A stretch of 64,000 nucleotides of DNA from an uncultured Phycisphaerae bacterium (GTDB taxonomy: Bacteria > Planctomycetota > Phycisphaerae > UBA1845 > Fen-1342): the NCBI GenBank assembly GCA_937928595.1, contig CALGJV010000009.1:62001-126000 (forward strand), given 5' to 3'. Numbering within the stretch: the stretch's first letter is position 1; each line of letters begins with the position of its first letter. Shown here in pieces: positions 1 through 64,000 of this stretch. A model generated the notes under the pieces. The model did no database searches. It had not been told where the DNA came from and worked only from the letters and a program-made list of their open reading frames with translations. The position numbers and the translations under genes are program-made.

Positions 1-335
1 GGCTCCACACGCAGGACCACCTGATGCGCGAGCTGAACAAGATTCAGCGCGTCGTGCAGAAGCGGCTGCCGGACGCGCCGCACGAGGTGCTGCTCGTGCT
101 CGATGCGACGATCGGGCAGAACGCGATCAATCAGGCCAAGGTCTTCTCGCAGGCCGTGAACGTGACGGGCCTGTTCCTGGCGAAGCTCGACGGCTCGGCC
201 AAGGGCGGCATCGTGGTCGGCATCCGCGACCAGCTCGACATTCCCGTGAAGTTCGTCGGACTGGGCGAGACGATGGACGCGATCGAGCCGTTCGACCCGC
301 AGCGGTTCGTCGAGGCGCTGTTCGCGGGCGTCTAG
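1..335 (+). CDS. ftsY: FtsY, signal recognition particle receptor (C-terminal part; start lies outside window)
   Basis: The reading frame is open from the left edge, so only about the last 110 residues are present. FtsY is the SRP receptor GTPase that docks ribosome-nascent chain complexes at the inner membrane. The visible part begins just after the G3 motif (reads ..LHTQDHLMREL), followed by DATIGQNA, the G4-type LAKLDGSAKGG and the GLGETMDAIEPF closing segment. These fit the C-terminal half of the NG domain and the FtsY rather than Ffh version of DATxGQ(N/D)A. The frame stops 30 bases before the convergent stop of the next gene. The only uncertainty is the missing N-terminus. Confidence 0.93.
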   Translation, partial: LHTQDHLMRELNKIQRVVQKRLPDAPHEVLLVLDATIGQNAINQAKVFSQAVNVTGLFLAKLDGSAKGGIVVGIRDQLDIPVKFVGLGETMDAIEPFDPQRFVEALFAGV

Positions 336-364
336 CCCCCGCGCCGGGACGGTCACCGCCGCGC

Positions 365-1135
365 TCAGCCCGCCTCGCAGACCAGCCCGTCGTACGCCAG
401 CTCCACGCCCGGTGGCAGCGCCGCGCTCGTCGCCGCGTGCCCCAGCTCGTGCGCGATGTGCGTCAGCAGCGTCCGGCGCGCCCCGATCCGCGCCGCCGCC
501 GCCAGCGCCTGCTCCAGGTTGAAGTGCGTCGGGTGCGGCCGGCGCCGCAGCGCATCGAGCACCAGCACGTCGAGCCCCGCCAGCAGGGGCCACGTCTCGT
601 CCGGAATCGCGCTGCAATCCGGACAGTACGCGATGTCGCCGATCCGGAACCCCAGCACGCGCGCGGGGCCGTGCCAGTACGGCAGCGGCGTCACGAGCCG
701 TCCACCGATCTCGAACAATCCGGTGATCGGCTCGGCCCGCAGTTGCGGCTTGGCGCTCGGGTACGACGGATCGTCCTCGAACGCGTAGCGGAACATCTCC
801 CGCACCCGCGCCAACGTGTCCGCCGCCCCATACACCGGCAGCTCGCAGCCGAGCAGATCGTTGAACCGCCGTACGTCGTCCAGCCCGACGACATGGTCCG
901 CGTGCGCGTGCGTCAGAAGCACCGCATCGACCCGCGTCACCCCGCACGCCACGCACTGGAGCCGCAGCTCCGGCGCCGTGTCGATCAGCACCCCGAGGCC
1001 GTCGTACTCCAGCAGCGCGCTGGTGCGCGTGCGGCGGTCGCGCGGATCGGACGACCGGCACACCTCGCAGCGGCAGGCGATCATCGGAATGCCGTGCGAC
1101 GTGCCCGAGCCCAGGATCGTCAGCCGCAGCCCCAT
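365..1135 (-). CDS. MBL-fold metallo-hydrolase (PhnP/RNase Z-like)
   Basis: 256-residue metallo-beta-lactamase-fold hydrolase. It opens with LGSGTSHGIPMIACRCEVC, the N-terminal signature of the PhnP-like branch with clustered cysteines. The metal-binding LLTHAHADHVVGLDD motif sits near residue 75-90 and a late His in LLTHIAHELGH completes the site. Family members are phosphodiesterases acting on cyclic phosphates or similar small substrates; the true substrate is unknown. The ATG at 1135 is chosen over a GTG at 1150 because AGGAG lies five bases upstream of it. It lies 46 bases downstream of another MBL-fold gene on the same strand, but the two belong to different MBL subfamilies, so a recent duplication is unlikely. 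Confidence 0.8.
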   Translation of the reverse strand: MGLRLTILGSGTSHGIPMIACRCEVCRSSDPRDRRTRTSALLEYDGLGVLIDTAPELRLQCVACGVTRVDAVLLTHAHADHVVGLDDVRRFNDLLGCELPVYGAADTLARVREMFRYAFEDDPSYPSAKPQLRAEPITGLFEIGGRLVTPLPYWHGPARVLGFRIGDIAYCPDCSAIPDETWPLLAGLDVLVLDALRRRPHPTHFNLEQALAAAARIGARRTLLTHIAHELGHAATSAALPPGVELAYDGLVCEAG

Positions 1136-1181
1136 CGTCGCTCCTGTCACCGGCCGGCCGCGCTCGCGCCCCGGCGCCGGG

Positions 1182-1946
1182 CTACACGGCCCACAGGTCC
1201 GAAACCTCGTAGCGGCTCGCCACGTGCAGGGGGTACGCCGCCCCCACCCGTTGGCGACTGGTCGCCAGCGCCAGTTCCGGCGTGTTGTTCTCCGCGCTCA
1301 GATGCGCCAGCGCGATCCAGCTCGGCCGCGGGCAGCAGTGGTGCAGCAGCGCCGCCGCCTCGTCGTTCGAGATATGCCCGGCGTGCCCGCGGATGCGGGC
1401 CTTGAGCTCCGGCGGGTACGGCCCCGTGTCCAGCATCTGCGGGTCGTAGTTGCTCTCTAGATAGGCCGCGTGCACGTCGCGCAGCGCCGTCGCCAGCGCC
1501 CCGAACGGATGCCCGAGATCCGTGAAGATCCCCAGCCGCCGGCCCTCCGCCTCGACGATGAACGCGACGCTCTCGCGCGCGTCGTGCGGCGTCGGCAGCG
1601 TATGCACCCGCACCGCCCCGAACGTCAGCGTGTGCCCCGGCGCGAACGACCGCACACCGTCCCCCCGGACCGGTCCGAACTGAGACCGGATCGACTGGTG
1701 CGTGGCCGGCGTCGCGTACACCGGCCACTCGAACAGCCGGTGGCAGACGCCCGCCCCCCGGGTGTGGTCTCCGTGGGCGTGTGAAAGAATCAGCGCGTGC
1801 ACGCCGCGCGCGTCCCGGCCGTGCCGCGCCAGGCGCTCGCGGACGCGCCGCCCGCTCAGGCCGGCGTCGAAGAGCAGCCGCACGCCGGCCGCCTCGACGT
1901 AGATCGCGTTGCCGTTCGAGCCGGATTGCAGCGCACACGTGAGCAT
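1182..1946 (-). CDS. MBL-fold hydrolase, YycJ/WalJ-like
   Basis: 254-residue metallo-beta-lactamase-fold protein. LQSGSNGNAIYVE at the N-terminus and LILSHAHGDHTRG near residue 58-70 match the YycJ/WalJ (VicX) family of putative exonucleases linked to DNA repair and replication in Firmicutes. Later features are a TPHDARESVAF segment, FTDLGH and HAGHISNDEAA, which supply further metal ligands in this family. A TTG one codon upstream (1949) is in frame, but ATG 1946 is preferred. There is no Shine-Dalgarno site; a -10-like TAGACT ends six bases before the start, so the message is probably leaderless. It probably shares a transcript with the second MBL gene downstream. Role in this organism is inferred only from family. 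Confidence 0.78.
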   Translation of the reverse strand: MLTCALQSGSNGNAIYVEAAGVRLLFDAGLSGRRVRERLARHGRDARGVHALILSHAHGDHTRGAGVCHRLFEWPVYATPATHQSIRSQFGPVRGDGVRSFAPGHTLTFGAVRVHTLPTPHDARESVAFIVEAEGRRLGIFTDLGHPFGALATALRDVHAAYLESNYDPQMLDTGPYPPELKARIRGHAGHISNDEAAALLHHCCPRPSWIALAHLSAENNTPELALATSRQRVGAAYPLHVASRYEVSDLWAV

Positions 1947-1952
1947 CAACGC

Positions 1953-1958
1953 AGTCTA
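1953..1958 (-). promoter_or_regulatory. -10-like hexamer of a leaderless promoter (YycJ-like gene)
   Basis: TAGACT on the minus strand is separated by six bases (gcgttg) from the ATG at 1946. Such spacing puts the expected transcription start at or within two bases of the start codon. No good -35 box and no Shine-Dalgarno site are visible. It is one of nine such sites in the window. Confidence 0.45.
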
Positions 1959-1983
1959 TCCGATCCGCCGCCGGCGCGTCCCC

Positions 1984-2814
1984 TCAGGCGCCGCGCCGAT
2001 ACACCACCGGATTCAGCGGACTGGCGGCCGGGTCGCCCGGCTTCAGCCCCGGGAACCAGCGGGCCAGGTCCGCGGGCCGGTGCGGGTTGTCCGGTGCGGC
2101 CACGCGCGTGCCGTCCGCGATGTAGATGATCGTCATCACTTCGCGCACGCGCTCCGTGCGGTTCGGCGGCGCCATGTGCAGCGTCCAGCCGGTGTGAAAC
2201 GTCGCGTCGCCGGCGCGCATGGCCGCGTTGACCACCGAGTAGCCCCGCTCCCGCACGTGCCGCTCCAGCCGCGCCTCCGACTCATCCGAGATCGCCAGCG
2301 CCGCCACGCAGCCCTCGGTGTGCGAACCCGACGCGAACGTCAGCGCCCCCATCTCGATCGACACGTCCACCAGCGGCATCCACAGCGTCACGCAGCGGTC
2401 GTTGTCCAGCGGCCAGTAGTATTGGTCCTGGTGCCAGGGCGTCGGCCCGCCGCCCGCTTCCTTGAACAGCGCCTGATCGTGGTACAGCCGCACCCCGTCT
2501 ACTCCCAGAAGCTCGGCGGCGACCTGGCCGAACCGCCGCGCGAGCGTGAAACGCGCCACCGCCGGGCTCGTCTCCCACAGGTTCGCGATCTGGATGAACG
2601 CCTGGTGGTACGTGTCGCGCTCGGCCAGCGGCACCGTGTGCTTGTTCGCGGCCCACACCCGCTCAGCGATCACCGGGCGGTAGGCAGCCACCTCGGCCGG
2701 CGCTGCCAATCCCCGCAGCAGGATGTGGCCGTCGCGCTGGAACTGGCGAACTTGCTCGGGCGTCAGCGCATAGTCGCTGCTCAGGTCCGGCAGCGCTTCC
2801 AGGTCGGGCTTCAT
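1984..2814 (-). CDS. Phytanoyl-CoA dioxygenase (PhyH) family protein
   Basis: 276-residue Fe(II)/2-oxoglutarate-dependent oxygenase of the PhyH family. The HxD metal dyad is in TPWHQDQYYWPLD near residue 145; the distal region FHTGWTLHMAPPNRT holds the third His, and the following Arg (VREVMTI) fits the 2-oxoglutarate anchor. GALTFASGSH is a typical PhyH strand. Bacterial members hydroxylate varied small molecules and the substrate cannot be told. Its ATG overlaps the stop of the upstream phosphoesterase (ATGA at 2811-2814), so the two are translationally coupled and probably work on the same compound or process. Confidence 0.85.
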   Translation of the reverse strand: MKPDLEALPDLSSDYALTPEQVRQFQRDGHILLRGLAAPAEVAAYRPVIAERVWAANKHTVPLAERDTYHQAFIQIANLWETSPAVARFTLARRFGQVAAELLGVDGVRLYHDQALFKEAGGGPTPWHQDQYYWPLDNDRCVTLWMPLVDVSIEMGALTFASGSHTEGCVAALAISDESEARLERHVRERGYSVVNAAMRAGDATFHTGWTLHMAPPNRTERVREVMTIIYIADGTRVAAPDNPHRPADLARWFPGLKPGDPAASPLNPVVYRRGA

Positions 2815-3887
2815 GAGCGTACCTCCGCCGGAGCGGTGGCCGGGCGGCCGGCGCGCTCCAGGTCACGCCGCCGGGCCTGCTCCGCCCGTTCGGCTTCCCA
2901 TTCGGCGATCTTCCGCCGCTCGAGCGTATCCTCGGGCTCGAGCTGCGGCTCCCAGGCGAACGTCCGGTGTTCCCACGTGAGCTCGCGCCCGCGGCAGCGG
3001 AACAGCGTGTAGCCCGGCGGGTTGCCGACCCAGTCCCCGGCCCACCAGGCCCCGCTGACGGCGGCGCTGGTCAGGTACCACACGCCGTTGAACCGGTATT
3101 CCTCGATGCGGTGGCTGTGTCCCTGGAGCAGGGCCGTGACGCCGTGCCGCTCGAGCACCTGCCGCAGCGGCTTGGTGTCCCACAACACCATGCTCCCGTC
3201 CAGCGCCTTCTTCTGCTCGTCGCCGTTGTACTGCCCGATGTGGCAGAAGGCCGCGATGTGCGTGACGCACACTTTCGGGCGGTCGCCGGCCGCGCCGAGA
3301 TCGTACGCCAGCCACTCGAGCTGTTCCGGCCCGATGCGCGGCTCGTAGGTGGGACCGCTTTCCGCCGCCTTGGGATAGATGCTGTCGAGCACGGCGAAAT
3401 GCCAGCCGCCATAGTCGAAGCTGTAGTAGCTCCGCTCCCAGCCGAGCCGGTCCATGATCATCTTCTTGCCAAGCTCGGGATCGTCCACGGCGCACTTCCG
3501 CCGGGCCGACCAGCCCAGCGCGTCGTGATTGCCCATACAGTGGTAGTACGGCATTCCGAGGCCGTCCGAGATCTCACGGTACAGCCGGATCTGCGTCTCG
3601 AAATCGGCCTTGGCCGTGTAGTTGCCGTCGAACGCCAGGTCGCCGCCCATCAGCGCCAACGCCGGCCGCGGCCGCAGCGCCCGCACGCTCTCCACGCACG
3701 CCCGGTAGCCGGCGTCGCCGCGGCGGCGGGGCGTGACGTGCATGTCGGTCAGGTGGACGAACGTGAAATCGGCGTCGTCGAACGCGGCGGCGCCCGACCG
3801 CGGCGGATCCGCGGCCCGTGCCGGCACGAGCAGTCCGGCGCCGGTGGCCACGAGTCCGCCGACGAACGCGCGGCGCGTGACGTCCAT
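2811..3887 (-). CDS. Tat-exported calcineurin-like metallophosphoesterase
   Basis: 358 residues. The N-terminus MDVTRRAFVGGLVATGAG is a twin-arginine signal (R-R-x-F with hydrophobic core, A-R-A cleavage area), so the enzyme should be exported folded with its metals. The metallophosphoesterase motifs occur in order: LTDMHVTP (D-x-H), GGDLAFDG (GD), MGNHDALG (GNHD), VTHIAAF and LQGHSHR (GHxH). The substrate may be a phosphodiester or phosphomonoester; the family does not tell. AGGAC lies ahead of the start, with a perfect TATAAT 42 bases upstream, so this gene has an ordinary leader. It is followed by a coupled PhyH gene. Confidence 0.87.
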   Translation of the reverse strand: MDVTRRAFVGGLVATGAGLLVPARAADPPRSGAAAFDDADFTFVHLTDMHVTPRRRGDAGYRACVESVRALRPRPALALMGGDLAFDGNYTAKADFETQIRLYREISDGLGMPYYHCMGNHDALGWSARRKCAVDDPELGKKMIMDRLGWERSYYSFDYGGWHFAVLDSIYPKAAESGPTYEPRIGPEQLEWLAYDLGAAGDRPKVCVTHIAAFCHIGQYNGDEQKKALDGSMVLWDTKPLRQVLERHGVTALLQGHSHRIEEYRFNGVWYLTSAAVSGAWWAGDWVGNPPGYTLFRCRGRELTWEHRTFAWEPQLEPEDTLERRKIAEWEAERAEQARRRDLERAGRPATAPAEVRS

Positions 3888-3929
3888 GACGGGGTCCTCG
3901 CTGCGATCCGGGAGCAGTCGCGTCCGCCG

Positions 3930-3935
3930 ATTATA
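3930..3935 (-). promoter_or_regulatory. -10 box of the phosphoesterase-PhyH operon
   Basis: Perfect TATAAT on the minus strand, 42 bases from the start at 3887. The expected transcript has a leader of about 36 bases containing an AGGAC ribosome-binding site. No convincing -35 hexamer is seen at 16-18 bases. Confidence 0.5.
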
Positions 3936-3964
3936 GCCGCGGGGGCCCCCGGACCCCCGAAACG

Positions 3965-3998
3965 CCGCAGGCCGGCGGAGTGCTCCACCGGCCTGCGG
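3965..3998 (-). terminator. Hairpin terminator after the large dockerin protein gene
   Basis: An 11-bp perfect stem (CCGCAGGCCGG / CCGGCCTGCGG) whose 12-base loop holds a second small stem (GGAG/CTCC). It lies 64 bases after the minus-strand stop at 4062 and is followed on that strand by CGTTTCG, only a short T run. It may work with Rho. Confidence 0.5.
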
Positions 3999-4061
3999 AC
4001 GATTCGTCAGACGGTCACGTCCGCCGGCGCCCGCGGGGACGCGCGGCGGCGAACGGCGCGG

Positions 4062-7000
4062 CTACTCGCAGCTCGCGCCGATCCGGGCGACGAACGGATC
4101 AATGTCGTCGAAATCGACCTGCTGGTTGCCGTTGCAGTCGCCGTTCAGCCACGGGCAGTCCGCGTACGGCCAGCCCGCTCCGCCGGGGTAGCCCAGCGCC
4201 TCGACGAACAGGCCGATGTCGTCGAAGTCCACCTGCCCGTCGCAGTTCAGGTCGCCCGCGCACAGCGCCGGCCCCGGCGTGCCGAGCAGCAACTGGATTC
4301 GGATCGGCCGGGTCAGGTCGATGATCGGGCGCGACAGGTTGTCGGCGCCCGAGGTCGTCAGCCGGATCCAGCGGCCGGGCGTGGTGTCCTTGAAGAACCA
4401 CTGCACCTCGTTCGACTGGCCCGGGTTGCCGGTGACGTTGCTGACGACCGCCGAGTTCGGCGGCACGGACACGTTGCCGTCGGTCGTGCCCGAGAAGTTC
4501 GGCGGCTGGAACAGCGCCTCATCGCCCGGGGCGAAGCTTTCAAAGTCGGCGATCACGAAGTCCGAGCCGCCGGGACCCGCACCGACGTTCACGACGTTGT
4601 CGATGTAGATCGTGTACGGGCCGGTGCTGCGGTTCGGCGACGACGCGTTCACCGCCAGCGCGACATGCTCCAGCACGCCGCGGGTGCCGTCGATCACACC
4701 ATTGCCGCCGAAGAAGTTCAGCACGGGGTCGGTCGCCGGGTCGAAGATCACCGTCTGCCAGCCCGCGATCGCCGGCAGCGGCTTGCCCTGCGGCGCGCCG
4801 CTGATCTGCGCCGCCGCGCCGATCCACTCGAGCGGGCCGGTCGTGCCGCCGGTCGAGCCCAGCGGACCGGTGTCGCCCGTCTCGCGGATGCCCAGCGCGA
4901 TCAGCAGGTCGCCGTTGCCCACCCCGACCTCGAGCGCCTCCGACGGCACGCTCGCGCCGCCCGGCCCGGATTGGACCGCCGTGATCAGGTCCAGATGGAT
5001 CAGCGGCGTCACCGGCACCGTCACCGTGGCCTGTCCCAGCGGGTCCACGCTGCCGATCGGCACGTTGTTGGCGAATACCTGCACCAGCGTCGAGTTGGCC
5101 GCGATGTTCGTGACCGTCACGGTGGTGTCGCCCTGCTGCAGCGGACTGACGATGGTCGGCGCCGCCGGCGGCAGAATCTGCTGAAGCAGATACTGGAACC
5201 GGATCGGTTTGGTCAGGTTGATGGCGGGGTTCGGAAGCTGCGGCGCATTGAACGTCGTCAGCCGCACCCAGCGGTTGGCCGCGGTGTCGCGGAAATACCA
5301 GCTCAGCCGCACCGACTGCCCCGGGTTGCCCTCGACATCCGTGCTCCGCGAGCTGTTCGGAATGCCGCTGAAGACCGTCGGGTCCTCAAGGTTCGCGCTG
5401 GTCGAACCCGAGAAGCGCGGCAGGCGGAACATCACTTCGTTGGTATTGTTCGGCACCGCCTCGAAGTCGCTGACCAGCGCATCCGTGCCGCCGGGGCCGG
5501 CGCCCACGTTGACGATGTTGTCCACGTAGAGCACGTACGTCCCGACGCTGCGGTTGGGCGAGGTCGCGTTGACCGTCAGCGCAATGTGCTCCAGCGCGCC
5601 CATGCCGTTCGCCGACGACAGGTTGCCGTCCGCGCCCGCGCCCGCGAACGCCCGCACCGGGTCGGTCGCCGGGTCGAACGTGATGGTCTGCCACGAATTC
5701 GACGGCGTCACGGGCTTGCCCGTCGGCACGCCCGTGGTCGTCGACCCGAGCCACTCGATGCCGCCCGTCGTCCCGCCGTTGCCGCCGATCGGCGCCGTCG
5801 TGGCCGTCTCGCGGATGCCGATGCACAGATACACGTCCCCGTTGCCGCGGCCGACCTCCTTGGCCGCCGACTTGGCGCTCTCGCCCGAAACGTTCGACGC
5901 CGTGGCCGAGATCTGATCCAGCGCCACCAGCGGCGTGACCGGCACGTTGACCGTCGGCGCGCCGTTCGGGTTCAGGCTGCCGATCGGCGTGTTGCCGGCG
6001 TACACCGTCACCAGCGTCGCCAGCGGGTTTACGCCGGTCAGCTTGACCGTCGTGTCGCCCGCCTGAAGCGGCGGATTGACCGTCGGCGGGTTCGGCGGCG
6101 TGCCGACGATCACCTTCGCCGACCGGAAGCTCTCCACGCCGTTAACCGTCTGCGTCGCCTCGATCACCGTGTTCGTCGGTTGCGGCGGCACCGCGACGTT
6201 CGCGCTGCCCGTGCCGCCCGGCGCCGTGCCGACCAGCACGCCGTTCGCGTACACCTTCACCACCGCAGCCGTCGCGTACGGGGCCGTGAGCAGGCCGGTC
6301 ACGTTGATGCTCGTCGCGCCCGCCGGAATCGGCGCCGTCACCGTCGGCGGCAGCGGCCGGGCCGCCGCCCGCGGATACGCCGGATCGCTCGTGCCCGCCG
6401 GCAGGGTCTGCGTCACGGTGACCGAATCGCCGAACTGGAGCGCCAGCCCGGTGATCGTCGTCTGCGCGCCCGTCGGCGTGATCGGACCGCCGACCGCGTT
6501 GCCGTTGATGTAGACCCGCAGCGCCGTCGCGGTCGCGTCGTGATCGACCACGATGGTGTCCTGTGCTCCGACCACCGGCGCCTGAATCGTCGGCAGCGGA
6601 ATGGCCGGTGCCGTTCGCGGACCGCGGCACAGCAGGTGGAACCGGATCGCCGTCGACGTGTCCGGGATCAGGGCGGCCGTGCCGCACGCCGCTCCCACGC
6701 GCTGGAGCATGCCCAGCGTGCGGGTCGGGTTCGTGTTGTCGTAGGTCCACGCCAGCCGATGCGCGCTGCCGCCGTCATACGAACCGCTGCCCAGCAGCGC
6801 CGTCGAGTCCGGCAGTTCCGAGCTTTGCCCGCGGGCGCTCGGGAACCGGTTGACGCCGTCCTCCATGCTCAGGATCGCCGTGTACGGCTGACCGTCACCG
6901 TCCAGGAGCTCCACGCCGTCCACCAGCACCTCCCACGGCCCCAGGTCTTCCGGCCCGGCGTTCGGAACGATCGTGAACCAGATGCTGTCCATTGTGTAGA

Positions 7001-8483
7001 AGCCGGTCGGCGACGGCGCCAGCGCGCCGTTGCCGCCCAGGCCCGCCCGCACCACCGTCGGGTCGTTCAGCGGGATGTCCACCGTCTGCCACTGCGCATC
7101 ACGGAAGACGAGCGGCGTGCCCTGCGGGACGAAGCCGCTCACGCTCGTCACGCCGACCCACTCCCAGCCCGGCGCCGCGAACGAGCAGCTCCCGCTGCCG
7201 CTCTCATCGAGCAGGATCGAGAATGTGTACGACGGCGGAAACGGCACAACCGTCACCGGCGGCGAGAAATCGCTCACCTGGTTCACCGTGTCACGCTGCG
7301 TGGCCGTGTACACATCGCCGGTCACCGCCGCCGCGATCGTGAAGACCACCGACGGCGTCCCCGGCGTCACCGTCTGCTGCCCGACCTGCACGTTGTTCGT
7401 GTACAACGTGACCTGATTCACCTGCGGCACCAGGTCCGTCACCGTCACCTGCGTGTCGCCGGCCACGATGATCGGCTGCACCCGCGGCGGCACGATCGGG
7501 TCCGGCGTCGGCGACTCGAACTGGAGCTCGTCGATCGAGAAGTCGATCTGCACGGCCGGGTCGGTCGCCACGTTGACGATCGCGATGTGCTCCAGCACGC
7601 CGCGGTTGTTCGGTGCGTTCAGGTCGCCGTCGCCCGTCATTCCGGCGATGCCGCCCCCCTGCGGCACGCCGTTGACCTTCACTTCGCCCGTCGCCAGGTT
7701 GAACTCCAGCTCCGCCGCGCCGGGGCTCGGCGGCAGAATCGCCACCGGCAGCGGCCGCCGGTTGCCGTTGGCGTCCAGCGTGTAACCGCGCCGCAACTGA
7801 TCATCCCCTGCCGGCGTCGTGTCGATCACCCCGTTCGGTCCCGGCGCGATCACCGCCGTGCCGGTCGGCAGCCCCAGCGTCGTCAGGTTCGTCCCCACCG
7901 GGTACACTTGCACGTCGTCACCGGCCGCCGTCGTGTCCACGATGGTGTCCGCCCCGGCCGTGATCCCGTTCGGTGTCGTGGACACGCCCACCCACTCGAT
8001 GTCGCCCGACTTGCCGCCGTTGGCCATCTGCGGCACGAGCGTACCGGTCTCACGGATCCCGAGGCAGATGCCGATGTCGCCCGCGAAGAACTCGCTGATG
8101 TTCACGAGCTTGAACCGGACCTTCCCCTCCGTGTTCAGCGCCGGGTTGGGCCGCACGGGGCCGTCGAACGTCGTGAGACGCACCCACGCGTCGGGATTGG
8201 CCGGATTCACCCAGCTGAAGAAGACCCGCAGAGCTGCGTCCCCTTCGGTTTGCGCGCCCGACGCGCGGAAGGCCGCGTTGCGGTCGAAATTGCTGCCGGT
8301 GTTCGGCACGATGAACGTGGCACTCAAAGAATTGAACTGCGGCGTGCGGAACATCTCCTGCGACGTGGACGGCACATCGATCGGCGGTCCGTTGAAACCG
8401 ACCACTTCCGACGGGTACTGCGCCAACGCCGTCGGTACCGCGACCGCGGCTAGTAGCGTAAGGACACAAAGCGTGCGGGACAT
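4062..8483 (-). CDS. Large secreted repeat protein with C-terminal dockerin-type module
   Basis: 1473 residues; no specific function recognised. The signal peptide MSRTLCVLTLLAAVAVPTALA ends near residue 21. The body holds about four divergent copies of a unit of roughly 310 residues containing a GIRET motif, an IEWVG/IEWLG strand, WQT(V/I).FDPATDP and YVDNIVNVGAGPGG, with shorter Ig-like inserts of the type 'DTTVTVTN..A..LVQVYAN' between them. The two C-terminal copies are the most alike, so the array grew by duplication. The last 65 residues carry two Ca-binding D-x-N-x-D-G loops (GDLNCDGQVDFDDIGLF, NGDCNGNQQVDFDDI). Start chosen at ATG 8483 because GGAGGAAAGG precedes it; an in-frame start at 8540 would spoil the signal peptide. 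It is likely an extracellular adhesive or matrix protein; no enzyme motif is visible. Confidence 0.8.
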   Translation of the reverse strand: MSRTLCVLTLLAAVAVPTALAQYPSEVVGFNGPPIDVPSTSQEMFRTPQFNSLSATFIVPNTGSNFDRNAAFRASGAQTEGDAALRVFFSWVNPANPDAWVRLTTFDGPVRPNPALNTEGKVRFKLVNISEFFAGDIGICLGIRETGTLVPQMANGGKSGDIEWVGVSTTPNGITAGADTIVDTTAAGDDVQVYPVGTNLTTLGLPTGTAVIAPGPNGVIDTTPAGDDQLRRGYTLDANGNRRPLPVAILPPSPGAAELEFNLATGEVKVNGVPQGGGIAGMTGDGDLNAPNNRGVLEHIAIVNVATDPAVQIDFSIDELQFESPTPDPIVPPRVQPIIVAGDTQVTVTDLVPQVNQVTLYTNNVQVGQQTVTPGTPSVVFTIAAAVTGDVYTATQRDTVNQVSDFSPPVTVVPFPPSYTFSILLDESGSGSCSFAAPGWEWVGVTSVSGFVPQGTPLVFRDAQWQTVDIPLNDPTVVRAGLGGNGALAPSPTGFYTMDSIWFTIVPNAGPEDLGPWEVLVDGVELLDGDGQPYTAILSMEDGVNRFPSARGQSSELPDSTALLGSGSYDGGSAHRLAWTYDNTNPTRTLGMLQRVGAACGTAALIPDTSTAIRFHLLCRGPRTAPAIPLPTIQAPVVGAQDTIVVDHDATATALRVYINGNAVGGPITPTGAQTTITGLALQFGDSVTVTQTLPAGTSDPAYPRAAARPLPPTVTAPIPAGATSINVTGLLTAPYATAAVVKVYANGVLVGTAPGGTGSANVAVPPQPTNTVIEATQTVNGVESFRSAKVIVGTPPNPPTVNPPLQAGDTTVKLTGVNPLATLVTVYAGNTPIGSLNPNGAPTVNVPVTPLVALDQISATASNVSGESAKSAAKEVGRGNGDVYLCIGIRETATTAPIGGNGGTTGGIEWLGSTTTGVPTGKPVTPSNSWQTITFDPATDPVRAFAGAGADGNLSSANGMGALEHIALTVNATSPNRSVGTYVLYVDNIVNVGAGPGGTDALVSDFEAVPNNTNEVMFRLPRFSGSTSANLEDPTVFSGIPNSSRSTDVEGNPGQSVRLSWYFRDTAANRWVRLTTFNAPQLPNPAINLTKPIRFQYLLQQILPPAAPTIVSPLQQGDTTVTVTNIAANSTLVQVFANNVPIGSVDPLGQATVTVPVTPLIHLDLITAVQSGPGGASVPSEALEVGVGNGDLLIALGIRETGDTGPLGSTGGTTGPLEWIGAAAQISGAPQGKPLPAIAGWQTVIFDPATDPVLNFFGGNGVIDGTRGVLEHVALAVNASSPNRSTGPYTIYIDNVVNVGAGPGGSDFVIADFESFAPGDEALFQPPNFSGTTDGNVSVPPNSAVVSNVTGNPGQSNEVQWFFKDTTPGRWIRLTTSGADNLSRPIIDLTRPIRIQLLLGTPGPALCAGDLNCDGQVDFDDIGLFVEALGYPGGAGWPYADCPWLNGDCNGNQQVDFDDIDPFVARIGASCE

Positions 8484-8606
8484 GAACCTTTCCTCCAGAC
8501 GATGGTTCGGGGCCGATCGCCAGCACCGGCCCGCCGACAAGACTAGAACGAACTTCCGCGATCGGGGCGACGGACCACGCGAGTCCGTAACCGCTCCCTA
8601 GAGCAA

Positions 8607-8646
8607 GCACGCTCCGACGCGGAGCCTCAACTCCGCCGGAGCGTGC
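8607..8646. repeat. Strong inverted repeat / hairpin
   Basis: A perfect 10-bp arm (GCACGCTCCG / CGGAGCGTGC), a two-base bulge, a 6-bp inner arm (GCGGAG / CTCCGC) and a six-base loop CCTCAA. It lacks a T tract on either side, and no confident gene ends next to it. It may be a terminator for an unrecognised minus-strand transcript, or a protein-binding or REP-like site. Confidence 0.55.
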
Positions 8647-9100
8647 CCTTCCTTCTCATCGTAAGAGAGATACATCGGAGCATAGCCGAAGCGACGGCAT
8701 TCAACCTCCGCCCATCCTCACGATGGGCCTCCGCGAGATCGCTCACGGCAAACATCCCGCGGAACACTGGGTTCCGTCCGCCAGTCGCACGCGGTCCGGA
8801 CGCGTGCGGTTCGGGACGCCACGCTCGCGCAGGGATGACTTCCGCGCAGATCGCCCGCTCCCTGCCGCGCGCCAATGACTCGCTGGCGCTCCTCTCCACA
8901 TCCGCCATGCAGTCCATGGCAGCGTTCGATGTGTCGGCGAACGCTACCTCAATGCCTCCAGGTGTCGAGTATACGCGGACTATCGAGTCCGGACAAGGCG
9001 AGCACACCGCCCGTAACGCTTCCCGGACACGGCGCTTATCGGACGCGAGCGCGGTGCGTTCCCCCCGCGATCCGAGGGTGTCCGACCACCACCGTTTCGT

Positions 9101-9106
9101 TATGAT
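9101..9106 (+). promoter_or_regulatory. Possible -10 box for the GHL10-type gene
   Basis: TATGAT about 120 bases upstream of the ATG at 9225, in the gap between divergent genes. No clear -35 hexamer lies at the usual distance, so this is a tentative call. Confidence 0.3.
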
Positions 9107-9224
9107 GCAGTAGCGGCTGGGCTGGGCTCGCGCGCACGCGGCCGGGTGCTCGGATCACCCGGCGCCGCAGCGCCACCCGGATGCGCGCATTTCCCGCGCC
9201 CACCGCACCTTGCGAGTCTCAACC

Positions 9225-11576
9225 ATGCAGCGGACACCTTGTCGGCCGACACTCATGCGGGGCGGTCTCGTAACCCTGACAGTCGCCCTCGCGTCGTCGC
9301 TGACCGCCTCGGGTCAGATCATCATCGATAACACCGATCCGGGTTTCACGGTACTGTCGAACTCGTGGTCCACCGGAACCACCGCGCCCGGCCACTGGGG
9401 CGACAACTATCGCTTCCGCAACACGACCGCGACGGGCGCGACGTTCGGCGAGGTCGAGTGGCGCGCAAACCTGCCCGCGGCCGGCGCGTACGAAGTCGCG
9501 ATTTATTACCCGCAGGGCACCAACCGCGCCACCGATGCGCCGTTCACCGTGCATCACGCCGCGGGCGACACGACCCTTCTCATCAACCAGCAGATCAACG
9601 GCGGCCAATGGGTCGTGCTCGGCACGTTCACGTTCGCCGCCGGCACAGTCGGCTCGGTCTCGCTGAGCAACGCGGCGTCCGCCAGCGTCGTGATCGCCGA
9701 CGCCGTGGCCTTCACGCCGCAGACCGGCACGGTGCAGCTCTCCATGGCGGTCAGCCCGGTCGGCTGGGGTACGACCACGCCCGCGCCGGGCGGGCCGTAC
9801 CCGCGGCCCCTCAACGAAATCGTGGCAATCACCGCTTCCGCGTACCCCGGCTACGAGTTCCACCACTGGGAAGTGTCGGCGGGCGTGGGCCCGGCCGATC
9901 CGACCCAGCCGAGCACGACGGTGCGGATGGACGTGAGCAAGACCGTCACGGCCGTGTTCGTGGAGCAGGCGGCGCCGGAGCCCGAGTTCCGCGCGTTCTG
10001 GGCGGACGCGTTCCACGCGGGCTTCAAGAGCGCCGCGGAGATTGACACGATGATCGGCTGGGCCCTGGCCGGCAATTACAACGCGATCATTGCCGAGGTC
10101 CTCGCCTTCCAGGATCGGACCGGCAGCGGCCACGGCGCCTACTGGAACTCGGCCCTGGTGCCGAAGGCCACCGACGTCAGCCCCCCCGGCTTCGACCCGC
10201 TGGCCTACCTCGTGCAGCGCGCCCATCAATACGGCATCGAAGTGCATTGCTGGCTCGTCGCGTTTCGCGTGAGTGCGGCCTGGCCGCCTGCGGGCAACAG
10301 CATCGTCGCCGCCCACCCGGAATGGCTGATGGTGCCGCAAGCCGCGATCGGCACGATCGCGAAGGTCGGATCGTACTACACGCTTGATGCGGGCTCGCCG
10401 GGCGCACAGGACTACCTGATGAGCATCGTCCGCGAGCTGGTGAGCAACTACGAGATCGACGGCATCCACTGGGACTACATCCGCTACACGCAGACGGACG
10501 CGGGCTATCCCAGCGACCCGAATTACGCCGGCTCGTCGCTCAAGCGCTTCCAGGCCATCACCGGCTACAGCGGCGTGCCCGCCCCCACCGGCGTCCCGGC
10601 CTGGGACGACTTCCGCCGCCGGACGATCAGCGAGTTCGTGCGGCGCGCGCTGTTCGAAACCGCCGTCACGCCGAGCGCGCGCCAGCCGCTGCGGCACACC
10701 GCCGCGTTGGTGACGTGGTACCCCGCCAACACCGACTTCACCCAGACCAATCCGTACAAGCTGTTCTGCGACTGGCGAGACTGGCAGGCCCGCGGCTACC
10801 TCGACGCGACCGTGCCGATGTGCTACTTCGACGAGGCCTCGTACGGCGCGACGTATCGCGCCTGGGTGACCAACAGCGTCAACTGGGCCAACGCCTCCGG
10901 CCGCCACACCTACATCGGCCCCGGCCTCTACCTGAACACCTTCGCGGACAGCCTCGCGCAGATGCAGTACAGCCGCGCCGCGGGCGCTCACGGGCACAGC
11001 ACCTACTCGTACACCGCCACGAACGACGCCGGAACGCCGTGGTCCAATTGGTACGGCTACGTGGCGGCGAACTTCTTCACGCAGCCGACGCCGCCGCCGG
11101 CCATGCCGTGGCGCGATCCGGCCACGGCCACCGAGGGCTACATTTACGGCCGCGTCGCGGACGGTCTGACCGGCGCTCCGCTGGACAACGTGGCGGTGCG
11201 GCTCGGCGGCGTCAGCGTGGCGCAGACCGACGGCGCGGGGTACTTCCTCGTGCCGCATGTCGCCACGCCGGTCGGCGGCGCGACGGTCGCGCTGAGCGTC
11301 AACTGCCCCGCCGGCGGCGGTACGGTGAGCCGCCCCGCGGTGCGGGTGCTGCCGGCGGGCTTCACCGAGGCCAACTTCGGTTGCGGCGCGTGGCTGCCGG
11401 GCGATATCGACGTGGACGGCGATGTCGATGGCGCCGACGGAAACCGCTTCCTGAAGTGCATGCTCGGCCCCGGCGTCGGTCCGCCGCCGCCCGGCTGCGA
11501 CCTGTTCGACCTCGACGCCGACGGCGACATCGACCTCGCCGATTTCAGCGTCGTCCAGCTCGCAATCGGCCAGTAA
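9225..11576 (+). CDS. Secreted GHL10-type glycoside hydrolase with dockerin module
   Basis: 783 residues from ATG 9225; an in-frame TTG (9210) and an ATG (9255) are alternatives, none with a clear Shine-Dalgarno site. Order of parts: signal peptide ending at TASG-Q; a golvesin/xanthan-lyase-type beta domain (IIDNTDPGFTVLSNSW... YHPQGT-like strands) to about residue 165; a bacterial repeat domain (YPGYEFHHWEVSAG, KTVTAVF) to about 255; a TIM-barrel GHL10/DUF187 domain (EFRAFWADAFHAGFKS, DGIHWDYIRYTQ, VPMCYFDEASY) to about 620; a carboxypeptidase-regulatory-like beta domain (EGYIYGRVADGLTGAPL); and a C-terminal pair of D-rich Ca loops (GDIDVDGDVDGAD, DLDADGDIDLAD). The family acts on bacterial or plant polysaccharides; the exact glycan is not predictable. 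The DGIHWDYIRY segment is the usual conserved core. Confidence 0.8.
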   Translation: MQRTPCRPTLMRGGLVTLTVALASSLTASGQIIIDNTDPGFTVLSNSWSTGTTAPGHWGDNYRFRNTTATGATFGEVEWRANLPAAGAYEVAIYYPQGTNRATDAPFTVHHAAGDTTLLINQQINGGQWVVLGTFTFAAGTVGSVSLSNAASASVVIADAVAFTPQTGTVQLSMAVSPVGWGTTTPAPGGPYPRPLNEIVAITASAYPGYEFHHWEVSAGVGPADPTQPSTTVRMDVSKTVTAVFVEQAAPEPEFRAFWADAFHAGFKSAAEIDTMIGWALAGNYNAIIAEVLAFQDRTGSGHGAYWNSALVPKATDVSPPGFDPLAYLVQRAHQYGIEVHCWLVAFRVSAAWPPAGNSIVAAHPEWLMVPQAAIGTIAKVGSYYTLDAGSPGAQDYLMSIVRELVSNYEIDGIHWDYIRYTQTDAGYPSDPNYAGSSLKRFQAITGYSGVPAPTGVPAWDDFRRRTISEFVRRALFETAVTPSARQPLRHTAALVTWYPANTDFTQTNPYKLFCDWRDWQARGYLDATVPMCYFDEASYGATYRAWVTNSVNWANASGRHTYIGPGLYLNTFADSLAQMQYSRAAGAHGHSTYSYTATNDAGTPWSNWYGYVAANFFTQPTPPPAMPWRDPATATEGYIYGRVADGLTGAPLDNVAVRLGGVSVAQTDGAGYFLVPHVATPVGGATVALSVNCPAGGGTVSRPAVRVLPAGFTEANFGCGAWLPGDIDVDGDVDGADGNRFLKCMLGPGVGPPPPGCDLFDLDADGDIDLADFSVVQLAIGQ

Positions 11577-11640
11577 CCGACCGCACGCGGATCGCACACA
11601 GGCCCCGCGCCCGCCCCCGACGGGCGTTGCGCCGGCGTGC

Positions 11641-11646
11641 TACGAT
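11641..11646 (+). promoter_or_regulatory. -10-like hexamer of a leaderless promoter (U32 gene)
   Basis: TACGAT, then six bases, then the ATG at 11653. There is no Shine-Dalgarno sequence in the interval. The transcript would start at about the start codon. Confidence 0.45.
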
Positions 11647-11652
11647 GCGCCG

Positions 11653-14427
11653 ATGACCGCCCCTTCGTGCGCCGCCGCACCCGAGCTGCTCGCCCCCGCC
11701 GGCGACTGGCCCGCGCTGCGCGCCGCCGTCGCGGCCGGCGCCGACGCGGTGTACTTCGGGCTGGGCACGTTCAACGCGCGCCGCCGCGCCCGGAACTTCA
11801 CCGTCGAGTCCCTCCCCGAGGTGCTCGGCTTCCTCCACGAGCGCCGCGTCCGCGGCTACGTCACGCTCAACACGCTCATCTTCCCCGACGAGCTCGGCGC
11901 GGCCGTCGCGCAGGTGCGGGCGCTCGCGGCCGCGGGCGCCGACGCCGTCATCGTGCAGGACGTCGGGCTGATTCCGCTGATCCGCCGCCTCGCCCCATCG
12001 CTGCCGATCCACGCCTCCACGCAGATGACGCAGACCGAGCCCGAGGGGCTGGCGCTGCTGGCCGCGTGGGGCGTCGGCCGCGCGATCCTGGCGCGGGAGC
12101 TGACGCTGCCGGAGCTGGCGGCGATCGTGCGCGCCGCCCCGCTGCCCGTGGAGGTCTTCGTTCACGGCGCGCTGTGCATCTCCTACAGCGGCCAGTGTCT
12201 GGCCAGCGAGGCGCTGTGGGGCCGCAGCGGCAACCGCGGCCTGTGCGGGCAGGCCTGCCGCCTGCCCTGGACGCTCGTCGTCGACAACCGCCCGGTCGGA
12301 CCGGCTGCCCGCGCCTACCCGCTCAGCCCGCGCGATCTCGCAACCCTGGACCGGCTGCCGGAGCTGGTCGCGCTCGGCGTCGCCGCGCTGAAGATCGAAG
12401 GCCGCCTCAAGGACGCCGCGTACGTCGCCGCGGTCACGCGGGCTTACCGCGCCGCGCTCGACCGCGCGTGTGCCGGCGGCGCGCCGACATTGCCGCCCGA
12501 AGTCGCGCGCGATCTGGCCCACACCTTCTCACGCGGAACCGGCCCGGGCTTCCTCGCCGGGGTCGACCACGGGCGTCTGGTCGAAGGGCGGACGCCCGGG
12601 CGGCGCGGCCTGTTGCTCGGCCAAGTTACCACCGTCACACCGCGCGGCGTCGTGCTCGTGCTGGCGACGCCCGCCGCATCGACCGCGGACCTGCCGATCA
12701 AACCCGGCGACGGGGTCGTCTTCGAGCAGGTCCCGACAGACGCCGACGCCCCCGGTGGGCGCGTGTACGCGGTTCGGCCGGCGACGGCGACCGAGGCGAC
12801 GCGACCCGCGGGCCGGGGGGCCCCGTCGAAGGGGACCGTCCGCAGCCGGCCGCACGCCGACGCCGCTGTCCATCGCGTGGAGCTGGAGTTCGGGCGCGAA
12901 GACATCGAACTCGCCCGCGTCGCCCCCGGCGCGCGCGTCTGGAAAACCGACGACCCGGCGGTCCGTCGGCGTCTGGAGCGCTTCGGTGCGGAGAGCGGTT
13001 TCACGCGGCGGATCCCGGTGCATGCCGAGGTGACGGTGTGCCCCGCGGCCGCACCGGTCGGAAGCTGGAACCTCACGCTTACGCTGCGCTCGGATGACGT
13101 GCTCGCCGTGCGCGTCGCCGCGCCCGAGCCGCTGGCGCCGGCCCGCACGCAGCCGCTGACGCGCGCCGCCCTCCGTACCCAGCTCGACCGCCTCGGTGAC
13201 ACGCCCTTCGCACTCGCGGGCGTCGCGCTGCTCGCGGAGGGCCAACCGGCGGAAAGCGTCCCGGTCATGCTGCCGCGCAGTGTGCTCAACGAGCTGCGCC
13301 GCGCGGCGGCCGCGGAACTGCGGGGCCGGCTGGCGGAACGGCACCGGCACGCCGTCGCGGACATCGATGCGGTAGCGGTGGAACGGGCCGCGCTGCGCGC
13401 CGTGCCCGCACCGGCCGACGCGCACGCGCCGCGCCTGCACGTGCTGGTCCGCACCCCCGCGCAGCTCGCCGCGGCGCGGGCGTGGCAGGCGGACCGGCCG
13501 GAGACCGCGGGCGACGCCTACGTGGATTTCGGGCGACCGGCGGACTGGACCGCGCTGCACGCCGCCGCCCCGGGCGTCGGCCTCGCGACGCCGCGGATCG
13601 TGCACCCCGGCGAGTGGGACCGGATCGCCCGCGCGCTGCCCCGCGCCCGGGGGCCGGTGCTCGTCCGCACGCTCGGCGCCCTGCGCCGGCTGCGGGAGCA
13701 CACCCCGGACCGCCGCCTCGTGGGCGACGCGTCGCTGAACGCCGCCAACGAAATCGGTGCCGGCGTGCTGCGGGCGGCCGGCCTGGCCCGCGTAACGCCC
13801 GCGGCCGATCTCACGTTCCGGCAACTCCGCCTGCTGCTCGACGCCGCCCCGCCCACCGCTTGCGAGGTCGTGGTGCATCAGCATCTGCCGCTCTTACACA
13901 CGCGGCATTGCCTGCTCGCCGGCGCGGCCGCCGACGCCGCGGGCGAAGATCCGACGGACGCCGCCCCGGCTTGCTGCCGCAGCCCGTCGCCGATCCCGTG
14001 CGCAGCGCGGGCCGCGACGCGGTACGGTCGTCCCCCGTGCGACGGGCCGCCGGTGCGGCTGCGCGACCGCAACGGCGTCGATCATGTCGTCTGGGTCGAT
14101 GCGCTCGGGCGCAGCACCGTCTTTCACGGCGCGGCGCAGTCGGCGGCCGAGTATGTCCCGCAACTGCTCGCGCTCGGTGTGCGCGACTTCCGCATCGAGC
14201 TGCTCGAGGAGCCGCCGGATGCAGCAACGCGGCTGCTGGACGCTTACGCGGCGCTGCTGACCGGAACGCGGCCGCCGGCCGACGTGCTGGACGCGGTGCG
14301 CGCGGCGACGCCCGCCGGCGTCACGCGCGGCACGTGGGCGCGCGAGGAGCCCGCGCAGCCGGACGAGCTACGGGCACCCCGCGCGATGCGGGAGCGCGGG
14401 ACCTCTGCCGGTCCTCGACGAATGTGA
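11653..14427 (+). CDS. U32 peptidase family protein (RlhA/TrhP-like) with DUF3656-type extension
   Basis: 924 residues. The N-terminus PELLAPAGDWPALRAAVAAG and GADAVYFGLGTFNARRRA are hallmarks of the U32 collagenase-like family. VEVFVHGALCISYSGQCLAS and NRGLCGQACRLPW give the conserved Cys cluster (C..C..C) and ALKIEGRLKDAAYV the conserved core. E. coli members of this family (RlhA, TrhP) are needed for hydroxylation of 23S rRNA or tRNA rather than proteolysis, so an RNA-modification role is the better guess. The C-terminal half fits the extra domain of the long, RlhA-type proteins, with a second incomplete barrel-like stretch and a CCRSP-type Cys pair. No ribosome-binding site is present; a leaderless start is likely. 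The gene converges on the fumarylacetoacetase gene. Confidence 0.82.
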   Translation: MTAPSCAAAPELLAPAGDWPALRAAVAAGADAVYFGLGTFNARRRARNFTVESLPEVLGFLHERRVRGYVTLNTLIFPDELGAAVAQVRALAAAGADAVIVQDVGLIPLIRRLAPSLPIHASTQMTQTEPEGLALLAAWGVGRAILARELTLPELAAIVRAAPLPVEVFVHGALCISYSGQCLASEALWGRSGNRGLCGQACRLPWTLVVDNRPVGPAARAYPLSPRDLATLDRLPELVALGVAALKIEGRLKDAAYVAAVTRAYRAALDRACAGGAPTLPPEVARDLAHTFSRGTGPGFLAGVDHGRLVEGRTPGRRGLLLGQVTTVTPRGVVLVLATPAASTADLPIKPGDGVVFEQVPTDADAPGGRVYAVRPATATEATRPAGRGAPSKGTVRSRPHADAAVHRVELEFGREDIELARVAPGARVWKTDDPAVRRRLERFGAESGFTRRIPVHAEVTVCPAAAPVGSWNLTLTLRSDDVLAVRVAAPEPLAPARTQPLTRAALRTQLDRLGDTPFALAGVALLAEGQPAESVPVMLPRSVLNELRRAAAAELRGRLAERHRHAVADIDAVAVERAALRAVPAPADAHAPRLHVLVRTPAQLAAARAWQADRPETAGDAYVDFGRPADWTALHAAAPGVGLATPRIVHPGEWDRIARALPRARGPVLVRTLGALRRLREHTPDRRLVGDASLNAANEIGAGVLRAAGLARVTPAADLTFRQLRLLLDAAPPTACEVVVHQHLPLLHTRHCLLAGAAADAAGEDPTDAAPACCRSPSPIPCAARAATRYGRPPCDGPPVRLRDRNGVDHVVWVDALGRSTVFHGAAQSAAEYVPQLLALGVRDFRIELLEEPPDAATRLLDAYAALLTGTRPPADVLDAVRAATPAGVTRGTWAREEPAQPDELRAPRAMRERGTSAGPRRM

Positions 14428-14504
14428 CCGCGGGGCGAAGCGACCGCCTCTCGGCAAACCACGCACTGGGGGCCGGACGCGGCGGCCACGCGGGCTGCGG
14501 CGGA

Positions 14505-15800
14505 TCAGCTCGCGGCCAGCACCGTCCCCCGGCATTCGCCGAAACCGATGCGGTAGTCCGGCCCTTCGCAGTAGCCGCGCAGGATGACCGTGTCGCCGTC
14601 CGCGAGAAACGCGCGGGTCGTGCCGTCCGGCAGGGCCACCGGCAGCGCGCCGCGCTCCGTGATCTCGAGCAGACACCCGCACGGGCTCGGGAGCACCCCG
14701 GGCGGGCCCGGTGGCCCGCTCACCGTGCCGCCGGCGAGCAGGTCGCCCGGCCGCAGGTTGCACCCCCCCGCAGTGTGGTGCGCGATCATCTGCACCGGCG
14801 ACCAGTACAGCTCGCGGAGATTCGTGCGCGTCAGCAGCACCGGGACGCCGCCGCCGGCCGGCACGAGCTCCGCCTCCAGCCGCACGTCGTACGCCTGCGG
14901 GCCCTTCGTCCGCAGATAGGGCAGCGGCTCGGGCTCCTGCGCCGGGCCGGGGCAGCGGAACGGCTCGAGCGCCGCCGGCGTCACGACCCACGGCGACACG
15001 CTCGTCGCGAAGTTCTTGCCCAGAAACGGCCCGAGCGGCACGTACTCCCACTGCTGAACGTCGCGGGCACTCCAGTCGTTGACCAGCACAAAGCCGAAGA
15101 TCTGGTGCGGCGCGCGCGCGACCGCCACGGGCTCGCCCAACGCATTGCCCCGCCCGATGAACCAGCCGACCTCCAGCTCGTAGTCGAGCTCGCGCGTCGG
15201 CCCGAAGACCGGCGCGTCGGCCCCCGCCGGGCGGTACTGCCCCCGCGGACGGCGGATCGGCGTGCCGCTGACCACGACGGAGCTCGCGCGGCCGTGGTAG
15301 CCGATGGGCAGGTGCGGGTACTGCGGCGGCAGCGCGGCCTGCGCCCCGCGGAAGATGCGCCCGACGTGCTCGGCATGATGCCGCGACGCGTAGAAGTCGG
15401 TGTAGTCGCCGATGGCGCAGGGCAGCAGCAGCTCGGCGTCGGCCGCCCATACGAATACCTGGTCCCGCAAGGCCACGTCGTCGCGCAGCGTCGGCTCGTC
15501 GTGCCGCAGCAGCCGACTCAGCTGCGTCCGCACGGCCCGCCACGCGGCCGGGCCCGCGGCCATCAGCGGGCCGAGCGTCGGCCGGGCGAGGACCGGTCCG
15601 GCAACGTCCGGGACTTGAAGCAGGCCGCGTTCCTCGAGCACGGCCAGGTCGACGATCCAGTCGCCGAGCGCCGCGCCGACGCGCGGGGCGTCGCCCGGCT
15701 GCGGCCGAAACACGCCGTAGGGCAGATTCTGAATCGGAAAGTCGCCGTCCGGCGCGATGTCGAGGAACGAGCGCAGAGCGGGGTCAACGGTCGGGTCCAT
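14505..15800 (-). CDS. fahA: Fumarylacetoacetase
   Basis: 431 residues, the usual length for this enzyme, which hydrolyses 4-fumarylacetoacetate to fumarate and acetoacetate, the last step of tyrosine/homogentisate breakdown. The short N-terminal SH3-like domain (FPIQNLPYGVFRP) precedes the catalytic barrel. Recognisable pieces are IGDYTDFYASRHHAEHVG (metal Asp and catalytic His), REYE-type ELDYELEVGWFIG (metal Glu), NDWSARDVQQWEYVPLGPF and the closing GTVSGP. The start MDPTVDP at 15800 is preferred over upstream in-frame codons because GGAG lies eight bases before it and the upstream residues are Arg-rich shadow. No other tyrosine-degradation gene is in the window. Confidence 0.92.
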   Translation of the reverse strand: MDPTVDPALRSFLDIAPDGDFPIQNLPYGVFRPQPGDAPRVGAALGDWIVDLAVLEERGLLQVPDVAGPVLARPTLGPLMAAGPAAWRAVRTQLSRLLRHDEPTLRDDVALRDQVFVWAADAELLLPCAIGDYTDFYASRHHAEHVGRIFRGAQAALPPQYPHLPIGYHGRASSVVVSGTPIRRPRGQYRPAGADAPVFGPTRELDYELEVGWFIGRGNALGEPVAVARAPHQIFGFVLVNDWSARDVQQWEYVPLGPFLGKNFATSVSPWVVTPAALEPFRCPGPAQEPEPLPYLRTKGPQAYDVRLEAELVPAGGGVPVLLTRTNLRELYWSPVQMIAHHTAGGCNLRPGDLLAGGTVSGPPGPPGVLPSPCGCLLEITERGALPVALPDGTTRAFLADGDTVILRGYCEGPDYRIGFGECRGTVLAAS

Positions 15801-15906
15801 TCGCGGGCTCCGTATTCCGAGGAGCGCGAAGTGTAGCGGCTGCCCCCACAGGCGCCCCGTTCCCGCCGCGGCCGCGCGGGTCACCGCGAACGTCGCGGGC
15901 GCCCCA

Positions 15907-16326
15907 TCAGCTCGGGTACACGAACTCGACCGGCAGCTGCACGCCCGGGTGCAGGCTCTGCTTGACCGGGCACGTGTGGGCCGCCGCCTCGAGCCGCCGC
16001 CGGTCGTCGTCCGACAGCCGCAGCCCGGCCGGCAGCGTGATCGTCGTCCGCAGCGCACCGATGCGGCGGACGGGGGCGGCCACCATCTCCTTCACGACGC
16101 GCACGCGCGTGCCGCACAGGTCCCACCCGTGCCGCTCGGCCACCTTGCCCATGATCGTCAGCATGCACGTGCCCAGCGCCGTCGCGACGAGGTCGGTCGG
16201 CGAGAACGCCGCCCCCCGCCCGCCGTTGTCCATCGGCGCGTCGGTGACGAGCCGGCTGCCCGACGGCCCGTGCTGCGCCTCGCACTGCAACTCGCCCCGG
16301 TACCCGATCTCGATCTCGACGGACAT
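15907..16326 (-). CDS. OsmC-family peroxiredoxin-like protein
   Basis: 139 residues of the OsmC/Ohr fold. These cytoplasmic proteins reduce organic or fatty-acid hydroperoxides using two cysteines. Here Cys54 (ALGTCMLTIMG, on the central helix) and Cys119 (AAHTCPVKQSLHP) occupy the expected places, and FSPTDLVATALG is the family's helix start. The DAPMDNGGRGAAFSP region is typical of the OsmC rather than Ohr branch. GGAG stands seven bases before the start at 16326. It lies about 100 bases downstream in transcription order from the CpeT-like gene's repeat region, and just upstream of the fumarylacetoacetase gene on the same strand. Confidence 0.87.
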   Translation of the reverse strand: MSVEIEIGYRGELQCEAQHGPSGSRLVTDAPMDNGGRGAAFSPTDLVATALGTCMLTIMGKVAERHGWDLCGTRVRVVKEMVAAPVRRIGALRTTITLPAGLRLSDDDRRRLEAAAHTCPVKQSLHPGVQLPVEFVYPS

Positions 16327-16344
16327 GGCGTGGCTCCGTGAAAC

Positions 16345-16435
16345 GTCCAGTTCCCGGCTCTCGGCTGCCAGCGACCGACTTCCAGCGATCGGCTCTCAGC
16401 CACGAGGTTTCAGCGATCAGCCCTCAGCTCTCCAT
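16345..16435. repeat. Degenerate 'CAGCGATCRGCTCTCAGC' intergenic repeat
   Basis: Several imperfect copies of a unit like CAGCGATCGGCTCTCAGC follow each other (for example 16383-16400 and 16412-16430). Translated, it gives the 'SAIS.QLS' style peptide seen in many spurious database entries from intergenic repeats of this type. It separates osmC from the CpeT-like gene. I take it as a noncoding repeat, not a gene. Confidence 0.5.
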
Positions 16436-16566
16436 CCCGCCGCGCCGACACTCGCCCTCCGGCCGCCGGCGGGCGGCCTCCGGCAATCTGACGCCCGCCG
16501 CCGGCTGGCCCGCATCCCGATGCCGGGCGGCGACTCCGCGCCGTCGTCGCTCGCCGGCCGCGCACC

Positions 16567-17274
16567 TCAATCCCTCAATCCCTGCTTTGTGCCTTCGTGC
16601 CTTCGTGCCTCCGAGCCTTCTTCCTTCCGGAACTCGTACCCGCCCTTTTCCGCCCCCCAGACCTGCCGACCCTCCGCGTCGAAGCCCCGGTCCCACGTCA
16701 CCATGCGGTCCGGCCAGATCGTCGCCTCCGACGTCGCGTACCGCGCCCCTTGCAGCGTGCTCTCGCACCCCGTCCCCACCGTGCTCCCCCGAAAGCTGCC
16801 GTCCGGCTGCCGCCGCAGCACCAGCGCGCAGCCCGTCCGCGGCTGGAGCTCCTCCGGCCGCAGCGCCGCGAACCGCTCCGGCTCGCGCCACGCACCCGCC
16901 CACACCCGCGGGTCGCCCGGAAGCGTATACACCGCGCTTTCGATCGCCCCGTCCGGCCGGGCCCGCAGCCGGTACACGCGCTGCCGGTACGGCCGGTCGA
17001 GCGCCGTCGCGGCCGCCTGCTCGACGTACAGCCACGGGCCGTCGGCCCGCCCCGGCCAGATCGGCACCATGTGCAGCCGGATGTCGCGGTAGTGCTCCGG
17101 GTCGGCCGCGGCCTGGGCGGCACTGCTGAACGGGCCGGTCATCCACGCACACAACGTGCGGACGTCATCCGCGGCGGACGACGCGGCCGTAGGACCGGGC
17201 GTGCGACACCCGCCCGACAGCAGCACCGCGAGCGACACGAGCAGCGTCGTAACCGGCGGGCGACGTGAGCACAT
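16567..17274 (-). CDS. CpeT/CpcT-family lipoprotein
   Basis: 235 residues. MCSRRPPVTTLLVSLAVLLSGGC is a lipoprotein signal with lipobox LSGGC, so the protein is exported and lipidated. The body (LCAWMTGPFSSAAQA near residue 41; HMVPIWPGRADGPWLYVEQA; YRQRVYRLRA; GCALVLRRQPDGSFRGSTVG) matches the CpeT/CpcT family, known in cyanobacteria as phycobilin lyases but also spread in non-photosynthetic bacteria, where the function is unknown. No phycobiliprotein is present, so bilin attachment is not implied; a lipocalin-like barrel binding some small ligand is the safer reading. The last 20 or so codons run into an octamer repeat array (16589-16620), giving a charged tail unlike the rest. GAGGA precedes the start. 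Confidence 0.75.
   Translation of the reverse strand: MCSRRPPVTTLLVSLAVLLSGGCRTPGPTAASSAADDVRTLCAWMTGPFSSAAQAAADPEHYRDIRLHMVPIWPGRADGPWLYVEQAAATALDRPYRQRVYRLRARPDGAIESAVYTLPGDPRVWAGAWREPERFAALRPEELQPRTGCALVLRRQPDGSFRGSTVGTGCESTLQGARYATSEATIWPDRMVTWDRGFDAEGRQVWGAEKGGYEFRKEEGSEARRHEGTKQGLRD
16589..16620. repeat. Octanucleotide tandem repeat in 3' end of the CpeT-like gene
   Basis: Four tandem 8-bp units (GTGCCTTC, GTGCCTTC, GTGCCTCC, GAGCCTTC) on the plus strand, preceded by a short CAATCCCT direct repeat at 16568-16583. The array is read in the minus direction inside the final codons of the CpeT-like gene; because the unit is not a multiple of three, a change in copy number would change the C-terminus. 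Confidence 0.65.
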
Positions 17275-17423
17275 GAGCGCATCCTCGCCGCGCCCGCCGC
17301 GCCGGGACTCCTCCCGGCAATCCGCGGCGGTCGCACGGCGAACATGATGCGGCCCACGCGGCCGCGACGCCAGTCGGCGAGCCCCGGGTCGCGACGGGGA
17401 GTGGCGTCACGCGGTTGCTGCGT

Positions 17424-18707
17424 TCATTTCCGCGCGAGCTGCGTAAGAAAGGCGTCGATATCCTCGAGGTCCACGCCGCCGTCGCGGTTGCAGTCGGCGC
17501 GGAGATAGTGGCAACCGGGATACGCCTGCGCGTACTCCGCTTCGCCGCTCAGCGCCGTCAACAAGGCGGTGATGTCGTCAAAGTCAACTCGGCCGTCGCA
17601 GTTGAGATCGCCCAACGTGACGCGGTCGATGGCCTGGCGGATGAGCTCGAAAGCGTGCAGAGCGGGGTCCACCGCCTGGGCGGTGCCGGCCGGCGTGTCG
17701 GTCACGAGCATGCCGACGATGCCGCGACGCCGGTCGATCCACGAGAAGCTGCCCCACGCGCCGGGACTGGTGAGCTCTTCCACCGCGCCCGAGACCGGAT
17801 TGCGGGCCAGCACCCATGCCCCGAAACCGTACCAGATCGTCTCGGCCCCGTACGGAAACCAGGGCGAGCCGTTGGCGAAACCCAGCGGCAAATGGTAGAT
17901 CGGCAGGCCGTAGGACTGGTTCGTGAACAGCTCCCCGATTGCGGCCGGCGAGAGGATCGTCTGCCCCGCGGAGACGCCGCCGTCCAGAATCATCTTGAGA
18001 TAGCGGAGGTAATCGACCGCCGACGTCCGCACGCCGCCGCCAATGGAGGGATTCAGGCCGAACTCGCTGTACGACGTGCTCGTCATGCCCAGCGGATTGA
18101 AAATCCGCTGCGCCGCCAGCAGCCGCCAGTCCACGCCCGTCGCGTTCTGCGCCGCCAGGCCCGCGACCTGCATCCCCTTGCCGTCGTAGGCCATCTGCGT
18201 GCCGGGCGGAAACACGACGGGGGTGTTCTGCGCGATGCGGCTGACCGACTGTTCGAGCGTCAGCAGCGGGTTGATCTCGTACATCACGCCGCCGAACAGG
18301 CCGCTGGTCATCGAGAAACACTGCCGGATCGTAATGTCGCCCTTCCCGGCCGACTGCATCGCGGGCACATAGTCGCCCACGCGGTCGTCCATGCCCAGGT
18401 GCCCGGAATCGATGACCGACAGGATCACCCCGGCCGAGATGAGCTTCGTGGCCGACGCCATGTGCACGACCGTGTTCGGCCCGATGGCCCCCAACTGGAA
18501 CTGATAAATCAGCCGGTCGCCCTCACGGATCATGACCAGCACGTTCCCCTCGAACAACGCGATCGAGTCCGTCAGAAACGCATCGACCGCGGTAAAGTCG
18601 TAATCTGGGCCGCCCCCGGTCTCCGGTCCACCCCCCAGGGTTTTTACGGACCCGCCCACCACCACGGTCAGCCCCGCCAACAGCCACAGCACAGCACCGC
18701 GCGTCAT
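17424..18707 (-). CDS. Secreted serine beta-lactamase-fold hydrolase with dockerin module
   Basis: 427 residues. After a signal peptide (LWLLAGLTVVVGGSV) comes a class C/EstB-like serine hydrolase domain: VHMASATKLISAG supplies the S-x-x-K nucleophile motif near residue 85-88, and GHLGMDDRVGDYVP, FSMTSGLFGG and MAYDGKGMQVAGL (the Tyr motif) follow in the family's order. Members cleave esters, D-amino peptides or lactams; the substrate is not set. The last 60 residues hold the double Ca loop of dockerin type (GDLNCDGRVDFDDITAL, RADCNRDGGVDLEDI). ATG 18707 is chosen over 18809 because it gives a proper signal peptide. It is transcribed away from the dus gene's end, 50 bases downstream of it on the same strand. 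Confidence 0.82.
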   Translation of the reverse strand: MTRGAVLWLLAGLTVVVGGSVKTLGGGPETGGGPDYDFTAVDAFLTDSIALFEGNVLVMIREGDRLIYQFQLGAIGPNTVVHMASATKLISAGVILSVIDSGHLGMDDRVGDYVPAMQSAGKGDITIRQCFSMTSGLFGGVMYEINPLLTLEQSVSRIAQNTPVVFPPGTQMAYDGKGMQVAGLAAQNATGVDWRLLAAQRIFNPLGMTSTSYSEFGLNPSIGGGVRTSAVDYLRYLKMILDGGVSAGQTILSPAAIGELFTNQSYGLPIYHLPLGFANGSPWFPYGAETIWYGFGAWVLARNPVSGAVEELTSPGAWGSFSWIDRRRGIVGMLVTDTPAGTAQAVDPALHAFELIRQAIDRVTLGDLNCDGRVDFDDITALLTALSGEAEYAQAYPGCHYLRADCNRDGGVDLEDIDAFLTQLARK

Positions 18708-18759
18708 GAGGGATGCCCTCCAGTCGGTTGACCGGACACCAGGTCCACACCGGTGTCGG

Positions 18760-19842
18760 CTACCCAACGCTGAACGACGCACCGGGCCTGATATTCGGTG
18801 AGCGTACATTAACTTTCGGTTTATCCCCGTCGGCCGCGTCCGCCCGGGCCTCCCCCGTGTGCGCCGGCCCGTACCACTCGTCCAGCATCCGTTCGAACTC
18901 GAATGGGCTCCGCACCGCGACGATCGCCGCCCGCACCTTCTTCGGCGTCGGGTGCCACCGGCTGTAGCTCAGCCCGCTGCGCCACAGCATGCGGACCGGC
19001 GGCCGGCCGCGGTACAGCTCCAGCAGGCCCGCGAGCTGCGCGGCCAGCGCGGCCCGCTGCTCCGCCAAGCTCGGCGGGGGCGGGGCAGGCCGCCCGTCGG
19101 CCAGCGCCCGGCACGCCGCGAAGATCCACGGATTGCCGATCGCCCCGCGTGCGATCGCGACCCCGTCCACGCCCGTCTCGCGCAGCATCGCGAGGCACGC
19201 CTCGGCCGTGAGCAGGTCGCCGCTGCCGATCAGCGTGCGGGGGCCGACGCGCCGCCGCATCTCCGCCAAGAACCGCCAGTCCGCGGCACCGGTGTACCGC
19301 TGCGCGACGGTGCGGGCATGGAGCGTCACGGCCGCCACGCCCGCCTCGAGCGCGCCGTCCAGCACGCGATCGAACCGGCGGCGGCTCTCGGCCGAGTCGT
19401 CGAGGCCGCGGCGCAGCTTGACCGTCACGGGGGCCCGCCCGCCGACGGCGGCGAGCACGGCCCGGACGATCGCGAGGGCGGTCTGGGGCTCGCCGAGCAG
19501 GTAGCCGCCGCGGCAGCGCTTGAGGACTTTCTCCACCGGGCAGCCGAAGTTGATGTCGATCACGTCGTAGCCGAGCCGGACGAGGCGGTCGGCGGCCGGT
19601 CCGAAGTCGGCCGGGTCGGAGCCCATGAGCTGCCCGCCGATGGGATGGTCGTCGGCGGGCACGGCGAGCAGGCGCTTCTGCCACGCGCCCTCGTGGGTGA
19701 CGCAGCGGTCCAGCACGACCTCGTTGACGGCGTAGGCCGCGCCATGGCGGCGGCAGAGGCGACGCATCGGGGCGTCGCTGTGGCCGCTGAGCGCGGCCAG
19801 CGTAAACGGGTGGGCGATCTCGACGGACCCGATGCGGAACAC
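18760..19842 (-). CDS. dus: tRNA-dihydrouridine synthase
   Basis: 360 residues. Dus enzymes are FMN-dependent and reduce uridines in tRNA D-loops with NADPH. The sequence has the (beta/alpha)8 FMN barrel: TLAALSGHSDAPMRRLC at the N-terminus, GGQLMGSDP, DINFGCPVEKVLKRCRGG (catalytic Cys in NxGCP), VTVKLRRG, LHARTVAQRYTG and IGSGDLLTAEAC with GVAIARGAIGNPW. The canonical 'APMAGVTD' is changed to 'AALSGHSD'. The GTG at 19842 is preferred: GGAGG lies nine bases before it and it places MFRIGSVEIAHP at the N-terminus, as in relatives. The longer frame to 19971 would add Arg-rich residues and overlap the antiporter gene upstream. Confidence 0.9.
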   Translation of the reverse strand: MFRIGSVEIAHPFTLAALSGHSDAPMRRLCRRHGAAYAVNEVVLDRCVTHEGAWQKRLLAVPADDHPIGGQLMGSDPADFGPAADRLVRLGYDVIDINFGCPVEKVLKRCRGGYLLGEPQTALAIVRAVLAAVGGRAPVTVKLRRGLDDSAESRRRFDRVLDGALEAGVAAVTLHARTVAQRYTGAADWRFLAEMRRRVGPRTLIGSGDLLTAEACLAMLRETGVDGVAIARGAIGNPWIFAACRALADGRPAPPPPSLAEQRAALAAQLAGLLELYRGRPPVRMLWRSGLSYSRWHPTPKKVRAAIVAVRSPFEFERMLDEWYGPAHTGEARADAADGDKPKVNVRSPNIRPGASFSVG

Positions 19843-19957
19843 GGACGTCGGCCTCCGAACGCTCACAGGCAGTGTAGCACGCGGCCGCACGCGAGGTGCG
19901 GGCGACGAACCGCGCCGACCGGGCCGTGCCGGCCGCCGTGAGCAACCGGTCCGTCCG

Positions 19958-21946
19958 CTAGGGGTCTTCACGCGGGACGTCGGGCGGCTCGAGCGCGGCC
20001 CGGGCCGCGTCGAGCTGCTTGTGCGAGCCGACGAGGACGAGCACGTCGCCCGGCGTCAGCACGAGCTCGGGCGGTGGGTTGGGAATCGGCTGACCGGCGC
20101 GCGTGAGCGCGACGATCGTCGCGCCCGTGCGGGCCCGCAGATCGAGTTCGCGCAGGGTGCGGCCCGCGGCGGGGCTGGTGCGCGGCAGCAGGTGCGTGCG
20201 GGTCACGGCCGCCTCGAGCAGGCTGAGCCACTCCGAGCGCAGCGCGGCGTCGGTGGGCCGGCCGCGGAGCATCCCGTACTGTCCGGCGCGCACGAGCGTC
20301 ACCTGCTGCTCGATGACGTTGGCGGGCAGGCCGAACTCCTGGAGCACGTGGGCGAAGATTTCGATGGACGTTTCGAACTCCTCGGGGATGACGCGGCTGG
20401 CGCCGAGGCGGCGGAGCGGCTCGAGCTCGGCCACGTAGCGCGTGCGGGCGAGGATGTAGAGGTCGGGGCGCAGCGCGCGGGCCTGGGCGACGATCCGGCG
20501 TGTGGCGAACGAGTCGGCGATGGCGACGACCAGCGCGCGGGCGGTGCGCAGGCCGGCACGCAGCAGGATGTCGCGGCGGGCGGCGTCGCCCACGAGCACC
20601 GTGGCGCCGTCGTCGCGCGCCGTCCGGGCGTTGACCCGGCTGGCCTCGACGACGATGAACGGGATCCGCGTGGCCCGCAGGACGCTCGCGAGGTTCCGGC
20701 CGTTGACGCCGTAGCCCACGACGATGACGTGGCTGGTCAGCGCCGGCGTTGCCTCGCCGGCAAGCTCGTCGGGCTCCTCGCGCTGGAGCCGGCGGGCCAC
20801 CGCCAGCGCCAGCGGCGACGACACCGTGATGAACACCGCCCCGCCGATCATCGTGCCCACCGTCCACGCGACGAACTGCGCGAACGTGATCGCGTCGAGG
20901 AGCCCCCGGTCGTGGGCCTCCTTGGCCAGCACGTACCCGAACTCGCTGATCGTGCAGAGCGCCAGGCCGACCAGGACGGCCAGGCGCAGCGGCCAGCCCG
21001 CCAGCACCACCGCGCCGGCCGCCAGCGCGGCCTTCAGCACGAGCGTCAGGAAGATCACCGGCACGAGCGCGCCCCCGCCCTGCGCGAGGACGTCCGGCTG
21101 GACCAGCATGCCGATCGACAGGAAGAAGAGTGCGTTGAACGCGTCGCGGAACGGGGTGATGTCCGCGCGGAGCTGGTGCCGCAGGTCGGACTGGGCCAGC
21201 AGCAGCCCGGCGATGAACGAACCCAGGGCCCACGACCAGCCGGCCTGGCTCGCGAGCCAGGCCCCGGCCGCGGCCATCAGAATCGCGAACAGAGTCGTGA
21301 ACTCGGTGCCGCCGAACCGGAACACGACCTGCACGAGCCGGGGTACGACGAGCCGCGCCAGCCCCGTCGCGACGAACAGCGCCGCGAGCGAAAGGCCGGC
21401 CCCGGCCAGCGTGCTGGCCGCGTCTTTGCCGCCCGTGCGAGCCAGCAGCGGCAAAGCGATGAGCGCGAGGAGCGAGAAGACGTCTTGCAACAACGAGATG
21501 ATCGTGCCGATCATGCTCGCGGGCGATTCGGTTTCGCCGCGGTTGGCGAAGTGGTTCACCATGATCGCGGTGCTGCTGAGCGAGATGGCCACCCCGAGCA
21601 CGAGGGCTGGCAACCCAGCCAGACCGGCGAAAACCGTCAATGCCGCGGTCGCCAGGATGGTGGTCACGCCGATTTGCAGCAGCGCCGCGACGGCCAGCCG
21701 CCCGCCGGCGCGCCGCAGCGGCTCGGGCGACATCTCCAACCCGACCACGAACAGCAGCAGCACCAGTCCGAGCTCGGCATAAAACTGCACGGACTCGCGG
21801 GCGATCAGTCCCAACCCGCCGGGACCGACCAGCACACCCGCCAGCAGGAACCCGACGATGGTCGGCGCCCGCACGGCGCGCATCAGCCACGCGGCCGTGA
21901 GCGCGGCACCGAACAGGATCACGATGCCCGTCAGGTCGCTGTGCAT
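19958..21946 (-). CDS. KefB-type cation:proton antiporter (CPA2) with TrkA-N and TrkA-C domains
   Basis: 662 residues. The first 400 form a CPA2 monovalent cation:proton antiporter with 11-13 hydrophobic spans, beginning ILFGAALTAAWLMRAVRAP and including SLSSTAIMVNHFANRG, the conserved half-helix region. Residues from about 415 are a TrkA-N (RCK) domain with the nucleotide-binding loop VIVVGYGVNGRNLASVL, then a TrkA-C domain (ATIVALTRAGQPI, LTPGDVLVLVGSHKQL) near the end. This layout fits a potassium efflux system gated by NAD(H) or another ligand. No KefF/KefG-type flavoprotein partner is nearby. Its start is 54 bases before a terminator hairpin belonging to an upstream microprotein gene. 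Confidence 0.9.
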   Translation of the reverse strand: MHSDLTGIVILFGAALTAAWLMRAVRAPTIVGFLLAGVLVGPGGLGLIARESVQFYAELGLVLLLFVVGLEMSPEPLRRAGGRLAVAALLQIGVTTILATAALTVFAGLAGLPALVLGVAISLSSTAIMVNHFANRGETESPASMIGTIISLLQDVFSLLALIALPLLARTGGKDAASTLAGAGLSLAALFVATGLARLVVPRLVQVVFRFGGTEFTTLFAILMAAAGAWLASQAGWSWALGSFIAGLLLAQSDLRHQLRADITPFRDAFNALFFLSIGMLVQPDVLAQGGGALVPVIFLTLVLKAALAAGAVVLAGWPLRLAVLVGLALCTISEFGYVLAKEAHDRGLLDAITFAQFVAWTVGTMIGGAVFITVSSPLALAVARRLQREEPDELAGEATPALTSHVIVVGYGVNGRNLASVLRATRIPFIVVEASRVNARTARDDGATVLVGDAARRDILLRAGLRTARALVVAIADSFATRRIVAQARALRPDLYILARTRYVAELEPLRRLGASRVIPEEFETSIEIFAHVLQEFGLPANVIEQQVTLVRAGQYGMLRGRPTDAALRSEWLSLLEAAVTRTHLLPRTSPAAGRTLRELDLRARTGATIVALTRAGQPIPNPPPELVLTPGDVLVLVGSHKQLDAARAALEPPDVPREDP

Positions 21947-22013
21947 GCGCGGGTATTCTCCCGGTCACGCGGCCCGGCGGGAACGCACGGCGCGGGCCGA
22001 TTAAACGCGAGAA

Positions 22014-22035
22014 GGGCATCGGTCGACCGATGCCC
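22014..22035 (-). terminator. Hairpin terminator of the 22.1-kb microprotein gene
   Basis: A perfect 9-bp stem GGGCATCGG / CCGATGCCC around a TCGA loop, 25 bases after the minus-strand stop at 22060. On that strand it continues as TTCTCGCGTTT, weakly T-rich. It separates the microprotein gene from the antiporter gene. Confidence 0.6.
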
Positions 22036-22059
22036 CTCTTGAGACCTGCACGCGGCGAT

Positions 22060-22140
22060 CTAAAAGATGATGCGCAGGTTCCAGCCGAGGATCCCGCCGA
22101 TGATCAGGGCGGGCAGCCACGCGATGATCCAGTTGAACAT
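22060..22140 (-). CDS. 26-residue single-span membrane microprotein
   Basis: A 27-codon frame, too short for usual gene callers. The product begins MFNWIIAWLPALIIGG, continues with a further hydrophobic stretch and ends with one Arg (NLRIIF). Almost all of it would form a single transmembrane helix. Support: GGGAG lies six bases before the ATG, a possible promoter with a 17-bp spacer sits upstream, and a perfect hairpin follows the stop. M-F at positions 1-2 and W-L at 8-9 are shared with the two microproteins at 52.9 and 53.2 kb. It lies between the KefB-type gene (same strand, downstream) and glnS (divergent). Function unknown; such peptides often regulate a membrane partner, and the antiporter is an obvious candidate by position only. 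Confidence 0.6.
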   Translation of the reverse strand: MFNWIIAWLPALIIGGILGWNLRIIF

Positions 22141-22244
22141 GTCCAGCTCCCGAAACTGCGCCGCCCGGACAGCGAATCCACGGCCGCGGCTCACCACGAG
22201 CCACGCATCCACCGCGCCTCTCGCTCGGCGGCCCAATGAGCAAG

Positions 22245-22273
22245 AGCATAGGCCGTAAGTCTCGGCCCGACAA
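22245..22273 (-). promoter_or_regulatory. Possible promoter of the 22.1-kb microprotein gene
   Basis: On the minus strand TTGTCG is followed after exactly 17 bases by TATGCT, each four of six to the sigma-70 type consensus. The leader would be about 100 bases. It faces away from the glnS promoter in the same gap. Confidence 0.4.
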
Positions 22274-22346
22274 GGGCTCGCGCCGCTGATTTTGCGTCGC
22301 CGCGTCCCGGCCGCGCAGTCGCACAGTTGCAACGCCGCCCCGGCCG

Positions 22347-22375
22347 ATTGAGCCGCGCGCCGGCGGCCGATACGA
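22347..22375 (+). promoter_or_regulatory. Promoter of glnS
   Basis: TTGAGC, 17 bases, TACGAT. The expected start is near 22382, leaving a leader of about 45 bases that ends with GGCGGAG ahead of the GTG start. Confidence 0.6.
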
Positions 22376-22427
22376 TCTCCGGCTCGACGGCCGGGCGGGG
22401 GCGGCGGCCGAACGGCGGAGATTCCCG

Positions 22428-24314
22428 GTGCGCGACATGGAAGCATCGAAACCGCGACGCAGTCCGACGGACGAAAGCGCCGGCGGGGCCCCGTCCGGGG
22501 CCGCCGGCCCGCGCGACTTCATCCGCGAGATCATCGACGAGCACAACCGGACCGGCCGGTTCGGGGGCCGCGTGCACACGCGTTTCCCGCCCGAGCCGAA
22601 CGGGTACCTGCACATCGGCCACGCCAAGAGCATCAACCTCAACTACGGCCTGGCGGTGGAGTACGGCGGGACGTTCAACCTGCGCATGGACGACACGAAC
22701 CCGGTCAAGGAAGAGCAGGAGTACGTGGACTCGATCATCGCGGATGTGCGCTGGCTGGGGGCGCGGTGGCAGGGCCAGCGGGACGACGACCCGCGGGCCG
22801 GCGTGATCTGGGCGTCGGACTACTTCCAGCAGATGTACGACTGGGCGGTCGAGCTGATCCGCAAGGGCAAGGCGTACGTGTGCGACCTGTCGCCGGAGGA
22901 GGTCAGCCGGTCGCGCGGCACGCTGACGACTCCCGGACAGCCGAGCCCCTACCGCGACCGGTCGATCGAGGAGAACCTCGACCTGTTCGAGCGGATGCGG
23001 CGCGGCGAGTTCCCCGACGGCTCGAGGACGCTGCGCGCGAAGATCGACATGGCCCACCCGAACCTGAACCTGCGCGACCCGGTCATGTACCGCATCCTGC
23101 ACGCGACGCACCACAACACGGGCGACGCCTGGTGTGTCTACCCGATGTACGACTGGGCGCACGGGTTCGAGGACTCGCTGGAGGGCATCACGCACAGCAT
23201 CTGCACGCTCGAGTTCGAGAACCACCGCCCGCTGTACGACTGGTTCATCGACGCCGTGAACGAGGGCCGCACGCCCGACGGCAGCGGGCCCTGGGGACGG
23301 CTGATCCACCACCCGCAGCAGATCGAGTTCGCGCGCCTCAACCTCACCTACACGGTCATGAGCAAGCGGCGTCTGCTGGCCCTCGTGAAGGAAGGCGTGG
23401 TCCGCGGCTGGGACGACCCCCGCATGCCGACCATCGCGGGCCTGCGCCGCCGCGGCGTGCCGGCCGAGGCCATCCGCGAATTCTGCCGCCGCATCGGCGT
23501 CTCCAAAGTCGAGAGCACCGTCGATATCCAGCTCTTCGAGCATTGCGTCCGCGAGTACCTCAACCGCGTGGCCCCGCGCGCCATGGCCGTCCTGCGCCCG
23601 CTCAAGCTGGTCATTGACAACTACCCCGACGGCCCCGGTGAGACGCTCACGGCCATCAACAACCCCGAAGACCCCGCCGCCGGCACCCGCCCCGTGCCGT
23701 TCAGCCGGGTGCTGTACATCGAGCGCGACGATTTCCGCGAGACGCCGCCGCCGAAGTACTGGCGTCTGTACCCCGGCAACGAAGTGCGGCTCCGCTACGC
23801 CTACCTCGTCCGCTGCACGGGCTGCCGAAAGGACGCCGCGGGCAATGTCGTCGAGGTGCACGCGACCTACGACCCGGCCACCCGCGGCGGCGACGCGCCC
23901 GACGGCCGCAAGGTCAAAAGCACGCTGCATTGGGTCAGCGCAGCACACGCCCGGCCGGCCGAGGTGCGGCTCTACGACTACCTGTTTACGAAGCCCGATC
24001 CCGACGACGTCAGCGACGACGCGCTGCGGGCGGCGGACAGCGCCGGTGCGGCCGAATTGCGGGCCGCCGAGGCCGCGGCCGCGAAGGACTGGAAGAGCAA
24101 CCTCAACCCGCGCTCGCTGGAGGTCGTGAATCCGGCCTATGTCGAGCCCGGTCTGGCGGACGCCCCCATCGGAGCCCGCTACCAGTTCGAGCGGCACGGC
24201 TACTTCTGCGTCGACCCGGACAGTGGCCCGCCGGGCGCGCCGGGCCGGCCGCTCGTGTTCAACCGCACGGTCACGCTGAAGGACTCCTGGGCCAAGATCG
24301 ATAAGAAGATCTAG
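22428..24314 (+). CDS. glnS: Glutamine--tRNA ligase
   Basis: 628 residues, class I aminoacyl-tRNA synthetase that charges tRNA-Gln directly. [23 protein letters not shown] carries the HIGH motif near residue 60, [18 protein letters not shown] is the GlnRS/GluRS signature, and [11 protein letters not shown] is the KMSKS equivalent (MSK). The C-terminal beta-barrel anticodon-binding domain follows ([25 protein letters not shown]). The GTG at 22428 is favoured because GGCGGAG is seven bases before it; an ATG at 22437 is too far. An Ala-rich insert near residue 540 ([16 protein letters not shown]) lengthens it compared with the usual 550 residues. GlnRS is a patchily inherited enzyme in bacteria, so the cell should not rely on the amidation route for Gln-tRNA. 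Confidence 0.95.
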
Positions 24315-24648
24315 AAGTTCGAACGGCCCCCCGCGGCAAGGGTCGAACGTCGCTGCGCGAACCGGCGGCCGCTCCGGCCCGGGACCGCCGCGTTCACGCG
24401 GCGTCGCGCGGCCGTGCGTTCGCAACCCCCGCTCCGCCGCGTAAACCGGTTTCGAACGGCGCTCCGGCTGCCCGCCCGGGCCTGCCACAGGGGTCGGGCG
24501 CGGCGCGGCGTGCCGCTTCGCCCCGAGCCCGGCGGCGGCGGGCCCCCGCGCACGCAACGAGAAATTAACCCGGCCCACATCGCGCGAACAACTGGGCTCC
24601 CTACCGTGCCTTTGGCCGGGGAGGTGGCGTGGAACCGTCGGGCCGTTG
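24315..24648. other. Intergenic region between glnS and the prepilin-like gene
   Basis: A 334-base GC-rich gap. It contains a perfect 7-bp hairpin with a TTCA loop (CGCCGCG / CGCGGCG, 24386-24403), which may end the glnS message, and TTCGAACG-like words near 24318 and 24450. An A/T-rich spot (GAGAAATTAACC at about 24560) may belong to the promoter of the next gene. No coding frame with support is seen. Confidence 0.5.
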
Positions 24649-25569
24649 ATGCGCAGAGCGTTCACGCTGATCGAGCTCCTGGTCGTCATCGCCATCATCG
24701 CGCTTTTGCTGAGCATCCTTGTCCCGGCCTTGGGCCGAGCCCGCGCGCAAGCCAAGCAGGTGAAGTGCGGGACCAATCTGCGGAACGTGTTCCGGGCCTT
24801 CACGCTTTACGCGGGCGAGAACCGGGAAATCCACACGGCGGTCTGGAACAACTACGCCTTGCGCTGGCAGCAGCTGGACGCCAACACCAACTACCTCGTG
24901 CAGCCCTGGACGTACAACGTGGCGACGGGCCAGCCGACGGCCGGCCGGGCCTACTGGGCCGCCCACCTCGACCCGCTCCTGGGCGTTTACATTGATCCGA
25001 AGTTTTACCGGCAGGCGCCGGGCCACGGGATCGGTCCGATGACCTCTCTTCCGGGCTGGGAAAACACCCGTTGCCCGGAGGCGCAGTACACCCTGCGGGC
25101 GTTTCGCACCTTCGGTGGGGTGGAACTGCGGCACGACCCCTACACCCTGTACGCGACCTATTCCTTCAACGGGGTCGCGCCGGGCTTCGATGGGATCCCC
25201 GACTCCGGGCACGCCACCCTGTTTTACAAGGGGCCCGGCGGCGCGCGAACGCCGGGGCGGATCGGGCGGGTCAAACACCCGGGGCAACTGATCGTCGCGC
25301 AGGACGGTTCGGAAGTGATGCTCGACGGCAACGGCGACACGCTGGTGCAATTCGACCAGTGGACCAATCACCCCGACCTTTCCGGCGACGAGCGACAGCA
25401 GTGGATTCGCGAGTACTTTCGCCACCCGGCGGGCTGTGCGGTCGTCTGGCTCGACGGCCATGTCAGCCTGGTGTCGAAGCAGAAAGCGGAACGCGAGCGC
25501 CGGCGCCTGTTCGCGACCTACAACACCGACCGCGGCGTCCCGTTGACCTGGTATTCCGTGCCCTACTGA
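24649..25569 (+). CDS. Prepilin-type secreted protein with H-X9-DG C-terminus
   Basis: 306 residues. MRRAFTLIELLVVIAIIALL is a type IV prepilin-like leader: short basic stretch, cleavage after Ala4, Glu at mature position 5, and a long hydrophobic helix. This is followed by a globular part that ends with HPAGCAVVWLDGHVSLV, the H-x9-D-G motif typical of the large prepilin-like families of Planctomycetota and Verrucomicrobiota. Such proteins are processed by a prepilin peptidase and act as pseudopilins or surface proteins; their function is unproven. The ATG at 24649 gives the proper leader; a TTG one codon upstream is in frame. No pilus assembly gene is adjacent. A secreted dockerin protein follows about 100 bases later. 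Confidence 0.85.
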   Translation: MRRAFTLIELLVVIAIIALLLSILVPALGRARAQAKQVKCGTNLRNVFRAFTLYAGENREIHTAVWNNYALRWQQLDANTNYLVQPWTYNVATGQPTAGRAYWAAHLDPLLGVYIDPKFYRQAPGHGIGPMTSLPGWENTRCPEAQYTLRAFRTFGGVELRHDPYTLYATYSFNGVAPGFDGIPDSGHATLFYKGPGGARTPGRIGRVKHPGQLIVAQDGSEVMLDGNGDTLVQFDQWTNHPDLSGDERQQWIREYFRHPAGCAVVWLDGHVSLVSKQKAERERRRLFATYNTDRGVPLTWYSVPY

Positions 25570-25665
25570 TCCGACTGACGAACCCAGCCGGTCCGCCGTC
25601 GTCCCACTGGCGCGTGGCCGCAGAACCCGGCGGACCCCTGCATGCACCGGAGGAGAAACGCTCTT

Positions 25666-27942
25666 ATGTTGCACCGCCACCCCCCTCTCAGCCACACGCT
25701 GTTCGTGGCCGCCTTGCTGCTCAGCGCCGCGCGCGTCGGCGCCCAGGTCCAGCACGGCATCCTGGACGTTGTCGAGAATGACAACGGCAACACGCCGGCG
25801 TCGGTAACGGTCACCCGCGTCGGCGGCTTCGGCCCCTGGGTCACCGTGATCGACGCCGGGGGCGATCAGACCAACCGCGGCGATTACGTCGTCGATTTTC
25901 TGACCGGCAATGACCAGAACCTCGGCGTGCTGATCGTCGGTCCGTACAACGACGCACGCTCCGAGCCGAACGTCACGCCCAGCCCCTACTACGCGACCGT
26001 CTCCCACGCCCGCACCACCAGCGGCACGAACCGCTATTACGTCGCGGTGCACAGCTCTCCCGGCGGCGTGGAGGTCAACTACAACGCCACTCTGGCCTAC
26101 TTCCCGATCGCCGACGGCTGGAAGACGGGCGGCTTCTACAACAGCACCAACGGCGGCACCATCACGCTGCTGGTGGCGCCCGCGGAGATCGCCCTCTCGA
26201 ACCCCTTCGATCCGAACCTCCCCAACTACCCCAGCGTGCTGATCGACAACGCCAACGGCGTGTTCGACCTGCGGCTCGCGAACATCAACATGAACCGCGA
26301 CGGCGTGCTGCTCGTGTGCAGCGGCAAGAATGAGGACAACTACGCTCTGGTCGGCGTGCGCCCCAACGGCAACGGCGTCATCGTCAACCGCGACAACGGC
26401 GCCGACGGCAGCACGACCGAGCAGGATCCGGCCGCGTTCGTCTTCATCCCGGAAGGCACGCCCGGGGTCACCATGGGGCGGATCACCGCCACCGGTCGCG
26501 TCCTGCTGAAGCAGGGCGACGTCACCGTGCAGATGATCGGCCAGCCGACCACCAACGGCACCTTCCGGCTGACGATCGCCGGGGAGAGCCCGAGCACCGG
26601 CACGCTCCTCGCCTGCCCGTACAGCGAACTGTCCGGCGCGACCGTCGACAACGCCGTTTTCGTCGCGCCCGACGGCGACGGCTGGATCCTCACCACCCGC
26701 GACCTGCCCGGCATGTCCCTGCAGGACCTCAGCTCCGGGGACATCTTCTGCCACTTCGCGTTCTTCAAGAGCGGCGTGCCGATCTACCCCGTCGAGCCGC
26801 CGCGGGCCTACGTGCCGCGCCTCGACGACATCGTCAGCGCGCGCTTCGCCGTGACCGAGTACGCGCCCGGCAACACCAACGGCGACATGCGCGCCGACAA
26901 AACCATCGGCAGCACCGCCCTCGACGTCTTCGGTGACAATCTCGGCGACGTCGGCATCGCCTGGCTCGGCGCCCGCCCCCTGGCCTACTCCGACAACAGC
27001 CTCGACGCGGCCGAGGGCGTCTGGCTGGGCAACTGCACGCAGTTCATCCGCGACAACTCGGCCTCCGGCGGCGCCGGCGGCTGGGGCACGCTCTCCTTCG
27101 ACAACGGCGTCGCCCGCACGCATGCCGCCTCCCCCTTCAACGTCGAGCTGAACATCGACTTCGCCCTCGCGTTCTTCCCGGCCGCCTTCGGCCTCCAGCA
27201 GGATGCCGACGTGCAGGTGCTCACCGGCTCCCAGAGCGTCGTCACCGTGGCCGGCAACGCCGCCACCGACGGCGTGTGCCTGGCCATCAACTGGGACAAC
27301 AACAACCGCGTCGTGTCCACGCGGCCCGAGGGCAACACGTACATCGTCGAATGCTGGAACGGCAATGACGGCCAGCCTTCGTCCGACTGGGACTACGGCT
27401 ACGTGTACATCCCCTACAACCGGCCGGAGGGCTTCATCGCCGGGCAGATCGCCGCGGACGCCACCATCCTGAGCGGCACCGGCGGCTTCACGGTCGGCTT
27501 GGGCACCGATGACCTCGGCTTCGACGTCATCACGCTCGCGATCGCCGGCGTCAACGCCGCCACCGACGGCGTCCTGCTGGTCACGCCCACCGGCCCCTAC
27601 GCGATGAGCTGGGAGCCGGGTCCCGGCGGCGTCTTCGAAGTCGCCGGCATGGACCTGACCACCTTTACCGCGGGTCGCGCCGCGTTTTCGTTCGCCTGGG
27701 TGCCGTTCGACCGCTCGCCGAATCCGCCGGCCGCCTACTGCCGCGGCGACGTCGATTGCTCCGGCATCGTCGACTTCGATGACATCGACCCGCTCGTCGC
27801 CCGCATCGGCTGCCCCAGCGCCGACGCCGAAGGCTGCGGCACCGGCTGCCCGTGGCAGAACGCCGATATCGACGAGGACGGCGACGTCGACTTCGACGAC
27901 ATCGACCTCTTCGTCGCGCGGCTCGGCACGAGCTGCTCCTAG
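25666..27942 (+). CDS. Secreted beta-repeat protein with C-terminal dockerin-type module
   Basis: 758 residues from ATG 25666, which has CGGAGGAG ten bases upstream; the ATG at 25642 would overlap that site. Signal peptide LFVAALLLSAARVGAQ. The body holds divergent units that share 'DGVLLV' or 'DGVCLAI' strands, a 'V.V(R/S)P.GN' strand and 'FVFIPEGTPGVTMGRI' or 'YVYIPYNRPEGFIAGQI' ends, so it is an internal repeat of about 200 residues. The last 70 residues contain paired Ca-binding loops (GDVDCSGIVDFDDIDPL, NADIDEDGDVDFDDIDLF). No catalytic motif is recognised. The protein is extracellular and possibly structural or attached through the dockerin. It follows the prepilin-like gene on the same strand. 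Confidence 0.8.
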   Translation: MLHRHPPLSHTLFVAALLLSAARVGAQVQHGILDVVENDNGNTPASVTVTRVGGFGPWVTVIDAGGDQTNRGDYVVDFLTGNDQNLGVLIVGPYNDARSEPNVTPSPYYATVSHARTTSGTNRYYVAVHSSPGGVEVNYNATLAYFPIADGWKTGGFYNSTNGGTITLLVAPAEIALSNPFDPNLPNYPSVLIDNANGVFDLRLANINMNRDGVLLVCSGKNEDNYALVGVRPNGNGVIVNRDNGADGSTTEQDPAAFVFIPEGTPGVTMGRITATGRVLLKQGDVTVQMIGQPTTNGTFRLTIAGESPSTGTLLACPYSELSGATVDNAVFVAPDGDGWILTTRDLPGMSLQDLSSGDIFCHFAFFKSGVPIYPVEPPRAYVPRLDDIVSARFAVTEYAPGNTNGDMRADKTIGSTALDVFGDNLGDVGIAWLGARPLAYSDNSLDAAEGVWLGNCTQFIRDNSASGGAGGWGTLSFDNGVARTHAASPFNVELNIDFALAFFPAAFGLQQDADVQVLTGSQSVVTVAGNAATDGVCLAINWDNNNRVVSTRPEGNTYIVECWNGNDGQPSSDWDYGYVYIPYNRPEGFIAGQIAADATILSGTGGFTVGLGTDDLGFDVITLAIAGVNAATDGVLLVTPTGPYAMSWEPGPGGVFEVAGMDLTTFTAGRAAFSFAWVPFDRSPNPPAAYCRGDVDCSGIVDFDDIDPLVARIGCPSADAEGCGTGCPWQNADIDEDGDVDFDDIDLFVARLGTSCS

Positions 27943-27966
27943 GTCCGGCCCCGCGGCCGGCGGGAA

Positions 27967-28001
27967 ACGCGGGTTGACGGCCACGCGTCGCCAACCCGCG
28001 T
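27967..28001 (+). terminator. Hairpin after the dockerin protein gene
   Basis: A perfect 10-bp stem ACGCGGGTTG / CAACCCGCGT with a 15-base loop, 24 bases after the stop at 27942. There is no T run after it, so termination would be Rho-aided or the hairpin protects the 3' end. Confidence 0.45.
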
Positions 28002-28113
28002 CTCCGGCAACGCCGGGCGACCACGCGCCTGGGTTCCGGCATCACCTTTGATGGAATCAAGAAACACTCGCGCCGCGCGCGTGGCCCGCGCGGCGTCGGC
28101 CAACCGGATCACC

Positions 28114-30174
28114 ATGACCAAACCAAGCGTTGCGTTCGCCATCTGCGCCGTCGCCGCCGCCCTCGGACCGATCCTTCTGGCGCCCGTCCGGGCCCAGACA
28201 CCGACCACCGCACCGGCCGAGACGCGGCCCGACAACATCGGCCACCGCCGCCACCTCCACGCTCACAACCCGCCGCTTCCGCGCAGCCGCGAAGCGGCCC
28301 GGTTTACGACCTCCCGGGAGGCACCGGCGCACCCGCTCCCGGCCGAGGACAACGCCTTCACGTTCGTCGTCTTCGGCGACCGGACGACCGGTCCGGCCAA
28401 CGGTCTGGCGGTCCTGGCCGATGCGGTCCGTGACACCAACCTGCTCGAGCCCGACTTCGTCATGACGGTTGGGGATCTCGTGCAGGGTTACAACACGGAG
28501 CCGGACTGGCTCGCGCAGATGCGCGAATACAAGGAGGTGATGGACCGGCTGGTCTGCCCCTGGTTCCCGGTGGCCGGCAACCACGACGTCTACTGGCGCG
28601 GCCCGGCCGGAGTCGAAGCGCCGCGCGGCGGCAATCAGGTCCTCTTCGAGCGGCACTTCGGCCCGCTCTGGTATGCGTTCCGGCATAAAAACTGCTGGTT
28701 CATCGCGTTGTACGGCGACGAGGGCCATCCCGAGACCGGCGAACAGGCGTTCAACAAGCCGGACTGCCAGAAAATGAGCCCCGCTCAGTTCGACTGGCTC
28801 CGCGAAACGCTCCACCAAGCCCGCGACGCCGACCACGTCTTCGTGTTTCTCCACCACCCGCGCTGGCTGAAAGGCGGCTACGGCGACGACTGGGACCGCG
28901 TGCATGAGCTGCTCCGGTCGGCCGGGAACGTGACCGCCGTCTTCGCCGGACACATCCACTACATGCGCTCCGACGGCCCCCGTGACGGCATCGAATACGT
29001 GACTTTGGCCACAACCGGCGGCACCCAGGAGGGCATCGTCCCGGCGGCCGGCTACCGGCACCACTTCCACGTGGTGACCGTCCGCAACGGGCGCGTCGCG
29101 CTGGCCTGCGTGCCGGTCGGGACGCTCATGGATGTGCGGGAGATCACCGGCGCGCTGAGCGAAGACTGCACCCGGCTGGCACGCCTCTCCCCGCGGCTGT
29201 CCGAGCCGCTGGATGTGCTCGAAAACGGCGCGGTGGACGGCACCCTCGTCGTGAGCGTCGCGAACCCCGCCCGGCGCGCCGTCGAGGTCGCCCTCAGCGC
29301 CCGATCCGACGAGAGCCGCTGGGCGTTCACGATCGCCCCGCGCTCCCGGACCCTTGAGCCGGGTCAGACGCAGGAGTTCCAGATCACCGTCCGCCGTCAG
29401 GCCGGGGCGCTGGACGATACCTGGCGGGACGCTCAACTGCTGCTCGACATGACCTATCTCGGCGCGGGAGCCCGCTATCCGATCCCGACGCGCACGTTCG
29501 ACGTCCCGCTGAGCTTCGCGCGGGTTCGCCCGCCGCCCCCCGCCCGTGAACACGCCCTGAACCTCAGCGGCCAGGACCAGTGTCTCCAGGTCCGCTCCGA
29601 CCGATTGCCGGTCCCCAACGGTCCGCTCACCGTGGAATGCTGGTTCAACGCCCGGGCGTACGGCGAGCGGGTCGGCCTCGTGACCAAGACCGAGAGCTCC
29701 GACTACGGCCTCTTCGTGAGCAACGCGGCACCCTCCTTCTTCATCCACGTCGGCGGCAAATACCTGTCGGTCGGCGGCGAGCGCGGCTCGCTCCAGACGG
29801 GCGTGTGGCACCACATCGCCGGCGTGTACGACGGCCAGGAAGCGCGCCTGTACCTCGATGGAAAGCTCGTGGGCTCCGAACAGCGTCGGGGCAACCGCAA
29901 GACCAACACGCTGCCGCTGACCATCGGTGCGGACGTCACCCGTACCGGCGGCGCGATGTCGTATTTTGACGGTCAGATCGACGCCGTCCGCGTCAGCACG
30001 CGGGCCCGCTACGAGGGCCGGAGCTTCCAGCCCGAGCGGCGCCCCGCCGCCGACGAGGCGACGGTGCTCCTGCTCAACATGGACGGCGCCTTCGGACCGT
30101 GGGTTCTGGACGAGTCCCCCCGCGGCGCAAACGCCCGGCTCGTCGGCGCCCCCCGGATCCAACCCGCCGAGTAA
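28114..30174 (+). CDS. Secreted metallophosphoesterase fused to LamG-type lectin domain
   Basis: 686 residues from ATG 28114, which gives a compact signal peptide (VAFAICAVAAALGPILLAPVRA). In-frame starts at 28051 or 28048 would add an Arg-rich extension and cannot be excluded; no Shine-Dalgarno site helps. The catalytic domain has FGDRTTG, MTVGDLVQG, AGNHDVYW, FLHHPRWL and FAGHIHYM, the complete set of metallophosphoesterase motifs. From about residue 470 comes a concanavalin-like LamG domain (HALNLSGQDQCLQV, LTVECWFNARAYG, WHHIAGVYDGQEARLYLDGKLVG, DGQIDAVRVSTRARY). Fusion to a carbohydrate- or surface-binding domain suggests action on polymer-bound phosphate outside the cell; that is inference. 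Confidence 0.83.
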   Translation: MTKPSVAFAICAVAAALGPILLAPVRAQTPTTAPAETRPDNIGHRRHLHAHNPPLPRSREAARFTTSREAPAHPLPAEDNAFTFVVFGDRTTGPANGLAVLADAVRDTNLLEPDFVMTVGDLVQGYNTEPDWLAQMREYKEVMDRLVCPWFPVAGNHDVYWRGPAGVEAPRGGNQVLFERHFGPLWYAFRHKNCWFIALYGDEGHPETGEQAFNKPDCQKMSPAQFDWLRETLHQARDADHVFVFLHHPRWLKGGYGDDWDRVHELLRSAGNVTAVFAGHIHYMRSDGPRDGIEYVTLATTGGTQEGIVPAAGYRHHFHVVTVRNGRVALACVPVGTLMDVREITGALSEDCTRLARLSPRLSEPLDVLENGAVDGTLVVSVANPARRAVEVALSARSDESRWAFTIAPRSRTLEPGQTQEFQITVRRQAGALDDTWRDAQLLLDMTYLGAGARYPIPTRTFDVPLSFARVRPPPPAREHALNLSGQDQCLQVRSDRLPVPNGPLTVECWFNARAYGERVGLVTKTESSDYGLFVSNAAPSFFIHVGGKYLSVGGERGSLQTGVWHHIAGVYDGQEARLYLDGKLVGSEQRRGNRKTNTLPLTIGADVTRTGGAMSYFDGQIDAVRVSTRARYEGRSFQPERRPAADEATVLLLNMDGAFGPWVLDESPRGANARLVGAPRIQPAE

Positions 30175-30410
30175 CCGTCGCTGCCCGGCGCCCCTCTTGG
30201 TGGCGCCGCGCTCTGCACCGTCCCAAGGCCGTGGAGCGGTTCCGGACCGTCTCCGAATCTTCCCGGGCGCGGTGCCGGGCCGCCCACGGCTTCAAGGTGC
30301 CCGGCTGATCCGCCGATGGCGTAAACTGCGATCCGGCGTTCCCCGCGCGGGCCCCAAAGGGCGGCCCGCCCATCCGCCGCGCCAGACAGCCCACGAAGAG
30401 GAGACAGCCC

Positions 30411-32027
30411 GTGAAAAGAGCCGGCCGAATCGTACTCGTTCTCACCCTTGCGTGCCTCCCTGCCGGATGTCCGCCCGTCCGCGATACCGTGAACCGCAGC
30501 GACGAAGGCGGTGGAGGCGTTGTCAGCGACAGCGTGACGCTCAGCGGGTGCCTGAATCCCGCCGCGGCGACCAAGACGCGGCCGCGGATGCAGTCCGCCA
30601 CGGAAACGTATCCGTACACCATCGTCGCGCAGAGCGATGAGACGGGCGAGGTCTATCGCACGCAAACGGACGCGGCCGGGGAGTTTGAACTGGTCATCCC
30701 GCCCGAGGAAGTGGGCCACAGCTTTGTCGTGACGATCCTGGGGCCGGACGGGCGGGCGGTCGGCCCGGTCGTCGTGGACACGGACTCCACCGGTCACGAG
30801 GGTGTCACGGGCCTGAAGATGACGCGGGCCGCGGACCTGGGCAGCATCGATCTTCCCGAGTACCCGGGCAAGACCCCGGTCACACCGGGTCCGGACAGCG
30901 ATACGGAAGAGCTGGCCGATCCGACCATCGCGACGCGTCTGACGGACGGTGGCGCTCCGCTGGGTGTCGCGTGCGTCGGCAAGGGCGCGGAGGCCGGCAC
31001 GACGGCGACCCGGACCACCGGCGCCGTCGACGCGGACCGGGACGGGCTGATTGATCTGTTCGACGCCGACGACGACGGCGACGGCGTCATGGACGATCTG
31101 GACAAGGGCGACGACTGGACCGGCGTGCCGCGGGACATCCACGTCAGCTTCTTCATGAACCTCAAAGTCGGAGCCGAAGACGCCCCGACGTACTACGCCG
31201 GTACGGGTACCGAAATCGCCGACGCACTCGGACGCCAGACGGTCATCACGTTCGAGGTCATGACCGAACCGCACGCCACCCGCGCCATCACGCGGGCGTA
31301 CCTGCGCGAGACACCCGGCCCGGCGTATCTTTCCGAGGCGACGCTACTCCACGGCGGCCCGTCGGCCACACGGTGGCGGAACACCGGGTACGCGTTCACG
31401 CGCGAATCCGACCGCTTCGATGCGTTCGTCGTTCCGCACACCGTCATGAACGCCGGCGACACGTTCACGCTCGTCGTCGAGTTCGATGACGGCTCGTCGG
31501 TCGAGCTCGCCCGCATGATCAACTACGTTTTCAAGAGCATTCCGGCCCTGGTGCAATACGGCGCGCCGGGCGCGCTGAACCTGTTCGACATCACCGACCC
31601 GGCCGCCAACGGTCGCCCGAATGCGCCCCTGCGGTTCGACGCGAGCGGGGATCTCGTGCTGGTCTTCCGCCCGCCGCCGGACGAGACCGGCGCGCCCATC
31701 ACGGGCACCGCTTACGCGTTCGGGGTGTTCTTCAACGACGCCGACGGACGCCAACTGAACAACGACATCGACTCGGCGGCCACGTGGCCGACCCCGATCC
31801 CGCATTGGGCCGAGCACCAGGGGACCAGCTACCGGCTGACCGCTTCGGATCTCGGCCCGCTGTCCGCGGAAGGCACCTACACCGTCACGCTGCCCGCGGG
31901 TATCTTCGTTGAACAGGTAACTCTCACGGACGGGACCACCGCGCCGGTCGCGTCCTACAAGATCGACATCGCCGCCGAAGTTCCCACGGGCAACGCCGCC
32001 GTCATGCTGACGTTCGCCCGACAGTAG
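30411..32027 (+). CDS. Secreted lipoprotein with thrombospondin-type-3 Ca repeats
   Basis: 538 residues with a GTG start preceded by GAGGAG. The signal peptide ends in lipobox LPAGC, so the protein is lipid-anchored. A carboxypeptidase-regulatory-like beta domain (AQSDETGEVYRTQTDAAGEFELVIP) lies near residues 75-100. A thrombospondin type 3 stretch, VDADRDGLIDLFDADDDGDG, follows near 205-230. The C-terminal half is an unrecognised beta-rich domain. Function unknown; a cell-surface binding protein is likely. A TAAACT box at 30322 could be its -10 element. It lies between the LamG phosphoesterase and the DUF123 gene, all on the same strand but with wide gaps. Confidence 0.72.
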   Translation: MKRAGRIVLVLTLACLPAGCPPVRDTVNRSDEGGGGVVSDSVTLSGCLNPAAATKTRPRMQSATETYPYTIVAQSDETGEVYRTQTDAAGEFELVIPPEEVGHSFVVTILGPDGRAVGPVVVDTDSTGHEGVTGLKMTRAADLGSIDLPEYPGKTPVTPGPDSDTEELADPTIATRLTDGGAPLGVACVGKGAEAGTTATRTTGAVDADRDGLIDLFDADDDGDGVMDDLDKGDDWTGVPRDIHVSFFMNLKVGAEDAPTYYAGTGTEIADALGRQTVITFEVMTEPHATRAITRAYLRETPGPAYLSEATLLHGGPSATRWRNTGYAFTRESDRFDAFVVPHTVMNAGDTFTLVVEFDDGSSVELARMINYVFKSIPALVQYGAPGALNLFDITDPAANGRPNAPLRFDASGDLVLVFRPPPDETGAPITGTAYAFGVFFNDADGRQLNNDIDSAATWPTPIPHWAEHQGTSYRLTASDLGPLSAEGTYTVTLPAGIFVEQVTLTDGTTAPVASYKIDIAAEVPTGNAAVMLTFARQ

Positions 32028-32073
32028 CGGCCCCGCGGGCGGCCCGGCGCGCACGCCGTTGCGGCGAAACCGA

Positions 32074-32079
32074 TAGAAT
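32074..32079 (+). promoter_or_regulatory. -10-like hexamer of a leaderless promoter (DUF123 gene)
   Basis: TAGAAT, then six bases (cgcggc), then the GTG start at 32086. No ribosome-binding site lies between. This is the only leaderless candidate in the window that starts with GTG. Confidence 0.5.
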
Positions 32080-32085
32080 CGCGGC

Positions 32086-32529
32086 GTGGCGACCGCGCGC
32101 GAGAAACCAAGGGCCGTCTTCAGACCGACGCCTGGGGCCTGGCCGGATGCCGGCGTGTATCAGCTCTGGATCGACGTGCGACACCCCGTGCGAGTCCTCG
32201 TCGGAGCCCTGGGCACGGTCCGGTTCGTGGCGGGGACGTATGTCTACACCGGCCGAGCGGCGCGCGGGCTGCGGGCGCGCGTCCGCCGTCACGCCTTCGG
32301 CGCGCGGCACCTCCGCTGGCACATCGATTACCTGCTGGCTCAGCCGGGAGTCCGGGTCAGGAAGGTCGTACTCGCGTCCGAGAACGCGGCCGACGAGTGT
32401 CGCGTCAACCGCCGCGGCGCGGGCCGCTGGATTGCGGTGCCCCGGTTCGGATCCTCGGACTGTCGTGCCGGCTGCCCCGGCCACTTGTGGCAGGCGAAAC
32501 GACGTGCCCGCGGCGTAAGCCGGGGTTGA
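32086..32529 (+). CDS. DUF123 / GIY-YIG-fold protein
   Basis: 147 residues. GVYQLWIDV, FVAGTYVYTGRAARGLRARVRRH, HLRWHIDYLLAQPGVRVRKV and FGSSDCRAGCPGHLWQ follow the DUF123 pattern, a GIY-YIG-related fold often fused to endonuclease III in archaea, and thus perhaps a DNA-processing nuclease. Here it stands alone; a separate endonuclease III gene occurs at 50.8 kb. The GTG start sits six bases after a TAGAAT box and lacks a Shine-Dalgarno site. The conserved Cys pair (C..GC) near the end could bind metal. Biochemical activity is unproven. Confidence 0.78.
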   Translation: MATAREKPRAVFRPTPGAWPDAGVYQLWIDVRHPVRVLVGALGTVRFVAGTYVYTGRAARGLRARVRRHAFGARHLRWHIDYLLAQPGVRVRKVVLASENAADECRVNRRGAGRWIAVPRFGSSDCRAGCPGHLWQAKRRARGVSRG

Positions 32530-32654
32530 AAAGGCTTTCGCCGCTGCGTAGCATGACACATCGCGGCTGGGAGCGCGTCACTTGCCGACCGCAGTCTGCG
32601 TCGGCTCGACGGGGAACTCAGCCCCCTCCACCCAGACGATTCGAGGCGCAGCGC

Positions 32655-34559
32655 ATGAAGACCTTCCGTCCGATCTTCACGGTTCTGGCCGTCGCCGGCG
32701 TGCTTTGCGGGGCGGCACTCGCGGAATCACCCCGAAATCTGCTCTTCTACGGCAACAGCTTCACGCTCGGCGTCGGCTCCACGGAAGCCGAATCCTTCGG
32801 CGGCGTGCCGGAGGTCGTTCGGCAGCTCGCGATCGCGGCCGGCTTCCCGGCGCCGCGCGTCGAGAACGCCGCCGTCAGCGGCCAGAGTCTCGCGTGGCAC
32901 CTGGCCAACAACACGGCGGTCATCACCGACCCCGCGGACTTCGCGGAGGTGCCCGACTTTCAGTGGGACGCCGTCATCCTCCAGGAGTACTCCACCAATC
33001 CGACGCACATCGGCGACCCGCCCGGGTTTCGGACCGACGCCCTGACGCTCTTCGGACTCGTGCGCGGTCATAGCCCCGGCGCTCGGGCCGTGCTGTACGA
33101 GACGTGGGCCCGCGGTCCCGGGCACTCGTTCTACTTCGGCAACCCGCCGCTGTTCCCGGGCGGCCCTGCCCAGATGCAGCAGGAGCTGCGCGCGAACTAC
33201 GAGCTCGCACGTGAGGACCTCGCGGCCGCGTTCGGTGCCGACAGCGTGGCCGTGGCCTCGGTCGGCGACGCGTGGGAGGCGACCGGCTGGGCCGACCTGC
33301 ACGCCGACGACATCTACCATGCCAACACGCGCGGCACGTACCTGGCGGGGCTGGTGCTCTTCGGCACCATCTACGGCCAGCGCACGACGGCGGGCCTGCC
33401 GAAGCTGTTCGCCAGTCTCACGGCCGCGGAGGCGGCGGAGCTCCAGGCGGTCGCCGATCAGTTCCTGCCGCCGGGGCGGCCGTTCGACTATGACGGGGAC
33501 GGCAACGTCGACGCCGGCGATCTGCCCGGCCTCGCGACGTGCCTCGCCGGGCCCGAGCTGCCCTACCCGCCGGGGAGCGGGTGCGGAGTGCTGGACGGCA
33601 ACGGCGACGGCGGCATCGACTTGAGCGACGTCGCACTCATGCAGGCGGCCGCGTATCAGCGTCCGCCGTGGCTGCGGCTGGACGTGTGGGATATGACGTT
33701 CACGGTGTCGCAGGGCGCCGGGACCGAGAGTCAACCGAACACCGTCACGACGAGCGACGGGTCGAGCCCGACGGTACAACTGACGGCTGTGGACCTGCTC
33801 ACGCAAGCGACGCCGACGTGGCTGAGCTTGCCGGCCGTGGTCTCGCCCGCAACGCCGTTCACCGTCGGGGTGGACGTTACGGGGCTCAGTGCGAGCACGT
33901 ACTACGCCCGGGTGACGGCGGCCGCCGCCGGCTACGAAGGGGCCTCGTTCACGGTGACGCTGCACGTGACGCCCGCCGGCGGCAGCCAGACGCTCTTCTT
34001 CGACTTCGGCGACGTGGGGCAGCAGACCCCGGGAAACTACAACAACGTCACGCACCTTCAGGCGCCGATCACCAACGCGATCGACAACAATGGGCTGGCG
34101 ACGGGCATCACGCTGACCGTGACGGACGCGTTCTGGCCGGGCTGGAACCAGAGCGGCATCACCAGCCCGACCGGCGACGCGGCGATCTTCGACGGGCTGG
34201 CCACGCGCGACAGCCTGTTCGGCTGCACGGTGACCTTCGACGGCTATCTCGAGCCCACGGCCGGATTTACGCTCAGCGGCCTGAGCACGACCCCCGGCGT
34301 GACGTACACGTTCACCTTCTTCGCGTCGCGGCTGGGCGTGACGGACAATCGCGAGACGGCCTACACGGTCGCCGGCGCAAACACCGGGGTGGCCTATCTC
34401 GACGCGTCGAACAACGTGGCCAACGTGGCGGTCGTCGCGGGCATCCAGCCGGACGCCGGCGGCCGGATCACGGTCGCACTCAGCCCCGGTCCGAACAACA
34501 ACAACGCCAGCGGGTTCTACTACATCGGCGCGCTGAAGGTCGTCCGCAACGGCCCTTGA
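32655..34559 (+). CDS. Secreted SGNH-hydrolase-like protein with dockerin-like loops
   Basis: 634 residues from ATG 32655. Signal peptide FTVLAVAGVLCGAALAES. Residues 27-270 look like an SGNH/GDSL-type esterase: LLFYGNSFTLGVG holds the catalytic Ser block (GNS), ENAAVSGQSLAWHL the Gly/Asn blocks, and DLHADDIYHANTRGTYLAG the D-x-x-H block (DDIYH). A double Ca loop (DYDGDGNVDAGDLPGL, DGNGDGGIDLSDVAL) lies in the middle near residues 277-330 instead of the C-terminus. The C-terminal 230 residues form a beta-sandwich with DFGDVGQQTPGNYNNVTH and YTFTFFASRLG, like the carbohydrate-associated domains of secreted planctomycete proteins. It probably deacetylates or de-esterifies a polysaccharide outside the cell. 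Confidence 0.78.
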   Translation: MKTFRPIFTVLAVAGVLCGAALAESPRNLLFYGNSFTLGVGSTEAESFGGVPEVVRQLAIAAGFPAPRVENAAVSGQSLAWHLANNTAVITDPADFAEVPDFQWDAVILQEYSTNPTHIGDPPGFRTDALTLFGLVRGHSPGARAVLYETWARGPGHSFYFGNPPLFPGGPAQMQQELRANYELAREDLAAAFGADSVAVASVGDAWEATGWADLHADDIYHANTRGTYLAGLVLFGTIYGQRTTAGLPKLFASLTAAEAAELQAVADQFLPPGRPFDYDGDGNVDAGDLPGLATCLAGPELPYPPGSGCGVLDGNGDGGIDLSDVALMQAAAYQRPPWLRLDVWDMTFTVSQGAGTESQPNTVTTSDGSSPTVQLTAVDLLTQATPTWLSLPAVVSPATPFTVGVDVTGLSASTYYARVTAAAAGYEGASFTVTLHVTPAGGSQTLFFDFGDVGQQTPGNYNNVTHLQAPITNAIDNNGLATGITLTVTDAFWPGWNQSGITSPTGDAAIFDGLATRDSLFGCTVTFDGYLEPTAGFTLSGLSTTPGVTYTFTFFASRLGVTDNRETAYTVAGANTGVAYLDASNNVANVAVVAGIQPDAGGRITVALSPGPNNNNASGFYYIGALKVVRNGP

Positions 34560-34643
34560 GTCCCGGTCGGTTCCACCCCGCGGCGAGTGACGCGCGATTG
34601 CGGACAGCACGCGACGCGCCGCGCTCGTCGTACTCCCGTCCGA

Positions 34644-34717
34644 TGGGCGATACTGGGCTCGAACCAGTGACCTCGTGCATGTCGAGCACGCGCTCTAGCC
34701 AACTGAGCTAATCGCCC
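34644..34717 (-). tRNA. tRNA-Val (anticodon GAC), C33 variant
   Basis: Folds as a complete cloverleaf: acceptor GGGCGAT/ATCGCCC, D stem GCTC/GAGC with loop AGTTGGCTA, anticodon stem CGTGC/GCACG, loop TCGACAT, variable AGGTC, T stem ACTGG/CCAGT and T loop TTCGAGC. The anticodon GAC reads GUC and GUU. Position 33, almost always U, is C here. The discriminator base is A and CCA is not encoded. All stems are perfect, so it is not an obvious pseudogene. Confidence 0.93.
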
Positions 34718-34755
34718 GCGCGCAGCCCGGGAAGCAGCCCAGACCGCAGTCCATC

Positions 34756-34784
34756 ATGGTGTCGCGCGCGGCGAGGCGTGTCAA
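34756..34784 (-). promoter_or_regulatory. Possible tRNA-Val promoter
   Basis: Perfect TTGACA on the minus strand (34779-34784), then 17 bases, then CACCAT, a poor -10. The transcript would begin about 30 bases before the mature tRNA. Tentative. Confidence 0.33.
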
Positions 34785-34950
34785 GGCCGGCTCCCGGCGG
34801 GGCGGGCCGCGCCGGCGCAAGTCTCACACGAGACAGGGTTTTCGGTCGCTCCCCGCGCGGCGGACCCGGCGGCCGGCGCGGAGCCGCGCCTCGGCGATGA
34901 CGTTGGCGGTCCCGCTCGCCGGCGCTTCGCGTTTGGACGCGCCGCCGGCG

Positions 34951-34988
34951 CTCTCGCTCTCTTGCTCTCTCGATCTCTCGATCCCTTG
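34951..34988. repeat. CT-rich imperfect octamer repeat
   Basis: Built from words such as CTCTCGCT, CTCTTGCT and CTCTCGAT in tandem, then CCCTTG. It is noncoding and resembles the octamer array at 16.6 kb in style but not in sequence. Confidence 0.5.
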
Positions 34989-35032
34989 TCCCCCGCCCCT
35001 CGCCCGCGGCCCGGGCTTGGGCACAGCCGGCT

Positions 35033-35062
35033 TTGCCGGGCGGCCGCGAGCGCCCGTATAAT
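35033..35062 (+). promoter_or_regulatory. Promoter of bamD-lptE, probably leaderless
   Basis: TTGCCG, 18 bases, then a perfect TATAAT (35057-35062). The ATG begins only eight bases after the -10 box, and the interval (ccgccccc) has no ribosome-binding site, so the message should start at or next to its start codon. Confidence 0.6.
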
Positions 35063-35070
35063 CCGCCCCC

Positions 35071-36111
35071 ATGAACGGCCGGGATCATTGCCACACGACG
35101 GGGCGAAGATGGCGCGGGGCGGCACGGGCCCTGCTCGCGCTCGTCGCGCTGGCCGCGGCGAACGGGCTCGTTCTGGCGCAGGAAGAGCAGTATCGCGAGC
35201 GACAGGTACTGGATCCGGAACGCGACGCGTTCGTCGATCAGCCCGCCCCCACCACGCAGCCGGACGAGCTCGGCCCGTTTCGGGCGCTGCTGGCCGAGGG
35301 GCAGCCGAAGAAGGCCCGCAAGCAGCTTCAGAAATGGCTCAAGGCCAACGGGGGCCACGAGCGCTATTACGAGGCCGAACTGCTGCTCGGCGACGCGTAC
35401 TTCGACCTGAAGGACTTCTGGAAAGCGGCCGAGCGCTATGAGAGCGTGGCGCAGAACACGACCGGCGACCTGTTCCGCCGCGCGAATGAGCGCACGCTCG
35501 ACGTGGCGCGGGCCTTCATCTCCGGCCAGAAGCGAATCCTGTGGAGGATCTTCCGCCTGCCGGCGTACGACGACGGCGCCGACCTGTGCTCGCGCGTGTG
35601 GGAGCGCATGCCGGGCTCGCGACTGGGCGAGCTGGCGCTGAAGATCCGCGCGGACTATCACTTCGACAAGGGCGACAAGGACATCGCGCAGGACGATTAC
35701 GCCCAGCTCGTGCAGCAGTACCCGAGCGGGCGCTACGTGCAGTACGCGCTGCGGCGCGGGGCCGAGTCGGCCGAAGGCCAGTTCCCCGGCGCGAAGTTCG
35801 ACGACCGCCCGCTGGTCGAGGCGGAGGCGCTTTACCGGCAGTTCCAGGCGCAGTTTCCGGGGGCGGCCGAGCGGGCCGACGTGGCGGCCCGCCTGGCGGG
35901 CATCCGGGAGCAGCGGGCCGATCAGGACCTCGAGGTCGCCCGCTGGTACCAGAAGACGCGGCAACTCGGCGCTGCGCAGTACTATTACAAGCTCGTGCTC
36001 AAGGATTGGCCGGAGACCCTGGCGGCCGCCGAAGCCCGCACGGCGCTGCGCGGGCTGGGCGTGGAGGTGCCGTCGGCGGGCGCGCCGGCCGAAGCGGAGA
36101 GGCGGCCATGA
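35071..36111 (+). CDS. bamD: BamD-like outer membrane assembly TPR protein
   Basis: 346 residues. A signal peptide (RALLALVALAAANGLVLAQ) leads into helical repeats: RKQLQKWLKANGG, YYEAELLLGDAYFDLKDFWKAAERYE, LALKIRADYHFDKGDKDIAQDDYAQLVQQYPSGRY and QDLEVARWYQKTRQLGAAQYYYKLVLKDWP. The last segment, with its W-Y and tandem tyrosines, is the classic BamD/YfiO close. BamD is the lipoprotein scaffold of the BAM complex that inserts beta-barrel proteins. No lipobox Cys is obvious here, which is unusual, so membrane attachment may differ. Its stop overlaps the start of lptE (ATGA), showing coupled expression of two outer-membrane assembly factors. Confidence 0.78.
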   Translation: MNGRDHCHTTGRRWRGAARALLALVALAAANGLVLAQEEQYRERQVLDPERDAFVDQPAPTTQPDELGPFRALLAEGQPKKARKQLQKWLKANGGHERYYEAELLLGDAYFDLKDFWKAAERYESVAQNTTGDLFRRANERTLDVARAFISGQKRILWRIFRLPAYDDGADLCSRVWERMPGSRLGELALKIRADYHFDKGDKDIAQDDYAQLVQQYPSGRYVQYALRRGAESAEGQFPGAKFDDRPLVEAEALYRQFQAQFPGAAERADVAARLAGIREQRADQDLEVARWYQKTRQLGAAQYYYKLVLKDWPETLAAAEARTALRGLGVEVPSAGAPAEAERRP

Positions 36112-36605
36112 ACCGGCGGGCGCTGCGGGTGCTGTTGGCGGCGGTGTGCGGCGGCCTGGCGGGCTGCGGCTACCGGGCGGGCGGGCCGTACCGCAGCGGG
36201 ATCGAGACCGTGTACGTGGACATGTTCGGGTCGAAGGAGTTCCGACGCGACCTCGAGTTCAAGCTCACGGAAGCGGTGAAGAAGCGCATCGGGACGGACA
36301 CGCCGTATCGGGTGGTCGCGCGGGAAAAAGCCGATACCATTCTCTCGGCAGAGCTGCTGGAGGAGCGGCAGGCGGCCTTCGCGCCGGATGTCCGCTCGCG
36401 GCAGCCGCGGGAGAAGCAGCTGACACTGGCCGTGCGGGTGCAGTGGAAGGACGCCCGCAGCGGCCGGATCCTCGTGGATCAGCCGGCGCTGCTCCAGACC
36501 GCCGACTACGTGGTCCCGCCGGGCGAGACGGAGGCGCTCGCGCAGGAGCGGGTGATCGATCGCCTGGCCGCCCGCATCGTGGCCATGCTGTACGAGGACT
36601 GGTGA
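36108..36605 (+). CDS. lptE: LptE-family LPS-assembly lipoprotein
   Basis: 165 residues. The signal ends in lipobox LAGCGYRAG; Cys followed by Gly-Tyr is the LptE signature. The remainder (TVYVDMFGSKEFRRDLEFKL, TEAVKKRIGTDTPYRVV, ADTILSAELLE, PALLQTADYVVPPGE, RLAARIVAMLYEDW) follows the short alpha/beta LptE fold found outside Proteobacteria. LptE plugs LptD in the outer membrane during LPS export. It overlaps bamD by four bases and is followed after 36 bases by ftsH. Together with kdsB nearby, it indicates a true LPS-bearing outer membrane. Confidence 0.8.
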   Translation: MNRRALRVLLAAVCGGLAGCGYRAGGPYRSGIETVYVDMFGSKEFRRDLEFKLTEAVKKRIGTDTPYRVVAREKADTILSAELLEERQAAFAPDVRSRQPREKQLTLAVRVQWKDARSGRILVDQPALLQTADYVVPPGETEALAQERVIDRLAARIVAMLYEDW

Positions 36606-36641
36606 CCCCCGCGGTCCGCCGGTTCGAAAGGGCACAGCCGA

Positions 36642-38702
36642 ATGTCCGATGAGAAGCCGAGGAACACGCAGCCGCGGGGCGAGGGTCCCGGTGGCGGGGA
36701 CGGTCGCCTGCCGCGCCCGCCGGTGCGCATGTCGCGCGGCCTGCTCAGCTGGATCGTCATCTTCGGGCTGGGGCTCATGTTCCTGTTCATGCTCAACCAG
36801 AGCATGCCGAAGCCGTACACCATGTCGATCACCGAGTTCTGGATGTTCGTCCAGCGCGGCGACATCAAGAAGGTGGTCATCAAGGAGAACGCTCTCGCCG
36901 GCGAGTTCTACGACACACCGGCCCACATCCCGCCCGGGACGCGCGAGTTCGAGTGCGAGTACCCCGGGGTCGCGGACAAGGTGGAGGAAATCCGCAAGGC
37001 CCTCGCTGCCGAGAGCCCGCCGGGGCGGCCGATCACGCTCTACGGTCGCGTGAACAACAGCGTGCTGTACAACATCCTGCTGTCGACGCTGCCGCTGCTG
37101 TTGCTGTTCGGCGTGATCTGGTTCGTGCTGTTCCGGCAATTCCGCCAGTCGGGCGGCGGGGCCGGAATGCTCGGAAACTTCGGCCGGAGCCGGCACCGCA
37201 TCACGACGAAGGAGCACACGAACGTCACGTTCGCGGACGTGGCGGGCGTGCAGGAGGCGAAGGACGAGGTCGTCGAGATCATCGAGTTCCTGAAGAACCC
37301 CAAGCGGTTCGCGCGTCTGGGCGGGCGGATTCCGCGGGGCGTGCTGCTGGTCGGCGAGCCGGGCTGCGGCAAGACGCTGCTCGCGAAGGCCATCGCCGGC
37401 GAGGCCGATGTGCCGTTCTTCTCGATCAGCGGCTCGGACTTCGTCGAGATGTTCGTGGGCGTGGGTGCCAGCCGGGTGCGCGACCTGTTCCGGCAAGCGA
37501 AGGAAAACGCCCCGTGCATCGTGTTCCTGGATGAGATCGACGCCGTCGGGCGCCGGCGCGGTATGGGTTACAACGGCGGCGGCCACGACGAGCGCGAGCA
37601 GACGCTCAACGCGATCCTGGTCGAGATGGACGGCTTCGACAGCAACGACCAGGTGATCGTGATCGCGGCCACGAACCGGGCCGACGTGCTCGACCCCGCG
37701 CTGATCCGTCCCGGGCGCTTCGACCGACAGGTCTACGTGCCGCTGCCGGACGTGAAGGGCCGCTTCGAGATCCTGAAGGTTCACGCCAAGAAGGTGAAGA
37801 TTCAGCCGCCGCTGGACCCCAAACTCCAACGGATCGCCCGCGGCACGCCGATGTACAGCGGAGCCGACCTGGCGGCGATCATCAACGAGTCGGCGCTGCT
37901 GGCCACCATGGCCGGCAAGGAAGCAGTCGAGCTCGAAGACCTCGAGGAAGCCCGCGACAAGGTCCGCTGGGGCCGTGCCAAGCGCAGCCGCGTGATCGAC
38001 GAGAAGGACCGCGTGCTCACGGCCTACCACGAGGCCGGGCACGCGCTCGTGCAGTCGCTGCTCAAGGACGCCGATCCGGTTCACAAGGTCAGCATCATTC
38101 CGCGCGGCCCGTTCGGCGGCGCCACGTTCTCGCTGCCGGAGAAGGACCGCCAGACCTACAACCGCTCGTACATGGAGGCGACGCTCCGCGTGCTGTGCGC
38201 CGGGCGCCTGGCCGAGGAGCTGCTGGGCGGCGACATGAACTCGGGTGCCGCCGGCGACATCCGCCAGGCCACGCAGATCGCCCGCATGATGATCGCCGAG
38301 TGGGGCATGAGCCGGCAGCTCGGCTTCGTGTACTACGGCGACGACCCACTGTCACCGACCCCGCGGCTGGACTTCGGCCTGTCCCGGTCGTTCTCGGAGA
38401 AGACCACCGAGGTCATCGACGAGGAGGTACGGCGCGTGATCGCCACGGCATACGAGGAAACCCGCGCCCTCCTCGAGCAGCATCGCGACAAGCTCGAGGC
38501 CATCGCCCAAGCGCTGCTGAAATACGAAACCATCAGCGGTGAGGAAGTGCGCCAGCTCATGGCCGGCGAGACGCTGGACCGCCCGACCGTGGCCGACCTC
38601 ATCGCCCAGGAGCGCGACCGGCGCCCGGACGCGCCGCCCGTGGCCCGCCCGGTCCAGCGACCGCCGTCCGACGAGACCGGGCCGCTGCCCAGTCCGGCCT
38701 GA
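36642..38702 (+). CDS. ftsH: ATP-dependent zinc metalloprotease FtsH
   Basis: 686 residues. Two transmembrane segments ([16 protein letters not shown] near residue 35-50; [20 protein letters not shown] near 145-165) flank a periplasmic part. The AAA domain has Walker A GEPGCGKT (canonical GPPGTGKT), Walker B IVFLDEID and the second region of homology [14 protein letters not shown]. The M41 protease site is [10 protein letters not shown] near residue 462, with the third zinc ligand region downstream ([12 protein letters not shown]). FtsH degrades misfolded membrane proteins and regulators, including LpxC in enterics, so its position just behind lptE is suggestive for envelope control. GAAAGGG precedes the ATG. 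The C-terminal 60 residues are disordered and Pro-rich. Confidence 0.95.
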
Positions 38703-38750
38703 CGCGACGGGCAACCCCCCGCGCGCCGCCCCCCGGTCCGCAGCCTCCGC

Positions 38751-38836
38751 CCGTCCGAGCCTGGAGCGCAAGCTCCCGGTCCGACGCCCGTGCGCCGCCC
38801 CGTCCGAGCCTGAAGCGCAAGCTCCAGGTCCGACGC
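38751..38836. repeat. REP-like direct repeat pair with internal palindromes
   Basis: Two 37-bp copies (38751-38787 and 38800-38836), 35 of 37 positions identical and 49 bp apart from start to start. Each holds a small palindrome (CCTGGAGC-GCAA-GCTCC type). They lie in the gap between the convergent ftsH and pyrG genes, a usual place for REP elements, and may also act as a bidirectional terminator. Confidence 0.65.
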
Positions 38837-38934
38837 GCAGCCGACGCCGGGTGCGGCGCTGCACGCGCTGTGGTCCCCGCATCCGGGCCGGCGCACGCCG
38901 GCGCCCGCCCATCGTCACCCTGACCGTGACTTTG

Positions 38935-40782
38935 TTACCGCGCCGGTCCCCGCGCCGCCGCGGCCGACGGGGTCGGATGGTCCTCGGCCGCCCGGTCGTC
39001 CGGCGCGCGGTCGTCCGCGGGCGTTTCCGCCGCCCGCTCGGCGGCGTACGTCAGCGGCGACGCAAAGTCGGGGTAGGCGCGGCACAGCGCGGCATGCACC
39101 AGCCCCAGGAACATCGGCTGCGGGCGCAGCGGCCGGCCCGTCAGCTCCGGATGGGCCTGCGTGCCGACGTAATACGGATGCACGTCGGCCGGCAGTTCGA
39201 GAATGTTCATGATCTCGGCCCGCGGCGAGCGCCCGGAGAACACCAGGCCTCCGGCCTCGAGCTGGGGGATGTAGCGCGGGTCGACCTCGTAGCGGTGGCG
39301 GAAGCGCATGCGGGCCTTCGGGCCGAACATGCGGTAGGCCAGCGTACCGGGTTTGACGGCGATGTCGAAGCCGCCGAGTCGCATCGTGCCGCCCAGGCCC
39401 TCGATCTTCTTCTGCTCGGGCAGGAGGTTGATCACGGGGTAGCGGCACTCGTTGTCGATCTCGGTCGAGTTGGCGTCGGCCAGGCCGCAGACATTGCGGG
39501 CGTACTCGATCACGGCCATCTGGAAGCCGTAGCAAATGCCGAGGCAGGGGATCCGGTTGATCCGCGCATGCTTCAGGCAGGCGATCTTGCCGTCGGCGCC
39601 GCGCGTGCCGAATGCGCCGGGCACGATGATGCCGTGGATGTCGCGGAGCGCTTCGTGGGCCGTCGCGTCGGTCAGCTCCGACGTATCCACCCACTTGACC
39701 TGCACCTTGCAGCCGAGGGCCGTGCCGGCGTGCTCGAGCGCCTTGAGAATGCTGGCGTATGCGTCGCGGACGGCGGTGTACTTGCCGGTGATGCCGATCG
39801 AGACCTGGCGGTCGGCGGCCCGCAGCCGCGCGAGGTACTGGTTCCATTCCTCGCGGGCGCGCCGCTCGGCCTCCTCGTCGACGCGGGCGGTGAGTTCGAG
39901 CCACTCCATCACGGCCTTGTCGTAGCCGGCGCCCCGCAGCAGCTCGGGGATCAGGTACACGCTCTCGCAGTCGTGCATGCTGAAGACGCGCTCCGGCGGG
40001 ACGTTCGAGAACAGCGCGATCTTCTCCCGCACCTTCCGCGTCACGGGCGACGACGCCCGGCAGGCGATGATGTGCGGCTGGATGCCGCACTCCAGCAGCC
40101 GGCGGATGCCGAGCTGGGCCGCCTTGCTCTTCTGCTCGCCCAGGATCGTCGGCTCCAGCACGTACGTCAGGGCCACGAAGCACACGCTGCGCTGCCCCTC
40201 CTCGAAGGCCAGCTGCCGCATGGCCTCGATGTAGTGCGCGTTCTCCACGTCACCAACCGTGCCGCCGATCTCCACGAAAACGACGTCCGCCTGCGAGGCC
40301 AGGGCCAGCTCCCGCAGGCGGTTCTTGATCTCCCCCGTGACGTGGGGAATCATCTGGACGTCGCGGCCGAGATACCCGCCGGTCCGCTCGCGCTCGAGCA
40401 CCCGGCGGTAGATCTGGCCGCTCGTGGCGAAATTTAGGCGGCTGAGATTCTGGTCGAGGGCCCGTTCGTACGTGCCCAGGTCCATGTCGCACTCGGTCCC
40501 GTCGTCGAGCACGAACACCTCGCCGTGCCGGAACGGGTTCAGCGTGCCCGAGTCGATGTTGAGATACCCCTCCAGCTTGATCGGCGCGACCGACAACCCC
40601 TTGTCCTGGAGGCAACGGGCCAGCGACGAGCTGAAGATGCCTTTGCCCAGCCCGCTCATCACCGTGCCGAAGACGACGACGAACCTCGTGCGGCCGCGTT
40701 CGTACCCCGCCGGGAGCGGCAGGTAGAACTCGGTTTCCGCGGAGGCGTTTCGGATCGAATCAAACAGGCGATCGCTGTCCAT
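38935..40782 (-). CDS. pyrG: CTP synthase, divergent
   Basis: 615 residues with a synthetase half and a glutaminase half, which make CTP from UTP, ATP and glutamine. TVMSGLGKGIFSSSLARCL is the ATP loop, YLNIDSGTLNPFRHGEVFV and QMIPHVTGEIKNRL match the synthetase core, EIGGTVGDVEN is intact. The glutaminase domain has LGICYGFQ (nucleophile Cys; usual GICLGMQ) and TQAHPEL (usual FHPEF). Several normally fixed spots differ: KLDPYINVD is KLEGYLNID, and the UTP-binding KTKPTQ is KSKAAQ. A 45-residue charged tail follows. ATG 40782 is used; there is no clear ribosome-binding site. It converges on ftsH and is preceded by kdsB, fitting a CMP-sugar supply route. Confidence 0.88.
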   Translation of the reverse strand: MDSDRLFDSIRNASAETEFYLPLPAGYERGRTRFVVVFGTVMSGLGKGIFSSSLARCLQDKGLSVAPIKLEGYLNIDSGTLNPFRHGEVFVLDDGTECDMDLGTYERALDQNLSRLNFATSGQIYRRVLERERTGGYLGRDVQMIPHVTGEIKNRLRELALASQADVVFVEIGGTVGDVENAHYIEAMRQLAFEEGQRSVCFVALTYVLEPTILGEQKSKAAQLGIRRLLECGIQPHIIACRASSPVTRKVREKIALFSNVPPERVFSMHDCESVYLIPELLRGAGYDKAVMEWLELTARVDEEAERRAREEWNQYLARLRAADRQVSIGITGKYTAVRDAYASILKALEHAGTALGCKVQVKWVDTSELTDATAHEALRDIHGIIVPGAFGTRGADGKIACLKHARINRIPCLGICYGFQMAVIEYARNVCGLADANSTEIDNECRYPVINLLPEQKKIEGLGGTMRLGGFDIAVKPGTLAYRMFGPKARMRFRHRYEVDPRYIPQLEAGGLVFSGRSPRAEIMNILELPADVHPYYVGTQAHPELTGRPLRPQPMFLGLVHAALCRAYPDFASPLTYAAERAAETPADDRAPDDRAAEDHPTPSAAAARGPAR

Positions 40783-40879
40783 CGCTGGTTCGTCCCGGTC
40801 GCACAAACAGGGCCATCGACTCTCTGTCGCCGCACTCCGTCACGCGCCGGCCGCGGGGCCGACGATTGTCCGAGGTTCG

Positions 40880-41659
40880 TCAACTGCCGCCGCCGTGCCG
40901 CACCCGCGCGACAAACGCCGCGTAGTCCTGCGGGGTGTCAATCCCGACGCTCGCCTGCGGAACGACCTCGACCGCGATCGCGTGCCCGAGTTCGAGCACG
41001 CGGAGCTGTTCGAGCCGTTCGATTCCCTCCAGGGCGCCGGGCGCACAGCCGGCCAGTTCGAGCAAGAACGCGCGGCGGTACGCGTACACGCCCAGGTGCA
41101 GTAGCCGGCGCGGGGCGGGACACGCGGCGTCGCCGTCGCGCGGATATGGTATCAGCGCGCGCGAAAAATACAGCGCGCGATTTCGCCGATTCGTGACGAC
41201 CTTCACACAATTCGGATCCCGCGGGTCCGCATCGTCCGGGAATGGACACGCGAGCGTCGCTACGGGACAGTCCGGCCCCTCCCCCGCCAGTCGCGCCGCC
41301 AGCCGGTCGAGGTACGCCGGCTCGATCTCCGGCTCGTCCCCCTGCATGTTCAGGATGATGTCGTCGTCCCGCCCTGCCTGCCCCTGCACCACCTCCGCGA
41401 TGCGGTCCGTGCCGCTCGGGTGGTCCGGCCGCGTCATCACGACTTCACCCCCGAAGCTCCGCACCGCCGCCTCGATGCGGGCGTCATCCGTTGCAACTAT
41501 GCAACGCCGCACGAAACGGGCCGACCGCGCCCGCTCGTACACATGCTGGATGAGGTACTTGCCCGTGGCATTGGCGAGCGGCTTGCCGGGGAAACGGGTC
41601 GAGGCGTAGCGGGCGGGGATGATCGCGATGACGTCGGGCCCTTGGTTTGCAGCAGTCAT
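40880..41659 (-). CDS. kdsB: 3-deoxy-manno-octulosonate cytidylyltransferase (CMP-Kdo synthetase)
   Basis: 259 residues. KdsB activates Kdo with CTP for lipid A-core assembly. VIAIIPARYASTRFPGKPL is the nucleotide-binding N-terminus, RCIVATDDARIEAAV, VVMTRPDHPSGTDRIAEV and ILNMQGDEPEIEP are diagnostic, and YFSRALIPYPRDG, LGVYAYRRAFLLEL, ERLEQLRVLELGHAIAVEVV finish the family pattern. ATG 41659 gives the standard N-terminus. No ribosome-binding site; TATCAT lies nine bases before the start with TTGAGC 17 bases further upstream. The gene precedes pyrG on the same strand with a gap of 97 bases, so CTP and CMP-Kdo synthesis may be co-transcribed. Confidence 0.94.
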   Translation of the reverse strand: MTAANQGPDVIAIIPARYASTRFPGKPLANATGKYLIQHVYERARSARFVRRCIVATDDARIEAAVRSFGGEVVMTRPDHPSGTDRIAEVVQGQAGRDDDIILNMQGDEPEIEPAYLDRLAARLAGEGPDCPVATLACPFPDDADPRDPNCVKVVTNRRNRALYFSRALIPYPRDGDAACPAPRRLLHLGVYAYRRAFLLELAGCAPGALEGIERLEQLRVLELGHAIAVEVVPQASVGIDTPQDYAAFVARVRHGGGS

Positions 41660-41668
41660 CGCTCGTGC

Positions 41669-41697
41669 ATGATACCGGCGCGTGCCCGCCCGCTCAA
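41669..41697 (-). promoter_or_regulatory. Promoter of kdsB, nearly leaderless
   Basis: On the minus strand TTGAGC, 17 bases, TATCAT, then nine bases to the ATG at 41659. Both boxes and the spacer are good, so this is one of the best-supported short-leader promoters here. Confidence 0.6.
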
Positions 41698-41729
41698 CGC
41701 AGAGCCCCCGCGCGGAGTCGTGCCGCGCG

Positions 41730-42605
41730 TCACGACGGCTCCGCCGGCGGCGTCTCGTCCGCTTCGTCGTCCTCGGCCGTGACGCCGGGCGCGTCCACCA
41801 CCGCCGCGAGCAGCCGGGCCTCCAGCAGCGGGTCACGGCCGAGCGGCACCCAATGCGCTCCGCGTGAGCGCGCTCCGCGCAGCCCCTCGGTGGTCGGCAG
41901 CCGCTCGTTGTAGATGCCGAGCGCGCCCGACGCCGTCGTCACCTGCCGCTCCGGCGCGTTGTAGCGCTCCTTCGCCACCTCCACGGACACGCGAAACCGT
42001 CCGCCCAGCGGCACCACCGCGGGCGCGCTGGTCGCCGGCGCATCCTCGGGGCCGATTTCCGGCGCAGGCAGCGCGGCCGCCGCAGCTTCGCCGTCGCGCG
42101 CCGCGTTGCCTTCGGCGGCGGCGGGCGTCATCGCCACACGCGCGGAGTCATCCAGCGGATCAATGCGGACCGTCACGCGCCGGCGGACTGTGTGCAGGCT
42201 CGACTCGACCAGCTGGTATGTCCCCGGGGCGTCGATACGCCAGAACTCGAACCACTGCCCGCTTGTCGTGGGGCGGCTGACCACGATTCCGCGGCCGCGA
42301 TCGACCCGCTCCGGCGGAAGGTCGTATCGTCGAAGCGTCGACAGGACGCGATCGACGTAGCGGTCGTAATCCCGCACGGACACAACCAGCGCGGGGGGCG
42401 TCTCGGCCGCCTGCGGAGCCCGGCACCCGGGAAGCGTCACCATCACCAAGACCGCCGCCGCCGCAAGACCAACGGTGCACCGCGCGGCGACGCGGGCTGC
42501 GGGGCGTGCGCCGCGTCCGCTCAACACCGGACAGTCGGGACTCCGCCGCTCGCCACTGCGGGCCGCCCGGTCGGACGTCACGGATTCGCCAGGTCCGCGA
42601 AACAT
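41730..42605 (-). CDS. Putative lipoprotein of unknown function
   Basis: 291 residues from ATG 42605. After a charged N-terminal stretch comes a hydrophobic segment VGLAAAAVLVMVTLPGC with lipobox LPGC near residue 57-60; the long n-region suggests that the true start could be internal. The body begins with VVSVRDYDRYVDRVLSTLRRYDLPPERVDRGRGIVVSRP, then WFEFWRIDAPGTYQLVESSLHTVRRRVTVRID, both well-formed alpha/beta text, then a low-complexity Ala/Pro/Glu part and an acidic tail. I do not recognise the family. It sits upstream of kdsB on the same strand (70 bases). TATTAT seven bases before the ATG marks a probable leaderless promoter. Confidence 0.65.
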   Translation of the reverse strand: MFRGPGESVTSDRAARSGERRSPDCPVLSGRGARPAARVAARCTVGLAAAAVLVMVTLPGCRAPQAAETPPALVVSVRDYDRYVDRVLSTLRRYDLPPERVDRGRGIVVSRPTTSGQWFEFWRIDAPGTYQLVESSLHTVRRRVTVRIDPLDDSARVAMTPAAAEGNAARDGEAAAAALPAPEIGPEDAPATSAPAVVPLGGRFRVSVEVAKERYNAPERQVTTASGALGIYNERLPTTEGLRGARSRGAHWVPLGRDPLLEARLLAAVVDAPGVTAEDDEADETPPAEPS

Positions 42606-42612
42606 GACGGCG

Positions 42613-42640
42613 ATAATAGAACGCCCGGGATGGAACGCAA
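42613..42640 (-). promoter_or_regulatory. Leaderless promoter of the 41.7-kb lipoprotein gene
   Basis: Minus strand: TTGCGT, 16 bases, TATTAT, then seven bases (cgccgtc) to the ATG at 42605. No Shine-Dalgarno site. Confidence 0.5.
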
Positions 42641-42709
42641 GCGGATAGCTATCGGACATCCCGGCGAGGCTCGCGGAGTCGCCGGAATTCGGCAAAAAAG
42701 GCTGGCAAC

Positions 42710-42736
42710 TTGAAAAAGAAATGCAATGATTCTAAT
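42710..42736 (+). promoter_or_regulatory. Possible promoter of an orphan short transcript
   Basis: TTGAAA followed by TCTAAT after 15 bases, or by TAATGG after 17 bases, in the most A/T-rich patch of the gap. A start near 42745 would give a transcript of about 55 bases up to the terminator at 42799. Confidence 0.4.
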
Positions 42737-42758
42737 GGAAGCTGTCGTGTCCCCCCTT

Positions 42759-42799
42759 GAAGCCCCGCGGTGCTTATGTGGCCCCGCGGGGCTTCTTTT
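42759..42799 (+). terminator. Perfect Rho-independent terminator without an upstream gene
   Basis: A 12-bp perfect stem GAAGCCCCGCGG / CCGCGGGGCTTC, a 13-base loop and TTTTGTCTGTT directly after it. It is the best intrinsic terminator in the window, oriented rightward, yet no plus-strand gene ends before it; the upstream gene is on the other strand. It fits a small RNA or a leader attenuator of the SanA-like gene. Confidence 0.75.
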
Positions 42800-42985
42800 G
42801 TCTGTTCGGAAGCGAGCCCGGGCATCGCCCCAGAGGCGCGCTTCCGACGTGCGATACGCGGCGGCACTTCCCGGTGCCGAAGTGCGCTGCTCGACTGTGT
42901 CGCGCGACGGGCTGACTGCAAACAATCGTTCCGAGCGCACTGCGGCCAAGCGTCCAAGCCGCTTGACCACACGCTCGCAACCGGC

Positions 42986-43774
42986 ATGATGCACGACATG
43001 ACGGCACGGAGGCCGACAACCCGCCGCACCGCGCGGGAGCGCGCGGACCGGGGACCTGCCGCGAGCGCCCGCGGTGCGACCGCGCCCCGCGCGCCCACCC
43101 GCCGCCGACGGCGAAAGGCCCGGCGCAGCTGGCGGCGTCGCGTGTTCGGGGCCGTGGCAGCCGTGGTGCTGCTGCCGGTGCTGGCCGTCGCGGGCATCAA
43201 CGGGTGGGTGCGGCTGGCGGCGTCCGGGCGGGTCTACGACCGGCTCGAGGCGGTGCCGTACAACGACGTCGGCCTGCTCCTGGGGACGAGCCCGCGCGTG
43301 AAGGACGGCCGCCCGAACGTGTTCTTCGAGTACCGCATGGACGCGGCCGCCGAGCTGTATCACGCGGGCAAGATCCGGCACGTGCTGGTGAGCGGGGGCA
43401 ACCCGTCCCAGTGGTACAACGAGTCGCGCGACATGGAGCGGGCGCTGGTGGCGCGGGGCGTGCCCCGGACGGCGGTGACGCGCGACTACGCGGGCTACCG
43501 CACGCTGGACTCGGTGCTGCGGGCACAGGCCATTTTCGGGCAGCGGCGGTTCACGATCATCTCGCAGCCGGGGCACAACCGCCGGGCCGTCTTCCTCGCG
43601 CGGCGCTGGGGCATCGACGCCGTCGCGTACAACGCGCGCGACGTCGGCGGTCGCGCCGCCTGGCAGCAGCTCGGCCGCGAAACGCTCGCCTGCGTCAAGG
43701 CCGCGCTCGACGCGTACGTGCTGGACACGCAGCCGCGCTACTACGGCCGACCGGAGCCGATTCGGCTGGATTGA
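42986..43774 (+). CDS. SanA/YdcF-family membrane protein (DUF218)
   Basis: 262 residues. A very basic N-terminal tail (RRRRKARRSWRRR) precedes one transmembrane helix (FGAVAAVVLLPVLAVAGI), followed by an ElyC/SanA/YdcF domain: GLLLGTSPRVKDGRPN, FEYRMDAAAELYHAGKIRHVLVSGG, DMERALVARGVPRTAVTRDYAGYRTLDSVLRA and IISQPGHNRRAVFLARRWGIDA. The '..NVFFEYRMDAA' form is that of SanA, an inner-membrane protein tied to envelope permeability and vancomycin exclusion at high temperature in E. coli. It lies in a region of other envelope genes. Three ATGs (42986, 42989, 42998) are possible; the first is used. Confidence 0.83.
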   Translation: MMHDMTARRPTTRRTARERADRGPAASARGATAPRAPTRRRRRKARRSWRRRVFGAVAAVVLLPVLAVAGINGWVRLAASGRVYDRLEAVPYNDVGLLLGTSPRVKDGRPNVFFEYRMDAAAELYHAGKIRHVLVSGGNPSQWYNESRDMERALVARGVPRTAVTRDYAGYRTLDSVLRAQAIFGQRRFTIISQPGHNRRAVFLARRWGIDAVAYNARDVGGRAAWQQLGRETLACVKAALDAYVLDTQPRYYGRPEPIRLD

Positions 43775-43862
43775 GCCGCGCCCCCCGCCGGCGGCGGGCG
43801 TTCGCGCCGGGGCGCCGCGCAGCGTGTAATCGCCGCCCGCGGCGCGCCACCCGGAGCGCCGC

Positions 43863-45092
43863 TCAGGACCAGCCGGCCGATTCGACCGCGCGGGCCGCCT
43901 GCGCGACGTACTCGAGCAGGCGCGCCAGCGGCTTGGAGAGCTCCTGCTCGCGGCGGGCCATGACCGTCCGTGCGATGTCCAGGGCCTTGTCCACGCGGTA
44001 CGCCGTCATACCCTCATCCGTCAGCCAGGCGAAGCTCGGCACGAACTTCGGCACTGCCCCGCGCGTGAAGACGTTCGAAGCCACCCCGATCACCGCCCCC
44101 GTCGGCAACAGCGTGCCGATCCCCGTCTTGCTGTGGTCGCCGATGATCGCGCCGATGAAGTGCCGCCCACTCTCGACCCCCACGCCGTTCACGTAGACAC
44201 GGATCGTCCCGTACGTGTTCTTCAGGTCGCTCGTCACCGTCGCCGCCCCGAGATTCACCCACTCGGCGACGTAGCTGTGCCCGACGTAGCCCTCGTGCTG
44301 CTTGTTGGCGTAGCCCTGAAAAATGGTGGCCGCCACCTCGCCCCCCACGCGGCACACCGGCCCGAGGCTCGTCCCCGCCCGCAGGATCGCCCCCGGCCGC
44401 ACGACCGACCGCGGACCGATGTAGCACGGCCCCTCCAGCACCGCGTTGGGCTGGATGACCGCGTCCTCGGCCACGTGGATCGGTCCGAGCTCCGCGTCCA
44501 ATACCGCTCCCGGCTTCACGACCGCGCCGCCGGCCACGTGGATCTCGCCGGGGTGCAGCAGGTGCACGCCGGCGAAGATGCGGCCGTCCCGCACGCCGCC
44601 TTCGCGGCACTGGCGCGCCAGCTCGTGCGCGTTGGCGTGGACCAGGTCCCAGGGGTGGTTGATCAGTTGGAGCCCGCGCGGCGGCAGCTCGGTGCGGTAA
44701 CTGCGCAGCCAGTCCTCCAGGCGTGTCTCGTCCAGGAACAGCCCGGCATCCAGACCTGCCCGGTCGGCCGCCCGCACCCCCACCGCGAGCAGCGCTTCCG
44801 GCGTGCGCCACGCCACGCCCGCCGGCGGCGGCTGCACATCCGCGCTCACGAGCACGCGGGCATTGACCAAACACCAGTCGTCAGACGGCGCGGGCGACTC
44901 CAACCCGAGCCGCGCCGCCGCCAGGTTCGCCAGTTCGGGCCGCGTCCACAGACCCGCCAGCTTCCGCCCGACGTGCGCCCGCACCTTGTCCACGAGCCGA
45001 TCGCGGCCGCACCGGAGTTCACACGCGCTGCGCAGCCACGTCAGCGGCAGGAGCCGCTGCCAACCCGCATCGTCGAACAACCCGATGTTCAT
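43863..45092 (-). CDS. GlmU-like sugar nucleotidyltransferase/acetyltransferase-type protein
   Basis: 409 residues. The N-terminus MNIGLFDDAGWQRLLPLTWLRSACELRCG matches the 'alternative GlmU' family of putative sugar-nucleotide transferases rather than the classic LxxGxGTRMxS pyrophosphorylase loop. The C-terminal half is a left-handed beta-helix of hexapeptide repeats (IHVAEDAVIQPNAVLEGPCYIGPRSVVRPGAILR), with GYANKQHEGYVGHSYVAEWVNLGA and SDLKNTYGTIRV as conserved blocks, then a helical end. It probably acts in UDP-GlcNAc or related sugar supply for envelope polymers. ATG 45092 gives the family N-terminus; an in-frame ATG lies at 45110. TATGAT at 45152-45157 may be the -10 box, leaving a normal leader. 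Confidence 0.8.
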   Translation of the reverse strand: MNIGLFDDAGWQRLLPLTWLRSACELRCGRDRLVDKVRAHVGRKLAGLWTRPELANLAAARLGLESPAPSDDWCLVNARVLVSADVQPPPAGVAWRTPEALLAVGVRAADRAGLDAGLFLDETRLEDWLRSYRTELPPRGLQLINHPWDLVHANAHELARQCREGGVRDGRIFAGVHLLHPGEIHVAGGAVVKPGAVLDAELGPIHVAEDAVIQPNAVLEGPCYIGPRSVVRPGAILRAGTSLGPVCRVGGEVAATIFQGYANKQHEGYVGHSYVAEWVNLGAATVTSDLKNTYGTIRVYVNGVGVESGRHFIGAIIGDHSKTGIGTLLPTGAVIGVASNVFTRGAVPKFVPSFAWLTDEGMTAYRVDKALDIARTVMARREQELSKPLARLLEYVAQAARAVESAGWS

Positions 45093-45243
45093 GCGTGCCG
45101 CCGCCGTCATCCCGCTGCGCCCGGCCCCATGCCGGTCTCGCGCCGTGGAGAATCATATCGGCGGAAAGGGGCGGCAGAGCGAACACCGCGGATTCGTCGC
45201 CGCGCGCGGTTCCGACGCCGGACGCGGCGGCCGCGCGGCCCGC

Positions 45244-47181
45244 TCAGCCGGCAGCCGGGTCGGCCGGCGCCGCCGGGATCCAGGCCGTGAACGTGCTGCC
45301 GCGGCCGGACTGCGAGCGCACCTCGAGCTTGCCGCCGTGCGCCGCGAGGATGTGGTTGACAATCGTCAACCCCAGCCCGGTACCACGCGTCTGCCGGACG
45401 GTCGCGTCGTCGCCGCGAAAGAAGCTGTCGCCGAGGCGCTCGAGCTCGTCGCGGCGCAGGCCGATCCCGTGGTCCTCGACGCTCAACAGGACCAGGTGCC
45501 CCTCCGCGGCGACGCGCAGCCGCACGTACCGCCCGCTGCCGCCGTAGCGGTAGGCGTTCTGAAGCAGGTTCACGAGGACCTGCTGAAGTGCCTGCGCGTC
45601 CCCCTGCACCGGGGGCAGATCCGGCGCGATCTCGAGCTGCGCCTCGAACCCCTCCGCCGCCAGTCGCGGCTCGAACAGCGCCCACGCCTGCCGCGCCACC
45701 GCCGCCACGTCCACCGGCGCCCGGGCGTAGTCCCGCTTGCCGGACTCGATGCGGCTGAAGTCGAGAATGCTGTCCAGCAGCGCCGTCAGGCGCTCGCTCT
45801 CGCGGGTGATCGTCTCCAGGTAGTTCTGGGCCCGTTGCGGATCACGGACCCGCTGCGCCGCAAGCGTTTCCGCCAGCAGGCGGATGAGCGCCAGCGGCGT
45901 CTTGAGCTCATGGCTCACATCCGCCACGAAGCGCCGCTGAAGCCGCACCAGCTCCCGCTGCCGCGCCAGGGCCCGCGCCAGGGCCCACATCACCAGCGCC
46001 CAGGCCCCGAGCGTGCCCACGGCCGTCGCCCCGACCAGCGCGCGCCGCCGCCACGCCGCGGCGCTGCGCTCCGCCGCCGCGCTCGCCGAGGGTCCCAGCT
46101 CGTAGTCGCTCAGCGGGGCCGCCAGGCGCGCCAGCGTGTCGGCGCTCTCCGCGGCGCGGTTGCGCCGCAGTTCCCAACGCACCCCGCTCGGAGCCGGCTC
46201 CCAGTAACGGCGCAGCAGCTCCTCCGCGGGCGTCGCGACCGCCACGCACGTCGCGCGAACGCTGCGGCGTACCGCCACGACCAGCGTGTCTCCGCCTGCC
46301 GCGACGGACGTCAGCGTGTCGCGCGGCCCGTCCTCGGCAGTCGCCGCCAAAGCCGTTTCCAGCGCCGCGACGAGCTCCGCCCGGCGCGCGGCCCGCCGCG
46401 CGAGCTCGGCCAGGTCGCGCGCCACCGCCGCATCCAGCGCCCGCCCCAGCTCCTGCCCGATCCGTTGCAGCCGGGCCGACTCCACCGGACCGAGACGGGC
46501 CGGGTGGTCCGCCAGCAACGCCGCGACCAGATTGCTCAGCGCCGCCGCCGCGCGTTCGTCGTCGCCCGCCGCGATCAGCGCCTCCACGCGCGACAGCTCG
46601 GCCCGGAAGGCGAACCGCGCCAGCCCCGGCGTCGAGCGCAGCACCTGCGCGGCCTCCGCGAAGATGCGCGCGGCCGCCAGCGGGTGCCCCACCTGCTGCT
46701 CGCTCGCGCTGGCCAGCAGCGCCGCCGCGCGGCGCAACGTCTCCGGGCTCTGCGTCAGGTCGCGCAACTGCCGCAGCAGACCCGGCAGCCCCTCCGGGGC
46801 CGGCTCTGTCGTCGGTGCGGCCGGCGGGACCTGCGGCAGCGTCTCGGCCAGCGGCGGCCGGGGGTACGTCACCCAGACGCCCTCCCGACTGCGCCACGCG
46901 GCCAGCAGCCACTCGCGCTGGCCGGCCACCCAGGCATCCAACCCGTCCTCACCCGCGGCCTCGACGGCCAGCGCGGCCACGTCCAGCGCCCGCGCGGCGC
47001 CCGCGCGCAGCGCCCCGTCGCGCTCGGCGACGGCCGCCGCGGCCTCGTGTTCGAGTTCCGCCCGTTCGCGCGCGGCCAGCGACTGTCCCTGCCGGGCGAC
47101 CGCCCAGATCGTGAGGCCCGCCAGCCCGAGGCTGAGCGTCAGGGCCAGCAGGAGCTGCCGGCGGTCAGCGGTGCGGCGCAT
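45244..47181 (-). CDS. Membrane sensor histidine kinase
   Basis: 645 residues. A transmembrane helix near residues 10-28 (LALTLSLGLAGLTIWAVA) and one near 360-380 (VGATAVGTLGAWALVMWALA) enclose a long Ala-rich periplasmic sensor of about 330 residues without a recognised fold, partly helical. The kinase core follows with no HAMP or PAS: H-box FVADVSHELKTPLALIRLLAE, N-box LVNLLQNAYRYG, G1 VEDHGIGLRRDEL, F-box FFRGDD, G2 GTGLGLTIV. No response regulator gene is next to it. Its first codons overlap the end of the AsmA-like gene by 17 bases, so the two are one operon. The signal may be an envelope state. Confidence 0.9.
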   Translation of the reverse strand: MRRTADRRQLLLALTLSLGLAGLTIWAVARQGQSLAARERAELEHEAAAAVAERDGALRAGAARALDVAALAVEAAGEDGLDAWVAGQREWLLAAWRSREGVWVTYPRPPLAETLPQVPPAAPTTEPAPEGLPGLLRQLRDLTQSPETLRRAAALLASASEQQVGHPLAAARIFAEAAQVLRSTPGLARFAFRAELSRVEALIAAGDDERAAAALSNLVAALLADHPARLGPVESARLQRIGQELGRALDAAVARDLAELARRAARRAELVAALETALAATAEDGPRDTLTSVAAGGDTLVVAVRRSVRATCVAVATPAEELLRRYWEPAPSGVRWELRRNRAAESADTLARLAAPLSDYELGPSASAAAERSAAAWRRRALVGATAVGTLGAWALVMWALARALARQRELVRLQRRFVADVSHELKTPLALIRLLAETLAAQRVRDPQRAQNYLETITRESERLTALLDSILDFSRIESGKRDYARAPVDVAAVARQAWALFEPRLAAEGFEAQLEIAPDLPPVQGDAQALQQVLVNLLQNAYRYGGSGRYVRLRVAAEGHLVLLSVEDHGIGLRRDELERLGDSFFRGDDATVRQTRGTGLGLTIVNHILAAHGGKLEVRSQSGRGSTFTAWIPAAPADPAAG

Positions 47182-48757
47182 GCGTGGGCTCCGGGGCCGG
47201 CGCCCCGGCGGGCGGACGGCCCTCCCAGAGCTGCCGCACGGGGTCCGTCGGCGGCAACGCCTCCAGGCGGGTCCGCAGGTCTTCCGCGGCGCGGGCCCGC
47301 AGCGCCGTCAGCGAGGGGGCCAGCCCGATCGGGTTCTCGGGCTCGAAGACCAGCGGCACATCGGCGTTCCCGATCCGCACGGTCAGGATCGTCTTGCGCC
47401 GCGGGCCGTGCGAACCGAAGACCTGAAGCACCTCGTCGCGCACCTCCAGCCGGGCCCCCAGCGCGGTGTATTCCAGCCGCTCCGGCAACGGCACGAACGC
47501 GGGCAGTCGGACCCCCAGCGCCCGCTCGAGCAACTCGGCCAGCAGCGTGCGATCGATCCAGTTGGGCTGACCCTCCTGCGCGGGCTCGACGACCAGTTCC
47601 GCGTCGAGCGCCTCCAGCCGGTTGTCGGTCACCTTCAGATTCTCGATCACCAACCGCCCGCGCCCCGTGATCGTCCCGCGCCCCAAGCCGCGCGTCAGCC
47701 CGGCGAGCGCGACGTCGTCGCACCGCCCGGAGAGCACGAGGCGGTCGATTCCGCGGCGGCTGACCTCCGCCGACGTCACGCGGAGCGTCACGCTGCCCCC
47801 AGCCTCGCCGCCGCCGAGCGGCGCGAGCAGGTCGCCCAGCAGCAGCCCGGTCAGCACGCCGCGCAGCCGCACGCACTCGAAGCGATCGTCGCGGAGCGTC
47901 AGCTCGTCCAGCTCCAGCTCGCCCTCGCCGTGCCACGCCTGCGGCATCAGCCCGGCGGTCAACTCGGCCAGCGGCACTCCCTGCACGCGGCCGCGCACCG
48001 CGACCGTGCGGCCGCCGTCCGGCTCGCCGTAGGAGAGGCGCCCCTCGAACAAGCCCGACTCGAGCCCCACCCCCGCCAGGTCGCGCAGCCCAACCAGGCC
48101 GATCGGGAGCCGCGGCACGACGAGCTCGACACTGTCCAGCCGCACGCCGCGCGTCTGCGGCGAGAAGCGGGCGCTGAGCGTCACGGGCTCGGGCGTCGTG
48201 TGCCCGTTGAACGTCCGGCAGTCGATCAGGGCCCGGCCCGTCGCCGGGTCCTCGAACACGACCACGCCCTGCGCATCGCTGAGCGTCATCGCGAACCGGT
48301 CGCGCTCGAACGCGACGTCGAACCCGCGGAACGTGACGCGGCGCGGGCCGTCCGGATGGAACCCCGGCCGCAAGCCGGACTCCAGGACGAGGCGGTAGTC
48401 CTCCCGTAGCCAGGTGCGCGTGGAGATCTCGCAGCGCCCGCCCGTGAGTTCGAGCTCCCAGGCGTTCCGATCGGCGGCCGTCGGGGTGAGCCGGGCCACG
48501 GCGCGCTCGCAGAACGCGGCGTCATCCCGCCGTTCCGGCAGCCAGATGCGCACGGCACGGAACTCGCGCGCCCGACGCGACAGCGGCGTGATCCCGCCGA
48601 TCTCGCTCGGCAGGTCCAGGTGGCGGGTCAGCACGGCCGCGCAGTGCCGGCGGTAGACCGGGCTGCGCAAATACAGCGCCGTGCCCAGGACCCCGAGTAC
48701 CGGCCCCCAGAACACCAGGGTCACGGCGAGCAGCAGCAGGCGCCGCGCTTTCGACAT
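47165..48757 (-). CDS. AsmA-like inner-membrane/periplasmic protein of unknown function
   Basis: 530 residues from ATG 48757. One N-terminal transmembrane helix (LLLLAVTLVFWGPVLGVLGTALYL) anchors a long, beta-rich periplasmic part. Strand pairs such as GGRCEISTRTWL, PRRVTFRGFDVAFERDRFAMTLSDA, FNGHTTPEPVTLSARF and GEGELELDELTLRDDRFECVRLRGVLTG recall AsmA/TamB/YhdP-type lipid-transfer proteins, though I do not see a decisive signature. The stop overlaps the sensor kinase start, so this gene lies first in a two-gene unit. An in-frame ATG at 48766 exists, but TAGAAT ends seven bases before 48757, fitting a leaderless start there. What it does is unknown; a sensor or substrate-side partner of the kinase is possible. 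Confidence 0.6.
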   Translation of the reverse strand: MSKARRLLLLAVTLVFWGPVLGVLGTALYLRSPVYRRHCAAVLTRHLDLPSEIGGITPLSRRAREFRAVRIWLPERRDDAAFCERAVARLTPTAADRNAWELELTGGRCEISTRTWLREDYRLVLESGLRPGFHPDGPRRVTFRGFDVAFERDRFAMTLSDAQGVVVFEDPATGRALIDCRTFNGHTTPEPVTLSARFSPQTRGVRLDSVELVVPRLPIGLVGLRDLAGVGLESGLFEGRLSYGEPDGGRTVAVRGRVQGVPLAELTAGLMPQAWHGEGELELDELTLRDDRFECVRLRGVLTGLLLGDLLAPLGGGEAGGSVTLRVTSAEVSRRGIDRLVLSGRCDDVALAGLTRGLGRGTITGRGRLVIENLKVTDNRLEALDAELVVEPAQEGQPNWIDRTLLAELLERALGVRLPAFVPLPERLEYTALGARLEVRDEVLQVFGSHGPRRKTILTVRIGNADVPLVFEPENPIGLAPSLTALRARAAEDLRTRLEALPPTDPVRQLWEGRPPAGAPAPEPTHAPHR

Positions 48758-48764
48758 GCCCCGC

Positions 48765-48770
48765 ATTCTA
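48765..48770 (-). promoter_or_regulatory. -10-like hexamer of a leaderless promoter (AsmA-like/kinase operon)
   Basis: TAGAAT on the minus strand with seven bases (gcggggc) to the ATG at 48757. A GCGACG word stands 17 bases further up as a poor -35. Confidence 0.45.
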
Positions 48771-48997
48771 CGCGGGCCGCGGCGCGCCGTCGCACGGCGG
48801 CGCAGCCGCTGCGCGGCGGCCCCGGGCCACGAGCCTGCCCATTGCCGGCCGCCGGTCCCGGAGCGGCGGCGGTGGCGGCGGGTTTCAGACCCCCGGGCAA
48901 TCCGCCGATTTTATGGGCAAACGCCGCGTGCGCACCGGCGCCGACGTCCCCCGGGGGACACGGCCCGGGCGTGGCCCGCGGCGCAGCGGAGCGGCCC

Positions 48998-49498
48998 ATG
49001 CGTATTCTTCCTGTCGCCCTCGCGGCGGTGATCGTGCTGGCCGGCTGCCAGCAGCCCGTCAAGCGCCTGAACGCGCCGACCCACGGGGAGAGCGAGAACG
49101 TCAGCGACCTGCGCACGAACTACGAGCACATGGTCGACAACGCCCTGCTCGCGGATATGAGCGTGTCCGAGGTGCACTTCCTCCCGCATCGCGCCACGCT
49201 CAGCGCGCTCGGCGAGGAGCGGCTCTGCCGCCTCGCGGCGATCCTCGAGCTGTACGGCGGCACCGTCCGGCTCAGCCTGACGACCACCAACGAGGAACTC
49301 ATCGCCGCGCGCACCGCGGCCGTCCAACGGTTTCTGGAGCACGCGGGCATCGCCGTGACGTCCACGACCGTCCGGCCGGAGCTGCCGGGCGGGCCCGGCC
49401 TGCGGGCCGAAGACGCCGTCGTGATCCTGAAGGCCGCCGCCCCGATCAGCGCGACCCAGTCCGGCACCCGCGGCGACAACGCGGCCCCGGCCAAGTAG
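48998..49498 (+). CDS. CpaD/OmpA-like lipoprotein
   Basis: 166 residues. Lipobox VLAGC ends the signal peptide. The body SVSEVHFLPHRATLSALGEERLCRLAAILE, GGTVRLSLTTTNEELIAARTAAVQRFLEHAGIAV has the order of an OmpA-C or CpaD-like fold: a strand with Phe-x-Pro, 'A.LS..GE..L', then 'AARTAAVQRFL...GI'. CpaD is the outer-membrane lipoprotein of Tad/Flp pilus systems. GGAG lies eight bases before the ATG at 48998; the upstream frame from 48620 is shadow. It is followed after 20 bases by a TPR lipoprotein, recalling the CpaD-TadD pairing, but no other tad gene is here. It may instead bind peptidoglycan. Confidence 0.65.
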   Translation: MRILPVALAAVIVLAGCQQPVKRLNAPTHGESENVSDLRTNYEHMVDNALLADMSVSEVHFLPHRATLSALGEERLCRLAAILELYGGTVRLSLTTTNEELIAARTAAVQRFLEHAGIAVTSTTVRPELPGGPGLRAEDAVVILKAAAPISATQSGTRGDNAAPAK

Positions 49499-49518
49499 GC
49501 CCTCACAGGAGTGTGTTC

Positions 49519-50703
49519 ATGCAAGCCACCCGGCTCCGCGGATTGATCGGGGTGCTGTGCGCCGCGCTGTGCGTGGCCGCCGGTTGCGAAGCCCAGAAGT
49601 CCCCCGAGGCGCAGGGCCCGGGCGCCCTGCCCAAGCCCCGCGCCGACGTCACCCCGCGACTGACTGCGTCGACTTTCCTCGCCCACGCGGGACTTCTCGA
49701 ACGTCAGGGCAACTACCCCGCGGCCGCCGAGCAGTACGCCCGCGCGCTTGAACTGTCGCCCGACCTCGTCATGGGCCACAACCGTCGGGGCATCGTGCTC
49801 AACCGCCTCGGCCGGCACGACGAGGCCACCGTTCACTTCCGTCGGGCGATCGTGCTCCAGCCGCGCGACCCGCAGCTCCACAACAACCTCGGCTTCAGCC
49901 TGTTGCTCCAGGGCGACCTCGTTGCCGCCGAGCAGGAGCTCGCTCGGGCCCTCGAGCTCGATCCCACGTTCCGCCGTGCCCGCATGAACCATGCGCTCGT
50001 GCTCGGCAAGCTCGGCCGCGACGACGACGCGCTCGCCGAGTTCCGCCTCGCCGGCTCCGAAGCGGACGCGCTCTACAACCTGGCCGTGATTCAGGCTGAC
50101 CGCGGCCGCTACGCCGACGCGGCCCGCTCGCTCGAGCAGGCCCTCCGCCTGCACCCCGACTTCGCCGACGCCCGCGAACAGCTCCGCCGGATTGCGCGCC
50201 AGGCCGCCCTGGAAGAAGCCGCGGCCGCGGTGGCGACCGACACGGCGGCCGACAGCCCGGCACTCGCGGCCAACGGCCCGGACCTGCCCCCCGAGCTCCC
50301 GGCCGACCTCCGGCCGGAGACGACGGATGTCGTGGACAGCGCGGCCCCGCCCGCGCAAACCGTCGTAGCAGCACCAGCACAGGCGGAACCGGCACCGACA
50401 GCGCCGGCGCAGGCCCCGTCGGCCATGCCGGACATTCAGCCGGCCGCGAGCATCGAGCCGCTGCCGGCGCCGCGTTCAGTCATCGAGCGGTGCACGCCGC
50501 AGACACTGACCGACGCCGACCGTCGCCGGCTCGCGGAGGAAATTCGCCAGTGGGCGCAGGCGCTCTACGGACCGCTGGGCGCCGGCCCGCGCCGGCCGGA
50601 CGCGGTCTCGAACTGGTACGGCACGTCCGCCGACGGCGAGTGGCTCTTCAGCCACCGGCCGCGCGGCAAGCACTGGTTCGGCCGCGACGATCCGCAGCCG
50701 TAG
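49519..50703 (+). CDS. TPR lipoprotein (TadD-like)
   Basis: 394 residues with AGGAG seven bases before the ATG. Lipobox VAAGC. Residues 50-230 form about five tetratricopeptide repeats (LERQGNYPAAAEQYARALELSP, GIVLNRLGRHDEATVHFRRA, NLGFSLLLQGDLVAAEQEL, NHALVLGKLGRDDDALAEF, AVIQADRGRYADAARSLEQAL). These are followed by an Ala/Pro-rich linker and a short C-terminal globular bit (TLTDADRRRLAEEIRQWAQAL, WYGTSADGEWLFSHR). The TPR part resembles TadD/PilF-type pilotins that help secretin assembly. It lies 20 bases after a CpaD/OmpA-like lipoprotein and is surely co-transcribed with it. Confidence 0.78.
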   Translation: MQATRLRGLIGVLCAALCVAAGCEAQKSPEAQGPGALPKPRADVTPRLTASTFLAHAGLLERQGNYPAAAEQYARALELSPDLVMGHNRRGIVLNRLGRHDEATVHFRRAIVLQPRDPQLHNNLGFSLLLQGDLVAAEQELARALELDPTFRRARMNHALVLGKLGRDDDALAEFRLAGSEADALYNLAVIQADRGRYADAARSLEQALRLHPDFADAREQLRRIARQAALEEAAAAVATDTAADSPALAANGPDLPPELPADLRPETTDVVDSAAPPAQTVVAAPAQAEPAPTAPAQAPSAMPDIQPAASIEPLPAPRSVIERCTPQTLTDADRRRLAEEIRQWAQALYGPLGAGPRRPDAVSNWYGTSADGEWLFSHRPRGKHWFGRDDPQP

Positions 50704-50819
50704 TCCGCGTCCGACGCGGTGCGCCAACACCGTCCCGCGCGCCCCGCGTCGCGCTCCGCCACCGGCGATTTCCCCCGGCCGCCGCCCGCAGTATCGTACG
50801 CGGTCACAGGAGCGACACC

Positions 50820-51605
50820 GTGCCGCGCCGCACCCCTTCCAGCCCGCGTTCCCGCAAGACCACCGAGCGACCCCGTCGAGCCGCCGCGACACCCCGCCGC
50901 GCGGCATCCAAGTCGCGCAAGACGCCGCCCAAACCCCCGCGCCCGCGGGAGACCGCCGCCGACCGCGCCGCCCGCGCCCAGCGCGTACTCGCCCTGCTGC
51001 GGGCCGCGTACCCGCAGGCGACCTGCGCGCTGCGCCACCGCAGCGCCTACGAACTGCTTGTCGCCACGATCCTCTCCGCCCAGTGCACCGACGAGCGCGT
51101 CAACCTCGTCACGCCCGAGGTCTTCCGCCGCTGGCCGGACGCCGCCGCGCTGGCCGCGGCCGACCCGGCCGAGCTCGAGGAGGTGATCCGCTCGACCGGC
51201 TTCTTCCGCAACAAGGCCCGGAGCCTGCTCGGCATGGCCCGGCTCGTCTGCGCGGAGCACGGCGGCCGAATCCCCGACACCATGCACGGGCTGCTGCGGC
51301 TGCCGGGCGTGGCCCGCAAGACGGCCAACTGCGTGCTCGGCACCTGGTACGGCCGCAACGACGGCATCGTGGTCGACACGCACGTGGGGCGGCTGGCGGT
51401 GCGGCTGGGCCTGGCGCCGCGGGCCCGCGACGGCAAGGATGCGGAGCGGATCGAGCAGGACCTAATGGAGCTCGTCCCGCGCGACGCGTGGACGTGGCTG
51501 TCACACGCGCTGATCGAGCACGGCCGCCGGATCTGCACCGCCCGCAGCCCGCAGTGCGGCGAGTGCCCGCTGGCGCCGGAATGCCCGTCGGCGGGACGCG
51601 TCTGA
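50820..51605 (+). CDS. nth: Endonuclease III
   Basis: 261 residues. A basic, Pro-rich N-terminal tail of about 50 residues precedes the enzyme. Nth is a DNA glycosylase/AP lyase that removes oxidised pyrimidines. LVATILSAQCTDERVN starts the fold; LLRLPGVARKTANCVLG is the helix-hairpin-helix with the catalytic Lys; IVVDTHVGRLAVRLGL holds the catalytic Asp. The [4Fe-4S] ligands are C-x6-C-x2-C-x5-C (CTARSPQCGECPLAPEC). The GTG at 50820 is chosen because AGGAG is seven bases upstream. The gene follows the TPR lipoprotein by 116 bases and converges on a glycosyltransferase gene. Confidence 0.93.
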   Translation: MPRRTPSSPRSRKTTERPRRAAATPRRAASKSRKTPPKPPRPRETAADRAARAQRVLALLRAAYPQATCALRHRSAYELLVATILSAQCTDERVNLVTPEVFRRWPDAAALAAADPAELEEVIRSTGFFRNKARSLLGMARLVCAEHGGRIPDTMHGLLRLPGVARKTANCVLGTWYGRNDGIVVDTHVGRLAVRLGLAPRARDGKDAERIEQDLMELVPRDAWTWLSHALIEHGRRICTARSPQCGECPLAPECPSAGRV

Positions 51606-51695
51606 GCACGTGTCGGGCCCGGCCGCCCGCACGACGTTCATCGGTCGCCAGTCCTCTTGCGCCGGGCCGGCCGCGCGCCGGCCCCCCCACCGCGA

Positions 51696-52715
51696 TCAGC
51701 CGTGGCCGCCCGGTGCCGCGCCGGCGCCCCCGCTCTCTGCGACCGCCCGCTCCGCCTTCCGCGGCTCGCGCTCCGTCGGCCGCACGATGTAGATGGGCCG
51801 CTGCTTGACCTCCTCGTACACCCGGCCGACGTACTCACCGAGGATCCACAGCACCAGCAGGTTCAGGCCGCCGAGGATCAGCACCGTCGCAAGAATGGAG
51901 CTCCAACCCCGCTCCACGACATCGGGAAAGAACAGCCGTGCCCCGACCACGTAGAGCAGGTACAGCGCCGCCGCCCCCGACACCACGCCGCCCACCAGCC
52001 CCGCCGCCCGCAGCGGCCACGACGAGAACGAGAAGATCGCGTCGCCCGCCAACCGCAGCATCGCCCGCCAGGAGTACTTCGACCGTCCCGCGTAGCGCGG
52101 CTCGGCGTCGTAGGGCACCTCGCTGTACGGGAAGCCGATCCACTGCACGAGCCCGCGGTTGAACCGGCAGCGCTCGCCGCACGCCAGGAACGCCGTCAGG
52201 GCCGCCCGCGAGAGCAGCCGGTAATCGGCCGCCCCGGGCGTCACGTGCAGCCGCGTCAGCGCCGACAGCAGCCGGTAGAAGCCGCGGGAGCTCGTGCGCT
52301 TGAGCAGGTTGTCGTCCGCCGGCTCCCGCCGAATCGCCTGCACGACGTCGTCGCCCGCCTGCCAGCGCTGCACCAGTCGCGGAATCAGCTCCGGCGGGTG
52401 CTGAAGGTCGCCGTCCAGCGTGATCACGGCCGCGCCGCGGGCGTACGCGAGCCCGGCCACCAGGGCCGCCTGGTGCCCGAAATTCCGCGAGAGCCGCAAC
52501 AGGCGAATGCGCGGATCCGCCGCGGCCAAGGCGGCGATGTGGTCGGCCGTGCCGTCGCGGCTGCCGTCGTCCACGTACAGGACTTCGTAGGCTCGCCCCA
52601 CCTGAGCCAGCACCGGCCGCAGGCGGGCCAGCAGCGGGTCGACGTTTTCCCGCTCGTTGAACACGGGGATGACGATGGAGAGCTCCGGACTGTCCGACGG
52701 CACGGCGCGCGACAT
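51696..52715 (-). CDS. GtrB/DPM1-like glycosyltransferase family 2 membrane protein
   Basis: 339 residues. The N-terminal GT-A domain has LSIVIPVFNERENVDPLL, VLYVDDGSRDGTADHI, LSRNFGHQAALVAGL and AVITLDGDLQHPPELI (DxD-like), which fit dolichol/undecaprenyl-phosphate sugar transferases. Near the C-terminus two transmembrane helices (AAGLVGGVVSGAAALYLLYVV, ILATVLILGGLNLLVLWIL) precede a cytoplasmic tail GEYVGRVYEEVKQRPIY. Such enzymes load a sugar onto undecaprenyl phosphate for decoration of LPS O-antigen, teichoic acid-like polymers or lipid A. The start at 52715 is set by TATGAT seven bases upstream; no ribosome-binding site. In-frame ATG 52727 would lie inside that box. Confidence 0.88.
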   Translation of the reverse strand: MSRAVPSDSPELSIVIPVFNERENVDPLLARLRPVLAQVGRAYEVLYVDDGSRDGTADHIAALAAADPRIRLLRLSRNFGHQAALVAGLAYARGAAVITLDGDLQHPPELIPRLVQRWQAGDDVVQAIRREPADDNLLKRTSSRGFYRLLSALTRLHVTPGAADYRLLSRAALTAFLACGERCRFNRGLVQWIGFPYSEVPYDAEPRYAGRSKYSWRAMLRLAGDAIFSFSSWPLRAAGLVGGVVSGAAALYLLYVVGARLFFPDVVERGWSSILATVLILGGLNLLVLWILGEYVGRVYEEVKQRPIYIVRPTEREPRKAERAVAESGGAGAAPGGHG

Positions 52716-52722
52716 GCCGGCG

Positions 52723-52728
52723 ATCATA
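52723..52728 (-). promoter_or_regulatory. -10-like hexamer of a leaderless promoter (GT2 gene)
   Basis: TATGAT on the minus strand, then seven bases (cgccggc), then the ATG at 52715. Confidence 0.5.
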
Positions 52729-52787
52729 CCCCCCGTGCGCCCGGCCGACAGGGCGGCGGAAAGTCGCAGTTTGTCGCGTCCAGCGCC

Positions 52788-52816
52788 TTGACGGGAGCCC
52801 TCCCCGTCCCGAGAAT
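52788..52816 (+). promoter_or_regulatory. Possible promoter of the first 52.9-kb microprotein gene
   Basis: TTGACG, exactly 17 bases, GAGAAT. The leader would be about 72 bases and contains the 16-bp element that is repeated before the second microprotein gene. Confidence 0.4.
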
Positions 52817-52848
52817 GCTGAGCGCTGGGTTTCGTCGGACCCGTCGGC

Positions 52849-52864
52849 GCGGCGGGGCGGAACC
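52849..52864 (+). repeat. Duplicated leader element, copy 1
   Basis: GCGGCGGGGCGGAACC, 30 bases before the ATG at 52895. It is matched at 15 of 16 positions by 53155-53170, which lies 32 bases before the second microprotein gene. The shared position and spacing support duplication of gene plus leader. Confidence 0.5.
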
Positions 52865-52894
52865 CCGAGTGGACGCAAACGTTGGGAGTCCAAA

Positions 52895-52978
52895 ATGTTC
52901 AGCGGATTGCTTCCGTGGCTGCTGATCGGCGGTCTCGCCCTGTTCCTGTTCTTCTTCCTGTTCGGGAACCGCGTGTAA
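52895..52978 (+). CDS. 27-residue single-span membrane microprotein (tandem copy 1)
   Basis: A 28-codon frame. The product starts MFSGLLPWLLIGGLALF, goes on with a Phe/Leu-rich stretch and ends FGNRV. It would form one transmembrane helix with a short, slightly basic tail. Translation is supported by GGGAG five bases before the ATG. It shares M-F, W8-L9, a Gly in the first third and an ALxLFxFL core with the second copy 224 bases downstream, and M-F plus W8-L9 with the microprotein at 22.1 kb. A terminator hairpin (53027-53066) follows. Function unknown. Neighbours are the divergent GT2 gene and, further on, metG. I infer a small membrane regulator or a stress-type peptide; nothing in sequence decides it. 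Confidence 0.68.
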   Translation: MFSGLLPWLLIGGLALFLFFFLFGNRV

Positions 52979-53026
52979 CATGGCACACGCCGTGCCGGTG
53001 GCCTGAATGGGCGACCGGAGGTACGG

Positions 53027-53069
53027 ACGCGTCGGTACGGCGCCTTGGGCGCCGCGTCCGACGCGTTTC
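53027..53069 (+). terminator. Two-part hairpin terminator between the microprotein genes
   Basis: Outer stem ACGCGTCGG / CCGACGCGT (9 bp) and inner stem CGGCGCC / GGCGCCG (7 bp) with loop TTG, separated by a small internal loop, then TTTCTGTTG. It lies 48 bases after the first microprotein stop and should end that message, so the second gene needs its own promoter or read-through. Confidence 0.65.
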
Positions 53070-53154
53070 TGTTGCGCTGCGCGGGGTGAGGCAAGCTTGA
53101 CGCCGGCGGCCGGCGACTCGACATCCCCCGCCGGTTCTTGTCATGCCCGCCACT

Positions 53155-53170
53155 GCGGCGGGGCGGAGCC
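53155..53170 (+). repeat. Duplicated leader element, copy 2
   Basis: GCGGCGGGGCGGAGCC, differing at one position from copy 1 at 52849-52864, and at almost the same distance from the next ATG. Confidence 0.5.
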
Positions 53171-53202
53171 GCGCGCCAACACACCCGTCTCAGGAGTCGC
53201 GC

Positions 53203-53286
53203 ATGTTCGGTGGCTGGTTCACGTGGCTGATCTTCGGTGCGATCGCCCTCCTCCTGTTCCTGTTCCTCAGCGGCGGTCTGGACTAG
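53203..53286 (+). CDS. 27-residue single-span membrane microprotein (tandem copy 2)
   Basis: A 28-codon frame with AGGAG six bases before the ATG, the most standard ribosome-binding site of the three microprotein genes. The product starts MFGGWFTWLIFGAIALL and ends SGGLD; the middle is a continuous hydrophobic helix. It has the same length as copy 1 and the shared pattern M-F-x-G-x-x-x-W-L-x-x-G-x-x-A-L. The C-terminus is acidic instead of basic, so the two copies may differ in topology or partner. TTGACG at 53097 could be a -35 element, but no good -10 follows. A GC-rich hairpin-like stretch follows the stop and metG begins 181 bases later. Confidence 0.68.
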   Translation: MFGGWFTWLIFGAIALLLFLFLSGGLD

Positions 53287-53408
53287 CCAAGCCATGCTGC
53301 GCCGGCCGACGCGCCGGGCGGCGCACACACCGAGCGCGTCGATCCAGCGCCCCCCGGGCATCGTGGTCGACGCGTCTCGCGTTGTACGCCGCCCGGTGCG
53401 CGGGTGCG

Positions 53409-53437
53409 TTGCGACCGCACGGTGACGCCCGTAGGAT
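53409..53437 (+). promoter_or_regulatory. Promoter of metG
   Basis: TTGCGA, 17 bases, TAGGAT. The leader would be about 24 bases and includes GGAG ahead of the ATG at 53468. Confidence 0.55.
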
Positions 53438-53467
53438 GCCGCCCGCGACGCTCCGGAGTCTGCCGCG

Positions 53468-55153
53468 ATGGCCCAGCGCACCCTGGTCACGGCTGCCCTG
53501 CCCTACTCGAACAACCGGCTCCACGTCGGCCACGTCGCCGGCGCGTACCTGCCGGCCGACACGTACGTCCGCTACCTGCGGGCCTGCGGCCGCGAGGCGG
53601 CGTTCATCTGCGGCAGCGACGACAACGGCGTGGCGATCGAGATCTCGGCCCTCCAGGAGCAGAGCACGCCCGCGCAGATCGCCGGGCACTACCACGACTG
53701 CCAGGCGCGCGACTTCGCCGGGCTGCGCATCGAGTTCGACGTCTACGGCGGCACGCACCACCCGGACTACGTTGAGCTGCACGAGCGTTTCAGCCAGGAC
53801 TTCTTCCGCCGCATCCACGCCGGAGGCTACTTCACCAAGCGGCGGACGCGGCAGCTCTACGACCCCCAGGCCGGGCGCTTCCTCCCGGACCGCTTCGTCC
53901 GCGGCGTCTGCCACCACTGCGGCTTCGAACGGGCCAGCGGCGACCAGTGCGACCAGTGCACGCAGATGATCGACCCGCTGCTCCTGAAGAACCCCGTCAG
54001 CGCCATCACCGGCCGGCCGGCCGAGGTCCGCGAGACGACGCACTGGTACCTCCGCCTCGGCGCGTTCGAGGAGCCGCTGCGGGCCTGGCTCGAGAGCAAG
54101 CAGGGTCAGTGGCGGCCCACCGTGCTCAACTTCGCGCTGGGGCAGATCAAGCAGGGGCTGCCCGAGCGCTCCATGACCCGCGACATCACGTGGGGCGTGC
54201 CGGTGCCGCTGGACGACCCCGACGCGGCCGGCAAGGTCCTCTACGTGTGGTTCGACGCCCCCATCGGCTACCTCTCGTTCACGGCCGCCTGGTGCGCGCA
54301 GCAGGGCCGCGGCACGGACGCGTACCGGGCGTGGTGGAGCGATCCGGCGACGGCCATCGTGCACTTCATCGGCGAGGACAACACCGTCTTTCACGCGCTG
54401 ACCTGGCCGGCGATGCTCATGGCCGAGCAGCAGTACCAGCTCCCGACGCAGGTCGTGGCGAACAACTTCATGAACCTCCGGCTGGGCGGCGAGATCCGGA
54501 AGATCAGCAAGAGCTCGACGCCCGCGGATGCGCCCGTCTGGGTGGAGGAGTACCTCAAGCGCGGTCTCGACCCCGACGCGCTGCGGTATTACCTGACGAC
54601 GCAGGCCCCCGAGGCCGCCCGCACCACCTTCGACCCCGAGGAATTCATCGCCCGGAACAACGGCGAGCTCGTCGCCGCCCTCGGCAACTTCGTCAACCGG
54701 TCGCTGACGTTCGCAGCGCGCTATTTCGACGGCCGCAAGCCCGACGCCGCCGCGGCCACCGAGGCCGATCGCGCGCTGCTGGCCCGCGGTACCGCGGCGC
54801 TGGCCGCCGCCGGCCGCTGCCTGGACGAGTTCCGGTTCCGGGCGGGCCTCGAGGAGGTCATGGGGTTCGCCCGGGCGTGCAACGAGTACTTCAGCGCGCG
54901 GGCGCCGTGGGCATCCCGCAAGGACAACCCGGCCGACTGCGCCGCCGCCATCGCGACGTGCGTGGAGGCTTGCCGGCTGCTGGCCATCGGCATGGGCCCG
55001 TATCTGCCCGGCGCAGCCCGCCGTCTGGCGAACATGCTGGGCGCGGACGAGCGACTGCTCCGCTGGCAGGTGCCCGAGCCGCTGCCCGTCGGCCACCGCC
55101 TCGGTCCGCCCGCGATCCTCTTCGCCAAGCTCGAACCCGGTGCCCTGGGGTGA
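53468..55153 (+). CDS. metG: Methionine--tRNA ligase
   Basis: 561 residues, class I synthetase for tRNA-Met. LVTAALPYSNNRLHVGHVAGAYLPADTYVRY has the HIGH motif as HVGH near residue 18-21, and RKISKSSTPAD is the KMSKS loop. A zinc knuckle in the connective-peptide domain reads CHHCGFERASGDQCDQC (two CxxC), as in the E. coli-type enzyme. The helical anticodon domain follows (ALGNFVNRSLTFAARYFDG). The C-terminal tRNA-binding OB domain found in longer enzymes is missing. GGAG lies before the start. A lipoprotein gene follows five bases after the stop, so they are one transcript. Confidence 0.95.
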   Translation: MAQRTLVTAALPYSNNRLHVGHVAGAYLPADTYVRYLRACGREAAFICGSDDNGVAIEISALQEQSTPAQIAGHYHDCQARDFAGLRIEFDVYGGTHHPDYVELHERFSQDFFRRIHAGGYFTKRRTRQLYDPQAGRFLPDRFVRGVCHHCGFERASGDQCDQCTQMIDPLLLKNPVSAITGRPAEVRETTHWYLRLGAFEEPLRAWLESKQGQWRPTVLNFALGQIKQGLPERSMTRDITWGVPVPLDDPDAAGKVLYVWFDAPIGYLSFTAAWCAQQGRGTDAYRAWWSDPATAIVHFIGEDNTVFHALTWPAMLMAEQQYQLPTQVVANNFMNLRLGGEIRKISKSSTPADAPVWVEEYLKRGLDPDALRYYLTTQAPEAARTTFDPEEFIARNNGELVAALGNFVNRSLTFAARYFDGRKPDAAAATEADRALLARGTAALAAAGRCLDEFRFRAGLEEVMGFARACNEYFSARAPWASRKDNPADCAAAIATCVEACRLLAIGMGPYLPGAARRLANMLGADERLLRWQVPEPLPVGHRLGPPAILFAKLEPGALG

Positions 55154-55157
55154 AGCG

Positions 55158-55751
55158 ATGGTCGGTCGACCCACGGCCCGGATGCGGGCCATCCTGATTC
55201 TGGTGAGCGCCGGCCTGTCGGGGTTGTCCGCCTGTCAGCGCACGGGGTCCGACGGCCCGCCCGCGCGGGCCCCGGAAATCGCGCTGGACACGCCGGAAGC
55301 CGCGACGCGGTCGCTTCTGGCGCTGCTCGAGGCCCAGTGCCGCGCCGGCGCTCGTCGCGATCGCGCCGCCGTCGACCGTGCCCGCGAACAGATCGCCTGG
55401 CACATCGCCGCCCGCGACGCGATCGTCAAGAGCAAGCTCTCGGAGGCCCAGATCCGCAAGCTGCTCCACGCGCTCGCCGGCAACTGGGCCGCGATGGTCC
55501 TGTACTACGTCGACGGCATCGGCCGCGACGCGCTCGCCCGCCTTCCCGGACAGGATCCGACCACGGCCGCCGTCGTGGTCCCGTTGCAGGGTCCGGGCGA
55601 TACCGCCCGCCTCGTCGTGACCTGCGTGCGGAGCGACGACCACGAATGGCGCGTCCAGTCGCTGCGCTTCGCTCCGCCGCTCGCGACGACGCCCGCCACC
55701 GCCCCGGCCCGCGCAGTCACGGCGACGGCGTCCGCCCCGGCGCCGGGCTGA
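55158..55751 (+). CDS. Putative lipoprotein of unknown function
   Basis: 197 residues from ATG 55158, just after metG; a GTG at 55140 is in frame but overlaps metG. The signal peptide (ILILVSAGLSGLSAC) ends in an SGLSAC lipobox. The mature part begins TPEAATRSLLALLEAQCRAGARRD, a helical stretch, followed by EAQIRKLLHALAGNWAAMVLYYVDG and a strand-rich AAVVVPLQGPGDTARLVVTCVRS, with an Ala/Pro/Thr-rich tail. This pattern (a helical 'TPE.A...LL.A....D' start) is common in planctomycete lipoproteins of unknown function. It sits between metG and hutI on the same strand, with a gap of only 20 bases to hutI. Confidence 0.7.
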   Translation: MVGRPTARMRAILILVSAGLSGLSACQRTGSDGPPARAPEIALDTPEAATRSLLALLEAQCRAGARRDRAAVDRAREQIAWHIAARDAIVKSKLSEAQIRKLLHALAGNWAAMVLYYVDGIGRDALARLPGQDPTTAAVVVPLQGPGDTARLVVTCVRSDDHEWRVQSLRFAPPLATTPATAPARAVTATASAPAPG

Positions 55752-55771
55752 ACGCGTGTGGGGAGCCGCGG

Positions 55772-57043
55772 ATGTCCCGCCACGCCGCCCGCGATAACTC
55801 GTTGCTGATTCGGGACATCGGTACCCTGGCCGCGGTGCCGCCGGGCCCGCTGACCGGCGAGCGCATGCAAACGTGGCCGCTGCTACACGACGCCGCGCTG
55901 CTCGTGCGGGACGGGCGGATCGCCTGGTTCGGGCCGGCCCACAAGACGCCGCCGGACGAGGGCATCGCGACGCTCTCGGCCGCCGGCGGCACCGTGATCC
56001 CGGGCCTGATCGACCCGCACACGCACATTCCGTTCGTCGGCGATCGCAGCGCCGAGTTCATCCGCCGCGTCGCGGGCGAAACCTATCTCCAGATCCTCGA
56101 GGCCGGCGGCGGCATTCGCGTGACGATGCAGGCCGTGCGCGCCGCGAGCGTCGACGACCTCGTCGCCGCCAACCTCCCGCGCCTGCGCCGGATGCTGGCC
56201 GGCGGGGTCGTGCGCGTCGAGTGCAAGAGCGGCTACGGCCTCGCTCCCGAACCGGAGCTGCGGCAGCTCGAGGCCGTGCGGGAACTCGCCCGCCGCCAGC
56301 CGGTCCGGCTCCACGCGACGTACCTGGCGGCCCACGCGGTCCCGCCGGAGTTCGACGGCCGCCCCGACGCGTACCTGGACCTCGTGGCCGATCCGGCCCT
56401 GCTGGCCGACATCGCGCGCCGCGGACTGGCCGAGTTCTGCGACGTGTTCTGCGACCGCGGCGCGTTCACGGTCGCCCAGGCCCGCCGCGTGCTGGAGCGG
56501 GCCCGCGCCGCCGGTCTGCGGCCGCGGCTGCACGCCGATGAGCTCGCCCGGATCGGCGCAACGCAACTCGCCGGCGAGCTGGCCGCCCTGTCCGCCGACC
56601 ATCTCGAGCACATCGACGACGCGGGCATCGCCGCGCTGCGGGCCGCCGGCACAGTGGCCGTCGTGCTGCCCGGCACGTCGTTCTTCCTCGGGATCCCCCA
56701 CGCGGATGCGCGGCGGCTGATCGCCGCCGGGCTGCCGGTCGCGCTGGCGACCGACTACAATCCCGGCTCGTGCATGATCGAGTCGCTGGCCTGGATCATG
56801 AGCATCGCCGTGTGCCAGCTCCGGCTGCAACCGGCCGAGGTGCTCGCGGCCTGTACCGCCAACGCCGCGGCCGCGCTCGGCGTGCAGTCGCGCGCCGGGG
56901 CGCTGGCCGTCGGGTACGACGCCGACCTCGTGCTGCTCGACGTGCCGACGCTCGACGCCTGGCTCTACGAGCCCGGGCGGCCGCACGTGCGCGCCGTGCT
57001 GGTCGGCGGACGCACCGTGTGGGAGATGCGTCCTGACGATTGA
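55772..57043 (+). CDS. hutI: Imidazolonepropionase
   Basis: 423 residues, slightly above the usual 400-410. HutI opens the imidazolone ring to N-formimidoyl-glutamate in histidine degradation. GGTVIPGLIDPHTHIPFVGDR holds the metal HxH; FIRRVAGETYLQILEAGGGI, VECKSGYGL, RLHADELARIGATQLAGEL (metal His) and LATDYNPGSCMIESL (metal Asp) follow the family order. GGGGAG lies eight bases before the ATG. No other histidine-degradation gene is visible within the window; hutH, hutU and the next enzymes would have to lie elsewhere. It converges on the zinc-ribbon gene. Confidence 0.93.
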   Translation: MSRHAARDNSLLIRDIGTLAAVPPGPLTGERMQTWPLLHDAALLVRDGRIAWFGPAHKTPPDEGIATLSAAGGTVIPGLIDPHTHIPFVGDRSAEFIRRVAGETYLQILEAGGGIRVTMQAVRAASVDDLVAANLPRLRRMLAGGVVRVECKSGYGLAPEPELRQLEAVRELARRQPVRLHATYLAAHAVPPEFDGRPDAYLDLVADPALLADIARRGLAEFCDVFCDRGAFTVAQARRVLERARAAGLRPRLHADELARIGATQLAGELAALSADHLEHIDDAGIAALRAAGTVAVVLPGTSFFLGIPHADARRLIAAGLPVALATDYNPGSCMIESLAWIMSIAVCQLRLQPAEVLAACTANAAAALGVQSRAGALAVGYDADLVLLDVPTLDAWLYEPGRPHVRAVLVGGRTVWEMRPDD

Positions 57044-57134
57044 CGGAGCGTCCGCGGGCGGACGGAGGCGGCACGGAGTCCCCCGGGCGCGCGAACCACG
57101 AACAACGACCGTCGCGGCGGGTCGCCCGCCGGGC

Positions 57135-57644
57135 CTACCCCTCCCGTAACTGCTTGAAGTAAGCGATCAGAACCGGGCGGGGGATCTTGGCCAGCCTGGG
57201 CGGGAGCAGCTCGTCCATCGTCAGTCGCTGCATGACCTCTTCCGCGCGGGCCCGCTCCGCCCGGATGTCCGCCGCAAGCGCCTCGGCCTCGTCCAGCTTG
57301 CCCGCGGCCATGGCGAGCGCGTACTCGGTCACCAGGTGCTCCATGTCGCTGGGCAGGCGGACATCGCCCTTCGGCTCGGGCAGCGGCGCGCGGGCCACCT
57401 CCGGCGGTACATCCTTCTCGCGGCGCAGGGTGCGGGCCAGGTCCCGGCTCTCCTCGAGCAGTCGCTGCCGCTCGCGCTCGTCGTTCTCGTCCACCGGTGC
57501 CAGCCGCAGCGGCTCGAGGTCCTTGCGGGGCGTGGGGATGTACACGCTCTGGTGGCAGTGCGGGCACTTGCCGCGCCTGCCCGCGTGCTCCTCCCCCGCC
57601 CGCACGAGCTTGCCGCACTGGCTGCAATGGAACTCGATCGCCAT
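57135..57644 (-). CDS. Small zinc-ribbon protein of unknown function
   Basis: 169 residues. The N-terminus has two CxxC knuckles (C7-x2-C10, C27-x2-C30) in HCSQCGKLVRAGEEHAGRRG and CPHCHQSVYIP, a zinc ribbon common at the start of planctomycete proteins. The rest is helical and charged (ERERQRLLEESRDLARTLRRE, AAGKLDEAEALAADIRAERARAEEV), likely a coiled coil, ending LLPPRLAKIPRPVLIAYFKQL. No catalytic motif. GGAGG lies before the ATG and TACAAT at 57672-57677 may be its -10 box, giving a short normal leader. It lies just downstream of der on the same strand; a ribosome- or RNA-related role is possible but unproven. Confidence 0.78.
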   Translation of the reverse strand: MAIEFHCSQCGKLVRAGEEHAGRRGKCPHCHQSVYIPTPRKDLEPLRLAPVDENDERERQRLLEESRDLARTLRREKDVPPEVARAPLPEPKGDVRLPSDMEHLVTEYALAMAAGKLDEAEALAADIRAERARAEEVMQRLTMDELLPPRLAKIPRPVLIAYFKQLREG

Positions 57645-57708
57645 TCGGGCACCTCCTCGCCGCTCGCCGGCATTGTATCGCGCCGCCGTGCGGCCGGGCA
57701 GCCGGGCG

Positions 57709-59043
57709 TCAGTCGGCTCCGCCCGGGGGCGTGCGGCCGCTGCGCGGGCGGAACCACAGCCGCAGCGGGACCTCGCGCAGCGGCGTGAACTCGCGCAACC
57801 GGTTCTCCATGAAGCGGCGGTACTCGTCGCGCACCAGCCCGGGGTCGTTGCAGAATGTCACGATCGTCGGCGGCGCCGTGGCCACCTGCGTCGCGTAATA
57901 CAGCTTCACCGGCCGCGTCCCACGCTTCGCGCTCGGCCCGCGGAGCTGAAGAATCCGCTGGAGCGCCTCGTTGAGCCGGGCCGTCGGCAGCCGCGTGTGC
58001 GCCTGCTTGTGCAGGCTCAACGCCACGTCGACCGCCGCATCCACGTTCTTGCCGGTCTTGGCCGTGATGAACGTGATCGGCGCATAGCTCAGCTGCGGGA
58101 GAACCCGGCCCAGGTACTCGCCGAAGTCGGACGCCGCGGCCAGGTCCTTCGCCAGATCCCACTTGTTGATCGTCAGGACGACCGGCTTGTACTCCGCCAG
58201 CACCGCCTCGGCCAGCTTCAGGTCCACCTCCGCGATCGGCACCAGCGCATCGATCAGCAGCATGACCACGTCCGCCCGCCGGATCGAGCGCAGCGCCCGC
58301 GTGTACGAATAGAAGTCGATGTCGTCCATGCTCGACTTCTTCCGCACGCCGGCCGTGTCGATCGCGATGAACTGGCGGCCGTCGCGCTCGAAGCGGACGT
58401 CGACGGCGTCGCGCGTCGTGCCGGGGACCTCGCTGACGATCATGCGCGGCTCGCCGGCCAGCGCGTTGACGAGCGTGCTCTTGCCGGCGTTGCGCTTGCC
58501 GACGATCGCGAGCTTCATGACCGGCGGCTCCGGCGCCGGCCCGCCCGGCCCCAGCACGGTCCGGATGCGGGCGTGCAACGCCTCGCGCCCCCGCCCGTGC
58601 AGGGCCGACACGCACAGCGGCTCGCCGTACCCCAGCCGCACGAACTCCGCCGCTTCGCTCTCGTGCTTCGGATCGTCCACCTTGTTCGCGACCAGCACGA
58701 CCGGCCGGTCCAGCCGCCGCAGCAGGTCGGCGACGCGCTGGTCGAGTGCGGCGATGCCCGCCGTTACGTCCACCACGAACAGCACCAGGCTGGCGCGGTC
58801 GATCGCGTAACGGATCTGTCTTTCGACGTGCTCCTCGAGATGGTCCGCGTCCACCACGCCGACGCCCCCCGTGTCCACCAGCTCGAAGTAGCCCCCCTCC
58901 GATTCCACGACCGTCGCCACCCGGTCGCGCGTGATCCCCGCCCGCGGGTCCACGATGCTGATCCGCTCGCCCGCCAGCATGTTCAGCAGCGAGCTCTTGC
59001 CCACGTTGGGCCGCCCCACGATCACCACGACCGGCAGCGCCAT
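57709..59043 (-). CDS. der: Ribosome biogenesis GTPase Der (EngA)
   Basis: 444 residues. Two tandem G domains: VVIVGRPNVGKSSLLNMLAG (G1), DTGGVG (G3), VANKVDDPKHE (G4); then LAIVGKRNAGKSTLVNALAG, DTAGVRKKSSMDDIDFYSYTRAL, TINKWDLAKD. A KH-like domain closes the protein (RLNEALQRILQLRGPSAKRGTRPVKLYYATQV). Der is needed for 50S ribosome maturation. The second G1 reads GKRNAGKS where GxPNVGKS is usual. No ribosome-binding site; a TATCAT box ends six bases before the ATG, so the essential gene is likely read from a leaderless message. The zinc-ribbon gene follows on the same strand. Confidence 0.95.
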   Translation of the reverse strand: MALPVVVIVGRPNVGKSSLLNMLAGERISIVDPRAGITRDRVATVVESEGGYFELVDTGGVGVVDADHLEEHVERQIRYAIDRASLVLFVVDVTAGIAALDQRVADLLRRLDRPVVLVANKVDDPKHESEAAEFVRLGYGEPLCVSALHGRGREALHARIRTVLGPGGPAPEPPVMKLAIVGKRNAGKSTLVNALAGEPRMIVSEVPGTTRDAVDVRFERDGRQFIAIDTAGVRKKSSMDDIDFYSYTRALRSIRRADVVMLLIDALVPIAEVDLKLAEAVLAEYKPVVLTINKWDLAKDLAAASDFGEYLGRVLPQLSYAPITFITAKTGKNVDAAVDVALSLHKQAHTRLPTARLNEALQRILQLRGPSAKRGTRPVKLYYATQVATAPPTIVTFCNDPGLVRDEYRRFMENRLREFTPLREVPLRLWFRPRSGRTPPGGAD

Positions 59044-59049
59044 GCCGCG

Positions 59050-59055
59050 ATGATA
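59050..59055 (-). promoter_or_regulatory. -10-like hexamer of a leaderless promoter (der)
   Basis: TATCAT on the minus strand, six bases (cgcggc), then the ATG at 59043. Confidence 0.5.
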
Positions 59056-59097
59056 CGCCCCCCCGGGCCTGGCCGCACCCCGCTCCCCCCGGACCGG

Positions 59098-59766
59098 CTA
59101 CGCCACCGAGCGCCGCCGGAACAGGTGCCGCTTGCTGTGGCGACGCAGCTGCTCGGCCATCGACGCCACCAGCTCGGCGGTCGTCAGGAGTTCGCACCCC
59201 TTCGCCGCGAGCTGCCGCAGCGCCATCGTCCCCTCGCCTTCATCCCAAAACCCGCATGCGTCATACACGACCGTCACCGGCCGGTGCCGCAGCATCAGCC
59301 CCAGCGTCAGTAGCCGAATCGAGCTCTCCAGCGACACCCCGAACACGACGAACCGCCGCCCCGGCATCTCCGTCAGCAGCCGGTCCAGCTTCGGATTCGT
59401 GAACGGATCCCGATGCTCCTTCGCCAGGATCGCCTGCTGGTGCTGCTGGAGCACCTCCAGTGAGACGCACAGACAGTTATCCGAGTTGATCTGCACACGG
59501 TTCGGCAGCAGCGTGAAGCCCAGCTTCTGCTGCCCCGGCGTGCCGATCACGCACTGCGGATTCGGGAGCCCCCGCACGTCGTCCGGCCGCTGCGCATCCA
59601 CACACGACAGCACCGGCACGCCACCCCAGCGGGCCAAGGCAACCAGCCGTTTCAGATTCGGCACAATCGCTGCGGAGTTCACCGCCGGCCGCGCCCCCTC
59701 GGCCAAGAGGTAATCCCGCTGAGTGCAGACGTCGACGAAGACGTCGTGCTTGCGCACGTTCACCAC
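59098..59766 (-). CDS. Isochorismatase-like protein with Ser in place of catalytic Cys
   Basis: 222 residues. The fold is of the isochorismatase/cysteine hydrolase superfamily: HDVFVDVCTQRDYLL (Asp12, catalytic acid), an IVPNLKRLVALARWGGVPVL helix-strand, AKEHRDPFTNPKLDRLL (Lys116) and RRFVVFGVSLESSIRLLTLGL. In the last block nicotinamidase-like enzymes have G-x-x-T-(D/E)-x-C-V; here Ser149 stands where Cys is expected. Isochorismatases proper also lack that Cys, so it might be a hydrolase with another chemistry or a non-catalytic relative. The start is one of two adjacent GTG codons after GGAGGGAGC. The C-terminus is basic (RRHSKRHLFRRR), perhaps for nucleic-acid binding. Confidence 0.75.
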   Translation of the reverse strand: MVNVRKHDVFVDVCTQRDYLLAEGARPAVNSAAIVPNLKRLVALARWGGVPVLSCVDAQRPDDVRGLPNPQCVIGTPGQQKLGFTLLPNRVQINSDNCLCVSLEVLQQHQQAILAKEHRDPFTNPKLDRLLTEMPGRRFVVFGVSLESSIRLLTLGLMLRHRPVTVVYDACGFWDEGEGTMALRQLAAKGCELLTTAELVASMAEQLRRHSKRHLFRRRSVA

Positions 59767-60081
59767 GGCCTGCTCCCTCCGAATGCAGAGAAAGGGACGG
59801 CAACGCCGACCCTCCGTGGCGACGAGCGTCCGGGCTTCTTTCCGATGAGGCCGTTACGCGTTCTTCAGTTTTCTGACATGGGGCGGCCGACTGCTGCCGA
59901 CCGCCTCATTCCTCCGATCCCTTGCGGCACATTCTATTCACCGTGCAGGCGCCTTGCAACCCAAAACTGTGCGCGGTTGCGGTGAGGAGTTCGTTGCGGT
60001 GCGATGATTCGCGGAGGGACGTGGCCGTGGGGCAGTTGAAACGTTCAAACCCGATTTCTTCTCGGGAGGGCCGCCGCGGAG
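59767..60081. other. Gap between the isochorismatase-like gene and the 60.1-kb lipoprotein gene (315 bp)
   Basis: Contains complementary TGAGGC (from about 59846) and GCCTCA (to about 59910) arms about 50 bases apart, with a smaller hairpin GGCGGC/GCTGCC between them, so the stretch could fold as a structured RNA. A weak hairpin CCCGA/TCGGG near 60050 followed by TTT on the minus strand may end the lipoprotein message. No coding frame with support. Confidence 0.4.
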
Positions 60082-60582
60082 TCAGTCAACGACGACATTG
60101 TTGATCGAGACGACGATCCCGAAACTGCTCCCGGTCCCGATAAAACGGAACTCGATGATGGCCCCGCAGTTGTAGTCGTCGCCGCGCTCGAACGTCGCCG
60201 ATCCATCGCTCTCGGCGACGAACCCGAAGCCGAGGTACTGCACGGGGCGTTCCGCGCGGATCAGCCCGAGCTTGTCGCAGTCGATCGTGAAGCTCAGGAT
60301 CTCGCCGGGCGCAAGCGTGCCGGTCGCGAGCGTCTCGCTCGGGAACAGCCCGGCGAAGAAGCCTGAATCGTCGTCGAAGCGAATGTCCGGGTAGACGTCG
60401 AAGCCAGTGTCGTTGAACAGCCGCACGACCACCGTGCCGATCCCGGGGACGAAGACGCTGCCTCCGCCCGGAAGCTCGATGCTGACGCCGGGGCAGCCGC
60501 CGCCGTTCAGCATTAAAGCCGGGATCAGCATGAACGGCAGCCACCGGGCTCGACGCGTTGCGGGGTGACGCTGAAACGTCAT
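60082..60582 (-). CDS. Putative lipoprotein of unknown function
   Basis: 166 residues from ATG 60582, which has AAGGAG six bases before it. The signal peptide (WLPFMLIPALMLNGGGC) ends in a lipobox-like NGGGC. The mature part has IGTVVVRLFNDTGFDVYPDIRFDDD, LATGTLAPGEILSFTIDCDKLG, VQYLGFGFVAESDGSATFERGDDYNCGAIIEFRFIG; it is all-beta with a possible disulfide (two Cys). I do not recognise the family. The gene stands alone: the genes on both sides are separated by wide gaps, and glmM upstream is divergent. Confidence 0.75.
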   Translation of the reverse strand: MTFQRHPATRRARWLPFMLIPALMLNGGGCPGVSIELPGGGSVFVPGIGTVVVRLFNDTGFDVYPDIRFDDDSGFFAGLFPSETLATGTLAPGEILSFTIDCDKLGLIRAERPVQYLGFGFVAESDGSATFERGDDYNCGAIIEFRFIGTGSSFGIVVSINNVVVD

Positions 60583-60687
60583 ACTAGGCTCCTTTCGCGG
60601 GCGGCCGTGCCGGCCCGGCGCACTGTACCGCGGTGACGCGGGCGCCTCAACCGGCCTGGACACGGCGCCGGCGCCGAGGTTGGACGC

Positions 60688-62028
60688 ATGGCGGCAACAC
60701 TGATGGTGAGCGTTTCGGGGGTCCGGGGGATCGTCGGCGACTCGCTGACGCCGACGGTCGCGCTCGAGTTTGCTCAGGCTTACGGCCGGATCCTGGGCGG
60801 CGGCCCGGTCGTGCTCGCCCGCGACACGCGCCACGGCGGGCCGATGCTCGAGGCGGCGGCGCTCGCCGGATTACTCGCGGCCGGCTGCCGCGTGACACGG
60901 CTGGGCGTCGCGATGACGCCGACGGTCGGTTTCGCGATCCGCACCGGCGGATACCGCGGTGGCGTGAGCATCACGGCCAGCCACAACCCGGTCGAGTGGA
61001 ACGGGCTCAAGTTCTTCGACGATCTCGGCGTAGCGCCGGACCCCGCCCGCGCACGCGAGCTGGCGAACTTGCGGGCCACGGCCGCCCGGACCTGCACCAC
61101 TGCGCCCGTCCCGCCCCCGACGGACGACACCGGCGCTGGCGACCGCCACGCCGCCGCCGTGCGGACCGCGATCGAGGTCGATCTGCGCCCGCTCCGGGGC
61201 ACGCGCGTGGTCCTCGACAGCATCAACGGGGCAGGCTGCGCGGTGACGCCCGAGCTGCTCCGGGCGCTGGGGCTCGAGATTATCCACCTCAACGGCGAAC
61301 CCACCGGGCAGTTCGGCCACCGGCCGGAGCCGGTGCGCGAGAACCTCACGCAACTCTGCGAGGCCGTCCGGCGGCACGGGGCGGCCATCGGCTGCGCGCA
61401 GGACCCCGACGCCGATCGGCTCGCGTTCGTGGATGAGCACGGGGAGTACATCGGCGAGGAATACACGCTGGCGCTGTCGGTCTGGTCGGTCCTATCCCGC
61501 CGGCCCGGACCGGTGGCGGTGAACCTGAGCACGTCGCGCATGGTCGACGATGTGGCCGCCCGCTTCGGTGTCCGCGTGTTCCGCACGCCCGTGGGGGAGG
61601 CGCACGTCGCCCGCACGATGCTGGCCGAACGGTGCGTCATCGGCGGGGAGGGCAACGGCGGCGTGATCGACCCGCGGATCTGCTATGTGCGCGACAGCCT
61701 TTCGGCGATGAGTCTCGTGCTCCAGCTCATGGCCGCCACCGGACGCCGGCTGAGCGAGCTCGTCGCGGACATCCCGCCTTACGTGCAGGTCAAGCAGAAG
61801 TTCGAAGCGCCGCGCGAGCGCATCGACGCCGCCGTAGCCGCCGTCACGCGGGCGTTCGCCGACCACCGACCGAACACGGCCGACGGTGTGCGCGTCGATC
61901 TGCCCGAGGGCTGGCTGCACGTCCGCGCGTCGAACACGGAGCCGATCGTGCGGATCATCGCCGAGGCGCAGACCGAGTCCGCCGCAGAAACGCTCGTGGC
62001 CCGGGCGAAGGTCGCGGCCGGGCTGTAA
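60688..62028 (+). CDS. glmM: Phosphoglucosamine mutase-type phosphohexomutase
   Basis: 446 residues, the usual length for GlmM, which converts glucosamine-6-phosphate to glucosamine-1-phosphate for UDP-GlcNAc. SGVRGIVGDSLTP starts the fold; GGVSITASHNPVEWNGLKFF holds the phosphoserine in TASHNP; CAQDPDADRLAFVDEHG is the metal loop DPDADR; VIGGEGNGGVI is the sugar-binding GEGNGG (GEMSGH or GEESGH in others); and RASNTEPIVRIIAEA is the phosphate loop. The sugar loop leaves some doubt between GlmM and phosphomannomutase/phosphoglucomutase of archaeal style. GAGG lies before the ATG. The gene converges on the exported-protein gene at 62 kb. Confidence 0.83.
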   Translation: MAATLMVSVSGVRGIVGDSLTPTVALEFAQAYGRILGGGPVVLARDTRHGGPMLEAAALAGLLAAGCRVTRLGVAMTPTVGFAIRTGGYRGGVSITASHNPVEWNGLKFFDDLGVAPDPARARELANLRATAARTCTTAPVPPPTDDTGAGDRHAAAVRTAIEVDLRPLRGTRVVLDSINGAGCAVTPELLRALGLEIIHLNGEPTGQFGHRPEPVRENLTQLCEAVRRHGAAIGCAQDPDADRLAFVDEHGEYIGEEYTLALSVWSVLSRRPGPVAVNLSTSRMVDDVAARFGVRVFRTPVGEAHVARTMLAERCVIGGEGNGGVIDPRICYVRDSLSAMSLVLQLMAATGRRLSELVADIPPYVQVKQKFEAPRERIDAAVAAVTRAFADHRPNTADGVRVDLPEGWLHVRASNTEPIVRIIAEAQTESAAETLVARAKVAAGL

Positions 62029-62037
62029 GCGGGCGGC

Positions 62038-63318
62038 TCATTCGCCCGCGGGCTGTGATTCGGTCGCGGGCCGACTGACCGCGGGCGCGGCCTGGCTCGC
62101 GGGCGCCGGGGCGACGGACCGGGCCTGAATCCGGTTGAGCTTCAGGTCCGTCACTTCGAGCAGCTTGTCGAACGGGGCCTCGGTGAGGCGTTCCGCCAGC
62201 ACCGCGGCGCTCATCTGGGCCTTGAAGCGATACGTGGCCGTACTCTTCGCGAAATCGCCGTCGACGGCCCGCACGCGGTCGATCTGCTCCAGCGCCTTGC
62301 GAATCTGGATGTAGCCCTTGAAGTCGAGCCCCTCGACCTCGAGCGTCAGATCGCCGCCGACCGTGATTTGGGTGGCCCACTGCTCCATCACTGCCTCGTA
62401 CAGGCGGGTCGCCAGCGCGGGCTCGCGCCGCCGGTCCGAACGCGGGAACGTCGCCTCGACCAGGGCCGCCCGGGCGGCCTGCGGGCTGAACTCGTTCCGC
62501 GAGCGCACGCCGCGCCGCGTGACCGGGATCGATTCGCTGGCCAGCAGGCGGCCCGTGTCCGTGTAGTACACCTTCGCCTGCACGTCGCAGTTGTAGAACG
62601 CGGCCGGCACGCCGTACAGATCCTCGAGCCCGGCCCGATCCGCGTTCGCCCGACCGCGGATCAGAATGTGCGCGCCGGCGTCCTTGGCCAGGCGCACCAG
62701 CCGGGTCGCGTCCTGCTCGGCCTCGGCGGCCGCGGCCTCGCGTCGGCGGGCCTCCTCCACTCCCTCGCGGGCCACCAGGTCGAACCCGGCCTTGACCAGC
62801 ATCTCCTCGATCCGTGACTCGACCACCGACTGCTCGGCCGGCTGCCCGTCGATCCGCTCGTCGATCCAGACCATGATCTTCGGCCGGCCGATCTGGTCGA
62901 GCACATTCTGCACTTCGCCCCAGAGCGCGGCGACGGCACTGGGCCGCACGAGCGCCTCGACCGTCACCTCAAACGTGCCGCCGGCGCCGGGCGACTCGCG
63001 GAGCACCTTGTATTCGCTGACCACGCCCGCGGCCCGGCTGTAGATCGTGTCCCGGATCAGCTCGTAGTTGGCGACCGTCGAGTAACCGGCGAGCTGCGTG
63101 CCGGCCCCCTGCTCGATCGCCTTGCGCAGCGCCTGCTTGATCGCGTCGTCGCGGTTGTACCCCTCGGCCGTCACCGTCACCCGGCGCGGCTCGTCGGGCG
63201 GCGGCTCGGCCGGCCGCGCGGCCGCCGGCTCGTCCGGCGACCCGACCGGCTCCACCGGCTGCGCCCCGGCCCGCGGCATGGTCCCCACGATCAACGCGCA
63301 CAGCAGCAAGTGCTTCAC
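62038..63318 (-). CDS. Exported protein of unknown function (LPP20/FlgT-like N-terminus)
   Basis: 426 residues from GTG 63318, which overlaps the stop of the upstream gene (GTGA). Signal peptide HLLLCALIVGTMPRAGAQ. Residues 45-130 (RVTVTAEGYNRDDAIKQALRKAIEQGAGTQLAG, TVANYELIRDTIYSRAAGVVSEYKVL) have the 'A.G......A...A...AIEQ..G' pattern of FlgT-N and LPP20-like domains. A following part (IGRPKIMVWIDER, VVESRIEEMLVKAGFDLVAREGVEE) resembles the CsgG-type curli-related alpha/beta fold. The C-terminal third (LTLEVEGLDFKGYIQIRKAL, FKAQMSAAVLAERL) is a further secretin-like alpha/beta domain. Probably periplasmic or outer-membrane associated; the function is unknown and the flagellar link is weak. 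Confidence 0.72.
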   Translation of the reverse strand: MKHLLLCALIVGTMPRAGAQPVEPVGSPDEPAAARPAEPPPDEPRRVTVTAEGYNRDDAIKQALRKAIEQGAGTQLAGYSTVANYELIRDTIYSRAAGVVSEYKVLRESPGAGGTFEVTVEALVRPSAVAALWGEVQNVLDQIGRPKIMVWIDERIDGQPAEQSVVESRIEEMLVKAGFDLVAREGVEEARRREAAAAEAEQDATRLVRLAKDAGAHILIRGRANADRAGLEDLYGVPAAFYNCDVQAKVYYTDTGRLLASESIPVTRRGVRSRNEFSPQAARAALVEATFPRSDRRREPALATRLYEAVMEQWATQITVGGDLTLEVEGLDFKGYIQIRKALEQIDRVRAVDGDFAKSTATYRFKAQMSAAVLAERLTEAPFDKLLEVTDLKLNRIQARSVAPAPASQAAPAVSRPATESQPAGE

Positions 63319-64000
63319 GGCGTCGCCCTTTCCGCCGGCCGCGCCGGCGCAACCTCTTCGAGTTTCATTTTGCGACGGACGATCTCCCACAGCCGACGCA
63401 GCGGCAGTTCGACCGTCGCCTCCACGGTGCCGTCCGACAGCAGCCGCGGCGGGCCCGTGAGCCGCGCTCCGCTGAGGAACAACACGATGTCGTCCTTCAA
63501 GTCCTGGTGGTACGCGACGAATGCGCCGACGGTGACATCCCGCTGAATGACCAGCGCCTCGACCTGCCGCGCGAGCTGCTCGATCGCCAGCACCCGGGCC
63601 GCCTCGGCCAGCGGAGCCGGCGCACTGGTCGGGGCCGAGGTCGGCATGCCGCCCGTGTCCTCCGGCCGCACGCGTCCCGTCGCGCTCAGGCTCGTCTCGA
63701 CCCACGCCGGCAGGTCGTACTCGGCCAGAATTCCCGCCGAGCGCACCACCGTCGCGCTCGGCGGAGCGGCCAGGCCCGTGCCCACCAGCTCGGACCGGCC
63801 CGCGGCCAGGACCATCTCCCGGAAATCGGCGACCGCGAACTCGTCGCCCTGATAGTGCTCCTGGTGCGCCCGCGTCAGAATCCGCAGCAGCTCCCGCAGG
63901 TCCAACCGGGCTTCCGCGACGGCCACCTGGTCGGGCGCGAACTGCACACGGGTCGTCGCGGACTGCTCGATGCCGCGCGCGACGGCCGCGCGCACCGCCT
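63315..64000 (-). CDS. LPP20-like exported protein (start outside window)
   Basis: The frame is open to the right edge, so the N-terminus is missing; at least 228 residues are present. AEARVLAIEQLARQVEALVI-like text (AARVLAIEQLARQVEALVIQ) and DLKDDIVLFLSGARLTGPPRLLSDGTVEATVELPL follow the LPP20 lipoprotein-family pattern: an amphipathic helix, then a strand pair with an ending basic helix (RRLWEIVRRKMKLEEV). The earlier part (FAPDQVAVAEARLDLRELLRIL) looks like another domain. The stop overlaps the next gene's start by four bases (GTGA), so the pair is translationally coupled and likely forms one surface or periplasmic complex. Confidence 0.7.
   Translation of the reverse strand, partial: AVRAAVARGIEQSATTRVQFAPDQVAVAEARLDLRELLRILTRAHQEHYQGDEFAVADFREMVLAAGRSELVGTGLAAPPSATVVRSAGILAEYDLPAWVETSLSATGRVRPEDTGGMPTSAPTSAPAPLAEAARVLAIEQLARQVEALVIQRDVTVGAFVAYHQDLKDDIVLFLSGARLTGPPRLLSDGTVEATVELPLRRLWEIVRRKMKLEEVAPARPAERATP

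Follow-up and report, generated by a model that had tools for sequence, protein, structure and literature searches.

KdpF, CydX, MgtS, and AcrZ are proteins of about 30-50 aa with one membrane helix that serve as accessory helices. The microproteins described here resemble them in size and in having one membrane helix, but differ in possessing their own conserved RNA leader and in lacking both a single conserved partner gene and any match in Pfam or NCBIfam. The leader itself resembles the cis-regulatory leader RNAs of Rfam, in that both lie in the 5' UTR and have a covarying stem near the Shine-Dalgarno site, although it matches no Rfam family. The enterobacterial type I toxin-antitoxin systems ZorO/OrzO, Ldr/Rdl, and Ibs/Sib are also similar: their hydrophobic proteins are tiny (29 and 35 aa and shorter), have a single helix, and are encoded in tandem, and the mRNAs of ZorO and Ldr carry a long structured 5' UTR. 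ZorO came to light in a search for small hydrophobic proteins duplicated in tandem, and the fold of its 5' UTR is repressive (PMC8309996; PMC4147584). Unlike these three systems, the present family has no conserved antisense promoter or flanking complementary RNA, its Shine-Dalgarno sites are not sequestered, one genus carries an array behind a single leader, and inheritance appears vertical at one locus.

Two tandem units between a glycosyltransferase gene and metG

The window, by which we mean the whole 64,000-nucleotide stretch of DNA that was analyzed, contains two 28-codon frames on the forward strand (52895-52978 and 53203-53286) that a preliminary description, made from the sequence alone, had taken for tandem membrane microprotein genes with a repeated leader. 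That reading was borne out, the decisive evidence being comparative: the frames are real genes, each part of a promoter-leader-microprotein-terminator unit that is kept in at least 14 genera and belongs to one uncultured planctomycete (Phycisphaerae) family. Their two products, each a single hydrophobic helix of 27 aa (MFSGLLPWLLIGGLALFLFFFLFGNRV and MFGGWFTWLIFGAIALLLFLFLSGGLD), are alike at 13 of 27 positions (48% identity), and the second also resembles MFGGWIELLFWGAIAAVIIFILTGQAAA of a related genome, G009. The pair is situated between a divergent gene for a GT2 family glycosyltransferase (51696..52727, reverse strand; Pfam Glycos_transf_2, E 7.5e-34) and metG, encoding methionyl-tRNA synthetase (53468..55153, forward strand; profile match), which provided a syntenic anchor. 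When the 64-kb window was screened for frames that start with ATG, encode 22-65 aa, and have a Shine-Dalgarno-like site, these two were the only ones among 29 whose peak hydropathy exceeded 2.3, which argues that they did not arise by chance.

All parts of both units lie on the forward strand. The promoter of unit 1, TTGACG-N17-GAGAAT (52788..52816), was read from the sequence, and its place matches that in 14 of 15 units. It is followed by a leader RNA hairpin (52827..52865), identified by its conserved fold, by covariation, and by a covariance-model match over 1-112 (E 9.6e-11). The outer stem, P1, pairs 52827-52834 with 52858-52865; a 5' bulge then leads to the inner stem, P2 (52840-52846 with 52850-52856), which is closed by a GCG loop, and CGAGTGG lies directly 3' of the hairpin (52866-52872). 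The ribosome-binding sites that had been proposed are indeed present in the sequence, as GGGAG (52884..52888) for microprotein 1 and AGGAG (53192..53196) for microprotein 2, and so is the hairpin with a T run between the genes, an intrinsic terminator after microprotein 1 (ACGCGTCGG...CCGACGCGT followed by TTTCTGTT, about 53027..53073). Unit 2 has the promoter TTGACG-N17-GACATC (53097..53125) and a leader hairpin at 53132..53171 (covariance-model E 2.3e-6), with P1 at 53132-53138/53165-53171 and P2 at 53146-53151/53157-53162. Downstream of it, a long inverted repeat (53310..53400) with 25-nt arms that are 80% alike may form a 3' hairpin; its T run is not clear. The preliminary description had pointed to two 16-bp words, GCGGCGGGGCGGAACC (52849-52864) and GCGGCGGGGCGGAGCC (53155-53170), which do agree at 15 of 16 positions and do lie 30 and 32 bases 5' of the ATGs. 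It missed that this word forms the 3' half of an RNA hairpin supported by covariation, and likewise that each unit has a promoter and that arrays hold one to four genes.

Conservation of the unit across one Phycisphaerae family

Loci from 20 relatives were fetched using metG. At the corresponding place 5' of this gene, G002 has two tandem 27-aa hydrophobic frames (MWSWFLNLLPWLIGIAIVVFLFNTLTT and a copy that differs from it by one amino acid) and G001 a single 55-aa frame, and the DNA 5' of the window, G001, and G002 frames has a promoter and a GC-rich hairpin in common. A DNA pattern built from these loci gave four real matches, plus one within a long accA-like frame of G008, and led to a further member in G030, where the micro-ORF is divergent to a GT2 homolog. 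Five units aligned from the -35 box to the ATG consist of TTGAC, 17 bases, a -10 box like NANNAT, and the leader. The unit in general comprises a sigma-70 promoter (TTGACG-N17-NANNAT), located at -106 to -114 from the ATG in 14 of 15 units, a leader of ~72 nt, a Shine-Dalgarno site, and the microprotein frame.

A covariance model of the five leaders (R1), in which information from the ORF was limited to the ATG, was then run on 27 genomes of the family. At E<=0.01 it recovered nine new loci in nine further genomes, each spanning TTGAC to ATG and each continuing into a frame of 32-62 aa with one hydrophobic helix. The tenth match (E 0.013) lacks such a frame, so this threshold is near noise, and four real matches (G022, G023, G027, and G033b) lay just above it. 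With both stems included in a second model (R2), the best match reached E<=3e-8 in 16 of the 27 genomes (14 genera), values that are not independent because R2 was trained on those 16, whereas the R1 values are independent for the 12 genomes outside its training set; G024 matched R2 at 4e-4. Each strong R2 unit is followed by a single-span membrane protein of 27-62 aa starting from the ATG of the model. Weaker members raise the count to about 20 genomes. Loci linked to GT2 added G008 (one frame, leader E 0.0055 in a 116-kb search), G009 (a weak leader and four consecutive frames of 24-28 aa), and G012 (one frame with promoter and hairpin, leader match absent). The array of G009 recurs in G025 at 98% identity, too close for selection analysis. 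Most assemblies are drafts, so the absences in G004, G005, G011, G021, G029, and G031 may be gaps.

Elsewhere in the order and class, the sole convincing R2 match is in G017, of another family (f6; E 0.026), where the leader is followed by MDSLWSWIWGIAIFGAIAFGLWWVWTTFFTA; among the weak matches outside the family, which also include G142 and G241, the four inspected (G018, G038, G068, and G074) came without a microprotein. A GTDB-wide pattern scan returned 59 matches, six of which have the unit, all of them Planctomycetota genomes in the sample, plus G017, which the scan filter dropped because it has no GGAG-like site. The same type of scan on viral contigs gave one match, without a micro-ORF, and a protein-profile search recovered only its own training members, its other matches being helices of larger proteins. 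The named records behind unit members are Phycisphaerae or Planctomycetota. The leader-like sequence of G074 (locus L082, another family; E 0.016), which has GTCGGCGCGGCGG and is followed by a longer protein of secreted type, may be a chance match.

The usual surroundings are a gene for a SAM methyltransferase, a divergent GT2 gene, and metG; most genomes keep at least one of these and none is constant. GT2 is the divergent neighbor in ten genomes (the window, G003, G008, G009, G010, G012, G026, G028, G030, and G033), and the unit is also 5' of metG in G001, G002, G022, G023, and G028. The methyltransferase was recognized by profile PF10672 in G006, G007, and G032 and by similarity of the translated sequence in G001, G002, G022, G023, G028, and G033, while the units of G034, G024, and G017 adjoin unrelated genes. 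We take the common surroundings to mean that the unit was inherited vertically from an ancestor of the family and that rearrangements followed. Dependence of the unit on GT2 or metG was also considered and is ruled out by genomes in which one of them is not nearby.

Arrays hold one to four frames each, and in several of them the second genes have no leader. Terminator-like hairpins 3' of the ORF also occur in G001, G007, G010, G022, G023, G028, and G034. The G009 array (locus L095, 2626-3210) places four different hydrophobic frames behind one promoter and its weak leader match, the frames being separated by hairpins whose T runs are not clear. In G030 (L041), a 52-aa microprotein is followed by a 45-aa hydrophobic, Trp-rich frame starting MQFNMTAGSW, and a 27-aa frame, MSAELFWAFVTGIPGLIVWTIWRFFRR, lies between that frame and GT2. 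A weak leader match (E 0.15) in contig C103 of G001 (L076) precedes MRFSRLKASLLALVSGGVCLQVVSCFDVVTAVSSALTAGGVLYLVRRVID, a frame of 50 aa that may be a second locus of this genome.

Leader RNA and microproteins

The leader fold is possible in nearly all members: P1, a 5' bulge of ~5 nt, P2 (CCCGUCG/CGGCGGG), and a short loop that is usually GCG, with a conserved CGAGUGG segment between hairpin and Shine-Dalgarno site. Covariation was tested on a MAFFT alignment that had not been fitted to the structure. In this alignment 83% of cells pair, and eight of the ten P1 pairs have changes on both sides. The covariation score was 0.342, compared with 0.195 for shuffled alignments, a test that relatedness inflates, and at most 0.160 for slid versions, in which relatedness is kept but over which the structure is favored, having been drawn from the tested sequences themselves. 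With compensatory changes 5' of one type of gene, the element has, at the level of sequence, the general mark of a structured cis-regulatory leader. None of the 16 members' leaders matched Rfam 15 even at E<=10; the only two Rfam matches in the 16 loci lie outside the leader. The leader is better conserved than the peptides: G022 and G023 agree completely over the ~61 nt of leader that precede the ATG but differ at 12 of 87 positions in the ORF (Fisher p 0.0015).

The peptides form two loose groups, one short and aromatic (24-32 aa; the window, G002, G009, G010, and G028) and one longer, in which an N-terminal stretch is present and the end often resembles GD or RD (G001, G026, G030, G032, G033, and G034). 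The motif M-F-x5-W-L, offered earlier as a shared pattern, is not kept in the wider family, of which the leader is the conserved part. The diverged roles hinted at earlier from the charge of the C-termini found no support either; these ends vary freely. Purifying selection, the check suggested for the frames, is strong in one close pair. The two G002 copies differ by eight synonymous changes and one non-synonymous change (dS 0.645, dN 0.016; Fisher p 1e-5), which indicates that selection acts on the protein and that the frame is coding in at least this lineage; the G022/G023 peptides are only weakly constrained (dN 0.139, dS 0.201). No peptide matched Pfam, NCBIfam, PADLOC, or PHROGs above the curated cut-off; the best of the weak matches linked G026 to TrbC of Pfam (E 4e-4, short of its cut-off) and one member to a PHROG with no assigned function (E 0.005). 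The suspicion that the family is unannotated thus held for every family library searched.

We tentatively suggest, at less than even odds, that these leaders are a new class of structured RNA controlling fast-evolving arrays of single-helix microproteins, confined to one Phycisphaerae family or perhaps its order and unrelated to known toxin-antitoxin or subunit families. Here the RNA leader serves to locate genes of 24-62 codons whose products are too short and divergent to be used as queries, and a covarying RNA element absent from Rfam is tied to microproteins in at least 14 genera. The family makes it possible to test whether tiny membrane proteins of planctomycetes are controlled post-transcriptionally; a toxic or subunit role of the peptides, if borne out, would make it a clearly non-enterobacterial example for either field.

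Function of the unit and competing readings

The comparisons establish the anatomy of the unit, its conservation, and the structure of its RNA; the microproteins are most likely small inner-membrane proteins whose mRNA would be controlled through the cis-acting hairpin. The reading we favor, to which we give a probability of about 0.5, is that of a vertically inherited, family-specific transcription unit, tandem in the window, that makes single-span inner-membrane microproteins, its hairpin docking a trans-acting factor and its peptides serving as accessory helices. A sigma-70 promoter whose -35 box is close to consensus would give a short transcript, whose ~72-nt leader would fold into the bulged hairpin (P1, ~5-nt 5' bulge, GC-rich P2, GCG loop) ahead of CGAGUGG and the Shine-Dalgarno site; the microprotein would be translated and transcription would stop at the terminator hairpin. 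A short, well-translated mRNA is suggested by the strong promoter, the terminators after many units, and the good Shine-Dalgarno sites. The conserved length of the bulge and the CGAGUGG before the Shine-Dalgarno site are most easily read as the binding site of a trans-acting factor, most likely a protein, for which the hairpin would be a cis-acting dock setting translation or stability of the mRNA. Signal-peptide-like N-termini, recognized by eye in G026 and G027, and Arg/Lys residues C-terminal to the helix in several peptides fit N-out/C-in insertion, and the peptides may function as accessory helices in the membrane, either singly or with the one to four paralogs assembled together. A specific partner-binding role is not evident because the peptide sequences are so divergent. 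The leader-less second genes, the lack of a visible cis switch, and the weak constraint in G022/G023 count against this reading.

By size, tandem layout, and structured leader, its strongest rival is a type I toxin-antitoxin-like system, in which the peptides would depolarize the membrane and an antisense RNA would silence the structured mRNA, as in Ldr/Rdl, Ibs/Sib, TisB/IstR, and ZorO/OrzO. We consider this unlikely, even though many members do encode a single hydrophobic helix of 24-40 aa, often in tandem, and their high divergence fits a loose need for hydrophobicity. No cis-antisense RNA gene was apparent at the 15 loci examined, where the antisense sigma-70 promoter score was 4.93 against 4.96 in shuffles, compared with 9.0 for the sense promoter at its fixed place. 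No antitoxin RNA was apparent in the flanks, as the longest complementary runs within 600 bp (7-13 nt) were those expected from shuffles. The missing antisense promoter and flanking complementarity weigh against such a system, for which only 60 bp are available between the GT2 start and the -35 box. Moreover, the Shine-Dalgarno sites are not sequestered, four frames follow one recognizable leader in G009, and the orthologous position across the family is unlike that of patchy toxin loci. An antitoxin RNA may be encoded at a distance, in trans.

There is a low probability that the RNA, as a small regulatory and perhaps dual-function molecule, is the principal product and the microprotein a secondary passenger. 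The leader's covariation and its better conservation than the peptides', and the short transcript predicted from its own promoter and terminator, would fit; however, a hydrophobic frame stands at the same place after every strong leader, the G002 peptides are under strong purifying selection, and arrays include frames without a leader.

A metabolite-sensing riboswitch controlling the microproteins seems slightly less probable again. Conserved sequence in and after P2 and a structured stem 5' of the Shine-Dalgarno site could suggest one, but no member matches Rfam, no metabolic gene is common downstream, and an effect on Shine-Dalgarno accessibility is not conserved, the unpaired probability of the site being 0.48 compared with 0.46 for shuffled leaders (p 0.26). 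A pseudoknot between the bulge and the Shine-Dalgarno site was considered as well, CUCC/GGAG being striking in several members, and was rejected since matched pairs did no better than permuted ones (p 0.77). With the Shine-Dalgarno site neither hidden by the leader nor paired with the bulge, a simple cis switch is unlikely.

Dolichol-phosphate mannose synthase has small accessory subunits. That the microproteins are likewise subunits of the GT2 enzyme, or otherwise tied to a neighboring gene, is very improbable despite its adjoining the unit in ten genomes including the window, as strict co-occurrence with the GT2 gene was not found: G002, G032, and G034 keep the unit without a GT2 match at E<=1e-60, the best match is on another contig or far away in G001, G006, G007, G022, G023, G024, and G027, and G011 and G031 have a close GT2 gene without a micro-ORF beside it.

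Returning to the window, a third hydrophobic micro-ORF, MFNWIIAWLPALIIGGILGWNLRIIF (22060-22140, reverse strand), with its own Shine-Dalgarno site, is probably the third member that the preliminary description had counted as a relative, a claim that fell, as it has no leader match and no convincing relatives among the 27 family genomes. A promoter-like TTGTCG-N17-TATGCT lies near 22272, a terminator-like hairpin is also present, and the micro-ORF is flanked by a glnS-like gene and a KefB-like antiporter gene (names assigned by eye).
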